Below, one piece after another: positions 1 through 48,341 of a stretch of 48,341 nucleotides of DNA. A program made the translations under genes and the position numbers. Source of the DNA: Halorubellus sp. JP-L1 (GTDB lineage: Archaea; Halobacteriota; Halobacteria; Halobacteriales; Natrialbaceae); assembly GCF_011440375.1 (NCBI RefSeq), contig NZ_JAAOIR010000005.1, positions 268,460 through 316,800 of the forward strand. Reading direction: 5' to 3'. Below the pieces are notes generated by a model that did not search any database, had not been told where the DNA came from, and saw only the letters and a list, made by a program, of their open reading frames with translations. The number at the start of each line of letters is the position of its first letter. Position 1 is the stretch's first letter.

Positions 1-205
1 CGACTGCCCGTTCGACGTCGCGTAGTCGACTGCCCGTTCGACGTCGCGTAGTCGACTGCCCGTTCGACGTCGCGTAGTCGACTGCCCGTTCGACGTCGCG
101 TAGTCGACTGCCCGTTCGACGTCGCGTGATCGACTGCCGGCTCGACGCCGCGTAGTCGACTGCCCGTTCGACGTCGCGTGATCGACCTGCTCGACGCCGC
201 GTGGT
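1..205. repeat. 26-bp tandem repeat, about eight copies
   Basis: A 26-bp unit beginning cgactgcccgttcgacgtcg repeats head to tail at 1, 27, 53, 79, 105, 131 and 157, with a shortened, diverged last copy at 183-205. The first four copies are identical and the later ones carry a few substitutions, as expected for an array growing at one end. There are no spacers, so this is not a CRISPR. The array starts before the window. Position 206-293 is unremarkable and leads into the response regulator gene. Confidence 0.95.
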
Positions 206-293
206 CGGCTGCGGTCGGGTTTCTTCCGTGGCGGGACGTCGTCGACGGCTACAACGGCTAAGTCCCCCCACGTGTTAGAGGTCCGATAAGCGA

Positions 294-866
294 ATGCCAG
301 GTGATCAGGAGACGACCGTGCTCGTCGTCGACGACGAGGAGAAGCTCGCGAACATGTTCACGCTCTGGCTCCGCGGGGAGTACGACGTGCGGACGGTATA
401 CGAGGGGGAGGCGTTCCTCGCCGAGGTCGACGAGACGGTGGACGTGGTGTTACTCGACCGACGGATGCCGGGGTACTCGGGGGACGACGTCCTGGAGATG
501 TTAGAGCGTCGAGACGCGGACCCGGCGGTGATCGTGGTGACGGCGATCGACCCGGATCTGGACGTCCTCGAGATGCCGTTCGACGACTACCTCGTCAAGC
601 CCGTACAGCACGACGACCTCGCGAACGCGATCGAACTCCAGATGCGGGCGCGCGAGCACGACGCGGACCTCCAGCGGTTCCTCAGGCTGGAGACCAAGCG
701 TCGGGTGCTGCTCGCGGAGCACCGCGAGATGGCGCTCTCGGGCGAACCGGAGTGGGAGGCACTCGTCGACGAGTACGACGAACTGAAGGACCGTCTCCAG
801 CGGACCGTCGACGACTTCGAGGACGTGCTCGAGGCGTACCGCTCGTCGCACCGCGGTCGCGCCTGA
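294..866 (+). CDS. Response regulator with receiver and HalX domains
   Basis: This is a two-component response regulator of the haloarchaeal HalX type. The N-terminal receiver domain (about residues 8-120) shows the acidic pair in VVDDEE, the phospho-acceptor Asp55 in VVLLDRRMPG, a conserved Thr83 and Lys102 in YLVKPV. The C-terminal 70 residues form the helical, charged HalX domain rather than a classical DNA-binding output. The start at the ATG of 294 gives a 190-residue protein of normal size for the family. No histidine kinase lies next to it in the window, so it is an orphan here. The signal sensed and the output are unknown. Haloarchaeal HalX proteins are often called bacterio-opsin activator-like, but this one has no GAF or HTH region. 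Confidence 0.9.
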   Translation: MPGDQETTVLVVDDEEKLANMFTLWLRGEYDVRTVYEGEAFLAEVDETVDVVLLDRRMPGYSGDDVLEMLERRDADPAVIVVTAIDPDLDVLEMPFDDYLVKPVQHDDLANAIELQMRAREHDADLQRFLRLETKRRVLLAEHREMALSGEPEWEALVDEYDELKDRLQRTVDDFEDVLEAYRSSHRGRA

Positions 867-1070
867 CGCTCCTGCCGAGCGCGAGTGCCGTGGCCGTCGC
901 TGGTGGGCGAGTCGACGGCAGCGAAAGTGATGGAAGTGGGTGGATGACAGCCAGCGTTGGCGAGGCACCGACTGCGTCCAGAACTATTGGCGCCGGACGC
1001 AAAAAGGTGTCCAGAAGCGAATTTCTGTTCGATTTCCTAGCAGTATCGGGGTCGTGGCGAGCGGCGAGAA

Positions 1071-1083
1071 AAAGGCATTTACG
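1071..1083 (+). promoter_or_regulatory. TATA element of SRP54 gene
   Basis: The A-rich plus TATA-like stretch aaaggcattta is centred about 30 bases before the ATG at 1110, preceded by gagaaa that could serve as BRE. This spacing predicts a leaderless or near-leaderless mRNA. The rest of 867-1109 holds no gene. Confidence 0.45.
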
Positions 1084-1109
1084 CCGGAGCCACGTACCTG
1101 CGTGCAATT

Positions 1110-2516
1110 ATGGTACTCGACGACCTCGGCAGTTCTCTGCGGGGCACGCTCGACACGCTCCGCGGGAAGTCACGCATCTCGGAGGAAGACGTCGAGGAGG
1201 TCGTCAAGGAGATCCAGCGGTCGCTCCTGCAGGCCGACGTCGACGTCTCGCTCGTCATGGACCTCTCCGACAGCATCAAGGAGCGGTCGCTCGACGAGGA
1301 GCCGCCGCAGGGGACGACCGCCAGGGACCACGTCCTCCGCATCGTGTACGAGGAACTCGTCGACCTCGTCGGCGAGTCCACCGAGATCCCCCTCGAGGGG
1401 CAGACGATCATGCTCGCGGGCCTCCAGGGGTCGGGGAAGACGACGTCCGCGGCGAAGATGGCGTGGTGGTTCTCGAAGAAGGGCCTGCGGCCCGCGGTGA
1501 TCCAGACGGACACGTTCCGGCCGGGCGCGTACGACCAGGCCAAGGAGATGTGTCGGCGCGCGGAGGTCGAGTTCTACGGCGACCCCGACTGCGACGACCC
1601 CGTCCAGATCGCTCGCGAGGGTCTCGAGGCGACGAGCGATGCAGAGGTCCACATCGTGGACACGGCGGGTCGGCACGCGCTCGAGGACGACCTCATCGCG
1701 GAGATCGAGGAGATCGAGTCCGCGGTCGACCCGGACCGGTCGCTCCTGGTACTGGACGCCGCGATCGGGCAGGGCGCGAAGGACCAGGCGAGTCAGTTCG
1801 ACGAGTCCATCGGGATCGATGGCGTCGTCATCACGAAGCTCGACGGGACCGCGAAGGGTGGCGGTGCGCTGACGGCGGTCGACCAGACGGACTCCTCGAT
1901 CGGGTTCCTCGGGACCGGCGAGGAGGTCAAGGACATCGAGCGGTTCGAGCCCGAGAGCTTCATCTCGCGGCTGCTCGGGATGGGCGACCTCAAGCAACTC
2001 ACCGAGCGCGTCGAGCGCGCGATGGAGGAGACCGGGGACGAGGAGGAGGACTGGGACCCCGAGGACATGCTGAAGGGGGAGTTCACGCTGAAGGACATGC
2101 AGCGTCAGCTGGAGGCGATGAACAACATGGGGCCGCTCGACCAGATCATGGACATGATCCCGGGGATGGGCGGCGGCATCAAGGACCAGTTGCCGGACGA
2201 CGCGATGGACGTCACTCAGGACCGGATGCGTCGGTTCGAGGTGATCATGGACTCGATGACGGAGAAGGAGATGGAGAACCCCCGCGGCGTCGGGCAGACG
2301 CAGGTCGAGCGGATCGCGCGCGGCTCGGGGTGCGACGAGGAGGAAGTCCGCGAACTCCTCCAGCAGCACAAGATGATGGAGCGGACGCTCAACCAGTTCC
2401 AGGGCGGGATGGACGGCGACATGCAGCGGATGATGAAGAAGATGCAGGGCGAAGGCGGTGGCGGCATGGGTGGCATGGGCGGTATGGGCGGCGGCAAGGG
2501 TCCGTTCGGCGACTGA
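1110..2516 (+). CDS. srp54: Signal recognition particle 54 kDa GTPase
   Basis: SRP54 binds the signal sequence of nascent membrane proteins and, with 7S RNA and SRP19, delivers the ribosome to FtsY at the membrane. The 468 residues match the family. The N domain is residues 1-90. The G domain has the P-loop GLQGSGKTT at 104-112, the DTAGR motif at 184-188 and TKLDG at 242-246. The Met-rich M domain from about 310 ends in a Gly/Met tail ([12 protein letters not shown]). The start at 1110 gives the expected N domain start MVLDDLG. An MFS gene follows four bases after the stop, so the two are probably cotranscribed. Neither SRP19 nor 7S RNA is in the window. Confidence 0.98.
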
Positions 2517-2520
2517 AGCG

Positions 2521-3759
2521 GTGGGCTCGCGTTCGACCGTCGCGGCGTATCGCTCGCGCGTCTCTCGGCTGGACGCGCTCGTCCTGACGGCGGGCATCTG
2601 GTTCCTCGCGAAGTTCCTCCGCTATTTGTTCCCGCCGCTGTTCCCGACCTTGACAGCGGAGTACGGCGTGTCGAACGCCGTCGTCGGCGGTGCGTTCACG
2701 GCGCTGATGCTCGCGTACGCCGCGATGCAGTTGCCGTCGGGGATGCTCGCGGACCGCGTCGGTGGGTGGCGCGTCGTCACCGCGGGCGCGGTCCTCGCCG
2801 CACTGGCGGCGCTCGCGATCGCGGCCCCAGTCGCTCTCGGAGCGCCGCTCCCGTTCGTTGCGCTCGTCGCGGCGATGGTGGTCGTCGGTGTCGGCACGGG
2901 CGCGCACAAGACCGTCGCCGTCCCCCTCCTCTCGCGCGTGTACGTCTCGCGAACCGGGCGTGCGCTCGGCGTGATGGACACGTTCGGGTCGTTCGGCGGC
3001 GTCGTCGCCCCGATCGCGGTCGTCGCCGCGACCACTGGCGTCCTCGCCGCGGTCGTCGACTGGCCCGCGATCTTCCTCGCGACCGGCGTCGTCGGGCTCG
3101 TCCTCGCGGCCGCGTTCGCGCGGCGCGTCCCCGCTCGCGTCGGCGACGCCGGCGCCGGCGACGCCGCGAACACCGCCACCGTCGGCGAGTACGCCGCGCT
3201 CTTCGGCGACCGCGACGTTGCCGCGTTCGTCGCCGTCACCGTCCTCTTTTCGTTCACCTACAACGGCGCCGTCGCCTTCCTCCCCACGTACCTCGTCGAC
3301 GCCGCCGAGCTCTCCGACGGCACCGCCGGCCTGCTGTACGCGGCCGTGTTCGCGGTGAGCGTCGTCCAGGTCCTCACGGGCGGCGCGAGCGACGAGTTCG
3401 GCCGCCTCCCCGTCCTCGGCGGGACGCTCGCGCTCGCCGCCGCCGGCCTCGCGGTCGTCGTCGCCGTCCCGACCGCTCCCGTGCTCGTGCTCGCAGTCGG
3501 TATCGTCTCGTTCGGCCTCGGCAGCCACGGCTTCCGCCCCGTCCGCGGCGCGTACCTCGTCGACCTCGTCCCCGACGACGTCGCGGGCGGCGCGCTCGGC
3601 GCCGTCAGGACCGCCATCATGGGCGTCGGCGCGATCGCACCGGCGACCGTGGGCGTCCTCGCCGAGAGCTTCGGGTTCCAGGTCGCCTTCGGCGCCCTCC
3701 TCGCCGCACTCGTCGCCGCGCTCGCGACGCTCGCGGCCGTCGCGGTCCTCGCGGACTGA
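2521..3759 (+). CDS. MFS transporter
   Basis: This is a 412-residue major facilitator superfamily permease with about 12 hydrophobic helices. The loop between helices 2 and 3 carries the MFS signature as GMLADRVGGWRVV, and a related loop GASDEFGRLPVLGG occurs in the second half. The open frame extends upstream into srp54, so the GTG at 2521, four bases after that stop, is taken as the start. It gives a short cytoplasmic N-terminus before the first helix and makes an operon. The substrate cannot be read from the sequence. The haloarchaeal annotation would be generic MFS. Function beyond transport is unassigned. Confidence 0.9.
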   Translation: MGSRSTVAAYRSRVSRLDALVLTAGIWFLAKFLRYLFPPLFPTLTAEYGVSNAVVGGAFTALMLAYAAMQLPSGMLADRVGGWRVVTAGAVLAALAALAIAAPVALGAPLPFVALVAAMVVVGVGTGAHKTVAVPLLSRVYVSRTGRALGVMDTFGSFGGVVAPIAVVAATTGVLAAVVDWPAIFLATGVVGLVLAAAFARRVPARVGDAGAGDAANTATVGEYAALFGDRDVAAFVAVTVLFSFTYNGAVAFLPTYLVDAAELSDGTAGLLYAAVFAVSVVQVLTGGASDEFGRLPVLGGTLALAAAGLAVVVAVPTAPVLVLAVGIVSFGLGSHGFRPVRGAYLVDLVPDDVAGGALGAVRTAIMGVGAIAPATVGVLAESFGFQVAFGALLAALVAALATLAAVAVLAD

Positions 3760-3798
3760 GTTCGCTCCGGCACCGAGTCCCGCGTCCCCGAACCCGCG

Positions 3799-4665
3799 TC
3801 ACTCGTCGCCGGCGTCCGGTACGCTCGCTCGCGACCCGTCGACGGCGTCGACGACGCGTCCGAGTGCGTCCGTCTCGACGGCGTTCCGCGGCGCGGTCAG
3901 ACCGGAGACGCCGACTTCGCCGTCGATGACGGCGCGGCGCTCGGTCCCGACGTCGTAGCGCTCGCGGTGCTCGTCGATGCCCGGCATCGGGTTCTCCCAG
4001 CCGACGACGTGCGGCCAGAGGCTGTCCTGGAGGCCGATGACGTCCTGGTCGTCTTCGACGTCGACGGGGAGGTCGGCGGTGTCCTCGTGGCGCTCCACGT
4101 GGAGGTCGAAGTCGACGTCGGGGCGCGTCAGTCGGACCTTCGCGTCGGCGTCCTCGATGGGTGCGTTCACGTTCACGACGTCGACCGCGTCGAAGACGCC
4201 CTCGGCGAGCGCGCGCTCGACGACGTCGCGTGCGACGCGAGCGGGCGGGTCGAAGTCGTGGGCGTCCGGGGGACGGACGAAGAACTCTCGCGTGTGGTAC
4301 GCGGAGACGGCGACCGCGGGCGTGCCGAGGAACGCCGCCTCCATCGCGGCGCCGACGGTCCCGGAGCGGCCGAGGACGTACGCGCCGAGGTTCGGACCGT
4401 GATTGCACCCGGAGACGACGAGGTCGAAGTCCGCGTCGAGCCCCCGGAGGCCGTACGCGACGCAGTCCGCGGGCGTGCCGTCGACCGCGTACCCCCACGG
4501 GTGGTCCTCGCGCGTGACGTAACTCGAGCGCTCGCGGCCGACGCCGCTCTGGTTCTCCGTGGGCGCGACGACGGTGACGTCGCCGATCGCTCTGAGTTCC
4601 TCGTAGAGCGCGGCGAGGCCGTCGGCGTCGATGCCGTCGTCGTTCGTCAGCAGGACCTCGGTCAT
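3799..4665 (-). CDS. surE: 5'/3'-nucleotidase SurE
   Basis: SurE is a metal-dependent phosphatase that removes phosphate from nucleoside 5'- and 3'-monophosphates. The N-terminus MTEVLLTNDDGIDADG carries the metal ligands Asp9 and Asp10. Ser40 in NQSGVGR and Asn92 in SGCNHGPNLG complete the site. The 288 residues are typical. The reading frame is open much further upstream, but the ATG at 4665 puts the NDDG motif at the usual position. A TATA-like element on the minus strand near 4690 fits a leaderless transcript. It converges with the MFS gene, with only 39 bases between the two stops. Confidence 0.96.
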   Translation of the reverse strand: MTEVLLTNDDGIDADGLAALYEELRAIGDVTVVAPTENQSGVGRERSSYVTREDHPWGYAVDGTPADCVAYGLRGLDADFDLVVSGCNHGPNLGAYVLGRSGTVGAAMEAAFLGTPAVAVSAYHTREFFVRPPDAHDFDPPARVARDVVERALAEGVFDAVDVVNVNAPIEDADAKVRLTRPDVDFDLHVERHEDTADLPVDVEDDQDVIGLQDSLWPHVVGWENPMPGIDEHRERYDVGTERRAVIDGEVGVSGLTAPRNAVETDALGRVVDAVDGSRASVPDAGDE

Positions 4666-5079
4666 TGCACGAGCGTTGTCGCGTTCGCTCAAACGGCTTT
4701 CGGAAGGTCGGGCGTCGACGACGCCGACTGCACCCGAAATCGGGGGTTGCGGTCGGCGCGGGCGGCGTCGGGCCGACGGAGCGACGGTGTGGGATACGGT
4801 GGCGTACTGGGGTGCGTTTCGGACGGAGCTCCGACCCCGGTCACTGGAGCGCACTCGGGCGATTTCACACTCGAAACGAGGGGGTTCGCCGCGAGCGCGA
4901 CGGCGAATGCCCTCGCTCGGGCCTGACGGGGCGTCCGCGAGGAACGGACGGCTTCGACCCGAGGTCGATGGGCCGTTCGTCCCGGGCAGGCGGGCGGTCG
5001 TGGAGTCGAAACGAGGGGGTTCGATCGGTCGTCTCGGGAGCGACACGGGCCGTCGAACCCCGCTCTGGGGCGTCTACGC

Positions 5080-5155
5080 GGCGTCTCGGGTGGAACACCT
5101 GGAGCGTCAGACGCTCGGTCATCACGCGGTCTACACTCGAAACGAGGGTGTGCGG
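5080..5155. repeat. 76-bp direct repeat, copy A
   Basis: This 76-bp segment recurs at 5221-5296, 141 bases downstream, with roughly 90% identity. It contains a perfect 15-base palindrome gagcgtcagacgctc (5102-5116) and ends in an ORB-like site. Confidence 0.9.
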
Positions 5156-5220
5156 GGGTCCTCGGCCGGCTCTGGGGAGCGCTCCGGGGGCCTTCACACT
5201 CGACCCGACCAGTCACGTGG

Positions 5221-5296
5221 GGCGTCTCGAGTGGAACGAGTGGAGCGTCAGACGCTCGGTCATCACGCGGTCTACACTCGAAACGAGGGGGTTCGG
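5221..5296. repeat. 76-bp direct repeat, copy B
   Basis: This is the second copy of the 76-bp repeat, with the palindrome at 5243-5257 and the ORB-like site at 5271-5295. The palindrome minus its last base occurs once more at 33769-33782. Confidence 0.9.
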
Positions 5297-5400
5297 GCCG
5301 CGTCGACGGCGTCCGAGTTCCTCGGGACGCTCGGGGTTCTCGCAGCAGTCGCTCCCTCACAGGGACGAGACGGTCGTCGCGCGGCCCGCCCGAAGACCGG

Positions 5401-5610
5401 TCAGTCGACGATGATGTCGTCGTCGGTGATCGTCGGCTCGTCGGCCGACCCCGGCTGCATCTCCGCCTGATAGCGGTCGATCCACGCCGCGAAGCAGTCG
5501 GGACAGAGCCGCTGGGAGTCGATCTGCGTCCGGTCGACCGCGAGCCGGACCGTACGCGCCAGCGCATCCGACACCGGCTCCCCGCACTCGTCGCACGCGT
5601 CCTCCGTCAT
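5401..5610 (-). CDS. Small zinc-ribbon-like protein
   Basis: This is a 69-residue acidic protein with two Cys pairs, CDECGEP near the N-terminus and CPDCFAAW about 30 residues later, spaced as in a treble-clef or zinc-ribbon fold. The C-terminal tail is acidic (TITDDDIIVD). The ATG at 5610 is chosen over the upstream in-frame start because a minus-strand TATA-like element (tttattac, about 5632-5640) lies 27 bases upstream, giving a leaderless message. Small CPxCG-type zinc proteins are abundant in haloarchaea and mostly uncharacterised. The partner or nucleic-acid target is unknown. It sits between upp and the ORB-like block, transcribed in the same direction as upp. Confidence 0.75.
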   Translation of the reverse strand: MTEDACDECGEPVSDALARTVRLAVDRTQIDSQRLCPDCFAAWIDRYQAEMQPGSADEPTITDDDIIVD

Positions 5611-5719
5611 GCCCGCTACGTGCACGCCACTCGTAATAAACCCCCGCGCCACGCGCGAGCGTTCGCGGCGACGTGAGCCCTGTCGTGCGGAACGCGCGGT
5701 CGCGGGCAGTCCGTGGCGG

Positions 5720-6397
5720 TCAGGTGGTGCGGAACGCGCGGTCGCCGGCGTCGCCGAGGCCGGGAACGATGAAGCCGTTCTCGTCGAGTTCGTCGTCGAT
5801 GGCGACGGTGAGGAGGTCGACGTCGGGGCACTGGTCGGCGACGCGCACCAGGCCCTCTGGCGCGGACACCGCCGACAGGCAGATGAGGTGCTCGGGCTCG
5901 GTTGCGCTCTCGAGGACGTGATCGAGGACGGTCGCCATCGTCGATCCCGTTGCGAGCATCGGGTCCGCGACGATGACGGTGTCCTCTTCCGTGATCTCGG
6001 GGAGCTTCACGTAGTCGACGGTGATGGGGAACTCGCCGTCGTCGTTCCGGCCGGCTTCCTCGTCGCGGCTCGCGGAAATGACGCCCTGGCGAGCGCGCGG
6101 GAACGCCTTCAGGAGTCCTTCGACGAACGGCGTCGCCGCGCGCAGGACGTTCACGATGACGACGTCGTCGAGGCCCTTGACGCGCTCGCCCATCGTGTCC
6201 GCCATCGGCGTCTCGATCTGGACGTACTCCGTCTCCATCCGTCCGTCGATGATCTCGTACCCGCAGATGCGGCCGAGTTTCACGAGGCCCTTCCGGAACG
6301 CGACCTGCTCGGTGTCGACGCTCCGGAGCTCCGACAGCGTGTCCTTCGCGAGGGCGTGCGTGACGAGGTACGCCTCGTCCCGGTTCTCGATCGTCAT
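5720..6397 (-). CDS. upp: Uracil phosphoribosyltransferase
   Basis: Upp salvages uracil by joining it to PRPP to give UMP. The PRPP-binding loop appears as DPMLATGST at residues 145-153, and the C-terminal uracil-binding part contains [12 protein letters not shown]. The length of 225 residues is normal. The start at 6397 fits a TATA-like element at 6421-6430 and a leaderless mRNA. The gene is divergent from the gene at 6530, and the 132 bases between them hold both promoters. The zinc-ribbon gene lies 109 bases downstream on the same strand. Confidence 0.97.
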
Positions 6398-6420
6398 ACC
6401 AGAACGCCCGATTCGCGGCC

Positions 6421-6502
6421 AATAGAAACTGTCGGTCGGCCGCGCTTCCCGTGCTCAAAGCCACCACGCGTCGCGATGGCGGGTAGCGGGTGAAGTTTAT
6501 GT
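6421..6502. promoter_or_regulatory. Divergent promoter region upp / 6530 gene
   Basis: A minus-strand TATA-like element (rc of aatagaaact, 6421-6430) is 27 bases before upp. A plus-strand one (gaagtttatg, about 6492-6501) is about 30 bases before the ATG at 6530. Confidence 0.5.
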
Positions 6503-6529
6503 ACGCGGCCAGTATAGGGTCGTAGCCAG

Positions 6530-7228
6530 ATGGAAGAGAGCATCTCCGGCTTCAAAGTCCGCGGGTCGTGGTCCGACGTCGTCGAGCACGGCGAACGCGT
6601 CACGCGGGCGTTCCGGGACCTCGACGTCCCGGCGTCGTCCTACGAGGCGGCGTTCGAGGAGTGGGAGGCGTGGCGGCCAAAGCACCACGAGGACATCGAC
6701 GACGACGTGGCGCCGAAGACCGCCGACCAGGCGAGCGTCGAGGAGGGCGAAGGCGAGAAGGCCGGGAAGGAACCCGGCGACGACGTCCAGTCAGCGGGCG
6801 AGAAGATCACGGAGTCCTACGAGCGCCTCGGCGACGGCGAGACCGACGACGCCGTCGAGGAGTGGCGGAAGTCCATCGGGTACGTCGCCCGCGCCGCCGA
6901 CTCCGCCGGCCGGAAGGCCCTCCGGAAGGTCGAGGACACCGTCTACCAGCACGTGATGACCCAGCTCGCGCCGTACTACTTCGACAACGCACTCGTCTCG
7001 GCGAACATCCAGCAGACCGGCGGGGACGACGACACGTTCGTGTTCGAGGTGAACGTGAACGACGACGACCTCAAGGACGAGGTCGCCGACCGCCTCTACG
7101 AGTACGAGGACACCGTCGACCGCTGGCACGTCGACACCGAGAAGGACACCGAGATGGCCGAGGCCGCCGAGGGCGTCGAACCCCCGGAGTCGACCACCGA
7201 CGGCCGGTCGCGACCCGACCAGAACTAG
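6530..7228 (+). CDS. Uncharacterised haloarchaeal protein (DUF5828-like)
   Basis: This is a soluble, very acidic protein of 232 residues with no signal peptide or membrane helix. The N-terminal 55 residues (GFKVRGSWSDVVEHGERVTRAFRDL) form one segment, followed by a low-complexity Glu/Asp/Lys linker at about 60-95. A longer conserved-looking C-terminal part contains YVARAADSAGRKALRKVEDTVYQHVM and an alternating beta-like stretch. From memory it matches a haloarchaea-restricted family annotated DUF5828. No catalytic motif is visible and no function is proposed. It is a single gene between two divergent or separately promoted neighbours. Confidence 0.8.
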   Translation: MEESISGFKVRGSWSDVVEHGERVTRAFRDLDVPASSYEAAFEEWEAWRPKHHEDIDDDVAPKTADQASVEEGEGEKAGKEPGDDVQSAGEKITESYERLGDGETDDAVEEWRKSIGYVARAADSAGRKALRKVEDTVYQHVMTQLAPYYFDNALVSANIQQTGGDDDTFVFEVNVNDDDLKDEVADRLYEYEDTVDRWHVDTEKDTEMAEAAEGVEPPESTTDGRSRPDQN

Positions 7229-7335
7229 CGTCGATGCCCGCCGTCGCAGTCCCCCTCGGAGTGCGACGTGTGGCGTCGCGCAATCGGCCGCAGGCGACGG
7301 CTACTTGTACCGGCCGACACTCGGAGTGATACGAG

Positions 7336-8529
7336 ATGGTTGACGCGGGCACGCTCGTCACGCTCGGCGTCGCTGGAGTCGCGAGTCTGTTCATGGCGTG
7401 GACGATCGGCGCCGGCTCCTCCGGGTCGACGCCGTTCGCGCCCGCGGTCGGCGCGAACGCCATCGGCGTGATGCGCGCCGGGTTCGTCGTCGGCATCCTC
7501 GGGTTCGCGGGTGCCGTCCTCCAGGGCGCGAACGTCACCGAAGCCGTCGGCTCAGAGCTCGTCCTGAACGCGTCGCTCTCGGCGGAAGCCGCGACCGTCG
7601 GCCTCATCGTCGCCGCCGTCCTCGTCGCCGTCGGCGTCTACACGGGCTACCCGATCGCGACCGCGTTCACCGTCACGGGTGCGGTCGTCGGCGTCGGCCT
7701 CGCGATGGGCGGCGATCCAGCGATGGCGAAGTACCAGGAGCTCGTCGTCGTCTGGTCCGCGATCCCGTTCGTCGGCGGGTTCGTCGCGTACGTGACTGCT
7801 CGACTGTTGCGCTCGGAGCGCGTGAGCGAGCGCGTCGTCGTCCCCGTCCTCGCCGCGATCGTCGGCGCGATCGTCGCGAACATCGGATTCACGCTTCTCG
7901 GCCCGGCGGGCGAGACGCGGTCGATGGCCGCTGCGATCGCCGTCGCGCTCGACGTCGCGTCGACCGCGGGCGTCGTCGCGGTCACGGCCGCGCTCGCGCT
8001 CGCCGTCGCGGGCGTCCTCGCACTCGACCTCCGCAGCGACGAAGCCACCGGCCAGCAGCACTTCCTCGTCGCGCTCGGCGGCCTCGTCGCGTTCTCCGCC
8101 GGCGGCAGCCAGGTGGGGCTCGCCATCGGCCCGCTCACGCCGCTCGTCGGCGAGGGCAGCGCCATCGTGGTCCCGCTCGTCGTCCTCCTCGTCGGCGGCG
8201 GCTTCGGGCTCCTCGTCGGCTCGTGGACGGGCGCCCCCCGGATGATCAAGGCACTCAGTCAGGACTACTCGTCGCTCGGCCCGCGGCGGTCGATCGCCGC
8301 ACTCATCCCCGCGTTCTCGATCGCGCAGGTCGCGATCTTCCTCGGCGTCCCCGTCTCGTTCAACGAGATCATCGTCTCCACGATCGTCGGGAGCGGGTAC
8401 GCCGCCGGGTCCAGTGGCGTCAGTCGCGAGAAGATGCTGAAGACCGTCGCCGCGTGGATCGGGTCGCTCGTCCTCTCGTTCGTCGTCGCCTACGCCGGCT
8501 TCTGGGTCGTCGACGCGGTCCTGCTGTAG
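7336..8529 (+). CDS. Inorganic phosphate transporter, PiT family
   Basis: This is a 397-residue integral membrane protein with 10-12 hydrophobic segments. Two inverted PiT signature regions are seen: SSGSTPFAPAVGANAIG at residues 28-44 and GYAAGSSGVSREKMLKTVAAW near the C-terminus. PiT proteins couple phosphate or metal-phosphate uptake to a cation gradient. The canonical GANDxANA motif is altered to GAxSSGSTPFAPAxGANAI, the usual haloarchaeal form. A TATA-like element at 7301-7310 is about 30 bases before the ATG. No PhoU-like regulator flanks it in this window. Confidence 0.93.
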   Translation: MVDAGTLVTLGVAGVASLFMAWTIGAGSSGSTPFAPAVGANAIGVMRAGFVVGILGFAGAVLQGANVTEAVGSELVLNASLSAEAATVGLIVAAVLVAVGVYTGYPIATAFTVTGAVVGVGLAMGGDPAMAKYQELVVVWSAIPFVGGFVAYVTARLLRSERVSERVVVPVLAAIVGAIVANIGFTLLGPAGETRSMAAAIAVALDVASTAGVVAVTAALALAVAGVLALDLRSDEATGQQHFLVALGGLVAFSAGGSQVGLAIGPLTPLVGEGSAIVVPLVVLLVGGGFGLLVGSWTGAPRMIKALSQDYSSLGPRRSIAALIPAFSIAQVAIFLGVPVSFNEIIVSTIVGSGYAAGSSGVSREKMLKTVAAWIGSLVLSFVVAYAGFWVVDAVLL

Positions 8530-8562
8530 CGCGTCGCCGATGCCGGTGCGTTCGACCCGCGA

Positions 8563-9972
8563 TCACTCGGTCGGGACTTCGCCGGGGTCGACGTCCACGT
8601 CCTCCTCGACGTCGCCGCGTTCGTCGTCGTCGAGCAGCGTGAGTCGCGCCTTCATGATGCGCGTATTCTCGACTTTCTCGACCGTGATGCGGACGCGACC
8701 GAACTCCATCACCTCGCCCTCCTCGACGAGCCGGCCCGATCGGTTGAAGATGAAGCCAGCGATCGTCTCGAACTCCTCGCCCTCCGGGAGCTCGATGCCG
8801 AGGAACTCGTTGACTTCCTCGATGTTCACCTCGCCCTTGACGAGCACCTCGTCGTCGCTCACCTGCTCGATGGGCTCTTCTTCCTCGCCTTCGAGGATCT
8901 CGCCGACGATCTCCTCGATCATGTCCTCCATCGTCACCAGCCCCTCCGTGGTGCCGAACTCGTCGATGACGATGACCATGTGCATCCGGTTCTCGCGCAT
9001 CTCCGCCATCAGGTCGTCCGCGTTCTTCGACTCGGGGACGTGCAGCGTCGGCTGGATGAGGTCCGCCAGCTCCAGTTCGCCGCCGTTCTCGCCGTAGTTC
9101 AGGTCGCGGACGAGGTCGCGGATGTGGACGACGCCGATGATGTTGTCCAGACTCCCCTCGTACACCGGCAGGCGCGCGTGCCCGCCGTGAATGCACTGCT
9201 GGATCGCCTCCTCGATGTCCGCGTCCTTCGAGATGGCGTCCATGTCGAGGCGCGGCGTCATCACCTCCTTCGCGATCGTGTTGTTGAACCGGAAGATGCG
9301 CTGGAGCATCTCGCGCTCGTCCTCCTCGATGACGCCCTCGCGCTCCCCGGTCTTGATCATGTCCTGGATCTCCGTGCGCGTCACGTAACTCGTCTCGATC
9401 GCCGACCGGCCGCCCGTGACCTTGTTCACGAGCCGCGTCAGGTAGTCGAAGACGACGATGAGCGGGAGGAGGACGTACTCGGCGGTCTTCAGCGGACGCG
9501 CGATCCGGAGCGCCCACGACTCCGTGTTCTCGACGGCGTAACTCTTCGGCGCGCTCTCCCCGAACAGGAGGACGAGTGCGGTGATCCCGAACGTCGAGAT
9601 GGCGACCGCGAGCCCCTGGTTGTTCGGCCCGAGGTAGTACCCGAGCAGCCCCGTCGCGATCGAGGACATCGCGATGTTCACGAGGTTGTTCCCGACGAGG
9701 ATCGTCACGAGGAGCCGATGCGGGTCCTCTTTGAGTTGCGCGACGACGTTCGCGCCCCGCTGCCCCTCTTCGACCAGCGCCTCGATGCGGTGGTTGGCGA
9801 GCGAGAACATCGCGATCTCCGAGGAGGAGAAGAACCCCGAGAGCAGGATGAGGAGCACGATGACGACGCTCCCGATGATCGCGATGGCGGTATCTCCCAG
9901 CTCGACGCCGACGAACGGGAGGGTGTACGCCGGCACCAGGCCCGCAGATGCAGCACTAAGCGATGAACCCAT
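8563..9972 (-). CDS. CNNM/CBS-domain transporter protein (CorC/HlyC family)
   Basis: The protein has 469 residues. The N-terminal CNNM (DUF21) membrane domain spans about 20-200 with four hydrophobic segments and the conserved GFFSSSEIAMFSLANHRIEALV segment. A CBS pair (about 220-345) includes VMTPRLDMDAI and EFGTTEGLVTMEDMIEEIVGEI, and a C-terminal CorC/HlyC transporter-associated domain carries GFIFNRSGRLVEEGE. Family members are linked to Mg2+ or Co2+ efflux and, in archaea and bacteria, are often mislabelled hemolysins. The acidic tail (DDDERGDVEEDVDVDPGE) is typical of halophiles. The start at 9972 is supported by a minus-strand TATA-like element (agagttaatcc, about 9998-10008). It converges with the PiT gene. 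Confidence 0.93.
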   Translation of the reverse strand: MGSSLSAASAGLVPAYTLPFVGVELGDTAIAIIGSVVIVLLILLSGFFSSSEIAMFSLANHRIEALVEEGQRGANVVAQLKEDPHRLLVTILVGNNLVNIAMSSIATGLLGYYLGPNNQGLAVAISTFGITALVLLFGESAPKSYAVENTESWALRIARPLKTAEYVLLPLIVVFDYLTRLVNKVTGGRSAIETSYVTRTEIQDMIKTGEREGVIEEDEREMLQRIFRFNNTIAKEVMTPRLDMDAISKDADIEEAIQQCIHGGHARLPVYEGSLDNIIGVVHIRDLVRDLNYGENGGELELADLIQPTLHVPESKNADDLMAEMRENRMHMVIVIDEFGTTEGLVTMEDMIEEIVGEILEGEEEEPIEQVSDDEVLVKGEVNIEEVNEFLGIELPEGEEFETIAGFIFNRSGRLVEEGEVMEFGRVRITVEKVENTRIMKARLTLLDDDERGDVEEDVDVDPGEVPTE

Positions 9973-10129
9973 TCAGTGCCAGACCTTGGTATCCTGCCGG
10001 ATTAACTCTTTTCTTCCCTCCGAACCGACCGGATACTGTGGTGCGTCGACGCCACGACCGACGCTTCCTCGCGAGCGGGCGCCTGCCGCGTCCCAAGTCC
10101 CTTAGTCCGCGCGGCCCCATCGTTCGAGC

Positions 10130-10432
10130 ATGGAAGCGACCCCCGAGATAACGCTCTACCGGCTCCAGGCGTGCCCGTTCTGCGAGCGCGTCGTCCGCGT
10201 GCTCGACGAGTACGACCTCGACTATCGCTCGCGGTTCGTGGAACCGCTGCACTCGCGCCGGAACGTCGTCCAGCGCGTGAGCGGGTCGCGGACCGCACCC
10301 GCCATCGTCGACGAGTCGACGGGCGTGACGATGAGCGAGTCCGCGAACATCGTCGCGTACCTGCACGCGACGTACGGGAACGAAACTGACTCCGGAGATC
10401 AGCCCGCGGCGGCGGACGGAGGCGCGGTCTGA
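10130..10432 (+). CDS. Glutaredoxin-like / GST N-terminal thioredoxin-fold protein
   Basis: This is a 100-residue thioredoxin-fold protein with the redox motif CPFC at Cys15-Cys18, a cis-Pro region (RTAPAIVD) and the SESANIVAYL helix typical of glutaredoxin and GST N-terminal domains. It lacks a GST helical domain and ends in a low-complexity Ala/Gly tail. Its TGA overlaps the ATG of the downstream redoxin gene by one base, so the two are translationally coupled. The likely role is thiol-disulfide exchange in the cytoplasm. Haloarchaea use gamma-glutamylcysteine instead of glutathione, so the true thiol partner may differ. Confidence 0.88.
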   Translation: MEATPEITLYRLQACPFCERVVRVLDEYDLDYRSRFVEPLHSRRNVVQRVSGSRTAPAIVDESTGVTMSESANIVAYLHATYGNETDSGDQPAAADGGAV

Positions 10433-10947
10433 TGGAGCTCGACTTCGACGTCGTCTCGCTCCCCGAGAGCGACCACCCGGAGGCGGGCGAGACGGCACCT
10501 GCCTTCACGCGGCCGCTCGTGAACGACGAGTTCTGGGAGGACCGCAGCCTCGACTCGCTCCTCGCGAACGGCCCCGTGCTGCTCGTGTTCACGACGATGA
10601 ACGGCGCGTTCCCGGCGACGTACACGTGGAACGAACTCCGCGAGCGCGACTGGGAGGCGGACTACGACGTCTCGATAGTGGGCGTCACCGTCAGCGACCC
10701 CTACGACACGACCGAGACGATTCGCGACCGCGGCATCGACTACCCGATATTCTCCGACCCCCAGAACGGCGTCGCCGAGCAGTTCGGCGTCGTCCACGAC
10801 CTCGACGGCATGACGGGCGTCACGGAACCACGGCCGTCCGTGTTCCTGCTCGACACCGACCGAACCGTCGAGTACGCGTGGGTCGCCGCGGAGTGGCCGG
10901 ACTTCCCGCCGTACGACGAGATCGAGGCCGAACTCCCCGACGCCTGA
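10432..10947 (+). CDS. Redoxin (AhpC/TSA-like) domain protein without cysteine
   Basis: This 171-residue protein has the peroxiredoxin-like layout: TAPAFTRPLVN, then PVLLVFTTMNGAFPATYTW at 48-66, DYDVSIVGVTVSDPY, YPIFSDPQNGVAEQFGV, and PRPSVFLLDTDRTVEYAW. The position that holds the peroxidatic Cys in AhpC/Bcp proteins (PxxFTxxCT) is occupied by Tyr64, and there is no cysteine anywhere in the sequence. It therefore cannot act as a thiol peroxidase by the known mechanism. The one-base overlap with the CPFC protein upstream suggests a joint function. The gene is annotated simply as redoxin in relatives. Confidence 0.88.
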   Translation: MELDFDVVSLPESDHPEAGETAPAFTRPLVNDEFWEDRSLDSLLANGPVLLVFTTMNGAFPATYTWNELRERDWEADYDVSIVGVTVSDPYDTTETIRDRGIDYPIFSDPQNGVAEQFGVVHDLDGMTGVTEPRPSVFLLDTDRTVEYAWVAAEWPDFPPYDEIEAELPDA

Positions 10948-11015
10948 GTCGCACTCGAGAGCGCCCCAGTCGCGCTCGACGACGGCCCGCTCGCGATCGA
11001 GGACGCCAGCGTGGA

Positions 11016-11231
11016 CTACTCGCTGGCGAGCAACCGGTACGCGACGATGCAGTCGATGGCGACCAGCGCCAGCCCCGAGACGCCCCAGAGCGCGAGCACC
11101 GCGCCGAACCCGACGCCGACGTCGCCGCGGACCATCGATAGCGGGTCCTCGAGGGGGACGAGGAGGAGCGTCCAGAGCGCGTAGACGACGTGGTTGACGA
11201 CCAGCGTTCGCCCGTCGAAACCGATCTCCAT
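11016..11231 (-). CDS. Small two-helix membrane protein
   Basis: This 71-residue protein has two hydrophobic segments (VVYALWTLLLVPL and FGAVLALWGVSGLALVAIDCIVAYRLL) joined by a short acidic loop. The ATG at 11231 (MEIGFDGR) is preferred over an upstream start because it gives a plausible short N-terminus. No family is recognised. It converges with the redoxin gene and diverges from the Sua5 gene. Confidence 0.55.
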   Translation of the reverse strand: MEIGFDGRTLVVNHVVYALWTLLLVPLEDPLSMVRGDVGVGFGAVLALWGVSGLALVAIDCIVAYRLLASE

Positions 11232-11338
11232 TCGTTCGCACCTGCAGGCCGACGTCATTCAGTCTTCCCTTCCGCGCTCTCGGTCGATTCCGGCGCGAAA
11301 CCAGCGGCTTCTTTGCCGTGCTGACGGTACGTCTTCGT

Positions 11339-11986
11339 ATGACCGATTCGGACGAGGTAGCGCCGGCTACCGATTCGGACGACGTAGCGCAGGCTGCCGA
11401 TTCGGTCGCGGCCGCGGCGCAGGCGATCCGCGACGGCGACCTCGTCGTGTACCCGACGGAGACCGTGTACGGCCTCGGCGCGGACGCCCTGAATCCCGAC
11501 GCCGTCGAGCGGGCGTTCGCGGCGAAGGGCCGGGACCGCTCGAAGCCGCTGTCGATGGGCGTGCCGAGCGTCGCCGCCGCCCGCGAGCACGTCGCCGCGA
11601 CCGAGCGCGAGGTGGCCTTCATGCGGGCGTTCCTCCCCGGTCCCGTCACCGTCCTCTGCGACCGCGAGCCGCACGTCCCGGACGTCCTCGTCGCCGGCGG
11701 CGACCGCGTCGGCGTCCGCGTCCCCGAGCACGACCTGGCGCTCGACCTGTTCGCGGCCGCCGGCACGCCCGTGACGGCGACGAGCGCGAACCGCTCCGGG
11801 CACCCGAGCGTCCGCCACCCCGACGACCTCGACTCCGAGTTCGAGGCGTCGGTCGCGGCGGTGCTCGACGGCGGCCGCACCGACGGCACCGAGAGCACGG
11901 TCGTCGACCCCGCGACCGGCGAGATCGTCCGCGAGGGCGCGCTCGCCGGCGCCATCGAGGCCTGGCTCGACGAACACCCGCCGTAG
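11339..11986 (+). CDS. L-threonylcarbamoyladenylate synthase (Sua5/YrdC/TsaC)
   Basis: This enzyme makes threonylcarbamoyl-AMP from Thr, bicarbonate and ATP, the first step of t6A37 formation on ANN-decoding tRNAs. The YrdC fold motifs are present: DLVVYPTETVYGLGADA, the KGRDRSKPLSM segment, PGPVTVL, RVGVRVPEH, and VTATSANRSG. The protein has 215 residues, so it is the short form without the C-terminal Sua5 domain. The first 25 residues are a Ser/Asp/Ala-rich extension with two near-identical TDSD(E/D)VA repeats. The ATG at 11339 is chosen because a TATA-like element (cttctttg) is about 27 bases upstream. Confidence 0.95.
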   Translation: MTDSDEVAPATDSDDVAQAADSVAAAAQAIRDGDLVVYPTETVYGLGADALNPDAVERAFAAKGRDRSKPLSMGVPSVAAAREHVAATEREVAFMRAFLPGPVTVLCDREPHVPDVLVAGGDRVGVRVPEHDLALDLFAAAGTPVTATSANRSGHPSVRHPDDLDSEFEASVAAVLDGGRTDGTESTVVDPATGEIVREGALAGAIEAWLDEHPP

Positions 11987-12040
11987 TCGGCGACCGACCT
12001 GGCGGCGGTCGGCGGGTCGAATACCGTCCAGCGAGTCGAC

Positions 12041-12715
12041 CTATCGTTCTGCGAGCCGCGACCGGAGGGTGCGCGTGGCGACGCCGCACTCGTTCGCGAA
12101 CCGGCACGGATCGCACTTCGCGGTGTCGTCGAGGCGCTCGGGTGGTGCGTCGAGTTCCCGGACCTCCCGTATCGCCGACCGATAGGCCGCCTTCTTCCGG
12201 GTCGTCAGGCGGACGCGGCGGACGACGCCGTACGCGGGGTACTCGACGACGGCCTCGTCGACGCGACGCTCGCGCTCCCAGGCCAGCGCCTTCGCCGCGG
12301 CGACCGCCCACACCGCGTGTGGCTCCCAGACGCCCTGCTCGGGCGGCCGCCCCGGCGACACCAGCGACGGGAGCGGCGGGTCCGGGAGGACCTTCGATGC
12401 GACGCCGTGGCACTCCCGTCCGGCGAGGAAGACGTCAGTCGCCGCCGGCCGGTCGAGGTCCCGGAACCGCGGTTCGCGCTCGCGGACGCGCTCGACGCGC
12501 TCGCGCCACGTCCCAGGCGGCGCCTCGATGGGTGCGTCCGCGAGCGGGTCAGGCTGGCCGGTATCGGTTTCGGCGTCGAGTAGCTCGTGGTAGCGCGTCG
12601 CTACCTCGCGGACGGCGTCGACCCGGTCGGGCGGAGCGCGGTCGTCGTGCTTGCGGGCGTACCAGAGCTGACGCGGACAGTACGCGGCGGTTCGGAGGTC
12701 GCTGAAGGCGAGCAC
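12041..12715 (-). CDS. Stand-alone Cas4-like (PD-(D/E)XK, Fe-S) protein
   Basis: The protein has 224 residues with the architecture of Cas4/RecB-type nucleases. One Cys lies near the N-terminus (Cys13 in AAYCPRQLWY) and three lie at the C-terminus (Cys201, Cys204, Cys210 in CDPCRFANEC), together able to bind a 4Fe-4S cluster. A His in the RYHELLD helix and a KKAAYRSAIREV helix resemble Cas4 motifs I and QxxxY. The usual catalytic Asp and the ExK are not evident: the segments read GVASKVL and VVEYPAYG. It may thus be catalytically altered. The start is a GTG at 12715 with a TATA-like cccttttctc about 27 bases upstream. No cas genes or CRISPR are nearby. Confidence 0.75.
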   Translation of the reverse strand: MLAFSDLRTAAYCPRQLWYARKHDDRAPPDRVDAVREVATRYHELLDAETDTGQPDPLADAPIEAPPGTWRERVERVREREPRFRDLDRPAATDVFLAGRECHGVASKVLPDPPLPSLVSPGRPPEQGVWEPHAVWAVAAAKALAWERERRVDEAVVEYPAYGVVRRVRLTTRKKAAYRSAIREVRELDAPPERLDDTAKCDPCRFANECGVATRTLRSRLAER

Positions 12716-12762
12716 GCCGACGTTGGCGCGGCATCCGAGAAAAGGGTTCGCTGGGGCGGAGA

Positions 12763-12849
12763 GCGGTCGTGGCGGTCGGGAGCCGCCGCAGGCCGCAGGG
12801 CGGTCGTGGCGGTCGGGAGCCGCCGCAGGCCGCAGGGCGGTCGTGGCGG
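12763..12849. repeat. 37-bp tandem repeat, 2.35 copies
   Basis: A 37-bp unit starting gcggtcgtggcggtcgggag is repeated at 12763-12799 and 12800-12836, with a partial third copy to 12849. It lies between the 5' end of the Cas4-like gene and the 3' end of the next gene. It is internally palindromic (gcggtcgggagccgc). Confidence 0.95.
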
Positions 12850-12857
12850 CCGATAGC

Positions 12858-13487
12858 TCAGAAGTCGACGTCGACCTCCATCCCCTCGGTCGCCTCGTCT
12901 AGGCCGTCCTCGCGGGCGCTGTCGAGGTTCGTGGAGAGGCCGGCGTCGGTGAGCGCGTCGTCGAACGCGTCCCGGTACCGGTCGTTCGCGGCACGGGACT
13001 GCTCGACGGCGTCGAGCGCGATCACGTATCGGCGCGCGGTGCGTTCGTCCACGTCGAACGCGTCCGCGACGGCGTCGAGGCCCTCCTCGCGCGCGTCCCG
13101 GAGCGCGTCGAGCGCCGTGCCGTCCGGCACGCCGTCGTCGGGGAGGTCGGTCTCGTCGGGGAGGTCGTCGTTCTCGTCGACGATGTGGAGGTCCGTCCGG
13201 GCGATGAACACCTCGAACGCGTCCACGTTCGCGTCGAGGGCGTCCGCGATCTCGTCGTCGTCCTGGCCGTCGTAGACGGCACGGACGAGGTGCACGAGCG
13301 CGTCGTCGTCCAGGTCGGTCCCGAACCCGTAGCGTTCGCGGAGGGTGCCGACGATCTCGTGGAGTCGGCTGTCGTCGTCAGGGCGGTCGGTGAGGGACCC
13401 CCGGGACTCCTCCTGGGACTCGGTGACGGTGTCGTCGCCGGCGACGTCCATGAAGATGTCGCGGAGTTCCTCGGTCTTGCGGTCCAT
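12858..13487 (-). CDS. Conditioned medium-induced protein 4-like (Cmi4-like)
   Basis: This is an acidic 209-residue soluble protein. The N-terminus MDRKTEELRDIFMDVAGDDTVTESQEESRGSL matches, from memory, a haloarchaeal family named conditioned medium-induced protein 4. The middle contains two helix-turn-helix-like segments: DDEIADALDANVDAFEVFIARTDL and EGLDAVADAFDVDERTARRYVIALDAVEQS. The protein could therefore bind DNA, although the acidity argues for a protein partner. The ATG at 13487 is preferred to a TTG one codon earlier, because a minus-strand TATA-like element (tttatgtac, about 13511-13519) sits about 27 bases upstream. A link to cell density is only implied by the family name. Confidence 0.7.
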   Translation of the reverse strand: MDRKTEELRDIFMDVAGDDTVTESQEESRGSLTDRPDDDSRLHEIVGTLRERYGFGTDLDDDALVHLVRAVYDGQDDDEIADALDANVDAFEVFIARTDLHIVDENDDLPDETDLPDDGVPDGTALDALRDAREEGLDAVADAFDVDERTARRYVIALDAVEQSRAANDRYRDAFDDALTDAGLSTNLDSAREDGLDEATEGMEVDVDF

Positions 13488-13850
13488 CAACGGAACACTC
13501 TACCACCCACGGTACATAAACGTACCACTTGCTTCGCGGGGGTAGGAGGAGGCTACGTCCCGGAACGAGTCGGAAAGCAGGCGGCTACTCGCGATGGTGA
13601 CGACCAACCGCGAGTATACGGGGTCATGGCGACCACCAATCGCGGAGGATTCGACTGCGCGTCCGGTGGGTGGGCCGTTCGTGGGCGTCGGTCGATCGAC
13701 TGCACTGGTCGGGCGACGCCCGTCGCGTCGCCGTCGACGAGCTGGCGTCGCGTGCGGGCGAATCGCCAGACGGAACGCCACTCGGACAGAGAAACGGAAA
13801 ACCTATTTCGAATTCCCGCAAGACGGGAGCGGGCTCCCTGGCGAGTGTAA
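13488..13850. other. Non-coding interval
   Basis: No gene is supported in this interval. It carries the promoter of the minus-strand Cmi4-like gene and an imperfect direct repeat (ggtgacgaccaaccgcgag near 13596 and ggcgaccaccaatcgcgga near 13627). The rest appears featureless. Confidence 0.5.
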
Positions 13851-13861
13851 CAAGATTTAAG
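13851..13861 (+). promoter_or_regulatory. TATA element of Fe-S oxidoreductase gene
   Basis: The sequence caagatttaag is centred about 29 bases before the ATG at 13886, predicting a leaderless or very short-leader transcript. Confidence 0.5.
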
Positions 13862-13885
13862 CCCGAATCGGCCGGGTGATAGACT

Positions 13886-16048
13886 ATGACAGTTCCGCTG
13901 GTACCGCTCGCACAGGAGACCACTCGCCCGACCTTCTGGCAGATCAGTCACACGGGGGAGGCCATCTTCTACTACCTCGCAGCCCTCTCCACCATCGTGT
14001 TCGCGTGGGGCGTCTACGACCGCTTCGCGCGGTACGCACAGGGCGACGAGGACTGGTTCGAGCGCACGAACGACCTCGGCCGTCGCGTGCTCGAGGCGAC
14101 GAAGATCGTCGCCTCGAACGAGAAGCAGTTCGACAGGGACCTCTACGCGGGCGTGATGCACACGTTCATCCTCTGGGGCTTCCTGACGCTGTTCATCGGG
14201 ACGGTCATCCTCGCGTTCGACGAGTGGGCCGTCCGGAAGACGACCGACATCGTCCTCGGGAACAAGCAGTCGTTCTTCGTCGACGAGTTCTACCTCGCGT
14301 ACTCCCTGGTCATGGACGCGCTCGGACTGCTGTTCGTCGTCGGGATCGGGATGGCGCTCTACCGGCGGTACGTCGTCCAGAACCACCGCCTCTGGGGGAA
14401 GCACACGAGCGCCGAGGACGGCCTGTTCGTGTGGACGCTGTTCGCGCTCGGCGTCGGCGGGTACGTCACCGAGGGCGTCCGCATCCTCGGCACCGGCCGC
14501 CCGGACTTCGAGTCCGTGAGCTTCGTCGGACTGTTCGTCGCGGACTCGTTCGCCGCCGCCGGGATGAGCGAGTCGATGGCGACTGCGGTCTATCCGCTGA
14601 CGTGGTGGAGTCACGCCGTCCTCGCGCTCGTGTTCGTCGCCGCGATCCCGTACGCGAAGCCGTTCCACATGATCTCGAGCTTCGCGAACGTCGTCGCGCG
14701 CGACGAGAAGGCCGGGAAGCGCCTGCCGGGCGTCCCCGCGGACCTCGACGCCGACACGGGCGCGGAGGACATCGACTCGTTCAGCTGGAAGGAGATCCTC
14801 GATCAGGACGCGTGCACGAAGTGCGGGCGGTGCTCGTCGGCGTGCCCGGCGAAGGCGAGCGGACGGCCGCTCGACCCGCGCGACGTCATCCTCGACTTGA
14901 AGCAGTACCGAGAGAACCTCGACGCGGGCGGCGACGAGAAACCGATCGTCGCCGACGGCGGCGGCGTCGTCGACGCGGAGACGATGGAGTCCTGCATGTC
15001 CTGCATGGCGTGCATGGACGCGTGCCCCGTCGAGATCGAGCACCTGAATAGCTTCACGCGGATGAACCGCGAGCTCACGGACACGGGCGAGATCGACCCG
15101 AACATGCAGGACGTCTACCAGAACGTCATGCAGAAGGGCAACACGTTCGGCGACCCGCAGCGCAAGCGCGCGGACTGGGCGGACCCGCTCGACTTCGAGG
15201 TGACGGACGCCCGCGAGGAGGAAGTCGAGTACCTCTGGTACGTCGGCGACTACCCGAGCTACGACGACCGGAACAAGAAGGTCGCGCGGTCGCTCGCGAC
15301 CATCCTCCAGGAAGCGGACGTCTCGTTCGGCATCCTGTTCGACGACGAGAAGTACGACGGGAACGACATTCGCCGCACCGGCGAGGAGTTCCTCTACGTC
15401 GAACTCGCGGGCCATCACGTCGAGTCCTTCGAGGACTGCGAGTTCGAGACCCTCGTCTGCACGGACCCGCACTCGTACAACACGTTCAAGAACGAGTACC
15501 CGGAGGTCGACTTCGAGGAGTTCGCGGACGACCCGATGATGCCGTTCGAGTTCGAGGGCCAGTGGAACGAGGACGGCGAGATCGACGTCCACCACTGGAC
15601 GCAGGTCGTCGAGGAACTCGTCGAGCGGAACGCGCTCGGCCTCTCCGGCACCGAACTCGACTACACGGTCACGTACCACGACCCGTGTCACCTCGGACGG
15701 TACAACGACGAGTACGAGGCGCCCCGCGAACTCGTCCAGGCGACGGGTTGCGAGCTCCACGAGATGCCCCGTAATCGCGCGGACTCGTTCTGCTGCGGTG
15801 GCGGCGGCGGTGGCCTCTGGATGGAGCTCGAGGAGGAGACGAAGCCGAGCGAGGAACGCCTCCGCGAGGCCCTGAACGACACCGAGGCGGGCGCGGCGGT
15901 CGAGAAGTTCGTCGTCGCGTGCCCGATGTGCATGACGATGTACGAGGACGGCCGGAAGACCGGCGGGTTCGAGGACGAGATCGAAGTCGTCGACGTCGCG
16001 GAACTCATCGTCGAAGCACTCGGCGTCGAAGACCAGATCGAAGCCTGA
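13886..16048 (+). CDS. Membrane Fe-S oxidoreductase (NarI-like b-type + HdrD-like, CCG domains)
   Basis: This 720-residue protein fuses a membrane domain (about 20-265, with five to six helices resembling the NarI/DUF cytochrome b module) to a HdrD/GlpC/GlcF-like part. Two 4Fe-4S motifs are present: Cys310-313-316-320 (CTKCGRCSSACP) and Cys370-373-376-380 (CMSCMACMDACP). The C-terminus carries a CCG domain (HDPCHLGRYN and FCCGGGGGG, then VACPMCMTMYE). Such proteins pass electrons from a soluble dehydrogenase, ETF or lactate oxidase to membrane quinone. A fatty-acid or ETF role is often inferred for the haloarchaeal ones. No partner gene flanks it, so the electron donor is not determined here. 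Confidence 0.9.
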   Translation: MTVPLVPLAQETTRPTFWQISHTGEAIFYYLAALSTIVFAWGVYDRFARYAQGDEDWFERTNDLGRRVLEATKIVASNEKQFDRDLYAGVMHTFILWGFLTLFIGTVILAFDEWAVRKTTDIVLGNKQSFFVDEFYLAYSLVMDALGLLFVVGIGMALYRRYVVQNHRLWGKHTSAEDGLFVWTLFALGVGGYVTEGVRILGTGRPDFESVSFVGLFVADSFAAAGMSESMATAVYPLTWWSHAVLALVFVAAIPYAKPFHMISSFANVVARDEKAGKRLPGVPADLDADTGAEDIDSFSWKEILDQDACTKCGRCSSACPAKASGRPLDPRDVILDLKQYRENLDAGGDEKPIVADGGGVVDAETMESCMSCMACMDACPVEIEHLNSFTRMNRELTDTGEIDPNMQDVYQNVMQKGNTFGDPQRKRADWADPLDFEVTDAREEEVEYLWYVGDYPSYDDRNKKVARSLATILQEADVSFGILFDDEKYDGNDIRRTGEEFLYVELAGHHVESFEDCEFETLVCTDPHSYNTFKNEYPEVDFEEFADDPMMPFEFEGQWNEDGEIDVHHWTQVVEELVERNALGLSGTELDYTVTYHDPCHLGRYNDEYEAPRELVQATGCELHEMPRNRADSFCCGGGGGGLWMELEEETKPSEERLREALNDTEAGAAVEKFVVACPMCMTMYEDGRKTGGFEDEIEVVDVAELIVEALGVEDQIEA

Positions 16049-16116
16049 CGCGGTCGCCGTCGTCGTTCTTCGTCGTATCGTCGAAAAGGAGGGGCTACTG
16101 TGTCTGCAGACGTTAT

Positions 16117-16557
16117 TCAGGCGATGCGGTCGGCGACGTCGGCGAGGACGGGGATGCGCGTGCGCTCACCCTGGTACGCGCGGAGCATGAGGAACAGCCA
16201 GAGGCCGAATCCGGCGAGGGCGACGACGAGCCAGAGTAGGCTGACGACGAGCGAGACGAGTCCGAACGCGAGGCCCGCGCCGGTGCCGGAGCCGGCGAGC
16301 ACGCCGAGGATCGACGTGACGATCGTGGACGCGATCGCGAGCACGAAGAACCCGACGGAGAGGGCGATGCTCTGGGCGGCGTGGAATCGCACGAACTCGT
16401 CCTCGGGTTCGAGGACGTAGAACAGGATGCCGGTGAGGGCGCCGAAGAGGTACGCGAGGGCGCCGGCGAGGTTCGACTCGAGGCCGGTTCCCGAAGTGGG
16501 TTCCGCGGTGGTCGGTTCGTCGGTACTGGTGGTGTTGTCGACGTCTTCTGTCGCCAT
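16117..16557 (-). CDS. DUF4870-like membrane protein
   Basis: This is a 146-residue protein with a Thr/Glu/Asp-rich N-terminal 25 residues followed by four hydrophobic segments. The motif ALAYLFGALTGILFYVLEPEDEFVRFHAAQSI is characteristic of DUF4870 (Tic20-like) proteins, and the tail is short and basic. The function of the family is unknown. The ATG at 16557 is chosen because it gives MATEDVDN and lies about 38 bases after a minus-strand TATA-like box (atacttaag, 16590-16600). It converges with the Fe-S oxidoreductase gene. Confidence 0.8.
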   Translation of the reverse strand: MATEDVDNTTSTDEPTTAEPTSGTGLESNLAGALAYLFGALTGILFYVLEPEDEFVRFHAAQSIALSVGFFVLAIASTIVTSILGVLAGSGTGAGLAFGLVSLVVSLLWLVVALAGFGLWLFLMLRAYQGERTRIPVLADVADRIA

Positions 16558-16589
16558 GATGGGTCTCGGTACCATCTACCACTCGCGAG

Positions 16590-16602
16590 TGCTTAAGTAT
16601 AG
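16590..16602 (-). promoter_or_regulatory. TATA element of DUF4870-like gene
   Basis: The minus-strand sequence ctatacttaagc is a strong TATA box about 38 bases upstream of the ATG, implying a leader of about 10 bases. The neighbouring 16600-16640 is AT-rich for this window. The remaining bases to 16769 hold no gene. Confidence 0.5.
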
Positions 16603-16769
16603 TCTATGTGTAATTAACAATATCGGAATATCATGGACGGCGAACGGTCGGTATCTGGTATGTCTCTGGAAAGGAACAGACTGACACCGCGTCTCGGACG
16701 TCGGCGGCGCCGACCTGGCGTCCTCGAAGAGCGCGCAGCGTCGAATCGAATACCGGGAAAAGGGACGTT

Positions 16770-17099
16770 TCAGGCCTCGACGGGCTCGTCGAGGTCGACC
16801 TCCACGGACGCATCCTCGGCGTCCATCGACGCCGGGGACTCGTCGCCGGAGCGGAGGCGGCGGGCGATGGTTCGGACGCCGAGCGCGACGACGACGAGTA
16901 GCGCCATGCCGGCGAGCGCGCGACCGGGGGAGCGACCCGACGATTCGTCCGTCGTCTCGTCGTCCATCCCGTCGTCGCTCGTCAGCTCGGCGTCCGCGTC
17001 GGCGAGCAGTTCCTTCGCTTCCTCCGGGGTGCTGCCGACCGCGTTGCTGAATCGGGCGTCGTCGAGGTGGAGCTCCAGGAAGGTGAACTTCTTGACCAT
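16770..17099 (-). CDS. Uncharacterised single-pass membrane protein
   Basis: This 109-residue protein has an N-terminal segment MVKKFTFLELHLDDARFSNAVG, a Glu/Asp-rich middle, one hydrophobic helix (RALAGMALLVVVALGVRTIARRL) near residues 69-91, and an acidic C-terminal tail. The ATG at 17099 is preferred to the longer frame because a TATA-like acctatatc (minus strand, 17123-17131) is 27 bases upstream. No domain is recognised. The short N-terminal conserved segment suggests a haloarchaeal family in which the soluble part binds something, but nothing more can be said. Confidence 0.7.
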   Translation of the reverse strand: MVKKFTFLELHLDDARFSNAVGSTPEEAKELLADADAELTSDDGMDDETTDESSGRSPGRALAGMALLVVVALGVRTIARRLRSGDESPASMDAEDASVEVDLDEPVEA

Positions 17100-17244
17100 A
17101 CCTACCGATACGACCGCCGAGGAGATATAGGTACCGTGACACGTGGTGGCCATCTCCCTGACGGTTGGTCCACGAGTGGTTCCGACGCCGGAGCGACCCC
17201 TAGGGCTGCGGACGAACGAAGCGGGCCAGCCGACGTCGTCGTCC

Positions 17245-17799
17245 TCAGTCCGCTCGCTCGCGCCACTCGCGTTCGAGCAGACCGAAGTAGAGGGTGTCGA
17301 CGTACTCGCCGTCGTCGTACTGGTTCTCGCGGATCCGGCCCTCGTGCTCGAACCCGAGCTTCTCCCAGATCCGTCGCGACGCGTCGTTCGTCGCCAGCAC
17401 GCGCGTCTGGAGCCGATGGAGGTTCCGTTCGTCGAACGCGTGCTCGACGAGCAGTCGACTGGCTTCGGTCGCGTACCCGTTCCCCCAGTGCTCTGGCGCG
17501 ACCGTGATCGCGATCTCGCCGTCTCGCGTGCGGTCGCCGACGTCGAACAGCGCGATGTCGCCGACGGCCTCCGGGTCGCCCTCGTCGCTCTCGACGCAGA
17601 TGAGGAGGTTAAGGGAGTCCTCGCCGGCGACGACGTTCTCGAAGAACTCCTCGCTCTGCGCCATGTTCGCGGGGTCCGCGGACGTGAGCGGACGGCGCAC
17701 GCGCGGGTCGTTGACGTTCTCGTTCAGGAACTCGAGGTCGCCCTCTTCGATCGTGTGTAGGGAGACGCGGTCGCCGGGCAGGAAGACGGGTCCGGGCAT
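17245..17799 (-). CDS. GNAT N-acetyltransferase (RimJ/RimL type), copy 1
   Basis: This 184-residue GNAT protein begins MPGPVFLPGDRVSLHTIEEGDLEFL. The acetyl-CoA binding motif A is visible as EIAITVAPEHWGNGYATEASRLLVEHAF, followed by NLHRLQTRVLATNDASRRIWEKLGFEHEG. This is the RimJ/RimL subfamily pattern that acetylates protein N-termini or small molecules. It is the first of three adjacent paralogues on the minus strand, each with its own TATA-like element (here tttttcagg near 17825), so they are not one tight operon. The substrate is unknown. Confidence 0.93.
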   Translation of the reverse strand: MPGPVFLPGDRVSLHTIEEGDLEFLNENVNDPRVRRPLTSADPANMAQSEEFFENVVAGEDSLNLLICVESDEGDPEAVGDIALFDVGDRTRDGEIAITVAPEHWGNGYATEASRLLVEHAFDERNLHRLQTRVLATNDASRRIWEKLGFEHEGRIRENQYDDGEYVDTLYFGLLEREWRERAD

Positions 17800-17875
17800 A
17801 CCACGACCGTCTCGGCCGCCCTGAAAAACCCTTGTGGGGCCGTGCGAACGCGTGACGCGCCGGTTCGGGTGGGAT

Positions 17876-18427
17876 TCAGGCGCCGTCGCGCTCGCGCCAC
17901 TCGTCCTCGAGGACGCCGTAGACGTGCATGTCGCGGTACGCGCCGTCCATGAACTCGCTCTCGCGGTGGACGCCCTCGTGCTCGAACCCGAGTTTCTCCC
18001 AGATCCGCTTCGAGCCCTCGTTCGTCTCGAGGACGGCCGCCCAGACGCGATGGAGGTTCCGTTCGGCGAACGCGTAGTCGACGAGCATCTCGCTCGCCTC
18101 CGTCCCGTAGCCCTCGCCCCAGTACGGCGGCGCAATCCAGAGTCCGATCTCGCCCTCCCGCGTGCGTTCGTCGACGCTCAGTCCGACTTCGCCGACGGGC
18201 TCTGGGTCGCCGTCCTCGCCGTCGACGCACGCGAGCAGCGACACGTCGCCGTCGTCGTCGCCCTCGAACAGGTACGACTCGACGTCGTCGCGGTTCTCGG
18301 GGTACGGCCAGATGAACGACCGATGCACCGCCGGCTGGTTCTTGTGGTCGTGGACGAAGTCGACGTCCTCTCGCTCGACGGTTCGCAGAGTCACGCGGTC
18401 GCCGCGCAGGAAGACTGCTCCAGGCAT
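17876..18427 (-). CDS. GNAT N-acetyltransferase (RimJ/RimL type), copy 2
   Basis: This is a 183-residue paralogue of the neighbours, starting MPGAVFLRGDRVTLRTVEREDVDFVHD. Motif A reads EIGLWIAPPYWGEGYGTEASEMLVDYAF and the C-terminal part reads NEGSKRIWEKLGFEHEGVHRESEF. It has its own TATA-like box (ggcttttctc, about 18450-18459). Identity to copy 1 is clearly high through the C-terminal half and lower in the substrate-facing N-terminal loop, which suggests that the copies have split their substrates. Confidence 0.93.
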   Translation of the reverse strand: MPGAVFLRGDRVTLRTVEREDVDFVHDHKNQPAVHRSFIWPYPENRDDVESYLFEGDDDGDVSLLACVDGEDGDPEPVGEVGLSVDERTREGEIGLWIAPPYWGEGYGTEASEMLVDYAFAERNLHRVWAAVLETNEGSKRIWEKLGFEHEGVHRESEFMDGAYRDMHVYGVLEDEWRERDGA

Positions 18428-18514
18428 ACCTCGGCGATACGCGGACGCGAGAAAAGCCTTTGTGGGGGCGTGCGAGCGCGTCTCGTGGTCGTCGAGGGGC
18501 CGGCTTCCGGCGGA

Positions 18515-19150
18515 CTATACGCTCCGGTCGTCCAGCGGGACCTCGAGGCTCTCGCGAGCGCGCTCCCACTCGTCGGCGAGCAGGCCGTAACAACGGGTGT
18601 CGATGCGCTCGCCGGCGACGAGCTTCTCCTCGCGCTGCGTGCCCTCGTGCTCGAACCCGAGCGTCTCGAGGAGCCCGATGGAGGGGTCGTTCGTCTCGAG
18701 GACGCGCGCGTTCACGCGATGCAGGCGTCGGTGCCCGAACGCGTAGTCGAGCGCGAGCGCGGCGGCTTCGGTCCCGAACCCGTTCCCGTGAGCGGGCGGT
18801 GCGAGCCAGTACGCGAACGACGCCGTCCCCTCCCGTTCGTCGATATGGAAGAGCATCACGAGCCCGATAGGTTCGACGGCGTCGACGTCCGCGGGTGCGT
18901 CATCGCCGCGGCGCACGTACGCCTCGTCGAACCCGACGTCGTCGCCGTCGACGCACGCCAAGAACTGCACGCCGTCGTCGACGTCCCCGTCGATGTGGTC
19001 CGCGACGGCGTCGCGGTTCCGCGGCCCGGAGAGCGTCATCGGGTCGCGGACCGCGGGCGCGTTCGAGTGGTCGCGGATGAAGGTCGCGTCCTCGGTCTCG
19101 ACGGTTCGGAGCGTCACGCGGTCGCCGGTCGCGAAGGCGGCACCGGGCAT
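18515..19150 (-). CDS. GNAT N-acetyltransferase (RimJ/RimL type), copy 3
   Basis: This 211-residue third paralogue starts at MPGAAFATGDRVTLRTVETEDATFI, aligned with the MPG starts of copies 1 and 2. It carries an insertion around residues 75-95 (DDVGFDEAYVRRGDDAPADVDA) before motif A, YWLAPPAHGNGFGTEAAALALDYAF. The upstream in-frame start adds eight residues and is not used, because a TATA-like cgttttcgg (about 19174-19182) is placed for 19150. It is the most divergent of the three. Confidence 0.92.
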   Translation of the reverse strand: MPGAAFATGDRVTLRTVETEDATFIRDHSNAPAVRDPMTLSGPRNRDAVADHIDGDVDDGVQFLACVDGDDVGFDEAYVRRGDDAPADVDAVEPIGLVMLFHIDEREGTASFAYWLAPPAHGNGFGTEAAALALDYAFGHRRLHRVNARVLETNDPSIGLLETLGFEHEGTQREEKLVAGERIDTRCYGLLADEWERARESLEVPLDDRSV

Positions 19151-19225
19151 ACTATCGACCGCGACGCACTCCACCGAAAACGTTCCGAATCGGTGTCACG
19201 ACGCGCGTGGTCAGGGGCGCGGCCG

Positions 19226-19870
19226 TCAGAACACGCCGAGTTCGAGCACGCCGAGCCACGCGAGCGCGAGCCACGTCTGGAACACGATGCTCCCGAGCGC
19301 GGAGAGCGCGACGAACTCGGCGTCGCTCATCTCCGCGAACCCCGCGGGCACCGTGAGCATGCCGCGCGTGAACAGGAGCGCGTTCGAGATGGGGACGGCG
19401 GCGCGCCCCCAGCGGTCGAACCAGCCCTCGAAGCGCTCCAGGCGGGATTCGCTCACGCGGAACCACGTGCGCTCCAGAAGCCAGTCGCGGCCGGTGCGCT
19501 TGGCGAGCGTGAACAGCGCGTACTGGCCGACGGTCGCGCCCGCGGCGGCAACGAGGATCAGCGCCGCGATGGTCGCGTGGTCGCTCTCCGAGGCGGCGAG
19601 CAACTGGATGCTCGCGGGGACGAGCGCCTCGCTCGGCGCGAAGTACAGGAGCATCGCGCCCTCGAGGACGAGGATCGCGAACAGCGCGGCCATCCCGTAC
19701 CGGTCGAGGAACTGTCGAGCGAGGGACTCGTCGCCGACGAGGAACAGCGCGATGCCGGCAACGGCGAGGAGTGCGAACCCGACGGCGACCGCGAGCGGTC
19801 CGTACTCCACGAGGACCCATCGGAGGCGACTGCGGTCGGTGCGAGCACCGTCGGAGACGTCCGTCGTCAT
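19226..19870 (-). CDS. DedA family membrane protein (VTT domain)
   Basis: This 214-residue integral membrane protein has about five hydrophobic segments. The DedA/VTT core is seen in APSEALVPASIQLLAA, GATVGQYALFTLAKRTGRDWL and RWGRAAVPISNALLFTRGMLTVPAGFAEM. DedA proteins are half-transporter-like and in bacteria contribute to lipid carrier recycling and membrane homeostasis, so a lipid flippase role is possible. The N-terminal 15 residues are polar. It lies between the GNAT array and the divergent hemB gene. Confidence 0.88.
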   Translation of the reverse strand: MTTDVSDGARTDRSRLRWVLVEYGPLAVAVGFALLAVAGIALFLVGDESLARQFLDRYGMAALFAILVLEGAMLLYFAPSEALVPASIQLLAASESDHATIAALILVAAAGATVGQYALFTLAKRTGRDWLLERTWFRVSESRLERFEGWFDRWGRAAVPISNALLFTRGMLTVPAGFAEMSDAEFVALSALGSIVFQTWLALAWLGVLELGVF

Positions 19871-19980
19871 CCGTTACGACTCGCTGCCGGGCGGGTATAT
19901 GCGTTGTGTCATCGCCTGCAACGTGATCACCGGCCGGCGGCTCTGCGGGTCCTCGGGCACACCTGCGCGGCGAACGTCAC

Positions 19981-19989
19981 GGTTAACCC
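19981..19989 (+). promoter_or_regulatory. TATA element of hemB
   Basis: The sequence ggttaaccc is centred 27 bases upstream of the hemB ATG at 20012, implying a leaderless transcript. Confidence 0.45.
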
Positions 19990-20011
19990 GGGAGCGTGCG
20001 GAGTCTCGCGC

Positions 20012-20992
20012 ATGGATCGCATCGAGCGTCCGCGTCGCCTCCGGAAGGACGGCGTGCGCGACCTGGTGAGCGAGCACGACGTACGGGCGACGGACCTCGT
20101 CGCGCCCGTGTTCGTGGACGCGACGACCGACGAACGGGTACCGATCGAGTCGATGCCCGGCCACGAGCGCGTGCCGGTCGACGAGGCGGTGGCGCGCGTC
20201 GAGGAGGTGCTCGAGACGGGCGTCGAGGCCGTGATGCTGTTCGGCATCCCCGAGTCCAAGGACGGGTCGGGGTCGCGGGCGTGGGCGGAAGACGGCGTCG
20301 TCCAGGAGGCGACGCGTCGAATCGCGGACGCGACGGACGCGTACGTCATCACGGACGTCTGCCTGTGCGAGTACACGGAGCACGGGCATTGTGGCGTGCT
20401 GGAACCGCACGCGCACGACGCAGCGGAGTTGACCGTGGAGAACGACGAGACGCTGCCGTTGCTCGGCGAGATCGCGGCAAGTCACGCCGAGGCGGGCGCG
20501 GACATGGTCGCGCCGTCGGGGATGATGGACGGGATGGTCGCGACCATCCGCGAGGCGCTCGACGACGCCGGGCACGCGAACGTCCCCGTCCTGTCGTACG
20601 CGGCGAAGTACGAGTCGGCGTTCTACGGGCCGTTCCGGGACGCCGCGGACGGCGCGCCCGCGTTCGGCGACCGCCGACACTACCAGATGGATCCGGCGAA
20701 CCGCCGGGAGGCCCGCCGCGAGGTCGCGCTCGACGTCGCGGAGGGCGCGGACGTCCTCATGGTCAAGCCCGCGCTCCCGTACCTGGACGTCGTCGCGGAC
20801 GTCCGCCGCGAGTTCGACCGGCCGGTGGCGGCGTACAACGTCTCCGGCGAGTATGCGATGCTGCACGCCGCCGCCGACCGGGGCTGGCTGGACCTGGAGG
20901 CCACGGCGAGAGAGTCCGTCCTCTCCATAAAGCGGGCGGGCGCGGACCTCGTCGTGACGTACTTCGCGGAGCGCCTCGCCGCGGCGCAGTAA
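20012..20992 (+). CDS. hemB: Porphobilinogen synthase (5-aminolevulinate dehydratase)
   Basis: HemB condenses two 5-aminolevulinate molecules to porphobilinogen in the tetrapyrrole pathway. The 326 residues match the family. The metal site is DVCLCEYTEHGHCG with Cys117, Cys119 and Cys127, so a zinc-type enzyme. The two Schiff-base lysines are Lys199 (LSYAAKYESAFYGPF) and Lys252 (MVKPALPYLD). The start is the ATG at 20012 just after the TATA-like box. The frame is open far upstream, but the extension is GC-rich shadow. The other early pathway genes hemL and hemC-cobA-hemD lie 6-10 kb downstream on the same strand. Confidence 0.98.
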   Translation: MDRIERPRRLRKDGVRDLVSEHDVRATDLVAPVFVDATTDERVPIESMPGHERVPVDEAVARVEEVLETGVEAVMLFGIPESKDGSGSRAWAEDGVVQEATRRIADATDAYVITDVCLCEYTEHGHCGVLEPHAHDAAELTVENDETLPLLGEIAASHAEAGADMVAPSGMMDGMVATIREALDDAGHANVPVLSYAAKYESAFYGPFRDAADGAPAFGDRRHYQMDPANRREARREVALDVAEGADVLMVKPALPYLDVVADVRREFDRPVAAYNVSGEYAMLHAAADRGWLDLEATARESVLSIKRAGADLVVTYFAERLAAAQ

Positions 20993-21041
20993 CGCCGTGG
21001 GAGCTCGGCGACGCCCGGTCGCGTTCGCGCGCCCAATAGAA

Positions 21042-21052
21042 TGTTTTTATAC
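21042..21052 (+). promoter_or_regulatory. Strong TATA box for small lipoprotein gene
   Basis: The sequence tgtttttatac is one of the best TATA boxes in the window. Its centre is 27 bases before the ATG at 21075, favouring that start over the ATG at 21063. Confidence 0.6.
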
Positions 21053-21074
21053 ACATAGGGCTATGGTACAGGGT

Positions 21075-21443
21075 ATGTGCCGACGCAAGTTAATTGGGGG
21101 TGTGGGTGGTGCCGTGGGTGCGAGTGCGACCGCTGGCTGCATGGGGCTGCTGTCGTGTGGCGCTGGCGAGCACGAGGCCGCGAACATCGCGGAGGAACCG
21201 GCGGCGTACGACGAGGTGGCCGTGGAGGGGACGGTCTCGGACCTGAACGAGGACGGGTTCGGTATCGTCGTCGACGACACGACGGGGTCGCTCCGGATCT
21301 TTCCAGGCGGCGGGTACGCGTACGACAAGGAGGTGCTCGACGAGGGCGATTGCGTCGAGATCGAGGGGACGGTCGACGTGGAGTCGACGCGGGACAGCGA
21401 GTACGACGCCGTCATCGACGAGGATACGACGACGCTCTCCTAG
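21075..21443 (+). CDS. Small Tat lipoprotein, OB-like
   Basis: This 122-residue exported protein starts MCRRKLIGGVGGAVGASATAGCMG, with a twin-Arg (RRKL), a short hydrophobic stretch and a lipobox TAGC (Cys22). This is the haloarchaeal Tat-lipoprotein arrangement. The mature part, about 100 residues, alternates beta-strand-like segments (YDEVAVEGTVSDLNEDGFGIVVDDTTGSLRIFP and DCVEIEGTVDVESTRDSEYDAVIDEDTTTL), which looks like an OB fold of the kind in small nucleic-acid or cofactor-binding modules. It is a single gene after hemB with its own strong promoter. Function unassigned. Confidence 0.7.
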   Translation: MCRRKLIGGVGGAVGASATAGCMGLLSCGAGEHEAANIAEEPAAYDEVAVEGTVSDLNEDGFGIVVDDTTGSLRIFPGGGYAYDKEVLDEGDCVEIEGTVDVESTRDSEYDAVIDEDTTTLS

Positions 21444-21735
21444 CGGTTCGGCGTCTGCTGTCCGGTCCTCGAGACGAGTGCTCGTTGCGGTCGGTGGGTG
21501 GCCGCGTGCAATTCTTGCCGCGGGGAGTGGGTCGACGCCGTCCTCCGATTAGTCGCTTCGTTGAGTGACGCGAGGGGCGTCGCCGCGGTTCCAGTAGTCC
21601 TCACGAACGTCCAGTTCTGTACGATTGGACGCACGATTACCGGACGGAATACAACCTTAAACACATCGTATCCGATTCAAGTTCGTACGGACGTCCATTA
21701 GGAGGTCGTATTCTTGGCCAAACGTCAACGCTTAT
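21444..21735. other. Non-coding interval upstream of amt operon
   Basis: No gene is supported. The last 150 bases are AT-richer than the surroundings, with an extra TATA-like stretch (accttaaac, about 21652-21660) and possible operator sequences such as tccgtacgaac-type palindromic pieces near 21682-21700. This is a plausible nitrogen-control region for the amt operon. Confidence 0.35.
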
Positions 21736-21744
21736 CCTTATATG
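21736..21744 (+). promoter_or_regulatory. TATA element of small ORF-amt-glnK operon
   Basis: The sequence ccttatatg is centred about 27 bases before the GTG at 21768, so transcription probably starts at or next to that codon. Confidence 0.5.
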
Positions 21745-21767
21745 CTGTGGTGCTATGACGACTATCC

Positions 21768-21968
21768 GTGACTCGGAACACGAACGCGTGCAAATTGGAA
21801 CGTATCGTGGACGAACGTTCAGATAGTTGCGGTAGGGGTGGTGGGTTCGACAGCGAGTCGGCCGACGACCGGACTCTGGACGACCGCACCGCGGACGACG
21901 ACCAGCCCCGGAGTGATCGCACCGTGAACGACGACCTGCTCGCGACGCTCGCCGAGGTCGAATCCTGA
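21768..21968 (+). CDS. Small acidic ORF coupled to amt
   Basis: This 66-residue frame from GTG 21768 reads MTRNTNACKLERIVDERSDS, then an Asp/Arg-rich stretch with near-repeats (DDRTLDDRTADDD), and ends NDDLLATLAEVES. Its TGA overlaps the amt ATG by one base, which suggests translational coupling. The TATA box placement makes it a leaderless first cistron. No homologous family is recognised and the low-complexity centre could be fortuitous. An alternative is that it is a leader peptide, or that only the amt ATG is used. Confidence 0.4.
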   Translation: MTRNTNACKLERIVDERSDSCGRGGGFDSESADDRTLDDRTADDDQPRSDRTVNDDLLATLAEVES

Positions 21969-23461
21969 TGCTCGAGACGGTACCACTTCAGTCCGACCCC
22001 CAGACGATCGCCAACGGCATCAACTACGTCTGGGTGCTCGTCGTCTCCTTCCTCATCTTCTTCATGCAACCCGGCTTCGCGCTGCTCGAAGCCGGCCAGG
22101 TCCGCGCGAAGAACGTCGGGAACGTCCTCATGAAGAACATGACGGACTGGGCGCTCGGCGTGCTCGTGTACTTCGTCGTCGGCGCCGGACTGGCCGGCGT
22201 CGTCGCCGCGCTCACCTCCGGCTCCGCGCTCGACGTCATGGGCGCGTTCTCGTACGTCGGATCGCCCGGCGCCGTCGGCTGGATCGACTGGGTGTTCGGC
22301 GCCGTGTTCGCGATGACCGCCGCGACGATCGTCTCCGGCGCCGTCGCCGAACGCATGGACTTCCGCGCGTACGTCCTCCTCGTCGTCGCCGTGACCGCCG
22401 TCGTCTACCCGACCGTTCAGGGCCTGACGTGGGCCGGCGGGCTGCTCTCGGGACCGACGCCGGACGGCACCGGCGGGTTCGTCGGCGCCGCGCTCGGCGT
22501 CGGCTACCTCGACTTCGCGGGTGCGACCGTCGTCCACATGGTCGGCGGTCTCGCCGGCCTCGTCGCCGCGAAGCTGGTCGGCCCGCGCAAGGGCCGGTTC
22601 GACGCGAACGGCGACAGCCAGCCGATCCCCGGGCACTCGATGCTGCTCGCGGTGCTCGGCACGCTCATCCTCGCGTTCGGCTGGTACGGGTTCAACGTCG
22701 GCACGCAAGCGACCGTGCTCTCGGTCGCCGACGACGGCTCCGTCGCGTTCATGGGCGCCGCACTCGGGCGCGTCGTCCTCGTCACCACGCTCGGCATGGG
22801 CGCCGGCGCGATGGCCGCGATGGCCGTCTCGACGTACTGGCAGGGCAAACCCGACCCGCTCTGGATGGCCAACGGCCTGCTCGCCGGCCTCGTCGCCGTG
22901 ACGGGCGCGGTCCCGCACGTCACGTGGTGGGGCGGCCTCCTCCTCGGCGCGCTCGGCGGCGCGCTCGTCCTGCCCGCGTACCGCTTCACCGTCGACACGC
23001 TCAAGATCGACGACGTCTGCGGCGTCTTCGCGGTCCACGGCGTCGCCGGCGCGGTCGGCACGATACTCATCCCGCTGTTCGGTGCGTCCAGTAGCGGGAC
23101 CGCGATCCTCGGCGACGGCTGGGCGTTCCTCGGCGTCGACCAGCTCGCGATGCAGGTCGTCGGCGTCCTCGTCATCGCCACGTGGACGGTGCTCGCGACC
23201 GGCGCGGTCCTCCTCGCGCTCGACGCCCTCGTCGGCCTCCGCGTCTCCGAGGAAGAGGAAGAGGCCGGGCTCGACGTCGGCGAACACGGCATCTCGACGT
23301 ACCCCGAGTTCGTCGGGAACAGCAACCCCGAGTCGAGCCGTCCCACGGTGAGCGCGGACGGCGGCACGGAGGGTGACGTCCGTACCGACGGCGGCACGGA
23401 GGGTGACGTCCGTACCGACGGTGCGACCGCCGCGAGTGACGGAGGTGAGGGCGATGACTGA
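21968..23461 (+). CDS. amt: Ammonium transporter
   Basis: This 497-residue Amt/MEP/Rh channel has 11 hydrophobic segments. Family signatures are [31 protein letters not shown], the [20 protein letters not shown] segment with the first pore His, and [17 protein letters not shown] with the second pore His. The cytoplasmic C-terminus ends in [10 protein letters not shown] repeated twice by a 30-bp DNA duplication at 23361-23420, then a Gly/Asp tail. It takes up ammonium and is gated by the PII protein encoded immediately downstream. glnK starts inside the last codons of this gene, so the operon is tightly coupled. Confidence 0.96.
23361..23420 (+). repeat. 30-bp perfect tandem duplication in amt 3' end
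   Basis: The 30 bases at 23361-23390 are repeated exactly at 23391-23420, in frame, giving ten extra residues ([10 protein letters not shown]) in the Amt C-terminal tail. Confidence 0.95.
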
Positions 23462-23807
23462 CGGCGAGATCCAGATGATCGTCGCCGTCATCCGCCCCGA
23501 CCGCCTCACGGACGTCAAGCGCGCGCTCTCGGAGGTCGGCGCACCGTCGTTGACGGTGACGGACGTCTCCGGGCGCGGCAGTCAGCCCGCGAAGAAGAGC
23601 CAGTGGCGCGGCGAGGAGTACGTCGTCGACCTCCACCAGAAGGTCAAGGTCGAGACGGTCGTCGCCGACGTCCCCGCCGAGGACGTCGTCGAAGCGATCG
23701 CCGACGCCGCGAAGACCGGCGAGAAGGGCGACGGGAAGATCTTCACGCTCCCCGTCGACGACGCCTACCAGGTCCGCACCGGCAACACCGGCCCCGACGC
23801 GGTCTGA
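23454..23807 (+). CDS. glnK: Nitrogen regulatory protein PII
   Basis: PII reads 2-oxoglutarate and ADP/ATP and blocks Amt when nitrogen is plentiful. The 117 residues start [35 protein letters not shown]. The T-loop carries the conserved VSGRG, KK and RGEEYVVDL with Tyr56 in the place of the uridylylated Tyr51 of bacterial GlnK. The B-loop region is [24 protein letters not shown]. The ATG at 23454 overlaps the amt stop by eight bases. An upstream extension is possible but would add Arg-rich shadow. Confidence 0.97.
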
Positions 23808-23843
23808 CCGCCCGACGAACGCCCTGCGAACCGTGGTTGCCCA

Positions 23844-23893
23844 CCTCGGAGCCGTTCCGTCTCGCCGACCTCGGAGCCGTTCCGTCTCGCCGA
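23844..23893. repeat. 25-bp tandem repeat, two copies
   Basis: A 25-bp unit starting cctcggagccgttccgtctc occurs at 23844-23868 and 23869-23893, in the gap between glnK and metY. Confidence 0.9.
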
Positions 23894-23972
23894 CCGCACG
23901 CGACCGTCGCAGACGTCGGCAAGACTCACCACACCCAACTCTGCTAAGGTCCCCGCCACCCTCGGGGGCGAC

Positions 23973-25280
23973 ATGAGCGACGACTCAACCGACGACCGCG
24001 AGCGCGGGTTCTCGACGCATTCGCTGCACGCCGGTCAGGAACCCGACCCCGCGACGGGCGCGCGCGCGCCGCCGCTGTACCAGACGACGAGCTACGTGTT
24101 CGAGGACGCCGACGACGCCGCCGACCAGTTCGCGCTCGAGAAGCCCGGGTACATCTACTCGCGGCTGATGAACCCGACCCTCGAGACCCTGCAGGAGCGC
24201 CTCGCGACGCTCGAGGGCGGCGTCGGCGCGGTCGCGACCTCGTCCGGGATGGCGGCGATGAACCTCGTAACGTTCCTGCTCGCGGACGCCGGCGACAACG
24301 TCGTCTCCTCGAACTCGCTCTACGGGGGGACCGCGACGTACCTCACGCACAGCGTCGAACGCAACGGCGTGACGACGCGGTTCGTGGACGCGCTCGACTA
24401 CGACGCGTACGAGGAAGCGATCGACGAGGACACCGCGTACGTGCACTTCGAGACCATCGGGAATCCCGCGCTCGACACGCCCGACATCGAGCGGATCGCG
24501 GACATCGCGCACGACCACGACGTTCCGGTGTTCGTCGACAACACGTTCGCGACCCCGCACCTCTGTAACCCCCTCGAGCACGGCGCGGACCTCGTCTGGG
24601 AGTCGACGACGAAGTGGATCCACGGCTCCGGGACGACCGTCGGCGGCGTCGTCGTCGACGGCGGGAACTTCGACTGGGCCGAACACGCCGACAAGTACCC
24701 CGAGATTGGCGGAGAGAACCCCGCGTACCACGGCGTGAACTTCGCGGAGACGTTCGGCGACGCCGCGTTCACGTACGCTGCGATCGCGCGCGGCCTCCGT
24801 GACCTCGGGAACCAACAGTCGCCCTTCGACGCGTGGCAGACGCTCCAGGGCCTGGAGACGCTTCCCTTGCGGATGGAGCGCCACAGCGAGAACGCGATGA
24901 AGGTCGCCGAGTACCTCGAGGACCACGACAACGTCGCGTGGGTGAACTACCCCGGCCTCGAATCGCATCCGACGCACGAGAACGCCTCGAAGTACCTCGA
25001 CGGCGGCTACGGCGGCATGATCACGTTCGGCCTCGAAGGCGGCTACGACGCCGCACGCAGCACCGTCGAGAACACGAGTCTCGCGAGCTTGCTCGCGAAC
25101 GTCGGCGACGCGAAGACGCTCATCATCCACCCCGCGAGCACCACGCACCAGCAACTCACCGACGAGGAACAGGACGAGGCCGGCGTCACCGACGACCTCG
25201 TCCGCCTGAGCGTCGGCATCGAGGACCCCGCGGACATCGTCGCGGACCTCGCCGACGCGATAGAGGCAGCTAGCGACTGA
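23973..25280 (+). CDS. metY: O-acetylhomoserine sulfhydrylase (MetY-type)
   Basis: This is a PLP enzyme of the Cys/Met-metabolism family that makes homocysteine from O-acetylhomoserine and sulfide. The Schiff-base Lys is Lys214 in ESTTKWIHGSGT and Asp189 in VFVDNTFATP binds the PLP nitrogen. Phosphate and aromatic contacts are YSRLMNPT and ATSSGMAA. The length of 435 residues and the YHGVNFAETFG insert fit MetY better than shorter CGS/CBL enzymes. A TATA-like element (ctgctaagg) is 27 bases before the ATG. No metX is in the window. Confidence 0.93.
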   Translation: MSDDSTDDRERGFSTHSLHAGQEPDPATGARAPPLYQTTSYVFEDADDAADQFALEKPGYIYSRLMNPTLETLQERLATLEGGVGAVATSSGMAAMNLVTFLLADAGDNVVSSNSLYGGTATYLTHSVERNGVTTRFVDALDYDAYEEAIDEDTAYVHFETIGNPALDTPDIERIADIAHDHDVPVFVDNTFATPHLCNPLEHGADLVWESTTKWIHGSGTTVGGVVVDGGNFDWAEHADKYPEIGGENPAYHGVNFAETFGDAAFTYAAIARGLRDLGNQQSPFDAWQTLQGLETLPLRMERHSENAMKVAEYLEDHDNVAWVNYPGLESHPTHENASKYLDGGYGGMITFGLEGGYDAARSTVENTSLASLLANVGDAKTLIIHPASTTHQQLTDEEQDEAGVTDDLVRLSVGIEDPADIVADLADAIEAASD

Positions 25281-25287
25281 CCAGCGT

Positions 25288-25311
25288 ACGGCGTCCGCGT
25301 AGACGCCGTTT
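25288..25311 (+). terminator. Hairpin terminator after metY
   Basis: A perfect 8-bp stem (acggcgtc / gacgccgt) with a six-base loop begins seven bases after the metY stop and is followed by a TTT. Archaeal termination relies mainly on U-tracts, so the functional evidence is moderate. Confidence 0.4.
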
Positions 25312-25403
25312 CAGGACGTTCCAATCGAGTCACTCCTGTCGAAACTACCAGAACCCAGATAGAACTTGCGTGTTGAATCCAGAGGACGAGGATGTAGCGG
25401 GAC

Positions 25404-25445
25404 GAACAGGTTCTATTCAGAGGCGATGATCGAAATCACCTGTTC
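25404..25445. repeat. Inverted repeat in metY / 25517 gap
   Basis: The 8-bp arms gaacaggt (25404-25411) and acctgttc (25438-25445) are separated by 26 bases, in a low-GC stretch about 70 bases before the next gene. It could be an operator or just chance. Confidence 0.35.
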
Positions 25446-25516
25446 AATAGGCGTGCAGATCTACCACGGGGCCGTTCTCCAGAAAGACTACAATGCGGAT
25501 ACATAGATAATTGGGC

Positions 25517-25879
25517 ATGTCCCCACCCTATCCCCCCGTCCCCGGTGTGGATGCCCTTGTCCCACCGATAGCGCTGGGTATTGGAGTAATTGCAGGATTC
25601 TTGGTGTATAGACACTCCATCCGCCATCAGGTACAGTCTCCGCTTCTGTGGGGTGGATTCGTGGGTGTCACTTTCTTCCTCGCTCCGATTATCCTCACGC
25701 CGTTCCTCATCCCGGTTTACTACTCGCTGTTCATCCCATCCGGCCCTGGCCTTCTGGTTAGACCACTCCACGCACTTGCTACAGTTCTCGGTGGAGGAAC
25801 ACTTGCCGCGATGGGGGCTGTTTTTGTCTATTTCGTACAATTGGCGATTGCTCGCCGACAAAGTACTGGCACCCCGTAA
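25517..25879 (+). CDS. Low-GC orphan membrane protein
   Basis: This 120-residue protein has about three to four hydrophobic segments (VPPIALGIGVIAGFLVY, PLLWGGFVGVTFFLAPIILTPFLIPVYYSLF, LATVLGGGTLAAMGAVFVYFVQLAIA). The gene and its flanks have visibly lower GC and use A/T-ending codons such as TTG, GTA and ATT that are avoided by the neighbours, so it may be recently acquired. The ATG at 25517 is used; a TTG two codons upstream is possible. An AT-rich element (atacatagat) lies about 20 bases upstream. No family is recognised. Confidence 0.6.
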   Translation: MSPPYPPVPGVDALVPPIALGIGVIAGFLVYRHSIRHQVQSPLLWGGFVGVTFFLAPIILTPFLIPVYYSLFIPSGPGLLVRPLHALATVLGGGTLAAMGAVFVYFVQLAIARRQSTGTP

Positions 25880-26062
25880 TCCGAAAAGTACCACCCCTGT
25901 ATCTACTGATTCGGACGACTGAGACTCGCGACGAGCTCTTGGAATCGAGATCCGCATTGTCCTAAGTACGCAAAGGGCGAGATGTCGCGGTTGGATGGTT
26001 TCAACAGAGCCAACGAGTGGCAGGCGGCGTCCTGGCGGACGCCGGTCGCTGATGCGACCGAT

Positions 26063-26980
26063 TCAGTCACCGGTCGCCGGCGGTGGGTCGTCGGCGAGGG
26101 CGTCCCGGATGGCGTCGCGTTTGACGAGGAGGAAGCCGACGGCGACGACGACGAATCCGGCGACGGTGGTGATGGAGATTGCGTCGTCGAGGAACAGCCA
26201 GCCGACGACGGCGGCGAAGACGGGGGCGACGTAGCCGACGAGGTTGATCTCGACGGGGCCGAGGCGGTCCAGCAGTTCGAAGAAGAGGAGGTAGCCGACG
26301 ACGCCGGCGGCGAGGACGAGGAACGCGAACGCGACGACGAACTGCTGGCTGAGGACGACGCGCTGGGGTTCGCCGGCGAGGAGGCTGCCGGCGTGGAGGA
26401 GCGGGCCGCCGAGGAGCATCATCCAGCCCTGGCGTGCGGCGACGCCGAGGCGCGGGCGTTCGCGGCGGAGGACGACGGTGGCGAGCGCGAACGCGACCGC
26501 GGACGCGGCGAGGAGCGCGACGCCGAGGCCGTCGGGCGAGGCGATCGCGCCGGGTGCGGGGACGGCGAGGACGGCGACGCCGACGAGGCCGAGGCAGACG
26601 CCGGCGACGCGCGACGGCGTCGGGCGGGCGGTGTCGAGGAGGACGACCGCGAATGCGACCGACCAGATGGGGACGGTCGCGAGCACGACCGCGCCGACGG
26701 CGCCGGTGACGCGCGCCTGGCCGGCGAACAGGAGGCCGTTGTGGACGGCGACGATGCCGATGCCGCCGACGAGGATGCTCCGGGCGTCGACTCCCGATGG
26801 CCGGATTCGCTGGCCGCGGACGAGTGCGTACGCGAGGACGACGACGCCGATGGCGTCGAACCGGAGCGCGGCCATCAGGAGCGGGTCGACGCCGGCTTTC
26901 GCGGCGGTGATCGCTGGGTAGGACGCGCCCCAGAGCGCGGCGAGCGCGAGGAACCCGAGGGCGTTCTCGTACCGGGTCAC
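26063..26980 (-). CDS. EamA-family (DMT) transporter
   Basis: This is a 305-residue permease with ten predicted helices in two EamA repeats. The first has ALWGASYPAITAAKAGVDPLLMAALRF, and the second has GPVEINLVGYVAPVFAAVVGWLFLDDAISITTVAGFVVV, the signature of metabolite exporters. The start is the GTG at 26980, immediately before the first helix. The longer upstream frame is Arg-rich and improbable. It is transcribed away from hemL. The substrate is unknown; amino acids or nucleosides are the usual guesses. Confidence 0.9.
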   Translation of the reverse strand: MTRYENALGFLALAALWGASYPAITAAKAGVDPLLMAALRFDAIGVVVLAYALVRGQRIRPSGVDARSILVGGIGIVAVHNGLLFAGQARVTGAVGAVVLATVPIWSVAFAVVLLDTARPTPSRVAGVCLGLVGVAVLAVPAPGAIASPDGLGVALLAASAVAFALATVVLRRERPRLGVAARQGWMMLLGGPLLHAGSLLAGEPQRVVLSQQFVVAFAFLVLAAGVVGYLLFFELLDRLGPVEINLVGYVAPVFAAVVGWLFLDDAISITTVAGFVVVAVGFLLVKRDAIRDALADDPPPATGD

Positions 26981-27198
26981 GTTCGAATCGAGGCGAGCGC
27001 TCGTGATAGCGCTTGCGTGGTGCGAACGCTCAACATGATTCGTGGTGCGATGTCGACGTCGGTCGATTCCGCGGCGGCGGACTTGTAAGCCGACCCGACC
27101 GCTCGTGGCGCACGCGTCTCGTCGGGACTCGAGCGACGGCACTCGCGGCCGTCGCGTATCTCGACACGCACTTGTGGGGTGCGTCCGAACCCCCTCGC

Positions 27199-28536
27199 AT
27201 GACCAGCGACGAGTCGCGGCGACTGTACGACCGCGCGCTGTCCGTGCTCCCGGGGGGCGTGAACTCCTCGGTGCGTGCGACGATGCCGTACCCGTTCTTC
27301 GTCCAGTCGGGCGATGGCGGGCACGTCGTGGACGCGGACGGGAACCGCTACGTCGACTACGTGAACGGCTACGGGCCGCTCCTGTACGGGCACTCGCCGC
27401 CGGAGGCGGTGCAGGCGGCGATCCAGCGCCACGCCAGTCAGGGCCCGATGTACGGTGCGCCGACGGAGATCGAGGTGGAGCACGCGGAGTTCGTGGCGCG
27501 GCACGTGCCGAGCGTGGAGATGATCCGGTTCGTGAATTCGGGGACGGAAGCGACCGTGTCGGCGGTGCGACTCGCTCGCGGGTACACGGGCCGGGACAAG
27601 ATCGTCGTGATGCAGGGCGGCTATCACGGCGCGCAGGAGTCGACGCTCGTCGAGGGCGAGGGCGATCACGTGCGGCCGTCGACGCGGGGGATCCCGCAGT
27701 CGTTCGCCGAGCACACGATTCCGGTGCCGTTCAACGACGCGGACGCGATCATCGAGACGTTCCAGGAGCACGGTGACGAGATCGCGGCGGTCCTCACGGA
27801 ACCGATCCTGGGGAACAAGGGCATCGTGATGCCGGTCGACGGCTATCACGAGACGCTCCGGGACCTCTGTGACGACCACGGTGCGCTCCTGATCTTCGAC
27901 GAGGTCATCACGGGCTTTCGCGTCGGCGGCCTCCAGTGCGCGCAGGGGAAGTTCGGGGTGACGCCGGACGTGACGACGTTCGGGAAGATCGTCGGCGGCG
28001 GGTTCCCGGTCGGCGCGATCGGTGGGAAAGCCGAGATAATCGAGCAGTTCACGCCGAGCGGCGACGTCTTCCAGTCCGGCACCTTCTCGGGGCATCCGGT
28101 GACGATGGCGGCGGGGCACGCGTACTTGACGTACGCGGCGGAGAACGACGTGTACGAGCACGTGAACGCCCTGGGGCGACGGCTCCGCGAGGGCTTGACG
28201 GAGATCGTCGCGGACCAGGCGCCGGCGTACACTGTCGCGGGCACGGATTCGATGTTCAAGGTGCTGTTCACCCGTGATGCGCCCGAGAGCTTCGAGGGGC
28301 ACTGCGAGGCGGGCTGCGAGCAACGCGAGGAGTGTCCGCGCTACGACCTGTGCCCGAAGAACGGCGCGGACGTGGCGGCGTGCGATACGGAGCGCTGGGA
28401 GCGCGTGTTCTGGCAGGAGATGAAGGACCGGGGCGTGTTCTTGACGGCGAACCAGTTCGAGTCCCAGTTCGTGTCGTACGCGCACACGAAGGAGGACGTC
28501 GAGGAGACGCTGGACGCGTACCGGGAGGCGCTCTGA
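27199..28536 (+). CDS. hemL: Glutamate-1-semialdehyde 2,1-aminomutase
   Basis: HemL converts glutamate-1-semialdehyde to 5-aminolevulinate, the first committed tetrapyrrole intermediate. The 445 residues follow the family: [33 protein letters not shown], the DEVITGFRV aspartate and the PLP lysine Lys263 in [12 protein letters not shown]. An extra Cys-rich segment sits in the C-terminal domain (Cys369, 373, 379, 385 and 395) and gives this protein about 15-20 residues more than bacterial HemL. The start at 27199 follows a TATA-like acttgtgg. Its promoter region is shared with the divergent EamA gene. Confidence 0.97.
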
Positions 28537-28569
28537 GGTGCTGTCGGCGGCGGCGATGCGCTCCGCGTT

Positions 28570-29094
28570 TCAGACGCGGTCGTAGTCGATGGTGACGGTG
28601 GCGTTGGCGTCGTCGCCGTCGACGGGTTCGTCCCACTTGGCGAGTCGCGTGTAGTAGTACTGGCGGGCGTTCTCGACGAGCGGTTCGGGCCAGTCATCGA
28701 TCGTGATCTCGTACGCGACGGTGCCGCCTTCGAGACTGCTGGTGACGTCGACGACGTGGTAGCTCTCGGGTTCGTGGAACTGGTGGGTGGAGACGAACGC
28801 GGAGACGGTGTTGTGGTCGTAGTCGACGTTCTGCCAGTCGTCGACTTGGGCTTCCGGGAGTGCGTCTATGTCGAGCGTTCGCGATGCCATCGCCGAGCTG
28901 GTGACGAGGGCGGTGGCGAACGGCATCTCGTTGGCGCTCGCGTCGTAGCCGTCGATGACGGGGTCGCGTGGCGTGGTCGAGACGTACGTCTTCCTCGCTC
29001 GGGGGACGTTGAGGCTCGCGACGCAGCCGCCGAGTGCGAGGGCGGTGGTGCCAGCGGTGGCTTGCAGGAGGCGCCGTCGGGTGCTGGGTGCCAT
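28570..29094 (-). CDS. Tat lipoprotein
   Basis: This 174-residue exported protein begins MAPSTRRRLLQATAGTTALALGGCVAS, with a Tat RR motif and a lipobox LGGC (Cys24). The mature region has alternating strand-like segments (NATVTIDYDRV at the end, VAYEITIDDWPEP) and a WQNVDYDHNTVSAFVSTHQFHEPESYHVVDV stretch, with no recognised domain. The upstream open frame is shadow, and the ATG at 29094 lies about 30 bases after a minus-strand TATA-like box (gatacttga, about 29121-29129). It converges with hemL. Confidence 0.75.
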   Translation of the reverse strand: MAPSTRRRLLQATAGTTALALGGCVASLNVPRARKTYVSTTPRDPVIDGYDASANEMPFATALVTSSAMASRTLDIDALPEAQVDDWQNVDYDHNTVSAFVSTHQFHEPESYHVVDVTSSLEGGTVAYEITIDDWPEPLVENARQYYYTRLAKWDEPVDGDDANATVTIDYDRV

Positions 29095-29539
29095 CGAGGG
29101 CGTTCTTCTCGGGCGGCATTCAAGTATCTCGGGTTCGGGGCGGGGGCTTGCAGGCCCCGCGTGCTGTCGGGTGGGCCGCGGCGGTGCGGGGCGCTCCGGT
29201 CTCGGTCGCTCGCGGGCCCGGGTCAGGTCACGTCGACGCTGGCTGCGTGCCGGTATTTGAACGTTCGCCAGCGTTCGGTTCGTCGCGGGTCGTCCGATAC
29301 CGCACCGTTCCGCACCGCACCTCGTCCTCCCCAGCCGACTCCCGCGTCGGCTCCCGGTGGTCGCCGACGCGGTCGTCCCTCGCACGGGATCGGCGCCGCA
29401 GGGCTCACCGCCGTTCGCCCTGCGACGCCAGCGCGCGCCGGCCTGCAGTCCGGCGAGCGTCTAGTAGTGGTGACGGTCTGGCGAGCGTCGAGTGGTGGGC
29501 AGCGTCTTCGCTCGCTGGCGGCGGTGGACCGCAACGTGA
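29095..29539. other. Non-coding interval
   Basis: This is 445 bases with no supported gene. It holds the promoter of the minus-strand lipoprotein, a TATA-like ggtatttgaac at 29252-29262 that has no start codon at the right distance downstream, and an imperfect direct repeat of ggcgagcgtctagt-type sequence near 29452 and 29480. Confidence 0.4.
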
Positions 29540-29902
29540 ATGTCGGTCGGCCTGCTGGGTGGGGGCGTGAACGTTCGCGCGCTCGGGACGAGTCGAGTCG
29601 TGGTGGTCGGGGTGGTGGCGGTCGTGATGGTGGGGATGGCGCTGTTCGGGGGGCTGTGGCGGCCGCTCGTGGTCGGGCTCGGCGCTGGCGTGGGCCTGAT
29701 CGGGGCGATCGTCGCGGAGCGCATCCCGGACGCCGCGGCGGCGTTGGACGACGTGCCGCCGCCGGTGTTCGCGCTCGTCGGCGTGGCGCTCGCGTGGGGT
29801 GGCGCGGAGTACGCGCCGGCGCTCGCGATCTCGTCGTTCGCTGGCATCGCCGGCGGGTACGCAGTCGCATCGACGGTGCTCGTCGTCGCCGCGACTGACT
29901 GA
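29540..29902 (+). CDS. Small membrane protein of unknown family
   Basis: This 120-residue protein has four hydrophobic segments separated by short loops (VVVVGVVAVVMVGMALFGGLW, LVVGLGAGVGLIGAIVA, PVFALVGVALAWGGAEY, LAISSFAGIAGGYAVASTVLVVAA). The ATG at 29540 is taken, although a GTG at 29567 is also possible. The 3' end reads GCGACTGACTGA and that end, stop included, is repeated in the array behind it. No domain is recognised. Confidence 0.5.
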   Translation: MSVGLLGGGVNVRALGTSRVVVVGVVAVVMVGMALFGGLWRPLVVGLGAGVGLIGAIVAERIPDAAAALDDVPPPVFALVGVALAWGGAEYAPALAISSFAGIAGGYAVASTVLVVAATD

Positions 29903-30026
29903 GCTATGAGCGGCGCCGCTACTGACTGGGCTATGCGCGGTGCCGCGACTGACTGGGCTATGCGCGGTGCCGCGACTGACTGAGCTATGCGCGGCGCCGC
30001 GACTGACTGAGCTGTGCGCGGCCCCG
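29892..30026. repeat. 27-bp tandem repeat, five copies, including the stop codon
   Basis: Units of 27 bp at 29892, 29919, 29946, 29973 and 30000 (consensus start cgactgactgagctatgcgc) begin inside the last codons of the 29902 gene. Each later copy repeats the ACTGACTGA-type ending or a TGG variant of it. Confidence 0.95.
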
Positions 30027-30113
30027 ACGGCCGAGGGTTCCCGCTCTCGGGAGTCGATCGCTTTCGGTCCCGCGGTCGTGTCGGGAGGGTGACCCGTGGT
30101 CGCGGGCAAACGG

Positions 30114-30124
30114 ACGTACTTTTC
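30114..30124 (+). promoter_or_regulatory. TATA element of hemC operon
   Basis: The sequence gtacttttccc is centred about 30 bases before the hemC ATG at 30151. Confidence 0.4.
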
Positions 30125-30150
30125 CCCGTCGGCCGCCGACTGGCGTACAT

Positions 30151-31275
30151 ATGCGAACACGTGGGACGATACGGCTGGCGACGCGCGGGTCGGACCTCGC
30201 GCGCCGGCAGGCCGCGACGGTGGCGGAGGCCCTGGAGGACCGCCGGTACGAGGTCGAGCTCGTGGAGGTGTCGACGGCCGGGGACCGCGTCCGGGACGAA
30301 CTCATCCAGAACCTCGGGAAGACGGGTGCGTTCGTGCGGTCGCTCGACGAGCAAGTGCTGTCGGGCGACGTCGACGCGGCCGTGCACTCGATGAAGGACA
30401 TGCCGACCGAATCGCCCGACGACCTCGTGGTCGCGGGTATTCCCGAGCGCGGCCCGCCCGGGGACGTCCTCGTGACGCCCGACGGGACGAGTCTCGAGGA
30501 CCTTCCGGAGGGGGCGACTGTGGGGACGAGTTCGCTCCGCCGGAAGGCCCAGTTGCTCTCCACGCGCCCGGACCTGGCGGTCGTCGGGCTGCGCGGGAAC
30601 GTCGACACGCGCGTCGAGAAGCTGCTCGCGACGTCGCTCCAGGAAGAGCACGAGGTTCGGAGTGCGGTCGAAGCCGAGAAGCGCGGGGATGCGGGCGATG
30701 GCGTCGAGACGCTCGACGCGGAGGACGTCGACGTGGACGCCGAGGAGTACGCGTACGAGCGTAGCGTCGAGGAGTGGTTCGAGGATTTGAGCGAGATCGA
30801 GCGGCGAGCGATGGAGCGTGCGCCCGAGCACGCGTTCGACGCGATCGTGCTCGCCGAGGCGGGACTGGAGCGCCTCGGACTGAGCCATCACGTCCGGACC
30901 GAGCGTCTGCCCGTCCGCGAGTTCGTCCCCGCGGCGGGCCAGGGCGCGCTCGCGGTGACGTCGCGCGACGACGACGTCGGCGAGGCGATCCACGATGCGA
31001 TCGATCACGCCCGGACGCGCGTCGAGACGACCGCGGAGCGGAGCGTGCTCGCGGGACTGAACGGCGGCTGCATCGCGCCGATCGGCGTGTACGGCGTCGT
31101 CCAGGGCGCGCACGTGAGCGTCACCGCGGCGGTGTACGACGAGCGCGGCGAGACGTCGATCGTCGAGACGCGCGACCTCCCCGTCGAGTCCCACGCGACG
31201 GCGGCCCGCGAGTTCGCCGCGGACCTCCGCGAGCGGGGCGCGGACGACCTCGTCGCGAAGGCGCGCGAGGACTGA
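30151..31275 (+). CDS. hemC: Hydroxymethylbilane synthase (porphobilinogen deaminase)
   Basis: HemC links four porphobilinogens into hydroxymethylbilane on a dipyrromethane cofactor attached to Cys307 (LNGGCIAPIGVYG). N-terminal signatures are IRLATRGSDLARRQA, GKTGAFVRSLDEQVL, DAAVHSMKDMPTE and GTSSLRRKAQLL. The 374 residues are about 60 longer than the bacterial enzyme. The extra part is an acidic insertion, about residues 165-228 (EEHEVRSAVEAEKRGDAGDG...), in front of AIVLAEAGL. The start at 30151 follows the TATA-like box. A SUMT and hemD follow in an operon. Confidence 0.97.
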   Translation: MRTRGTIRLATRGSDLARRQAATVAEALEDRRYEVELVEVSTAGDRVRDELIQNLGKTGAFVRSLDEQVLSGDVDAAVHSMKDMPTESPDDLVVAGIPERGPPGDVLVTPDGTSLEDLPEGATVGTSSLRRKAQLLSTRPDLAVVGLRGNVDTRVEKLLATSLQEEHEVRSAVEAEKRGDAGDGVETLDAEDVDVDAEEYAYERSVEEWFEDLSEIERRAMERAPEHAFDAIVLAEAGLERLGLSHHVRTERLPVREFVPAAGQGALAVTSRDDDVGEAIHDAIDHARTRVETTAERSVLAGLNGGCIAPIGVYGVVQGAHVSVTAAVYDERGETSIVETRDLPVESHATAAREFAADLRERGADDLVAKARED

Positions 31276-31277
31276 CG

Positions 31278-32171
31278 ATGGCCGAGGACGCACCTGCCGG
31301 AGCGGACCGAGACGGAACCGGCGGCGACGCCGGTTCGACTGACCGTGCCGGGACCGACGACGGCGCTGCTTCCGATGTCGGCGTGGTCTCCCTCGTCGGG
31401 TCCGGGCCCGGCGACCCCGACCTCATGACGGTTCGCGCTCGCGAGCGAATCGACGGGGCGGACGTCGTCCTGCACGACAAGCTCCCCGGGCCGGAGATCC
31501 TCGAGTCGATCCCGGAGGGCAAGCGCGAGGACGTCGGGAAGCGCGCGGGCGGCGAGCGGACGCCCCAGTCGGAGACGAACGCGCGCCTCGTCGAGCTCGC
31601 TCGCGAGGGGAAGGACGTCGTCCGCCTGAAGGGCGGGGACCCGTTCGTGTTCGGGCGCGGCGGCGAGGAGGCGGAGTACCTCGCCGACCACGACGTCGAG
31701 TTCGAGGTCGTCCCCGGCGTCACCTCCGCGATCGGCGGGCCGGGCGTCGCCGGCATTCCGGTGACGCACCGCGACCACGCCTCGAGCGTGTCGTTCGTCA
31801 CGGGTCACGAGGACCCGACGAAAGAGGAGTCCGCGGTCGACTGGGAAGCGCTCGCCGCGACGGGCGGCACCATCGTCGTCCTCATGGGCGTCGGTCGCCT
31901 CCCCGACTACTCGCGGGCGCTGCTCGACGCCGGCATGGATGCCGGGACGCCGCTCGCGCTCGTCGAACGCGCGACGTGGCCCGACATGCGCGTCGCGACC
32001 GGCACGCTCGGGACCGCCGAGGCGACGCGCGACGACGCCGGCATCGAACCACCTGCGATCACCGTCGTCGGGGACGTCGCGGCGAGCCACGACCGCCTCC
32101 GCGAGTTCCTCGCGAACGACCGCACGTCGGCCGCTGACGCGGCCGGCGAGCGCGGAGGTGAGGGCGAATGA
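31278..32171 (+). CDS. cobA: Uroporphyrinogen-III C-methyltransferase
   Basis: This SUMT methylates uroporphyrinogen III at C2 and C7 to precorrin-2. The 297 residues start two bases after the hemC stop. The first 35 are an acidic, low-complexity extension, followed by VSLVGSGPGDPDLMTVRA, VRLKGGDPFVFGRGGEE, VVPGVTSAIGGPGVAGIPVTHRDHASSVSFVTGH, and AITVVGDVA, the standard SAM-methylase motifs. The gene sits between hemC and hemD, consistent with the siroheme-dependent route to heme in archaea. Confidence 0.96.
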   Translation: MAEDAPAGADRDGTGGDAGSTDRAGTDDGAASDVGVVSLVGSGPGDPDLMTVRARERIDGADVVLHDKLPGPEILESIPEGKREDVGKRAGGERTPQSETNARLVELAREGKDVVRLKGGDPFVFGRGGEEAEYLADHDVEFEVVPGVTSAIGGPGVAGIPVTHRDHASSVSFVTGHEDPTKEESAVDWEALAATGGTIVVLMGVGRLPDYSRALLDAGMDAGTPLALVERATWPDMRVATGTLGTAEATRDDAGIEPPAITVVGDVAASHDRLREFLANDRTSAADAAGERGGEGE

Positions 32172-32917
32172 CGACGCGGGATACGACGGTCGCGGTGTTC
32201 CGGCCGGACGACGGCCGGCTCGCGGCGGCGGCCGAACTCGTCGAGTCCCTCGGCGCGACGCCGGTCGCGGACCCGATGCTCGAAGTGACCGCGACCGGTG
32301 CGACCCCGCGGACGGACGCGGACGTCGTCGTGTTCACGAGCAAGACCGGCGTCGACCTCGCGGCGGACGCGGGGTTCGATGCCGGCGATGCGGTCGTCGC
32401 CGCCGTCGGCGACACGACCGCCGGCCGACTCCGCGACCGCGGGTACGCCGTCGACGTCGTCCCCGCGGAGTTCACCTCCAGCGGTCTCGTCGCGGCGCTC
32501 GAGGACCGCGTCGACGGCGCGCGCGTGGAGGTGGCGCGTAGCGACCACGGCTCGCCGGTCCTCCTCGACGGCCTCGAGGCCGCGGGCGCGTTCGTCCACG
32601 AGACGGTCCTCTACGAGCTCGAACGCCCCGACGGGAGCGGCGAGTCAGCCGCGCTCGCCGCGACCGGCGACCTCGACGCGGCCTGCTTCACGTCCACGCT
32701 GACCGTCGAACACTTCCTCGACGCCGCCGCCGAACGCGGCGTCCGCGAAGACGCAATCGCGGGCCTGAACGACGCCGTCGTCGGCGTCATCGGCCCACCG
32801 ACTCGCGAGACCGCGGAGTCCCACGGTATCGCGGTCGACGCCGTCCCCGACGTCGCCGACTTCGACGCGCTCGCGACCGAGACCGTCGAAGCCGCCGCCC
32901 CCACGTACCACGAGTGA
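32168..32917 (+). CDS. hemD: Uroporphyrinogen-III synthase
   Basis: HemD closes hydroxymethylbilane to uroporphyrinogen III. The 249 residues overlap the SUMT gene by four bases (ATGA). The family is poorly conserved, but the layout of two Rossmann-like halves is clear: VVVFTSKTGVDLA, VAAVGDTTAGRLRDRGY, DAACFTSTLTVEHFLDAA and VVGVIGPPTRETAESHGI. The position after hemC and SUMT supports the call. Confidence 0.94.
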   Translation: MTTRDTTVAVFRPDDGRLAAAAELVESLGATPVADPMLEVTATGATPRTDADVVVFTSKTGVDLAADAGFDAGDAVVAAVGDTTAGRLRDRGYAVDVVPAEFTSSGLVAALEDRVDGARVEVARSDHGSPVLLDGLEAAGAFVHETVLYELERPDGSGESAALAATGDLDAACFTSTLTVEHFLDAAAERGVREDAIAGLNDAVVGVIGPPTRETAESHGIAVDAVPDVADFDALATETVEAAAPTYHE

Positions 32918-33067
32918 CGGTCGCTCCACGACGCGGGGACGACCGTTCGCCGCGTCAGTCCACCGTCGCCGCCTCCTGCTCTTCGTCCCTTCTTCTCTGC
33001 ATCGGCAGCGCTCGGAACCGTCAGTGAGCCGTCGACGACCGTGACGAGCGTGCCGACGCGGAGATTC

Positions 33068-33819
33068 TATATCGCACTATGGGATTTATGGCCTCTGCTC
33101 GGGGGATGCCGACCAAACCGGCGCGGAGGCGGCCGAACTGTCCGCGAGCGGCCGAAACGAGGCCGCTGCGGGCCTGATCCGGTAGCCACCTCAGACACAT
33201 TGCGAACTCAGACACATTGCGAACTCAGACGCGTAGCGGCTCCGGATGTGGACGCCGAGGACCAGGTCGACGGCGCGTTCGAGGCTTCGCCGTCACGGTC
33301 GAAGCGCCGTGGCAGGCGCGAACGAGGCCTCAAGCCGAACGATCGCGGTGCGCCACTCTTCGGCCAGATCCGGGACGGGTACGGCGCTGGGACGACTGCG
33401 GGGGATCGCGTCGTTCGTCGTGGTCACGCGGCGACGGGCGATACCCGAACTGAGACGGTGTAGCCTCGTGCGCGTACGGCGCGATCTCACGTCGAGTGGG
33501 AGTACGTGACGGGACTGGTTCGAGGTGGTGGCCGCTTCGACGACGGCGGACGACGTCGGTCACTCGATGCCCTCACCGAGTCGGCAACGAACGACCACTC
33601 GATGGGGGTCCGGGACCGTGCGACCCGAACGGCACGAGTACGCGCAGCGGCCGTCGCGTCGAACCCGATCCTTGGTGCGGTCGGCCCCGAAACGGCCGAC
33701 CAACAGCATCTCCTCTCGTTCCTCGAGAATCGGCTCTCGTCCACCGATTTTGGCGACAGATCTGACCGGAGCGTCAGACGCTAGTCTGTCGCTATCAATC
33801 GGTGACGACGATACGAAAT
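33068..33819. other. Diverged inverted-repeat-bounded non-coding block
   Basis: The 986 bases from 32918 to 33903 have no supported gene; the open frames are Arg/Ser-rich. The left part (33068-33091, tatatcgcactatgggattt) matches 17 of 24 bases with the left end of the block at 39830, and the right part (33792-33819) matches 20 of 28 with the right end, in inverted orientation. It contains a 17-bp direct repeat (33190-33223) and a palindrome at 33769-33782. It could be an old relative of the 39830 element. Confidence 0.25.
33190..33223. repeat. 17-bp tandem repeat, two copies
   Basis: The unit ctcagacacattgcgaa is exactly repeated at 33190-33206 and 33207-33223, with a third partial copy ctcagacgcg after it. 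Confidence 0.9.
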
Positions 33820-33903
33820 TTCCCTGGGGCCGCCACGGACCGAGTCGACGGCTGCTCTCGCGAAGGCGAAGTTTCAGGTAGCGATCCTGCGAACCGGTCC
33901 GTC

Positions 33904-35076
33904 GTGACCGACGACCTCGACGCCGTCGCGGCCGAGTTCGACGACCTCGCGTCCTGGTGCCAGAACTCGTCGCCGCTCTACGAGCGCCTCTGCCGCATCG
34001 TCGCCGCGGACGAGTTCCTGTTCTCCGTCGCCGCCGACCACACGCCCGGCCAGCCCGCGCCACAGTTGTTCCTCGCCGCCGTCCAGACCGAACTGTTCGC
34101 GAGCGACGCGACCGCCGACCCCGGGTCGGTCGACGGCGCGCTCGCCGCGTACTATCCCTCCGTGGTCGACGACGCACGCCCGCCGGACGGCGACCTCGCG
34201 GACGCGCTCCGAGCGTTCGTCCGCGAGCACGAGGCCGCGGTCCGCGAGCGCGTCGGCTCGCGGCGCGTGCAGACGAACGCGGTTCGGCGCTGTAGCGCAC
34301 TCTACCCCGGGTACGCGGCGATAGCGGCGCGCGTCGACGACCCGCTCGCCGTCCTCGAAGTCGGGTCCAGCGCCGGCCTGAACCTGAACTGGGATCGGTA
34401 CCGGTACGCGTACCGGACCGTGGACGGGGACGTCAGACGTGCCGGCGCTGGCGACTCGCCCGTGACCATCGACGCTGCCCTGCGCGGCGACGGCATCCCG
34501 CCGCTGTCCGCCGAACCGATCGCCGTCGCCGGCCGCGTCGGCGTCGACGTCAACCCGCTCGATCCGACCGACGGCGGCGACGCGCGCTGGCTGCGCGCGC
34601 TCGTCTGGCCAGAGCACCACGATCGGCGGCGCGTCCTCGACGGCGCGCTCGACGTGGCGCGCGAGCACCCGCCCGACGTCCTCGAGGGCGACGCCGTCAC
34701 CGACCTCGCCGCGGCCGCCGACCGCCTCCCCGCAGATCGCCCGCTCGTCGTCTCCCACAGTCTCGTCTGCTACCAGTTCGACGACGACGCCCGCGAACGG
34801 TTCCAGGGGGCCGTCCGCGAGCTCGCCGCCGCCCGCGACGCCCCCACGTTCCACCTCGCCGGCGAACGTCCCGATCCCGACCGCGACAACGGCATCCAGC
34901 TCCGCCTCGTCCGCGTCGACCGGAGCGACGACGAACCAGTCACGCTCGGCACGTTCGAGCAACACGGCGCCTGGGTCGCCTGGCGGGACCGCGACGACGC
35001 GGGCCGTCGCGACGACGTGGACGGTAACGACGGCGCGGACGGCCCGGATACCATCCACGCCGACCTCGAGGACTGA
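33904..35076 (+). CDS. DUF2332 family protein
   Basis: This 390-residue protein matches the DUF2332 family in its main segments: PLYERLCRIVAADEFLFSV, VRRCSALYPGYAAIAARVDDPLAVLEVGSSAGLNLNWDRYRY, VDVNPLDPTDGGDARWLRALVWPEHHDRR and VVSHSLVCYQFDDDARERF. LEVGSSAGLNLNWD resembles a methyltransferase-like nucleotide-binding loop, but the family function is unknown. The last 30 residues are an Asp-rich tail. The GTG at 33904 is preferred over an in-frame ATG at 33802, because a TATA-like aagtttcagg is about 30 bases upstream and the extension is not conserved-looking. Confidence 0.85.
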   Translation: MTDDLDAVAAEFDDLASWCQNSSPLYERLCRIVAADEFLFSVAADHTPGQPAPQLFLAAVQTELFASDATADPGSVDGALAAYYPSVVDDARPPDGDLADALRAFVREHEAAVRERVGSRRVQTNAVRRCSALYPGYAAIAARVDDPLAVLEVGSSAGLNLNWDRYRYAYRTVDGDVRRAGAGDSPVTIDAALRGDGIPPLSAEPIAVAGRVGVDVNPLDPTDGGDARWLRALVWPEHHDRRRVLDGALDVAREHPPDVLEGDAVTDLAAAADRLPADRPLVVSHSLVCYQFDDDARERFQGAVRELAAARDAPTFHLAGERPDPDRDNGIQLRLVRVDRSDDEPVTLGTFEQHGAWVAWRDRDDAGRRDDVDGNDGADGPDTIHADLED

Positions 35077-35082
35077 CCCGAG

Positions 35083-35093
35083 CGTTTAACCCC
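35083..35093 (+). promoter_or_regulatory. TATA element of DHH exonuclease gene
   Basis: The sequence agcgtttaac is centred about 27 bases before the GTG/ATG pair at 35113/35116. Confidence 0.4.
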
Positions 35094-35115
35094 GAAGGGG
35101 CGTCTACGACCGGTG

Positions 35116-36528
35116 ATGGCAGGTCCCGTTCCCGAACTCCGCGAGCGCGCCGAGGCGTGCGCCGACCGCCTCCGCGACGCCGACGGCGTCCTCCTCGCGT
35201 CGCACATCGACGCCGACGGCCTCACGAGCGCCGCGGTCGCCTCGACCGCGCTCGAACGCGCGGACGTCGCCCACGACGTCGTGTTCAAGAAGCAACTCGA
35301 CGAGACCGAGATCGCGAGCATCGCCGCACGCGAGTTCGAGGTCGTGCTGTTCACGGACTTCGGGAGCGGCCAACTCGACGTCATTGCAGAGTACGAGGCC
35401 GACGGAGCGTTCGTCCCGGTGATCGCGGACCACCACCAGCCCGCGGACGCCGACACCGAGTTCCACCTGAACCCGCTCCTGGAGGGGATCGACGGGGCGT
35501 CCGAGCTCTCCGGCGCGGGCGCGGCGTACGTGCTCGCGAGAGCGCTCGAGGGAGACGGCGTGGACAACCGCGACCTGGCGGCGCTGACGGTCGTCGGTGC
35601 GGTCGGGGACATGCAGGAGTCCGGGGGTGAACTCGTCGGCGCGAACGCGAGCGTGGTCGAGGACGGCGTGGCGGTCGGGGCGCTCGACACCGCGAAGGAC
35701 CTCGCGGTGTACGGCAAGCAGACGCGACCGCTCCCGAAGCTCCTGGAGTACGCGAGCGACGTCGATGTCCCCGGTATCACGAACGACCCCGACGGCGTCC
35801 GGTCGTTCCTCGACGGCGTCGACGTCGACTGTTACGGCGACGGCGACTGGCGGACGTGGGTGGACCTCTCGATGAGCGAACGCCAGACGGTCGCGAGCGC
35901 GCTCGTCCAGCACGCGATCAAGCGCGGCGTTCCCGCTCGACGGATCGAGGAACTCGTCGCGACGTCGTACACGCTCCCGCGAGAGCCGGAGGGAACCGAA
36001 CTGCGGGACGCGAGCGAGTTCTCGACGCTCCTGAACGCGACCGCTCGCTACGAGCGCGCGGACGTCGGGCTCGCGGTCTGCCTCGGCGACCGCACCGGCG
36101 CGCTCGAGCGCGCTCGCGAACTCCTCCGGAACCACCGGCGGAACCTCAGCGAGGGCGTGAGCTTCGTGGAGAACGAGGGCGTCACGTTCGAGGAGCACGT
36201 GCAGTGGTTCGACGCGGACGACCGCATCCGCGAGACGATCGTCGGCATCGTCGCCGGCATGGCGATGGGCGCCGACGGCGTCGCGCGCGACCGCCCCATC
36301 CTCGCGTTCGCGAACGAGGACGACGAGCACGTGAAGGTGTCCTCGCGAGGCACCCACCACCTCGTCCGCGATGGCCTCGACCTCTCCGTCGTCATGCGGG
36401 AGGCGTCGCGCGCCGTCGGCGGCGACGGCGGCGGGCACGACGTCGCCGCGGGCGCGACCATCCCCAGGGGCGAACGCGACGCGTTCGTCGCCGAAGCCGA
36501 CGCGATCGTCGGCGAACAGCTCGACTGA
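35116..36528 (+). CDS. DHH-family single-strand exonuclease (RecJ-like)
   Basis: This 470-residue protein has the DHH phosphoesterase motifs SHIDADGLTSAAV, LFTDFGSGQLD, the DHH in PVIADHHQPADA, and a long C-terminal DHHA1 part ending in ATIPRGERDAFVAEADAIVGEQLD. Archaeal RecJ-like/GAN nucleases act in replication, repair or with GINS; archaea usually have several paralogues, so the precise role is open. The start may be the GTG at 35113 or the ATG at 35116. Its last 24 bases, stop included, are nearly repeated at 36542-36565. Confidence 0.93.
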   Translation: MAGPVPELRERAEACADRLRDADGVLLASHIDADGLTSAAVASTALERADVAHDVVFKKQLDETEIASIAAREFEVVLFTDFGSGQLDVIAEYEADGAFVPVIADHHQPADADTEFHLNPLLEGIDGASELSGAGAAYVLARALEGDGVDNRDLAALTVVGAVGDMQESGGELVGANASVVEDGVAVGALDTAKDLAVYGKQTRPLPKLLEYASDVDVPGITNDPDGVRSFLDGVDVDCYGDGDWRTWVDLSMSERQTVASALVQHAIKRGVPARRIEELVATSYTLPREPEGTELRDASEFSTLLNATARYERADVGLAVCLGDRTGALERARELLRNHRRNLSEGVSFVENEGVTFEEHVQWFDADDRIRETIVGIVAGMAMGADGVARDRPILAFANEDDEHVKVSSRGTHHLVRDGLDLSVVMREASRAVGGDGGGHDVAAGATIPRGERDAFVAEADAIVGEQLD

Positions 36529-36565
36529 TTTTCCTGTCGGAATCGTCGGCGAGCAGCTCGACTGA
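36505..36565. repeat. 37-bp spaced duplication of the DHH gene 3' end
   Basis: The last 24 bases of the DHH gene (36505-36528) recur at 36542-36565 with one mismatch. Both copies include the TGA. Confidence 0.9.
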
Positions 36566-36607
36566 GTGCTGGCTACCGGGGGTGGGACGACGACGCACGC
36601 CTCCACG

Positions 36608-36617
36608 AGACTTATGC
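36608..36617 (+). promoter_or_regulatory. TATA element of AAC(3)-like gene
   Basis: The sequence gacttatgct is centred about 27-28 bases before the ATG at 36641. Confidence 0.4.
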
Positions 36618-36640
36618 TGGAACTGGACGACGGAGTGGCT

Positions 36641-37456
36641 ATGCCAGAGACGCTCCCCGAGGAGCGGTCGTCGGAGCCGGTCACCGTCCACTCGCTCGCC
36701 GCGGACCTCCGCGAACTCGGCGTCGAACCCGGCGGGACGACGCTCGTCCACGGGTCGCTCTCCTCGCTGGGGTGGGTCTGCGGCGGCGCACCGGCGGTCG
36801 TCGACGCACTCCAACGCGTCGTCGGCGAGGACGGCACGCTCGTCATGCCGACGCACTCGCCCGGGAATCGCGACCCGAGCGACATGAGCGCCCCACCCGT
36901 ACCCGAGTCGTGGCACGACACCATCCGCAAGCGGATGCCACCGTACCGTCCGGCCGTGACGCCCACGCAGGGGATGGGCGCGATCGCGGAGTGCTTCCGG
37001 TCGTATCCCGACGTCGAGCGGAGCGCGCACCCCCAGCACTCCTTCGCCGCGTGGGGCGCGAACGCCGACGCCGTCGTCGCCGACCACGGACTCGACCACT
37101 CCCTGGGCGAGGACTCGCCGCTCGCGGACGTCTACGACCGCGACGGCGACGTGCTCTTCCTCGGCACCACGCACGCGACGAACACGTCCCTGCACCTCGC
37201 CGAGTACCGCGCCGACCTCGACCTGGGAACGAGCACGTGCCAGAGCGCCGTGCTCGTCGACGGCGACCGCGAGTGGGTCGAATGGGAGGACGTCGACTTC
37301 ACCGACGCGGACTTCTCCGAGTGCGGTTCGGCGTTCGAGCGCGAACACCCCGACGCAGTCGCGACCAGCGCAGTCGGCGTCGCGGACGCCACACTTCTGG
37401 AGCAGCGACCGATGGTGGACTTCGCCGAGGAGTGGTTCGAGGAGAACCGCGGGTGA
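36641..37456 (+). CDS. AAC(3)-family N-acetyltransferase
   Basis: This 271-residue protein belongs to the aminoglycoside 3-N-acetyltransferase (YokD) family: VHGSLSSLGWVCGGAPAVVDALQRVVGEDGTLVMPTHSPG, TPTQGMGAIAECFRSYPDVERSAHPQHSFAAWG, and LGTTHATNTSLHLAEYRA, where the conserved His residues lie. In archaea the natural substrate is unknown, and resistance is not implied. The ATG at 36641 is favoured over upstream in-frame ATGs by the TATA position. Confidence 0.92.
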   Translation: MPETLPEERSSEPVTVHSLAADLRELGVEPGGTTLVHGSLSSLGWVCGGAPAVVDALQRVVGEDGTLVMPTHSPGNRDPSDMSAPPVPESWHDTIRKRMPPYRPAVTPTQGMGAIAECFRSYPDVERSAHPQHSFAAWGANADAVVADHGLDHSLGEDSPLADVYDRDGDVLFLGTTHATNTSLHLAEYRADLDLGTSTCQSAVLVDGDREWVEWEDVDFTDADFSECGSAFEREHPDAVATSAVGVADATLLEQRPMVDFAEEWFEENRG

Positions 37457-37493
37457 ATCGGCCGCGCGGTGCGTCGCTGCCGAATCCCGGCCC

Positions 37494-38096
37494 TCAGTCG
37501 TAGAAGCGCTCGGGGACGTACGGCGCGACCGGCTCGGGGAGGGCGCGAGCGAGCGACGACCAGAGGGTCGCGAGGCGCTTCCGGAGCACGACGTACCCCG
37601 CCGAGACGCCGAGTGCGGCGACGGCAAGGCCGGGAACGGGGTCGGGGAGCGTCGCCGTGGGGAGGACGGCGAGCGCCCCCGCGAGCGCGAGGTCGTGGGG
37701 CGAACCGTCGTAAGGGATCGCGCGCCGCGGCGCGAGCCAGTGCCCGTGGTAGTGACTGTACACCGCCTGCTCGCTGCCGGCCTCCCACGGCCGGAGTTCG
37801 AGGCCGCCGCCGTAGACGTCCATCGCCGCGTGCAGGGCTGCGGCGGCGAGGAACGTCGCGAGTGCCACCGTCCACGCTCGCGGTACCGCGACCCCGAGCG
37901 CGACCGCCGGCGCCGCCACGAGCCACCCGTACACCGGGTAGTGCAGCGTCTGCCGGTGCCCGCGGTAGATGTCGAGGTCCGGCACGACGCTCCCCGCCAC
38001 GGCGGCCACCACCCCGACCACCGCGAACTCGGGCGCCACGACCGCCACCGTCGCCCCGAGGAAAGCCCCCGTCAGTGCGTGCGTCGTCCCCATCAT
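37494..38096 (-). CDS. YdjM-type metal-dependent hydrolase, membrane-bound
   Basis: This 200-residue protein begins MMGTTHALTGAFLGATVAVV and contains PDLDIYRGHRQTLHYPVYGWL and HAAMDVYGGGLELRPW, the conserved His/Asp motifs of the YdjM (LexA-binding, inner-membrane hydrolase-like) family, with several hydrophobic helices. The natural substrate is unknown; the family is related to phospholipase C-like folds. The divergent gene at 38160 starts 64 bases away. Its promoter (gcaaatact on the minus strand, about 38118-38126) fits a short leader. Confidence 0.85.
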   Translation of the reverse strand: MMGTTHALTGAFLGATVAVVAPEFAVVGVVAAVAGSVVPDLDIYRGHRQTLHYPVYGWLVAAPAVALGVAVPRAWTVALATFLAAAALHAAMDVYGGGLELRPWEAGSEQAVYSHYHGHWLAPRRAIPYDGSPHDLALAGALAVLPTATLPDPVPGLAVAALGVSAGYVVLRKRLATLWSSLARALPEPVAPYVPERFYD

Positions 38097-38115
38097 GTAC
38101 CCGTCGTAGGGCTCG

Positions 38116-38137
38116 CGAGTATTTGCACCTTTTTGTC
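38116..38137. promoter_or_regulatory. Divergent promoter between YdjM-like and YjdF-like genes
   Basis: A minus-strand TATA-like aaatact is near 38119-38125, and a plus-strand cacctttttgt centred at about 38132 is 27-28 bases before the GTG at 38160. Confidence 0.4.
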
Positions 38138-38159
38138 ACTCCGTCACGTACCGCCGGTC

Positions 38160-38780
38160 GTGTCTCGCTACCGCCGCATGCGCGCCGACGCCGTGTTCGT
38201 CACGCGAGCGGCGCGCGTGGGCCTCGTCGCCGTCCTCGTCGTCGGCGCGTTCACGCGGAACGTCTCCGTCGTCGTGAACGCCACCGGCGCGCTCGCCGTC
38301 TCCTACCTGCCCGGGGTCCTCCAGCGCGACCTCCAAGTCCCGCTCCCGCCGTGGACCGCCGCGTACGTCGCCGTCGCCGTCCTCCTCCACGCCGTCGGGA
38401 TGGTCGCCCTCTACGACGACGTCCCCTGGTGGGACCACCTCACGCACGTCCTCTCGGCGAGCATCGTCGCCGGCGTCGCCTACCTCGTCGTCACCGCGTT
38501 CGACGAACACGACGACCGCATCGCCCTTCCGCAGCCGTACCTCGGCGCGTACGTCGTCGCGTTCGCGGTCGCCGCCGGCGTCGTCTGGGAGGTCGGCGAA
38601 GAGGGCATGCGCCAGCTCGCACTCGCCGCCGGCTTCGAGCCCGTACTCGTCGTGTACGGTCTCGAGGACACCATCCTCGACCTCGTGTTCGACGCCGCCG
38701 GCGGCCTCGTCGTCGCCGCGTTCGGGCACGTGCGACTCCAGGAGCCCGCGCGCGAACTCGGCCGTCGACTGCGACGGTGA
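38160..38780 (+). CDS. YjdF-like (DUF2238-like) membrane protein
   Basis: This 206-residue integral membrane protein has about five or six helices. The segments WWDHLTHVLSASIVAGVAYLVV, VWEVGEEGMRQLA and LEDTILDLVFDAAGGLVVAAF resemble the conserved acidic and His pattern of the DUF2238/YjdF family (DxxxH, WExGEE, DTxxDxxxxxxG). Whether it belongs to that family is moderately supported. The GTG at 38160 fits a leaderless transcript; an ATG at 38178 (seventh codon) is the alternative. Function unknown. Confidence 0.65.
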   Translation: MSRYRRMRADAVFVTRAARVGLVAVLVVGAFTRNVSVVVNATGALAVSYLPGVLQRDLQVPLPPWTAAYVAVAVLLHAVGMVALYDDVPWWDHLTHVLSASIVAGVAYLVVTAFDEHDDRIALPQPYLGAYVVAFAVAAGVVWEVGEEGMRQLALAAGFEPVLVVYGLEDTILDLVFDAAGGLVVAAFGHVRLQEPARELGRRLRR

Positions 38781-38850
38781 CGCCGACGCTCGCTCCGAGC
38801 GCGAACGCTGTTCACCCTTCAGGTGCGTCGTGCTCGGGAGCGCTGGCGAC

Positions 38851-39660
38851 TCAGGCGGCCGTCGCGGCCTCGGTCTGGAGGTACGCGCTCGTGATCACGG
38901 CGAGTTCGAACGCGACGATGGCCGCGACGAGGATGGGATAGAGCCAGCCGGGGACGCCGAGCATCCCGAGGCCGACCGTCGAGAACATCCCGAGGAGTAG
39001 CAGTACCAGGAAGACGACGACGAGCGCGCCCACGTTCCGCTTGAACGTCCCGTAGCTCTCGCACAGCGCCGCGAAGACGCCGTCACCGGCGAGGACGACG
39101 CGTTGCCGGACGAACAGGAACACGAGCGCCAAGAGGATGCCCGGGATCACGGCGAGCAGGAGCCCGATGCCGATGAGTACCCACGCGACGAAGTTCGACG
39201 CCAGCGACTTCGCGTACGTCCCCCCGATCCCGTCGAGGAGGTCGCCGTCGGGGAGCGACTCGGGGTCGTCGGCGAGTGCGCGGACGCCGACGACGTGCAG
39301 GAACTCCGCGACGAACGGGAGCGTCGCGAGGAACACGAGCACCACCGGGAGCGACAGGTCCAGCCCCGTGCTCGTCGCCTGCTCGACGAACTCCGCGAGC
39401 GCGTACTCCTGGCGCTCGATCAGTTCCTGCTGGAGACGACGGACGGACACGTCCGCGTCCGACACCTGATAGCCCATCTCCTGGGCGACGTCGGCGCCGA
39501 ACTCGTTGATCCCGAACTCGATGAACGACCCGACCGCGGTCTCGTAGACGAGCGACCGCAACGACCCGTACAGTGCGAGCACGACCACGAGCAACCCACC
39601 CGATGGCGTGGCGAGTCTGTCGAATCCATCCTCGAACGTCTCGGCAACATCGATTCCCAT
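38851..39660 (-). CDS. Uncharacterised six-helix membrane protein
   Basis: This 269-residue protein has an N-terminal helix (LLVVVLALYGSLRSLVYETAVG), then a mostly amphipathic loop, and four to five more helices. LLAVIPGILLALVFLFVRQRVVLAGDGVFAALCESY resembles the C-terminal part of the GlpM/DUF975-like haloarchaeal DUF7847 proteins. The family is a guess. The start is placed at 39660 because a strong TATA-like tatttttat (minus strand, about 39688-39697) is 27-32 bases upstream. Confidence 0.7.
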   Translation of the reverse strand: MGIDVAETFEDGFDRLATPSGGLLVVVLALYGSLRSLVYETAVGSFIEFGINEFGADVAQEMGYQVSDADVSVRRLQQELIERQEYALAEFVEQATSTGLDLSLPVVLVFLATLPFVAEFLHVVGVRALADDPESLPDGDLLDGIGGTYAKSLASNFVAWVLIGIGLLLAVIPGILLALVFLFVRQRVVLAGDGVFAALCESYGTFKRNVGALVVVFLVLLLLGMFSTVGLGMLGVPGWLYPILVAAIVAFELAVITSAYLQTEAATAA

Positions 39661-39686
39661 ACCACTTCGGTCCGACGAACTCGAGA

Positions 39687-39697
39687 ATAAAAATAAC
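39687..39697 (-). promoter_or_regulatory. TATA element of 39660 gene
   Basis: The minus-strand sequence gttatttttat is about 30 bases before the ATG at 39660. Confidence 0.5.
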
Positions 39698-39829
39698 TCT
39701 CATGTCCTGTGTCTCCATTTGCTCGGTCGCATCGGTGACGAGTCGGTCGACGGCCCGAGGACGCATCCTCCCGGCGCACGCGAGGTCTCTCGACGGGCCG
39801 AGGACGCTCACGTCAAACGACACGACCTG

Positions 39830-39858
39830 GATTTCATATCGCGGTATCTAATTTATCG
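39830..39858 (+). repeat. 29-bp inverted repeat, left arm
   Basis: Left arm of the 28/29 inverted repeat. It is AT-richer than its surroundings. Confidence 0.9.
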
Positions 39859-40271
39859 GTGGCTGGTTGGGGTGTTTCAACAATCGCACCCCGTGGGAGC
39901 GAAAGCGTCTCTCAGAGCGTCTCTCGGTGGAATTCGCACAACTCAGTTTGGGAGCGGCGTCTGCCGTCGGGAGAATAGGGCTTGCTGCGGAATCGATACC
40001 GAGGCACGTCCGTTCGCGGCGGATTCGATGGAGAGCGGTCCGCTTCGAACGCTCTACTCGCGTCGTCGGCTCGCTGCTCCCGTGCGCGAAGCTCGTACGG
40101 AACAGTCGCCGATCTGGCGTTCGCGGACGCCAGTCGTTCGGCTCGGGCCAGGGCCGCCCCTGAACTGTCCGATTCGGCGTGCTCGCGACGCTCCGTCTCC
40201 CGAGACCAGCGAGGTGGGTCGGACTCCACTATCGATGATCGTCGCGGTCCGCGACGGCCGTCGCTCGAGTG

Positions 40272-40387
40272 CACTGCCAGCGAGACGAGTACGTGGATAC
40301 CACTGCCAACTAGACGAGGACGTGGAGACCACTGCCAGCGAGACGAGGACGTGGAGACCACTGCCAGCGAGACGAGTACGTGGATAA
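40272..40387. repeat. 29-bp tandem repeat, four copies
   Basis: Four consecutive 29-bp units at 40272, 40301, 40330 and 40359 (start cactgccagcgagacgagta) differ by two to four substitutions. The 29-bp period breaks any reading frame, so they are non-coding. Confidence 0.95.
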
Positions 40388-40757
40388 TTTCGATCCGCGT
40401 GCGGGCGCACGACCCATTCGGTCCATTCACCCCGGGTTCGAGGCCGACGTTGGCCGCGCCTCGACTCGACGGAGCGGAACCAGGGGACCGTCGCGTCGAC
40501 CAGTTCGACGATACAGGACCGATCGATTCGACAGCGAGAGTCGTTCTGGGATTCGACCGACCCAGTTCGATCGCGACGGCCGGTCGGGTGGTCGTCGGTC
40601 GCGTGTTCGGCTCGGTCCGGGGTCGGACGCTGGTCGACGGCCAACTCGTGGGTTCGACATGACCCGTCGAATCCCAGACGCGAAGTCGGTCTCGACGGGC
40701 GATGCTGTCCGTCTCCGGGGCATTCCGAACGAGCTACGTGTAACGTCCACCGACCGG

Positions 40758-40786
40758 CGATAAATTAGATACCGCGATACGAAATC
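40758..40786 (-). repeat. 29-bp inverted repeat, right arm
   Basis: Right arm of the inverted repeat, one mismatch to the left arm. Confidence 0.9.
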
Positions 40787-40869
40787 GCGGTGCAGGATCT
40801 CCACGTCGAGAAGCCCCGGTTGGATCGATCGGTCGATGGGCTTCCCAACGACCGATCGCACCCACAGCA

Positions 40870-40880
40870 GAATTTTATCA
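40870..40880 (+). promoter_or_regulatory. TATA element of 40902 lipoprotein gene
   Basis: The sequence gaattttatca is centred 27 bases upstream of the GTG at 40902, implying a leaderless transcript. Confidence 0.5.
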
Positions 40881-40901
40881 GACCACTGACGATGAGTTGG
40901 T

Positions 40902-41351
40902 GTGAACCGACGTTCGTACCTCGCAGCGCTTGGTGCGAGTATCACGCTCGCCGGGTGTTCAGCGTCAGATGACTCGGTCGACTCGCTTTCCGTAACCAGC
41001 CCGACCGTAGCGCAGGGAGATGTGGCGACCATCGCCATCGAAGCGACGGACGTGGGGAGTATGCGATTCACCGAGATCCCGACCGAGTCGGAGCTCTCTG
41101 ATGACGAGAGACAGCTCCAGATCGAATTCGAGGGTGCGACGTTCACGCCGCCTCCAGAGTTCACGTGGCAGACGCATCCACCGACCTGGAGCTGGTCGTC
41201 GGAGCAGCGTATCGAAGGGGCGGTTCCGGTCCGGACGCTCCACGACACGCCTCCGGGAACCTACCGAATTTCGGTCACCGTCTTCGAGGACGGGTCGGAC
41301 GAGGAGAAGACGGAAAGCCAGATAACGGTCGAAGGCGACTTCGGGGCCTAA
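40902..41351 (+). CDS. Small Tat lipoprotein
   Basis: This 149-residue exported protein starts at a GTG and reads MNRRSYLAALGASITLAGCSASDD, with the Tat RR and the lipobox LAGC (Cys19). The mature part contains Ig-like strand segments (VTSPTVAQGDVATIAIEATDV, GTYRISVTVFEDGSDEEKTESQITVEGDF), suggesting a single beta-sandwich domain. It is on the right flank of the inverted-repeat block. Function unknown. Confidence 0.7.
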   Translation: MNRRSYLAALGASITLAGCSASDDSVDSLSVTSPTVAQGDVATIAIEATDVGSMRFTEIPTESELSDDERQLQIEFEGATFTPPPEFTWQTHPPTWSWSSEQRIEGAVPVRTLHDTPPGTYRISVTVFEDGSDEEKTESQITVEGDFGA

Positions 41352-41471
41352 CGGACGAGGTCTCGGCGAGATACCGATAGTGGGAGGACGCCGCGATCGT
41401 GGTGACCGGGACTCGTCCTTCGTCGAGAACGCCGGGGGGAACAGTCGCCGTGCGGTTCGAGGACGTCGCGT

Positions 41472-43295
41472 TCAATCCCCGAGCAGGTGGCGTGCGGTGA
41501 TTCGGTCGCTCGCCCAGTGGCGGTCCGCTGCGTCGGCGGAGGCGAGGGTCGCCAGGACGTCGAGTTCCTGCTCGAGTGCGTCGTCGTCGACGGCGGCCAT
41601 CTCAGCCTCGAAGTGGTCGGCGAACGTCGCGAACCGTTCGCGGTACGCGGCGGAGACCGTCAGGTCCTCGCTCTGTTGCTCCCACTCGCCGAGGTGGTCG
41701 TCGGGGACCTCGATGCCGTCCGCGGACGGGTCGCCGTCGCGTTCGCGTTCGTCGACCATCCAGTTCTTCAGGAGGTCGGCGTACCGAGAGAGCAGGACGG
41801 CCTTCCGGACGCCGGCGTTCGCGAACTGCTCGGGGCCGCCATCGGGGAACGCGACGGTGGTCTCGCGTTCGTTCGTCGTCCCCGTCCGGTCCTTCCAGCT
41901 CGCGCGGAGCGTGAGCGTGCTTCCGCCCGCGGCCGCGTCGTCGGTGCGTGCGACCTTCGCGAGCACCACGCCACCGCGGGTCTCGCCGCCAGCGGTCGGC
42001 GACGCGAACAGCGTGTTCACGTGCAGCATCCGGCCGGTCGCCTCGTCGGCGGCCGAGGAGCCGTACACCTGCCGGATCTCGTAGCCCTCGGCGTCCAGTT
42101 CGAGCGAGAGGTCGAAGACGAGTGGCGTCACCACGTACTCGAAGTTCTCGACGACGCGCTCGCGGAACTGGCTCGGGGAGTGCACCGAGTAGTAGTTCGC
42201 GCCGCGGACGCTCGTTATCTCGTCGACGACGTCGGTGTTGAAGTCGACGCCGACGCCGACGAACGTCGCGTGCGCGTGCTCCGCGGCGGCGGACTCGAGG
42301 CGGCCGCGGAGGCCGCCCTCGCTCGTGTCGCCGACGTTCGGCATCGCGTCCGTCAGGACCAGCATCCGGTTCTCGTACGTCGTCTGGTCCGCGTTCGCGT
42401 ACTCGTCGAGGAGGCGGGTGGCGTCGTCCATGCCCGCCGAGAGGCTCGTGCCACCACCGGGCTGGATGTCCTCCCGGATGTGCCCGCGAATGGCGTCCAT
42501 GTCCGTCTCCGAGACCGGATTCAGGGGTTTCGCGACGGTCGCGTCCTGGTTGTAGAGGACGACCCCGAGTCGGTCGTCGGGGCGGAGTTGCTCCGTCACT
42601 GCGGCGAGGGCGTCCTTCGCGACCTGCATCTTCGACTCGCTCCCGGCGTCCTCGACCTCCTGCTCGTTCCCGTACTGGTCGTAGTAGTACTCGTCGAACG
42701 ACGAACTCATCGACCCGGAGACGTCGAGGACGACGACGAGGTTGAGGCGCTTCCGGTCGAAGGCGTCGGTCTCGAGCCCGGAGTTCAGGCCGACGGAGAG
42801 GTAGCGCTCCGTCTCGCCGTCGAGCGGATCGGCGGTCACGGCCGACAGGTACGTGGGACAGAACAGGTCGCTGCACGTGCCGGTGTCGCCGGAGTCGGCG
42901 GAGCTGCCGGAGTCCTTCGAGCCGCCCGTGTCGAAGTAGTAGTCGTAGAACAGGCCCTCGTACGAGACCGAGGACGGGATGGGGAGGTAGTCGTTCTCGA
43001 CGTTCCGCCGGAACGTGTTCGCGTCCTTCGCGCCGCCAGCGGCGAGTCCGACCGACTCCGTCGATGCACCGTCCGCGGACGCCGATTGATACGTCACGTT
43101 CGAGCCGGCACTCCCGCCACTCCCGCCGTCGCCGCCGCCGAGGTCGCCGGGCGAGAACTGCCAGTCGTCGACCTTCCCGTCGTCGTCATCGTCGGTCAGC
43201 GTGGGGAGACCGCCGACGCGTGCGTTGCAACCGGCGAGGCTCGCGCTCGCGGCGGTCGCGAGCGCCAGCACCGAACGTCTGCTGCGCGGGGACAT
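41472..43295 (-). CDS. VWA-domain Tat lipoprotein
   Basis: This 607-residue exported protein begins MSPRSRRSVLALATAASASLAGCNA, with the Tat motif and lipobox (Cys23). After a Gly/Ser/Asp-rich linker, a von Willebrand A domain starts at about 184, with the MIDAS motif DVSGSMS (Asp191, Ser193, Ser195), a TSLSAGMDDA segment and LTDAMPNVGD. The domain is followed by a beta-rich region. VWA proteins on archaeal cell surfaces bind divalent metal and other proteins, so adhesion or assembly is inferred. It is divergent from the 43440 gene. Confidence 0.88.
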   Translation of the reverse strand: MSPRSRRSVLALATAASASLAGCNARVGGLPTLTDDDDDGKVDDWQFSPGDLGGGDGGSGGSAGSNVTYQSASADGASTESVGLAAGGAKDANTFRRNVENDYLPIPSSVSYEGLFYDYYFDTGGSKDSGSSADSGDTGTCSDLFCPTYLSAVTADPLDGETERYLSVGLNSGLETDAFDRKRLNLVVVLDVSGSMSSSFDEYYYDQYGNEQEVEDAGSESKMQVAKDALAAVTEQLRPDDRLGVVLYNQDATVAKPLNPVSETDMDAIRGHIREDIQPGGGTSLSAGMDDATRLLDEYANADQTTYENRMLVLTDAMPNVGDTSEGGLRGRLESAAAEHAHATFVGVGVDFNTDVVDEITSVRGANYYSVHSPSQFRERVVENFEYVVTPLVFDLSLELDAEGYEIRQVYGSSAADEATGRMLHVNTLFASPTAGGETRGGVVLAKVARTDDAAAGGSTLTLRASWKDRTGTTNERETTVAFPDGGPEQFANAGVRKAVLLSRYADLLKNWMVDERERDGDPSADGIEVPDDHLGEWEQQSEDLTVSAAYRERFATFADHFEAEMAAVDDDALEQELDVLATLASADAADRHWASDRITARHLLGD

Positions 43296-43439
43296 ACGAC
43301 CACCATGCAGCTACCACGGCTTAACACCTCGACAGACTGAAACGCGTGTTTCACCTCTCTCACCGCCTGCGACGTCGGTTTCGGCGACCGACGGCGGCGA
43401 AACGCCGCACTTTTCGGCGGGCGAACCCCAGACCACGGT

Positions 43440-43757
43440 ATGAGCGACCTGGACCCGGAGACGTTCGAGGAAGAGAAGTACGTCGAGTACTTCCCGAAGC
43501 TCCAGCAGGCGTACAAGAACGCGTTCAATCGCGTGAACGAGCGGTACGACGCCGAACTCGTTCACGCGATCGACCAGCAGGTCCTCAACGAGAGCGAACC
43601 GCACTACGAGGGCGACGGCGAGTTCACGATGGCGCTCCCCGACGACCCGTACGACCGCCTGGAGGGCGTCATCGTCGACCGCGAGAAGTTCGAGGCCGTC
43701 CTCGACGCGTACGTCGACGAGATCAAGACGGAACTCCGGCGCGTCTTCAGCGTCTGA
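43440..43757 (+). CDS. Uncharacterised haloarchaeal protein (DUF5783-like)
   Basis: This 105-residue soluble acidic protein reads MSDLDPETFEEEKYVEYFPKLQQAYKNAFNRVNERYDAELVHAIDQQVLNESEPHYEGDGEF. From memory it matches the haloarchaeal family DUF5783. It is mainly helical with a Tyr/Phe-rich start and no catalytic motif. The ATG at 43440 follows a TATA-like cacttttcg about 27 bases upstream. Confidence 0.8.
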   Translation: MSDLDPETFEEEKYVEYFPKLQQAYKNAFNRVNERYDAELVHAIDQQVLNESEPHYEGDGEFTMALPDDPYDRLEGVIVDREKFEAVLDAYVDEIKTELRRVFSV

Positions 43758-43910
43758 GTCGTCTCGACTCGATCTGCGAGACCGTCAGGTTCGAGGCGTC
43801 CGATTCCCGAGTCCGTCCGAGCACCGTCGTCCGAGCGGACGTCGTCCGCAGGCCGGGACGCGAACACATGAGTCCAAAGGCCTAAGCCCGTTCACCGGCT
43901 AATCGCATCC

Positions 43911-44270
43911 ATGAGTACGGAGACCCAGGACGGCGACGACCTCGAGGAGCGCGTGACGAACTTCCTTCGCCGGAACTTCCCGCAGATCCAGATGCACGGC
44001 GGGAACGCGGCCATTACGGACCTCGACCGGGAGACGGGCGAGGTCTCCATCCAGCTCGGTGGCGCGTGCTCGGGCTGCGGTATCTCTCCGATGACGATCC
44101 AGGCGATCAAGTCCCGGATGGTCAAGGAGATTCCCGAGATCGAGACCGTGCACGCCGACACCGGCATGGGTGGCGGTGGCGACAGCGGCATGAGTCCGTC
44201 GTTCCCCGGTCACGAGGGCGACGACGGCGGCGACGGCGACGGCGACGAAGGCCCGCAGGCGCCGTTCTGA
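43911..44270 (+). CDS. NifU C-terminal-like Fe-S scaffold
   Basis: This is a 119-residue NifU-like protein. The conserved CxxC is Cys53-Cys56 in GGACSGCGISPMTIQAIKSRMV. Such proteins hold and pass on 4Fe-4S clusters. The C-terminal 40 residues are a Gly/Asp/Met-rich tail (GMGGGGDSGMSPSFPGHEGDDGGDGDGDEG) that may be a halophile-specific extension. The start follows a TATA-like gcctaagcc about 27 bases upstream. Confidence 0.93.
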   Translation: MSTETQDGDDLEERVTNFLRRNFPQIQMHGGNAAITDLDRETGEVSIQLGGACSGCGISPMTIQAIKSRMVKEIPEIETVHADTGMGGGGDSGMSPSFPGHEGDDGGDGDGDEGPQAPF

Positions 44271-44383
44271 GGCGCCGCCGGACCACGTAGACCACCGCTC
44301 TCCTCGCGGTTCTCGCGCACGACGAGCGACGGCGCTGCCCGGACGGTCCTGGCTGCATCGATCGCTTCCTGCGCGAAAACAAC

Positions 44384-44394
44384 AGTTCTTAGTC
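44384..44394 (+). promoter_or_regulatory. TATA element of sulfatase-fold gene
   Basis: The sequence agttcttagtc is centred about 27 bases before the ATG at 44417, supporting that start over an upstream in-frame codon. Confidence 0.4.
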
Positions 44395-44416
44395 GTTGCT
44401 TCACTCGAATCCCGGT

Positions 44417-45979
44417 ATGGACCGCACCGATACCGGGCGGAACGTCCTCTTCGTCGTGCTGGACACGGTCCGCAAGGACCACCTCTCGGTCTACGACTAC
44501 GACCGCCCGACGACGCCCGCCCTCGAGGAGTTCGCGAACGAGGCGGCCGTCTACGAGCAAGCCGTCTCTCCCGCCCCGTGGACGCTCCCCGTGCACGCGT
44601 CGATGTTCACGGGCCTCTACCCGAGCGAGCACGGCGCCAGCCAGGAGAACCCCTACCTGGAGGACGCCACCACGCTCGCGGAATCTCTCTCCGAGACGCA
44701 CCGGTCCGCGTGCTACTCGTCGAACGCGTGGATCACGCCGTACACGCACCTCACCGACGGGTTCGACGACCAGGACAACTTCTTCGAGGTGATGCCCGGT
44801 GACTTCCTCTCCGGGCCGCTCGCGAAGGTCTGGAAGACGATGAACGACAACGACCACCTCCGGGCGGTCGCGGACTGGCTGGTCAGCGTCGGGAACATGG
44901 TCCACGAGTACACCGCCAGCGGCGAGGGCGCGGACTCGAAGACCCCCGAGGTGATCGACAAGTCGAAGCAGTTCATCGCGGCCGCCGAGCGCGACGGCGA
45001 GAACTGGTTCCAGTTCGTGAACCTGATGGACGCCCACCTCCCCTATCACCCACCGCAGGAGTACGCCGACGAGTTCGCGCCCGGCGTCGACTCGACCGCG
45101 GTCTGCCAGAACTCCAAGGAGTACAACTCGGGCGCGAGGGACATCGACGCCGACGAGTTCGACGACCTCCAGGGGCTGTACGACGCCGAGATACGGCACA
45201 TGGACGCCCAGCTCGACCGATTGTTCTCGTGGATGCGCGAGGAGGGCGTCTGGGAGGACACGATGGTCGTCGTCTGCGCGGACCACGGCGAACTGTTCGG
45301 CGAGCACGACCTCTACGGGCACGAGTTCTGCATCTACGACCCGCTCGTGAACGTCCCGTGCATGGTCAAGCACCCCGACGTCGACGCGGAACGCCACGAC
45401 GAGCAGTTCGAGATGCTCGACCTCTACCACACCGTCCTCGACCACGCGGGCGGGGACGCCCCCGGTTCGTTGACGGCGGACGCGACCGCGGTCGACTTCG
45501 ATCCGGCGCGGTCGCTGCTGCGTGACGAACACCGCGCGTTCGACGACCCGGCGTTCGACGGCAGCGAGCGCGACCGCGGCGAGTACGCGTTCGTCGAGTA
45601 CTACCGGCCGGTCGTGGAACTGAAGCAACTCGAGCAGAAGGCGAGCGCGGCCGGGATCGCGCTCGAGGAGGACTCGCGGTTCTACTCGCGGATGCGCGCC
45701 AGTCGCCGCACGGACGCGAAGTACGTCCGGAACGAACGCATCGACGACGAGTTCTACCGGCTCGACGACGACCCCGGCGAGACACGGGACCTCGCTGGCG
45801 GCGCGCGCGGCGAGGCGACCGCCGAGGACGAGGCCGCGATGGACGCCGTCGAGGCGGCGCTCGCCGCGTTCGAGGACCGCCGCGGCGGCGAGTGGAAGGT
45901 CGTCGAGGACGACGACGTCCTCGCGGACATGGACGAAGATGCGAAGGACCGCCTGCAGGACCTCGGGTACCTCGAATAA
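44417..45979 (+). CDS. Sulfatase-superfamily (alkaline phosphatase fold) enzyme
   Basis: This 520-residue protein has the sulfatase fold: NVLFVVLDTVRKDHLSVYDYDRPTTPALEEFA with Asp16 as a metal ligand, APWTLPVHASMFTGLYPSEHG around the nucleophile, and VVVCADHGELFGEHDLYGHEF. The position of the formylglycine Cys/Ser (C/S-x-P-x-R) is taken by Thr56 (T-L-P-V-H). A Thr nucleophile is found in phospho-transferases and phosphonate hydrolases of the same superfamily, so it may hydrolyse or transfer a phosphate diester instead of sulfate. No signal peptide. The downstream gene, 51 bases away, may be cotranscribed. Confidence 0.9.
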   Translation: MDRTDTGRNVLFVVLDTVRKDHLSVYDYDRPTTPALEEFANEAAVYEQAVSPAPWTLPVHASMFTGLYPSEHGASQENPYLEDATTLAESLSETHRSACYSSNAWITPYTHLTDGFDDQDNFFEVMPGDFLSGPLAKVWKTMNDNDHLRAVADWLVSVGNMVHEYTASGEGADSKTPEVIDKSKQFIAAAERDGENWFQFVNLMDAHLPYHPPQEYADEFAPGVDSTAVCQNSKEYNSGARDIDADEFDDLQGLYDAEIRHMDAQLDRLFSWMREEGVWEDTMVVVCADHGELFGEHDLYGHEFCIYDPLVNVPCMVKHPDVDAERHDEQFEMLDLYHTVLDHAGGDAPGSLTADATAVDFDPARSLLRDEHRAFDDPAFDGSERDRGEYAFVEYYRPVVELKQLEQKASAAGIALEEDSRFYSRMRASRRTDAKYVRNERIDDEFYRLDDDPGETRDLAGGARGEATAEDEAAMDAVEAALAAFEDRRGGEWKVVEDDDVLADMDEDAKDRLQDLGYLE

Positions 45980-46017
45980 CGTGACTCGCGACCGCACACC
46001 GACCAGTCGCAGTTACG

Positions 46018-46022
46018 GAGGA
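46018..46022 (+). promoter_or_regulatory. Shine-Dalgarno before 46031 gene
   Basis: The sequence ggagg lies eight bases before the GTG at 46031. As most genes here seem leaderless, this SD marks a downstream cistron in the sulfatase transcript. Confidence 0.5.
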
Positions 46023-46030
46023 CGACACCA

Positions 46031-47065
46031 GTGACGGACTCGACGGGCTCGCTCGCCGACGTGTTCGGCCGGCAAACGCTCGTGAAGATGGGCGCCGGGT
46101 TCCTCATCGCCTTCGCGCTACTCGCCATCCTCGCGAACGCCGTCGGTTGGCGCGAAGCGCTCGGCGAACTCCGGCAGGCGAACCCGCTGTTCGTCGCCCT
46201 CGGCTGTCTGTCGACCGCGCTCGGGTTGATGGCGTGGGGGAAGGCGTGGCAGGTCGTCCTTCGCGTCGGCGACATCGACGCGCCGTACCGCAAGCTCGTC
46301 GTGACGTACTTCGCGGCGACGTTCGCGAACTACGTCACGCCGCTCGGGCAGGCCGGTGGCGAGCCGTTCATCGCGTACGTGCTCTCCCGGGACACGGAAG
46401 CGAACTACGAGCAGAGCCTCGCGAGCGTCGTCACCGCCGACCTCCTGAACCTCCTGCCGTTCTTCAACTTCGCCGCGGTCGGGACCGCGTACCTCGTGCT
46501 CTCCTCGGGGTTCGGCGGGAGCGGGACCGCGAACGGGCTCGCGGTCGCACTCGGCGCGATGGCGGTCGGCGTCCCGGCGGCCGTGTGGGCGGGCTGGCAC
46601 TGGCGGGCGGGCGTCGAATCCATCGTCCTGGCGATCGTGCGGCCGCTCTCGAACGTCACCGCTCGCGTCACCGTCGACGGCGCGCGTAACCGCATCCAGC
46701 GGTTCTACGAGAGCGTCGAGCGCATCGCGGCCGAACCACGCCAGTTACTCGTCGCGCTCGCGTTCTCCTACGTCGGCTGGTTCCTGTTCGCACTCCCGAT
46801 GTGGTTCGCCGTGCAGGCCGTCGACGCACCGGTCGGCCTCCTCATGGTGCTGTTCATCGTGCCCGCGAGCACGATCGCGGGCCTCGTCCCGACCCCTGGC
46901 GGGCTCGCAGCCGTCGAGGGAGCGCTCGTCGGTCTCCTCGTCAGCCTCACCGCGACGACGAACGGCACCGCCGCCGCCGTCGCCACGCTCTACCGGCTCG
47001 AGAGCTACGTGTTCGCGATCGTGCTCGGCGGGATCGCGGCGGTCTGGGTGACCTACCGGACCTGA
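46031..47065 (+). CDS. LPG-synthase TM-region / UPF0104 membrane protein (AglD C-terminal-like)
   Basis: This 344-residue protein has eight or so membrane helices and the conserved segments YFAATFANYVTPLGQAGGEPFIAYVL and LLMVLFIVPASTIAGLVPTPGGLAAVEGALVG, typical of the lysylphosphatidylglycerol synthase transmembrane region (UPF0104). Similar domains occur in AglD-type glycan or lipid flippase proteins. The GTG at 46031 is supported by the SD. It follows the sulfatase-fold gene in a likely operon, suggesting that both act on a lipid- or glycan-linked phosphate group. Confidence 0.88.
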   Translation: MTDSTGSLADVFGRQTLVKMGAGFLIAFALLAILANAVGWREALGELRQANPLFVALGCLSTALGLMAWGKAWQVVLRVGDIDAPYRKLVVTYFAATFANYVTPLGQAGGEPFIAYVLSRDTEANYEQSLASVVTADLLNLLPFFNFAAVGTAYLVLSSGFGGSGTANGLAVALGAMAVGVPAAVWAGWHWRAGVESIVLAIVRPLSNVTARVTVDGARNRIQRFYESVERIAAEPRQLLVALAFSYVGWFLFALPMWFAVQAVDAPVGLLMVLFIVPASTIAGLVPTPGGLAAVEGALVGLLVSLTATTNGTAAAVATLYRLESYVFAIVLGGIAAVWVTYRT

Positions 47066-47081
47066 CCGCGCGGAACCCGCC

Positions 47082-47119
47082 TCGACCTCGATCAGTCGCT
47101 TCGACCTCGATCAGTCGCT
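47082..47119. repeat. 19-bp tandem duplication at panE 3' end
   Basis: A 19-bp unit (tcgacctcgatcagtcgct) at 47082-47100 is repeated exactly at 47101-47119. The second copy holds the panE stop codon and the first is just past it. Confidence 0.9.
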
Positions 47120-48028
47120 TCGAACGTCGTGCTCGCGCTCCCACGCCCGCAACAGCGCTGCGAGCGTCCGGTTCACGGGGACCTCGAGGTCGAGTTCCCG
47201 GCGCGCGTCGGCGGCCGCGTCGACGACGTAGCCGTTGATGGCGTCCACCTCCGTCCGACGGCCCGCCTCGACGTCCTGCCGCATCGACGACGCGTTCGTC
47301 GCCGTCCCCGCCGCCACCGCCTCGACGCGCTCGACGGCCTCGCGGTTCGACAGGCGAACGTCGCGCGCCCTGGCGACGCGAGCGGTCTCGCGCGCCGCGG
47401 CCCGCGCCAGGTCGTTCGCGTCCCCCGACAGCACTGCGCCGTTGTCGGCGCGCGCGAGCGCCGTCACGGCGTTGATGCCCGCGTTCACCGCGAGCTTCGC
47501 CCAGAGCCGCCGGGGCACGTCTGCGACGGCGTCGGCGTCGAACCCGACACCGGCGAGTGCGGCCGCGAGCGCGTCGGCGTGCGCGGACTTGCCGCCGTCG
47601 GCCGCCCCGACCACGACCTCGCCGCGGCCCGTGCACTCGACCACGCCCGGCGACCGCAGGATCGCGCCACAGGTCGCCGTCCCCGCGAGCACCTCGCAGT
47701 CGAGTCTTGCAGCGAGTTCGTCCTCGTTCCCCATGCCGTTCTGGAGCGAGCACACCGCGTCGAACTCGCCGGTCGCGAGCGCCGCCGCCGCCTCCCCGGT
47801 ATCGAACGCCTTCACCGTCACGAGCGCCACGTCCCCCGAGAGCCCAGTGCCATCCGTCGTCGCCCCCGGCGTCGTCGACACCTCGAACGCGCCCTCGACG
47901 CGCAGGCCGGACTCGCGGACCGCGGCGACGTGCGGGTCGCGGCCGACGAGCGTCACGTCGTGCTCGCGCGCCAGCACCCCCCCGACGAGCGACCCCAGAC
48001 TCCCCGCGCCGAAGACTACGACCTCCAT
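47111..48028 (-). CDS. panE: 2-dehydropantoate 2-reductase (ketopantoate reductase)
   Basis: PanE reduces ketopantoate to pantoate in CoA synthesis with NAD(P)H. The 305 residues start with the Rossmann motif VVFGAGSLGSLVGG (about 4-17). Downstream come SLQNGMGNEDEL, PRRLWAKLAVNAGINAVTALA with the conserved Lys-x-x-x-Asn, and GRRTEVDAINGYVV. The minus-strand TATA-like gcgtttttctc (about 48049-48059) supports the ATG at 48028 as leaderless. The repeat array upstream is 75 bases from it. Confidence 0.95.
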   Translation of the reverse strand: MEVVVFGAGSLGSLVGGVLAREHDVTLVGRDPHVAAVRESGLRVEGAFEVSTTPGATTDGTGLSGDVALVTVKAFDTGEAAAALATGEFDAVCSLQNGMGNEDELAARLDCEVLAGTATCGAILRSPGVVECTGRGEVVVGAADGGKSAHADALAAALAGVGFDADAVADVPRRLWAKLAVNAGINAVTALARADNGAVLSGDANDLARAAARETARVARARDVRLSNREAVERVEAVAAGTATNASSMRQDVEAGRRTEVDAINGYVVDAAADARRELDLEVPVNRTLAALLRAWEREHDVRSD

Positions 48029-48103
48029 ACCTCACGTCCGTCGACCGGAGAGAAAAACGCTCGGCTACGCACTCGCCACCGACCCACCACAGCACTACCG
48101 ACC

Positions 48104-48341
48104 GACCGCGAGCAACGTCGCTCGCGCCTACGGCGCTTCGCGACGCTCCGCGACACCACCGCCGAGAACGGAGACGACCGCGAGCAACGTCGCTCGCACC
48201 TACGGCGCTTCGCGACGCTCCGCGACACCACCGCCGAGAACGGAGACGACCGCGAGCAACGTCGCTCGCACCTACGGCGCTTCGCGACGCTCCGCGACAC
48301 CACCGCCGAGAACGGAGACGACCGCGAGCAACGTCGCTCGC
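48104..48341. repeat. 72-bp tandem repeat, more than three copies, running off the end
   Basis: Units of 72 bp start at 48104, 48176, 48248 and 48320 (partial), differing by a single substitution. Each unit starts with the arms gcgagc / gctcgc around a six-base loop (gcgagcaacgtcgctcgc) and contains further short inverted sequences (gcttcgcgacgctccgcga). The 72-bp length keeps one open frame on the minus strand (24-residue repeat MVSRSVAKRRRCERRCSRSS-like), but composition is unlike real haloarchaeal protein, so this is taken as non-coding. Confidence 0.95.

Follow-up and report, generated by a model that had tools for sequence, protein, structure and literature searches.

Gene content of the locus and layout of the array

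The window analysed here is a stretch of 48,341 bp corresponding to positions 268460-316800 of contig C5 in a haloarchaeal (Halorubellus) genome of 3.76 Mb. Between the start of surE (4665) and the stop of a gene for a DUF7569 protein (5401) lies a noncoding gap of 736 bp which carries four plus-strand copies of CGAAACGAGGG, at 273.3-273.8 kb of the contig. An initial annotation of the same DNA had reported four motif copies in one orientation and a degenerate fifth, all in a gene-free interval of about 735 bases and nowhere else in the window. This description holds, with the degenerate copy near 5192-5209; the remainder of the 48-kb window contains no further match within three mismatches, and 100 shuffles put the chance expectation at 0. 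The 21-nt boxes extend over 4865-4885, 5000-5020, 5131-5151 and 5272-5292, with GAAAC at 4873, 5008, 5139 and 5280, and are spaced by 135, 131 and 141 bp. Three of them run on into GGGGGTTCG and one into GGGTGTGCG, and in three of four the GAAAC core is followed by GGGGG, the G-string of an origin recognition box (ORB).

Features of the locus, in window coordinates:
3799-4665, minus strand: surE nucleotidase gene (PF01975), in this neighbouring position only in Halorubellus
4816-4828, minus strand: inverted ORB half-site of unit 1 (CTCCGTCCGAAAC), 57 bp before box 1
4865-4888, plus strand: ORB-like box 1 (TCACACTCGAAACGAGGGGGTTCG), ORB matrix score 22.6, genome-wide model E=0.023
4951-4963, minus strand: weak inverted ORB half-site of unit 2 (CTCGGGTCGAAGC), 57 bp before box 2
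5000-5023, plus strand: ORB-like box 2, ORB matrix score 22.2, exact 18-mer in common with the oriC1 region
5080-5156, plus strand: duplicated unit 3, 77-bp direct repeat, 92% identical to 5221-5297
5083-5095, minus strand: inverted ORB half-site of unit 3 (TTCCACCCGAGAC), 56 bp before box 3
5102-5116: palindrome GAGCGTCAGACGCTC of unit 3, core GTCAGACG at 5106-5113, starting 33 bp before GAAAC
5131-5154, plus strand: ORB-like box 3, G-string interrupted (GGGTGTGCG), score 23.0, genome-wide model E=0.7
5192-5209, plus strand: degenerate ORB copy (TTCACACTCGACCCGACC), below the matrix threshold
5221-5297, plus strand: duplicated unit 4, 77-bp direct repeat, partner of 5080-5156
5224-5236, minus strand: inverted ORB half-site of unit 4 (TTCCACTCGAGAC), 56 bp before box 4
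5243-5257: palindrome GAGCGTCAGACGCTC of unit 4, core GTCAGACG at 5247-5254, starting 33 bp before GAAAC
5272-5295, plus strand: ORB-like box 4, the strongest, score 29.7, genome-wide model E=0.0098
5401-5610, minus strand: DUF7569 gene, small zinc-finger-like protein (PF24453, E=2e-35), the conserved neighbour of the array
5720-6397, minus strand: upp, uracil phosphoribosyltransferase (TIGR01091), the gene next to DUF7569 at most loci checked outside f17

The two direct repeats, annotated at about 76 bp and measured here at 77 bp, each contain the perfect 15-base palindrome previously ascribed to them. This palindrome is a real element, its core standing at a fixed spacing of 33 bp, and it is lacking in the other two units of the window. 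Single-strand folding gave z=-3.2 for unit 4 and z=-2.0 for unit 3, values accounted for by the palindrome together with the inverted half-site, and we do not claim a conserved RNA here; an RNA gene at the array was likewise rejected, the Rfam search yielding sub-threshold chance miRNA matches only. Of the flanking proteins, SurE is 87% identical to that of Halorubellus salinus, and the DUF7569 product is a small CxxC zinc-finger-like protein for which a functional link to the boxes is possible.

The boxes match the recognition boxes of oriC1

We scored the boxes with a 21-nt ORB matrix whose 74 training boxes come from the oriC1 regions of genera other than Halorubellus. The matrix scores the four copies at 29.7, 23.0, 22.6 and 22.2, in line with the likeness to haloarchaeal Orc1/Cdc6 boxes suggested at the outset; since the training boxes were chosen by GAAAC-N3-GGGG near oriC1, GAAAC and the G-string are built into these scores and the flanking positions are their independent part. 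Scanning C5 (316.8 kb, score ≥14) yielded 15 sites: ten at 111.9-130.4 kb around oriC1, the four array boxes and a single one at 65.7 kb. Outside the oriC1 region of the contig, one lone site besides the array boxes scores in the range of the array, and none of the 5th-order Markov sequences (5 x 317 kb) scored as high as 12. A genome-wide sequence model gave 16 hits at E≤10 which include all four array boxes; 15 of the 16 lie on C5, a contig making up 8% of the genome. Sequence was taken directly for C5 and for local neighbourhoods, and what is said of the whole genome derives from searches.

Exact CGAAACGAGGG occurs nine times in 3.76 Mb, four times in the array and once in oriC1, which excludes a dispersed genome repeat, the outcome that would have spoken against the initial annotation. 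The longer TCGAAACGAGGGGGTTCG is found in three copies in the array and one in oriC1, with no others, and the 21 nt of box 2 (GAGTCGAAACGAGGGGGTTCG) are identical to a minus-strand site at C5:115784, between the oriC1 pair and orc1. The only TIGR02928 matches on C5 are at 116.6-117.9 and 197.8-198.9 kb. The orc1 gene of oriC1 is one of them and lies, like oriC1 itself, about 157 kb from the array; the nearest relatives of its product among solved structures are Cdc6-1 of S. solfataricus (2qby) and Cdc6 of A. pernix (2v1u). The paralogue at 197.8 kb was rejected as the cognate initiator, as there are no ORBs of the oriC1 type within about 2 kb of it. Judged by sequence, the four array copies are origin recognition boxes of the oriC1 type, which Orc1 would be expected to bind.

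Several further arrangements of boxes came to light. A few kilobases from oriC1, apparently inside the gene for the small subunit of DNA polymerase D, lies a divergent pair of ORB cores (L025:19854-19950, that is C5:119.85-119.95 kb), with 75 bp between the cores in this genome and 54-59 bp in several genera (L219, L230, L234, L236, L214). One strong lone ORB at C5:130345 (L138:10345) occupies the same intergenic slot in another genus (G020, L212:3960), and other single ORBs near oriC1 may likewise keep their positions between genera. Genome G107 has two near-identical oriC1 ORB regions on its contigs C9 and C11 (L231, L232), and another class of origin-like array, with repeated ACGACGGAAACGWGGGG boxes (L209, L210, L221), is distinct from the oriC1 type.

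Conservation downstream of DUF7569 and geometry of the units

The initial annotation had missed three features: an inverted half-site preceding every copy by 56-57 bp, the constant distance from palindrome core to ORB, and the conservation of the locus across genera. In what follows, f1 to f17 are group labels of the families in the comparison set, Halorubellus and its sister genus g2 both belonging to f1. Of 59 DUF7569 loci, drawn from eight families, 44 carry ORB sites within 800 bp downstream of the gene, and 28 have at least two boxes; the 59 loci share descent and are not independent, and the noncoding sequence around the boxes is divergent. All 74 DUF7569-downstream boxes examined for strand lie on the same one and none on the opposite, and the reversed matrix finds 0. 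By family, boxes accompany DUF7569 in f1 (8/8), f17 (22/22), f6 (2/2), f8 (1/1), f7 (6/8), f12 (5/10), f5 (1/7) and f14 (0/1, with one weak site), so that the locus is not universal among haloarchaeal families, as f5 and f12 illustrate. Spacings between units are mostly 131-154 bp, and 12 of the 19 in f17 are 132-135 bp.

In H. salinus the corresponding gap no longer aligns by blastn and two boxes are retained. The sister genus g2 (G001-G006) carries boxes downstream of DUF7569 in the orientation seen in Halorubellus, one of its species (L342) having a GNAT-like gene between DUF7569 and the boxes. The neighbour on the far side differs by lineage, being surE, a response regulator, a peptidase or a solute-binding protein, and regulation of surE was dismissed on the ground that this gene adjoins the array in Halorubellus alone. 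At f17 loci such as L369 the boxes lie between convergent genes, for an S9-type peptidase and DUF7569, and therefore serve no promoter there. In the measured cases on one contig the boxes are about 60-225 kb from oriC1.

We also searched the strand opposite the boxes, upstream of GAAAC, with only the left half of the ORB matrix. A sharp peak of half-sites appeared 55-57 bp upstream in the DUF7569 arrays of other genera and at all six Halorubellus boxes, amounting to 63 of 75 boxes with an inverted half-site at about this distance versus about 5-19% in seven control offset windows. That this geometry is a real initiator arrangement is supported by the divergent pair of full boxes found near oriC1 in several genera, with its 54-59 bp.

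A second location between nmd3 and htpX

Many f1 genera gave no match to DUF7569. In the f1 genera lacking this gene, the intergenic region between the divergent genes nmd3 and htpX contains one or more boxes at 57 of 60 loci, in many cases 80-146 bp ahead of htpX; the same region was free of boxes in all eight Halorubellus and g2 genomes (0/8) and in the 31 loci of other families (0/31). Loss of the one place is thus matched by the other, which suggests selection for off-origin boxes rather than regulation of a single gene, and argues for a box function independent of any one neighbour.

The two classes differ in their accessory parts. The half-site at 55-57 bp was not seen in the nmd3-htpX class. 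GTCAGACG, the core of the palindrome in Halorubellus units 3 and 4 and present in eight copies on C5, starts exactly 33 bp before GAAAC in both of these units and at 33 of the 88 boxes between nmd3 and htpX; because units 3 and 4 arose by a recent duplication, the spacing there counts as one event. Before DUF7569 boxes of other genera it was found at 0 of 70 sites, which rules it out as part of every DUF7569 array. In Halorubellus the DUF7569-type geometry thus occurs together with the accessory element of nmd3-htpX sites, which links both classes as one module.

Candidate functions of the array

Haloarchaeal origins are marked by an adjacent orc/cdc6 gene and by inverted ORBs around an AT-rich element (PMC3528665; PMC7776575). 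At the array the nearest orc genes (TIGR02928, C5) lie at distances of about 75 and 157 kb, AT content over 50 bp peaks at 42% versus 68% at oriC1, and the full boxes stand in tandem, with no inverted full ORBs around an AT-rich element. The initial annotation was right on the first two of these points, and all three tell against the possible origin, dormant or secondary, that it had proposed. Such an origin, with Orc1 supplied in trans, would agree with the match of the boxes to oriC1 ORBs and with the inverted arrangement within each unit, and a dormant origin is known in Haloferax mediterranei (PMC4595724). Nevertheless, we consider it unlikely, because the 55-57 bp between the arms leave little room for an AT-rich element, whereas at oriC1 of other genera 224-341 bp separate the paired boxes and the DNA in between is 63-78% AT, and a similar ORB cluster, oriC2D, has no replication activity (PMC3936714). 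The suggested check of GC skew cuts both ways: the cumulative minimum of C5 falls at 263 kb (C5:263172), about 5 kb before the window start and some 10 kb from the array, but several other swings of the curve are as large and oriC1 leaves no clear sign in it either, and we set this evidence aside as ambiguous.

The boxes might instead be a transcription-factor site at which Orc1, or a protein of the same specificity, controls a neighbouring gene. Their place ahead of htpX in most f1 genera would suit this role, which is nonetheless improbable given that boxes next to DUF7569 lie beyond its 3' end, that the f17 boxes can lie between convergent genes and that the far neighbour varies by lineage. 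Conserved tandem sites in the wider oriC1 neighbourhood, with a palindromic second element, could recall a parS-like site for chromosome organisation or segregation; here, however, the motif is the initiator box itself with its G-string and not another palindrome, and the palindrome is absent from two of the four units and from the arrays of other DUF7569 genera, so we give this idea little weight. A polar replication-fork barrier would explain the constant strand of the boxes relative to DUF7569, but their direction relative to oriC1 changes, from away in Halorubellus to toward the origin in g2 (G001, G002, G006), which makes a barrier highly improbable.

The reading we prefer, with a probability of about one half, is that Orc1/Cdc6 of the oriC1 type binds the array, a conserved locus away from the origin that regulates oriC1, probably by initiator titration. 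It builds on the ORB identity, the near-exclusive pairing with oriC1, the conservation, the composite geometry and the lack of origin hallmarks, all read from the DNA itself. A control role for oriC1 is favoured because the units have no origin hallmarks yet are conserved in two alternative places, and as an initiator-box cluster outside an origin the array is arranged like a titration region such as oriC2D or datA. The alternative offered in the initial annotation, an array for another protein, is half borne out: protein binding fits best, but the protein is most likely the oriC1 initiator itself.

In the mechanism that we infer, Orc1 would most likely bind each of the four units, composed of a full plus-strand ORB and an inverted half-site 56-57 bp upstream, and a second protein may occupy the palindromic GTCAGACG found 33 bp upstream of the ORB in two of them. 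Orc1 held away from the origin would lower or time initiation at oriC1, and once a passing fork had doubled the array more Orc1 would be bound, as datA does for DnaA in E. coli. Titration is our default, a DARS-like or other regulatory role being possible. The conserved geometry suggests more than passive titration, and an activating, DARS-like role would fit it equally well; many relatives have just one or two boxes at the locus, and so few would take up little initiator unless they bound it with high affinity or acted catalytically.

More broadly, and at somewhat less than even odds, haloarchaea may possess a widely conserved composite off-origin Orc1 control locus, a counterpart of datA/DARS, that normally lies downstream of DUF7569 and is replaced at nmd3-htpX in the lineage lacking DUF7569. 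Its measurable signature would be an ORB with a half-site at 55-57 bp, and in one lineage the auxiliary GTCAGACG at 33 bp, which points to a candidate second binding protein. How initiation frequency is set in archaea with Orc1/Cdc6 origins is poorly understood, and a locus of initiator boxes tens to hundreds of kilobases from oriC1 provides a specific handle on whether initiation in these organisms is controlled from off-origin sites, as it is in bacteria. Among the open-licence papers searched, we found no earlier description of an ORB locus linked to htpX or to DUF7569/upp.

Comparison with known systems

In E. coli, datA and DARS are clusters of initiator boxes away from the origin with a fixed geometry and a possible site for a second protein, and the array resembles them in each of these respects. 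The initiator is DnaA there and Orc1/Cdc6 here, no sequence kinship exists, and the like role of the array is a proposed one. Titration by datA is cited in PMC3936714.

With haloarchaeal oriC1 (PMC3528665) the array shares the ORB core, the G-string and one 21-nt sequence. It differs in having no orc gene, no AT-rich element, full ORBs in tandem and not inverted, and a shorter G-string without the second G run.

The closest parallel within haloarchaea is oriC2D of Haloarcula hispanica, an ORB-rich region downstream of cdc6E with 11 boxes for Cdc6E/oriC2 (PMC3936714). It has no origin activity, represses oriC2 and is proposed to titrate Cdc6E; it could be deleted only when oriC2 was removed, and it lowers the copy number of oriC2 plasmids (PMC3936714). 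Both are intergenic clusters of initiator boxes for which titration is proposed, oriC2D without origin activity of its own and the array without origin hallmarks. Whereas oriC2D, the sole haloarchaeal titration region found in the literature consulted, has 11 boxes next to its own cdc6 gene, the array lies 157 kb from orc1, consists of four composite units of the oriC1 type and, unlike oriC2D, recurs next to DUF7569 in many families.
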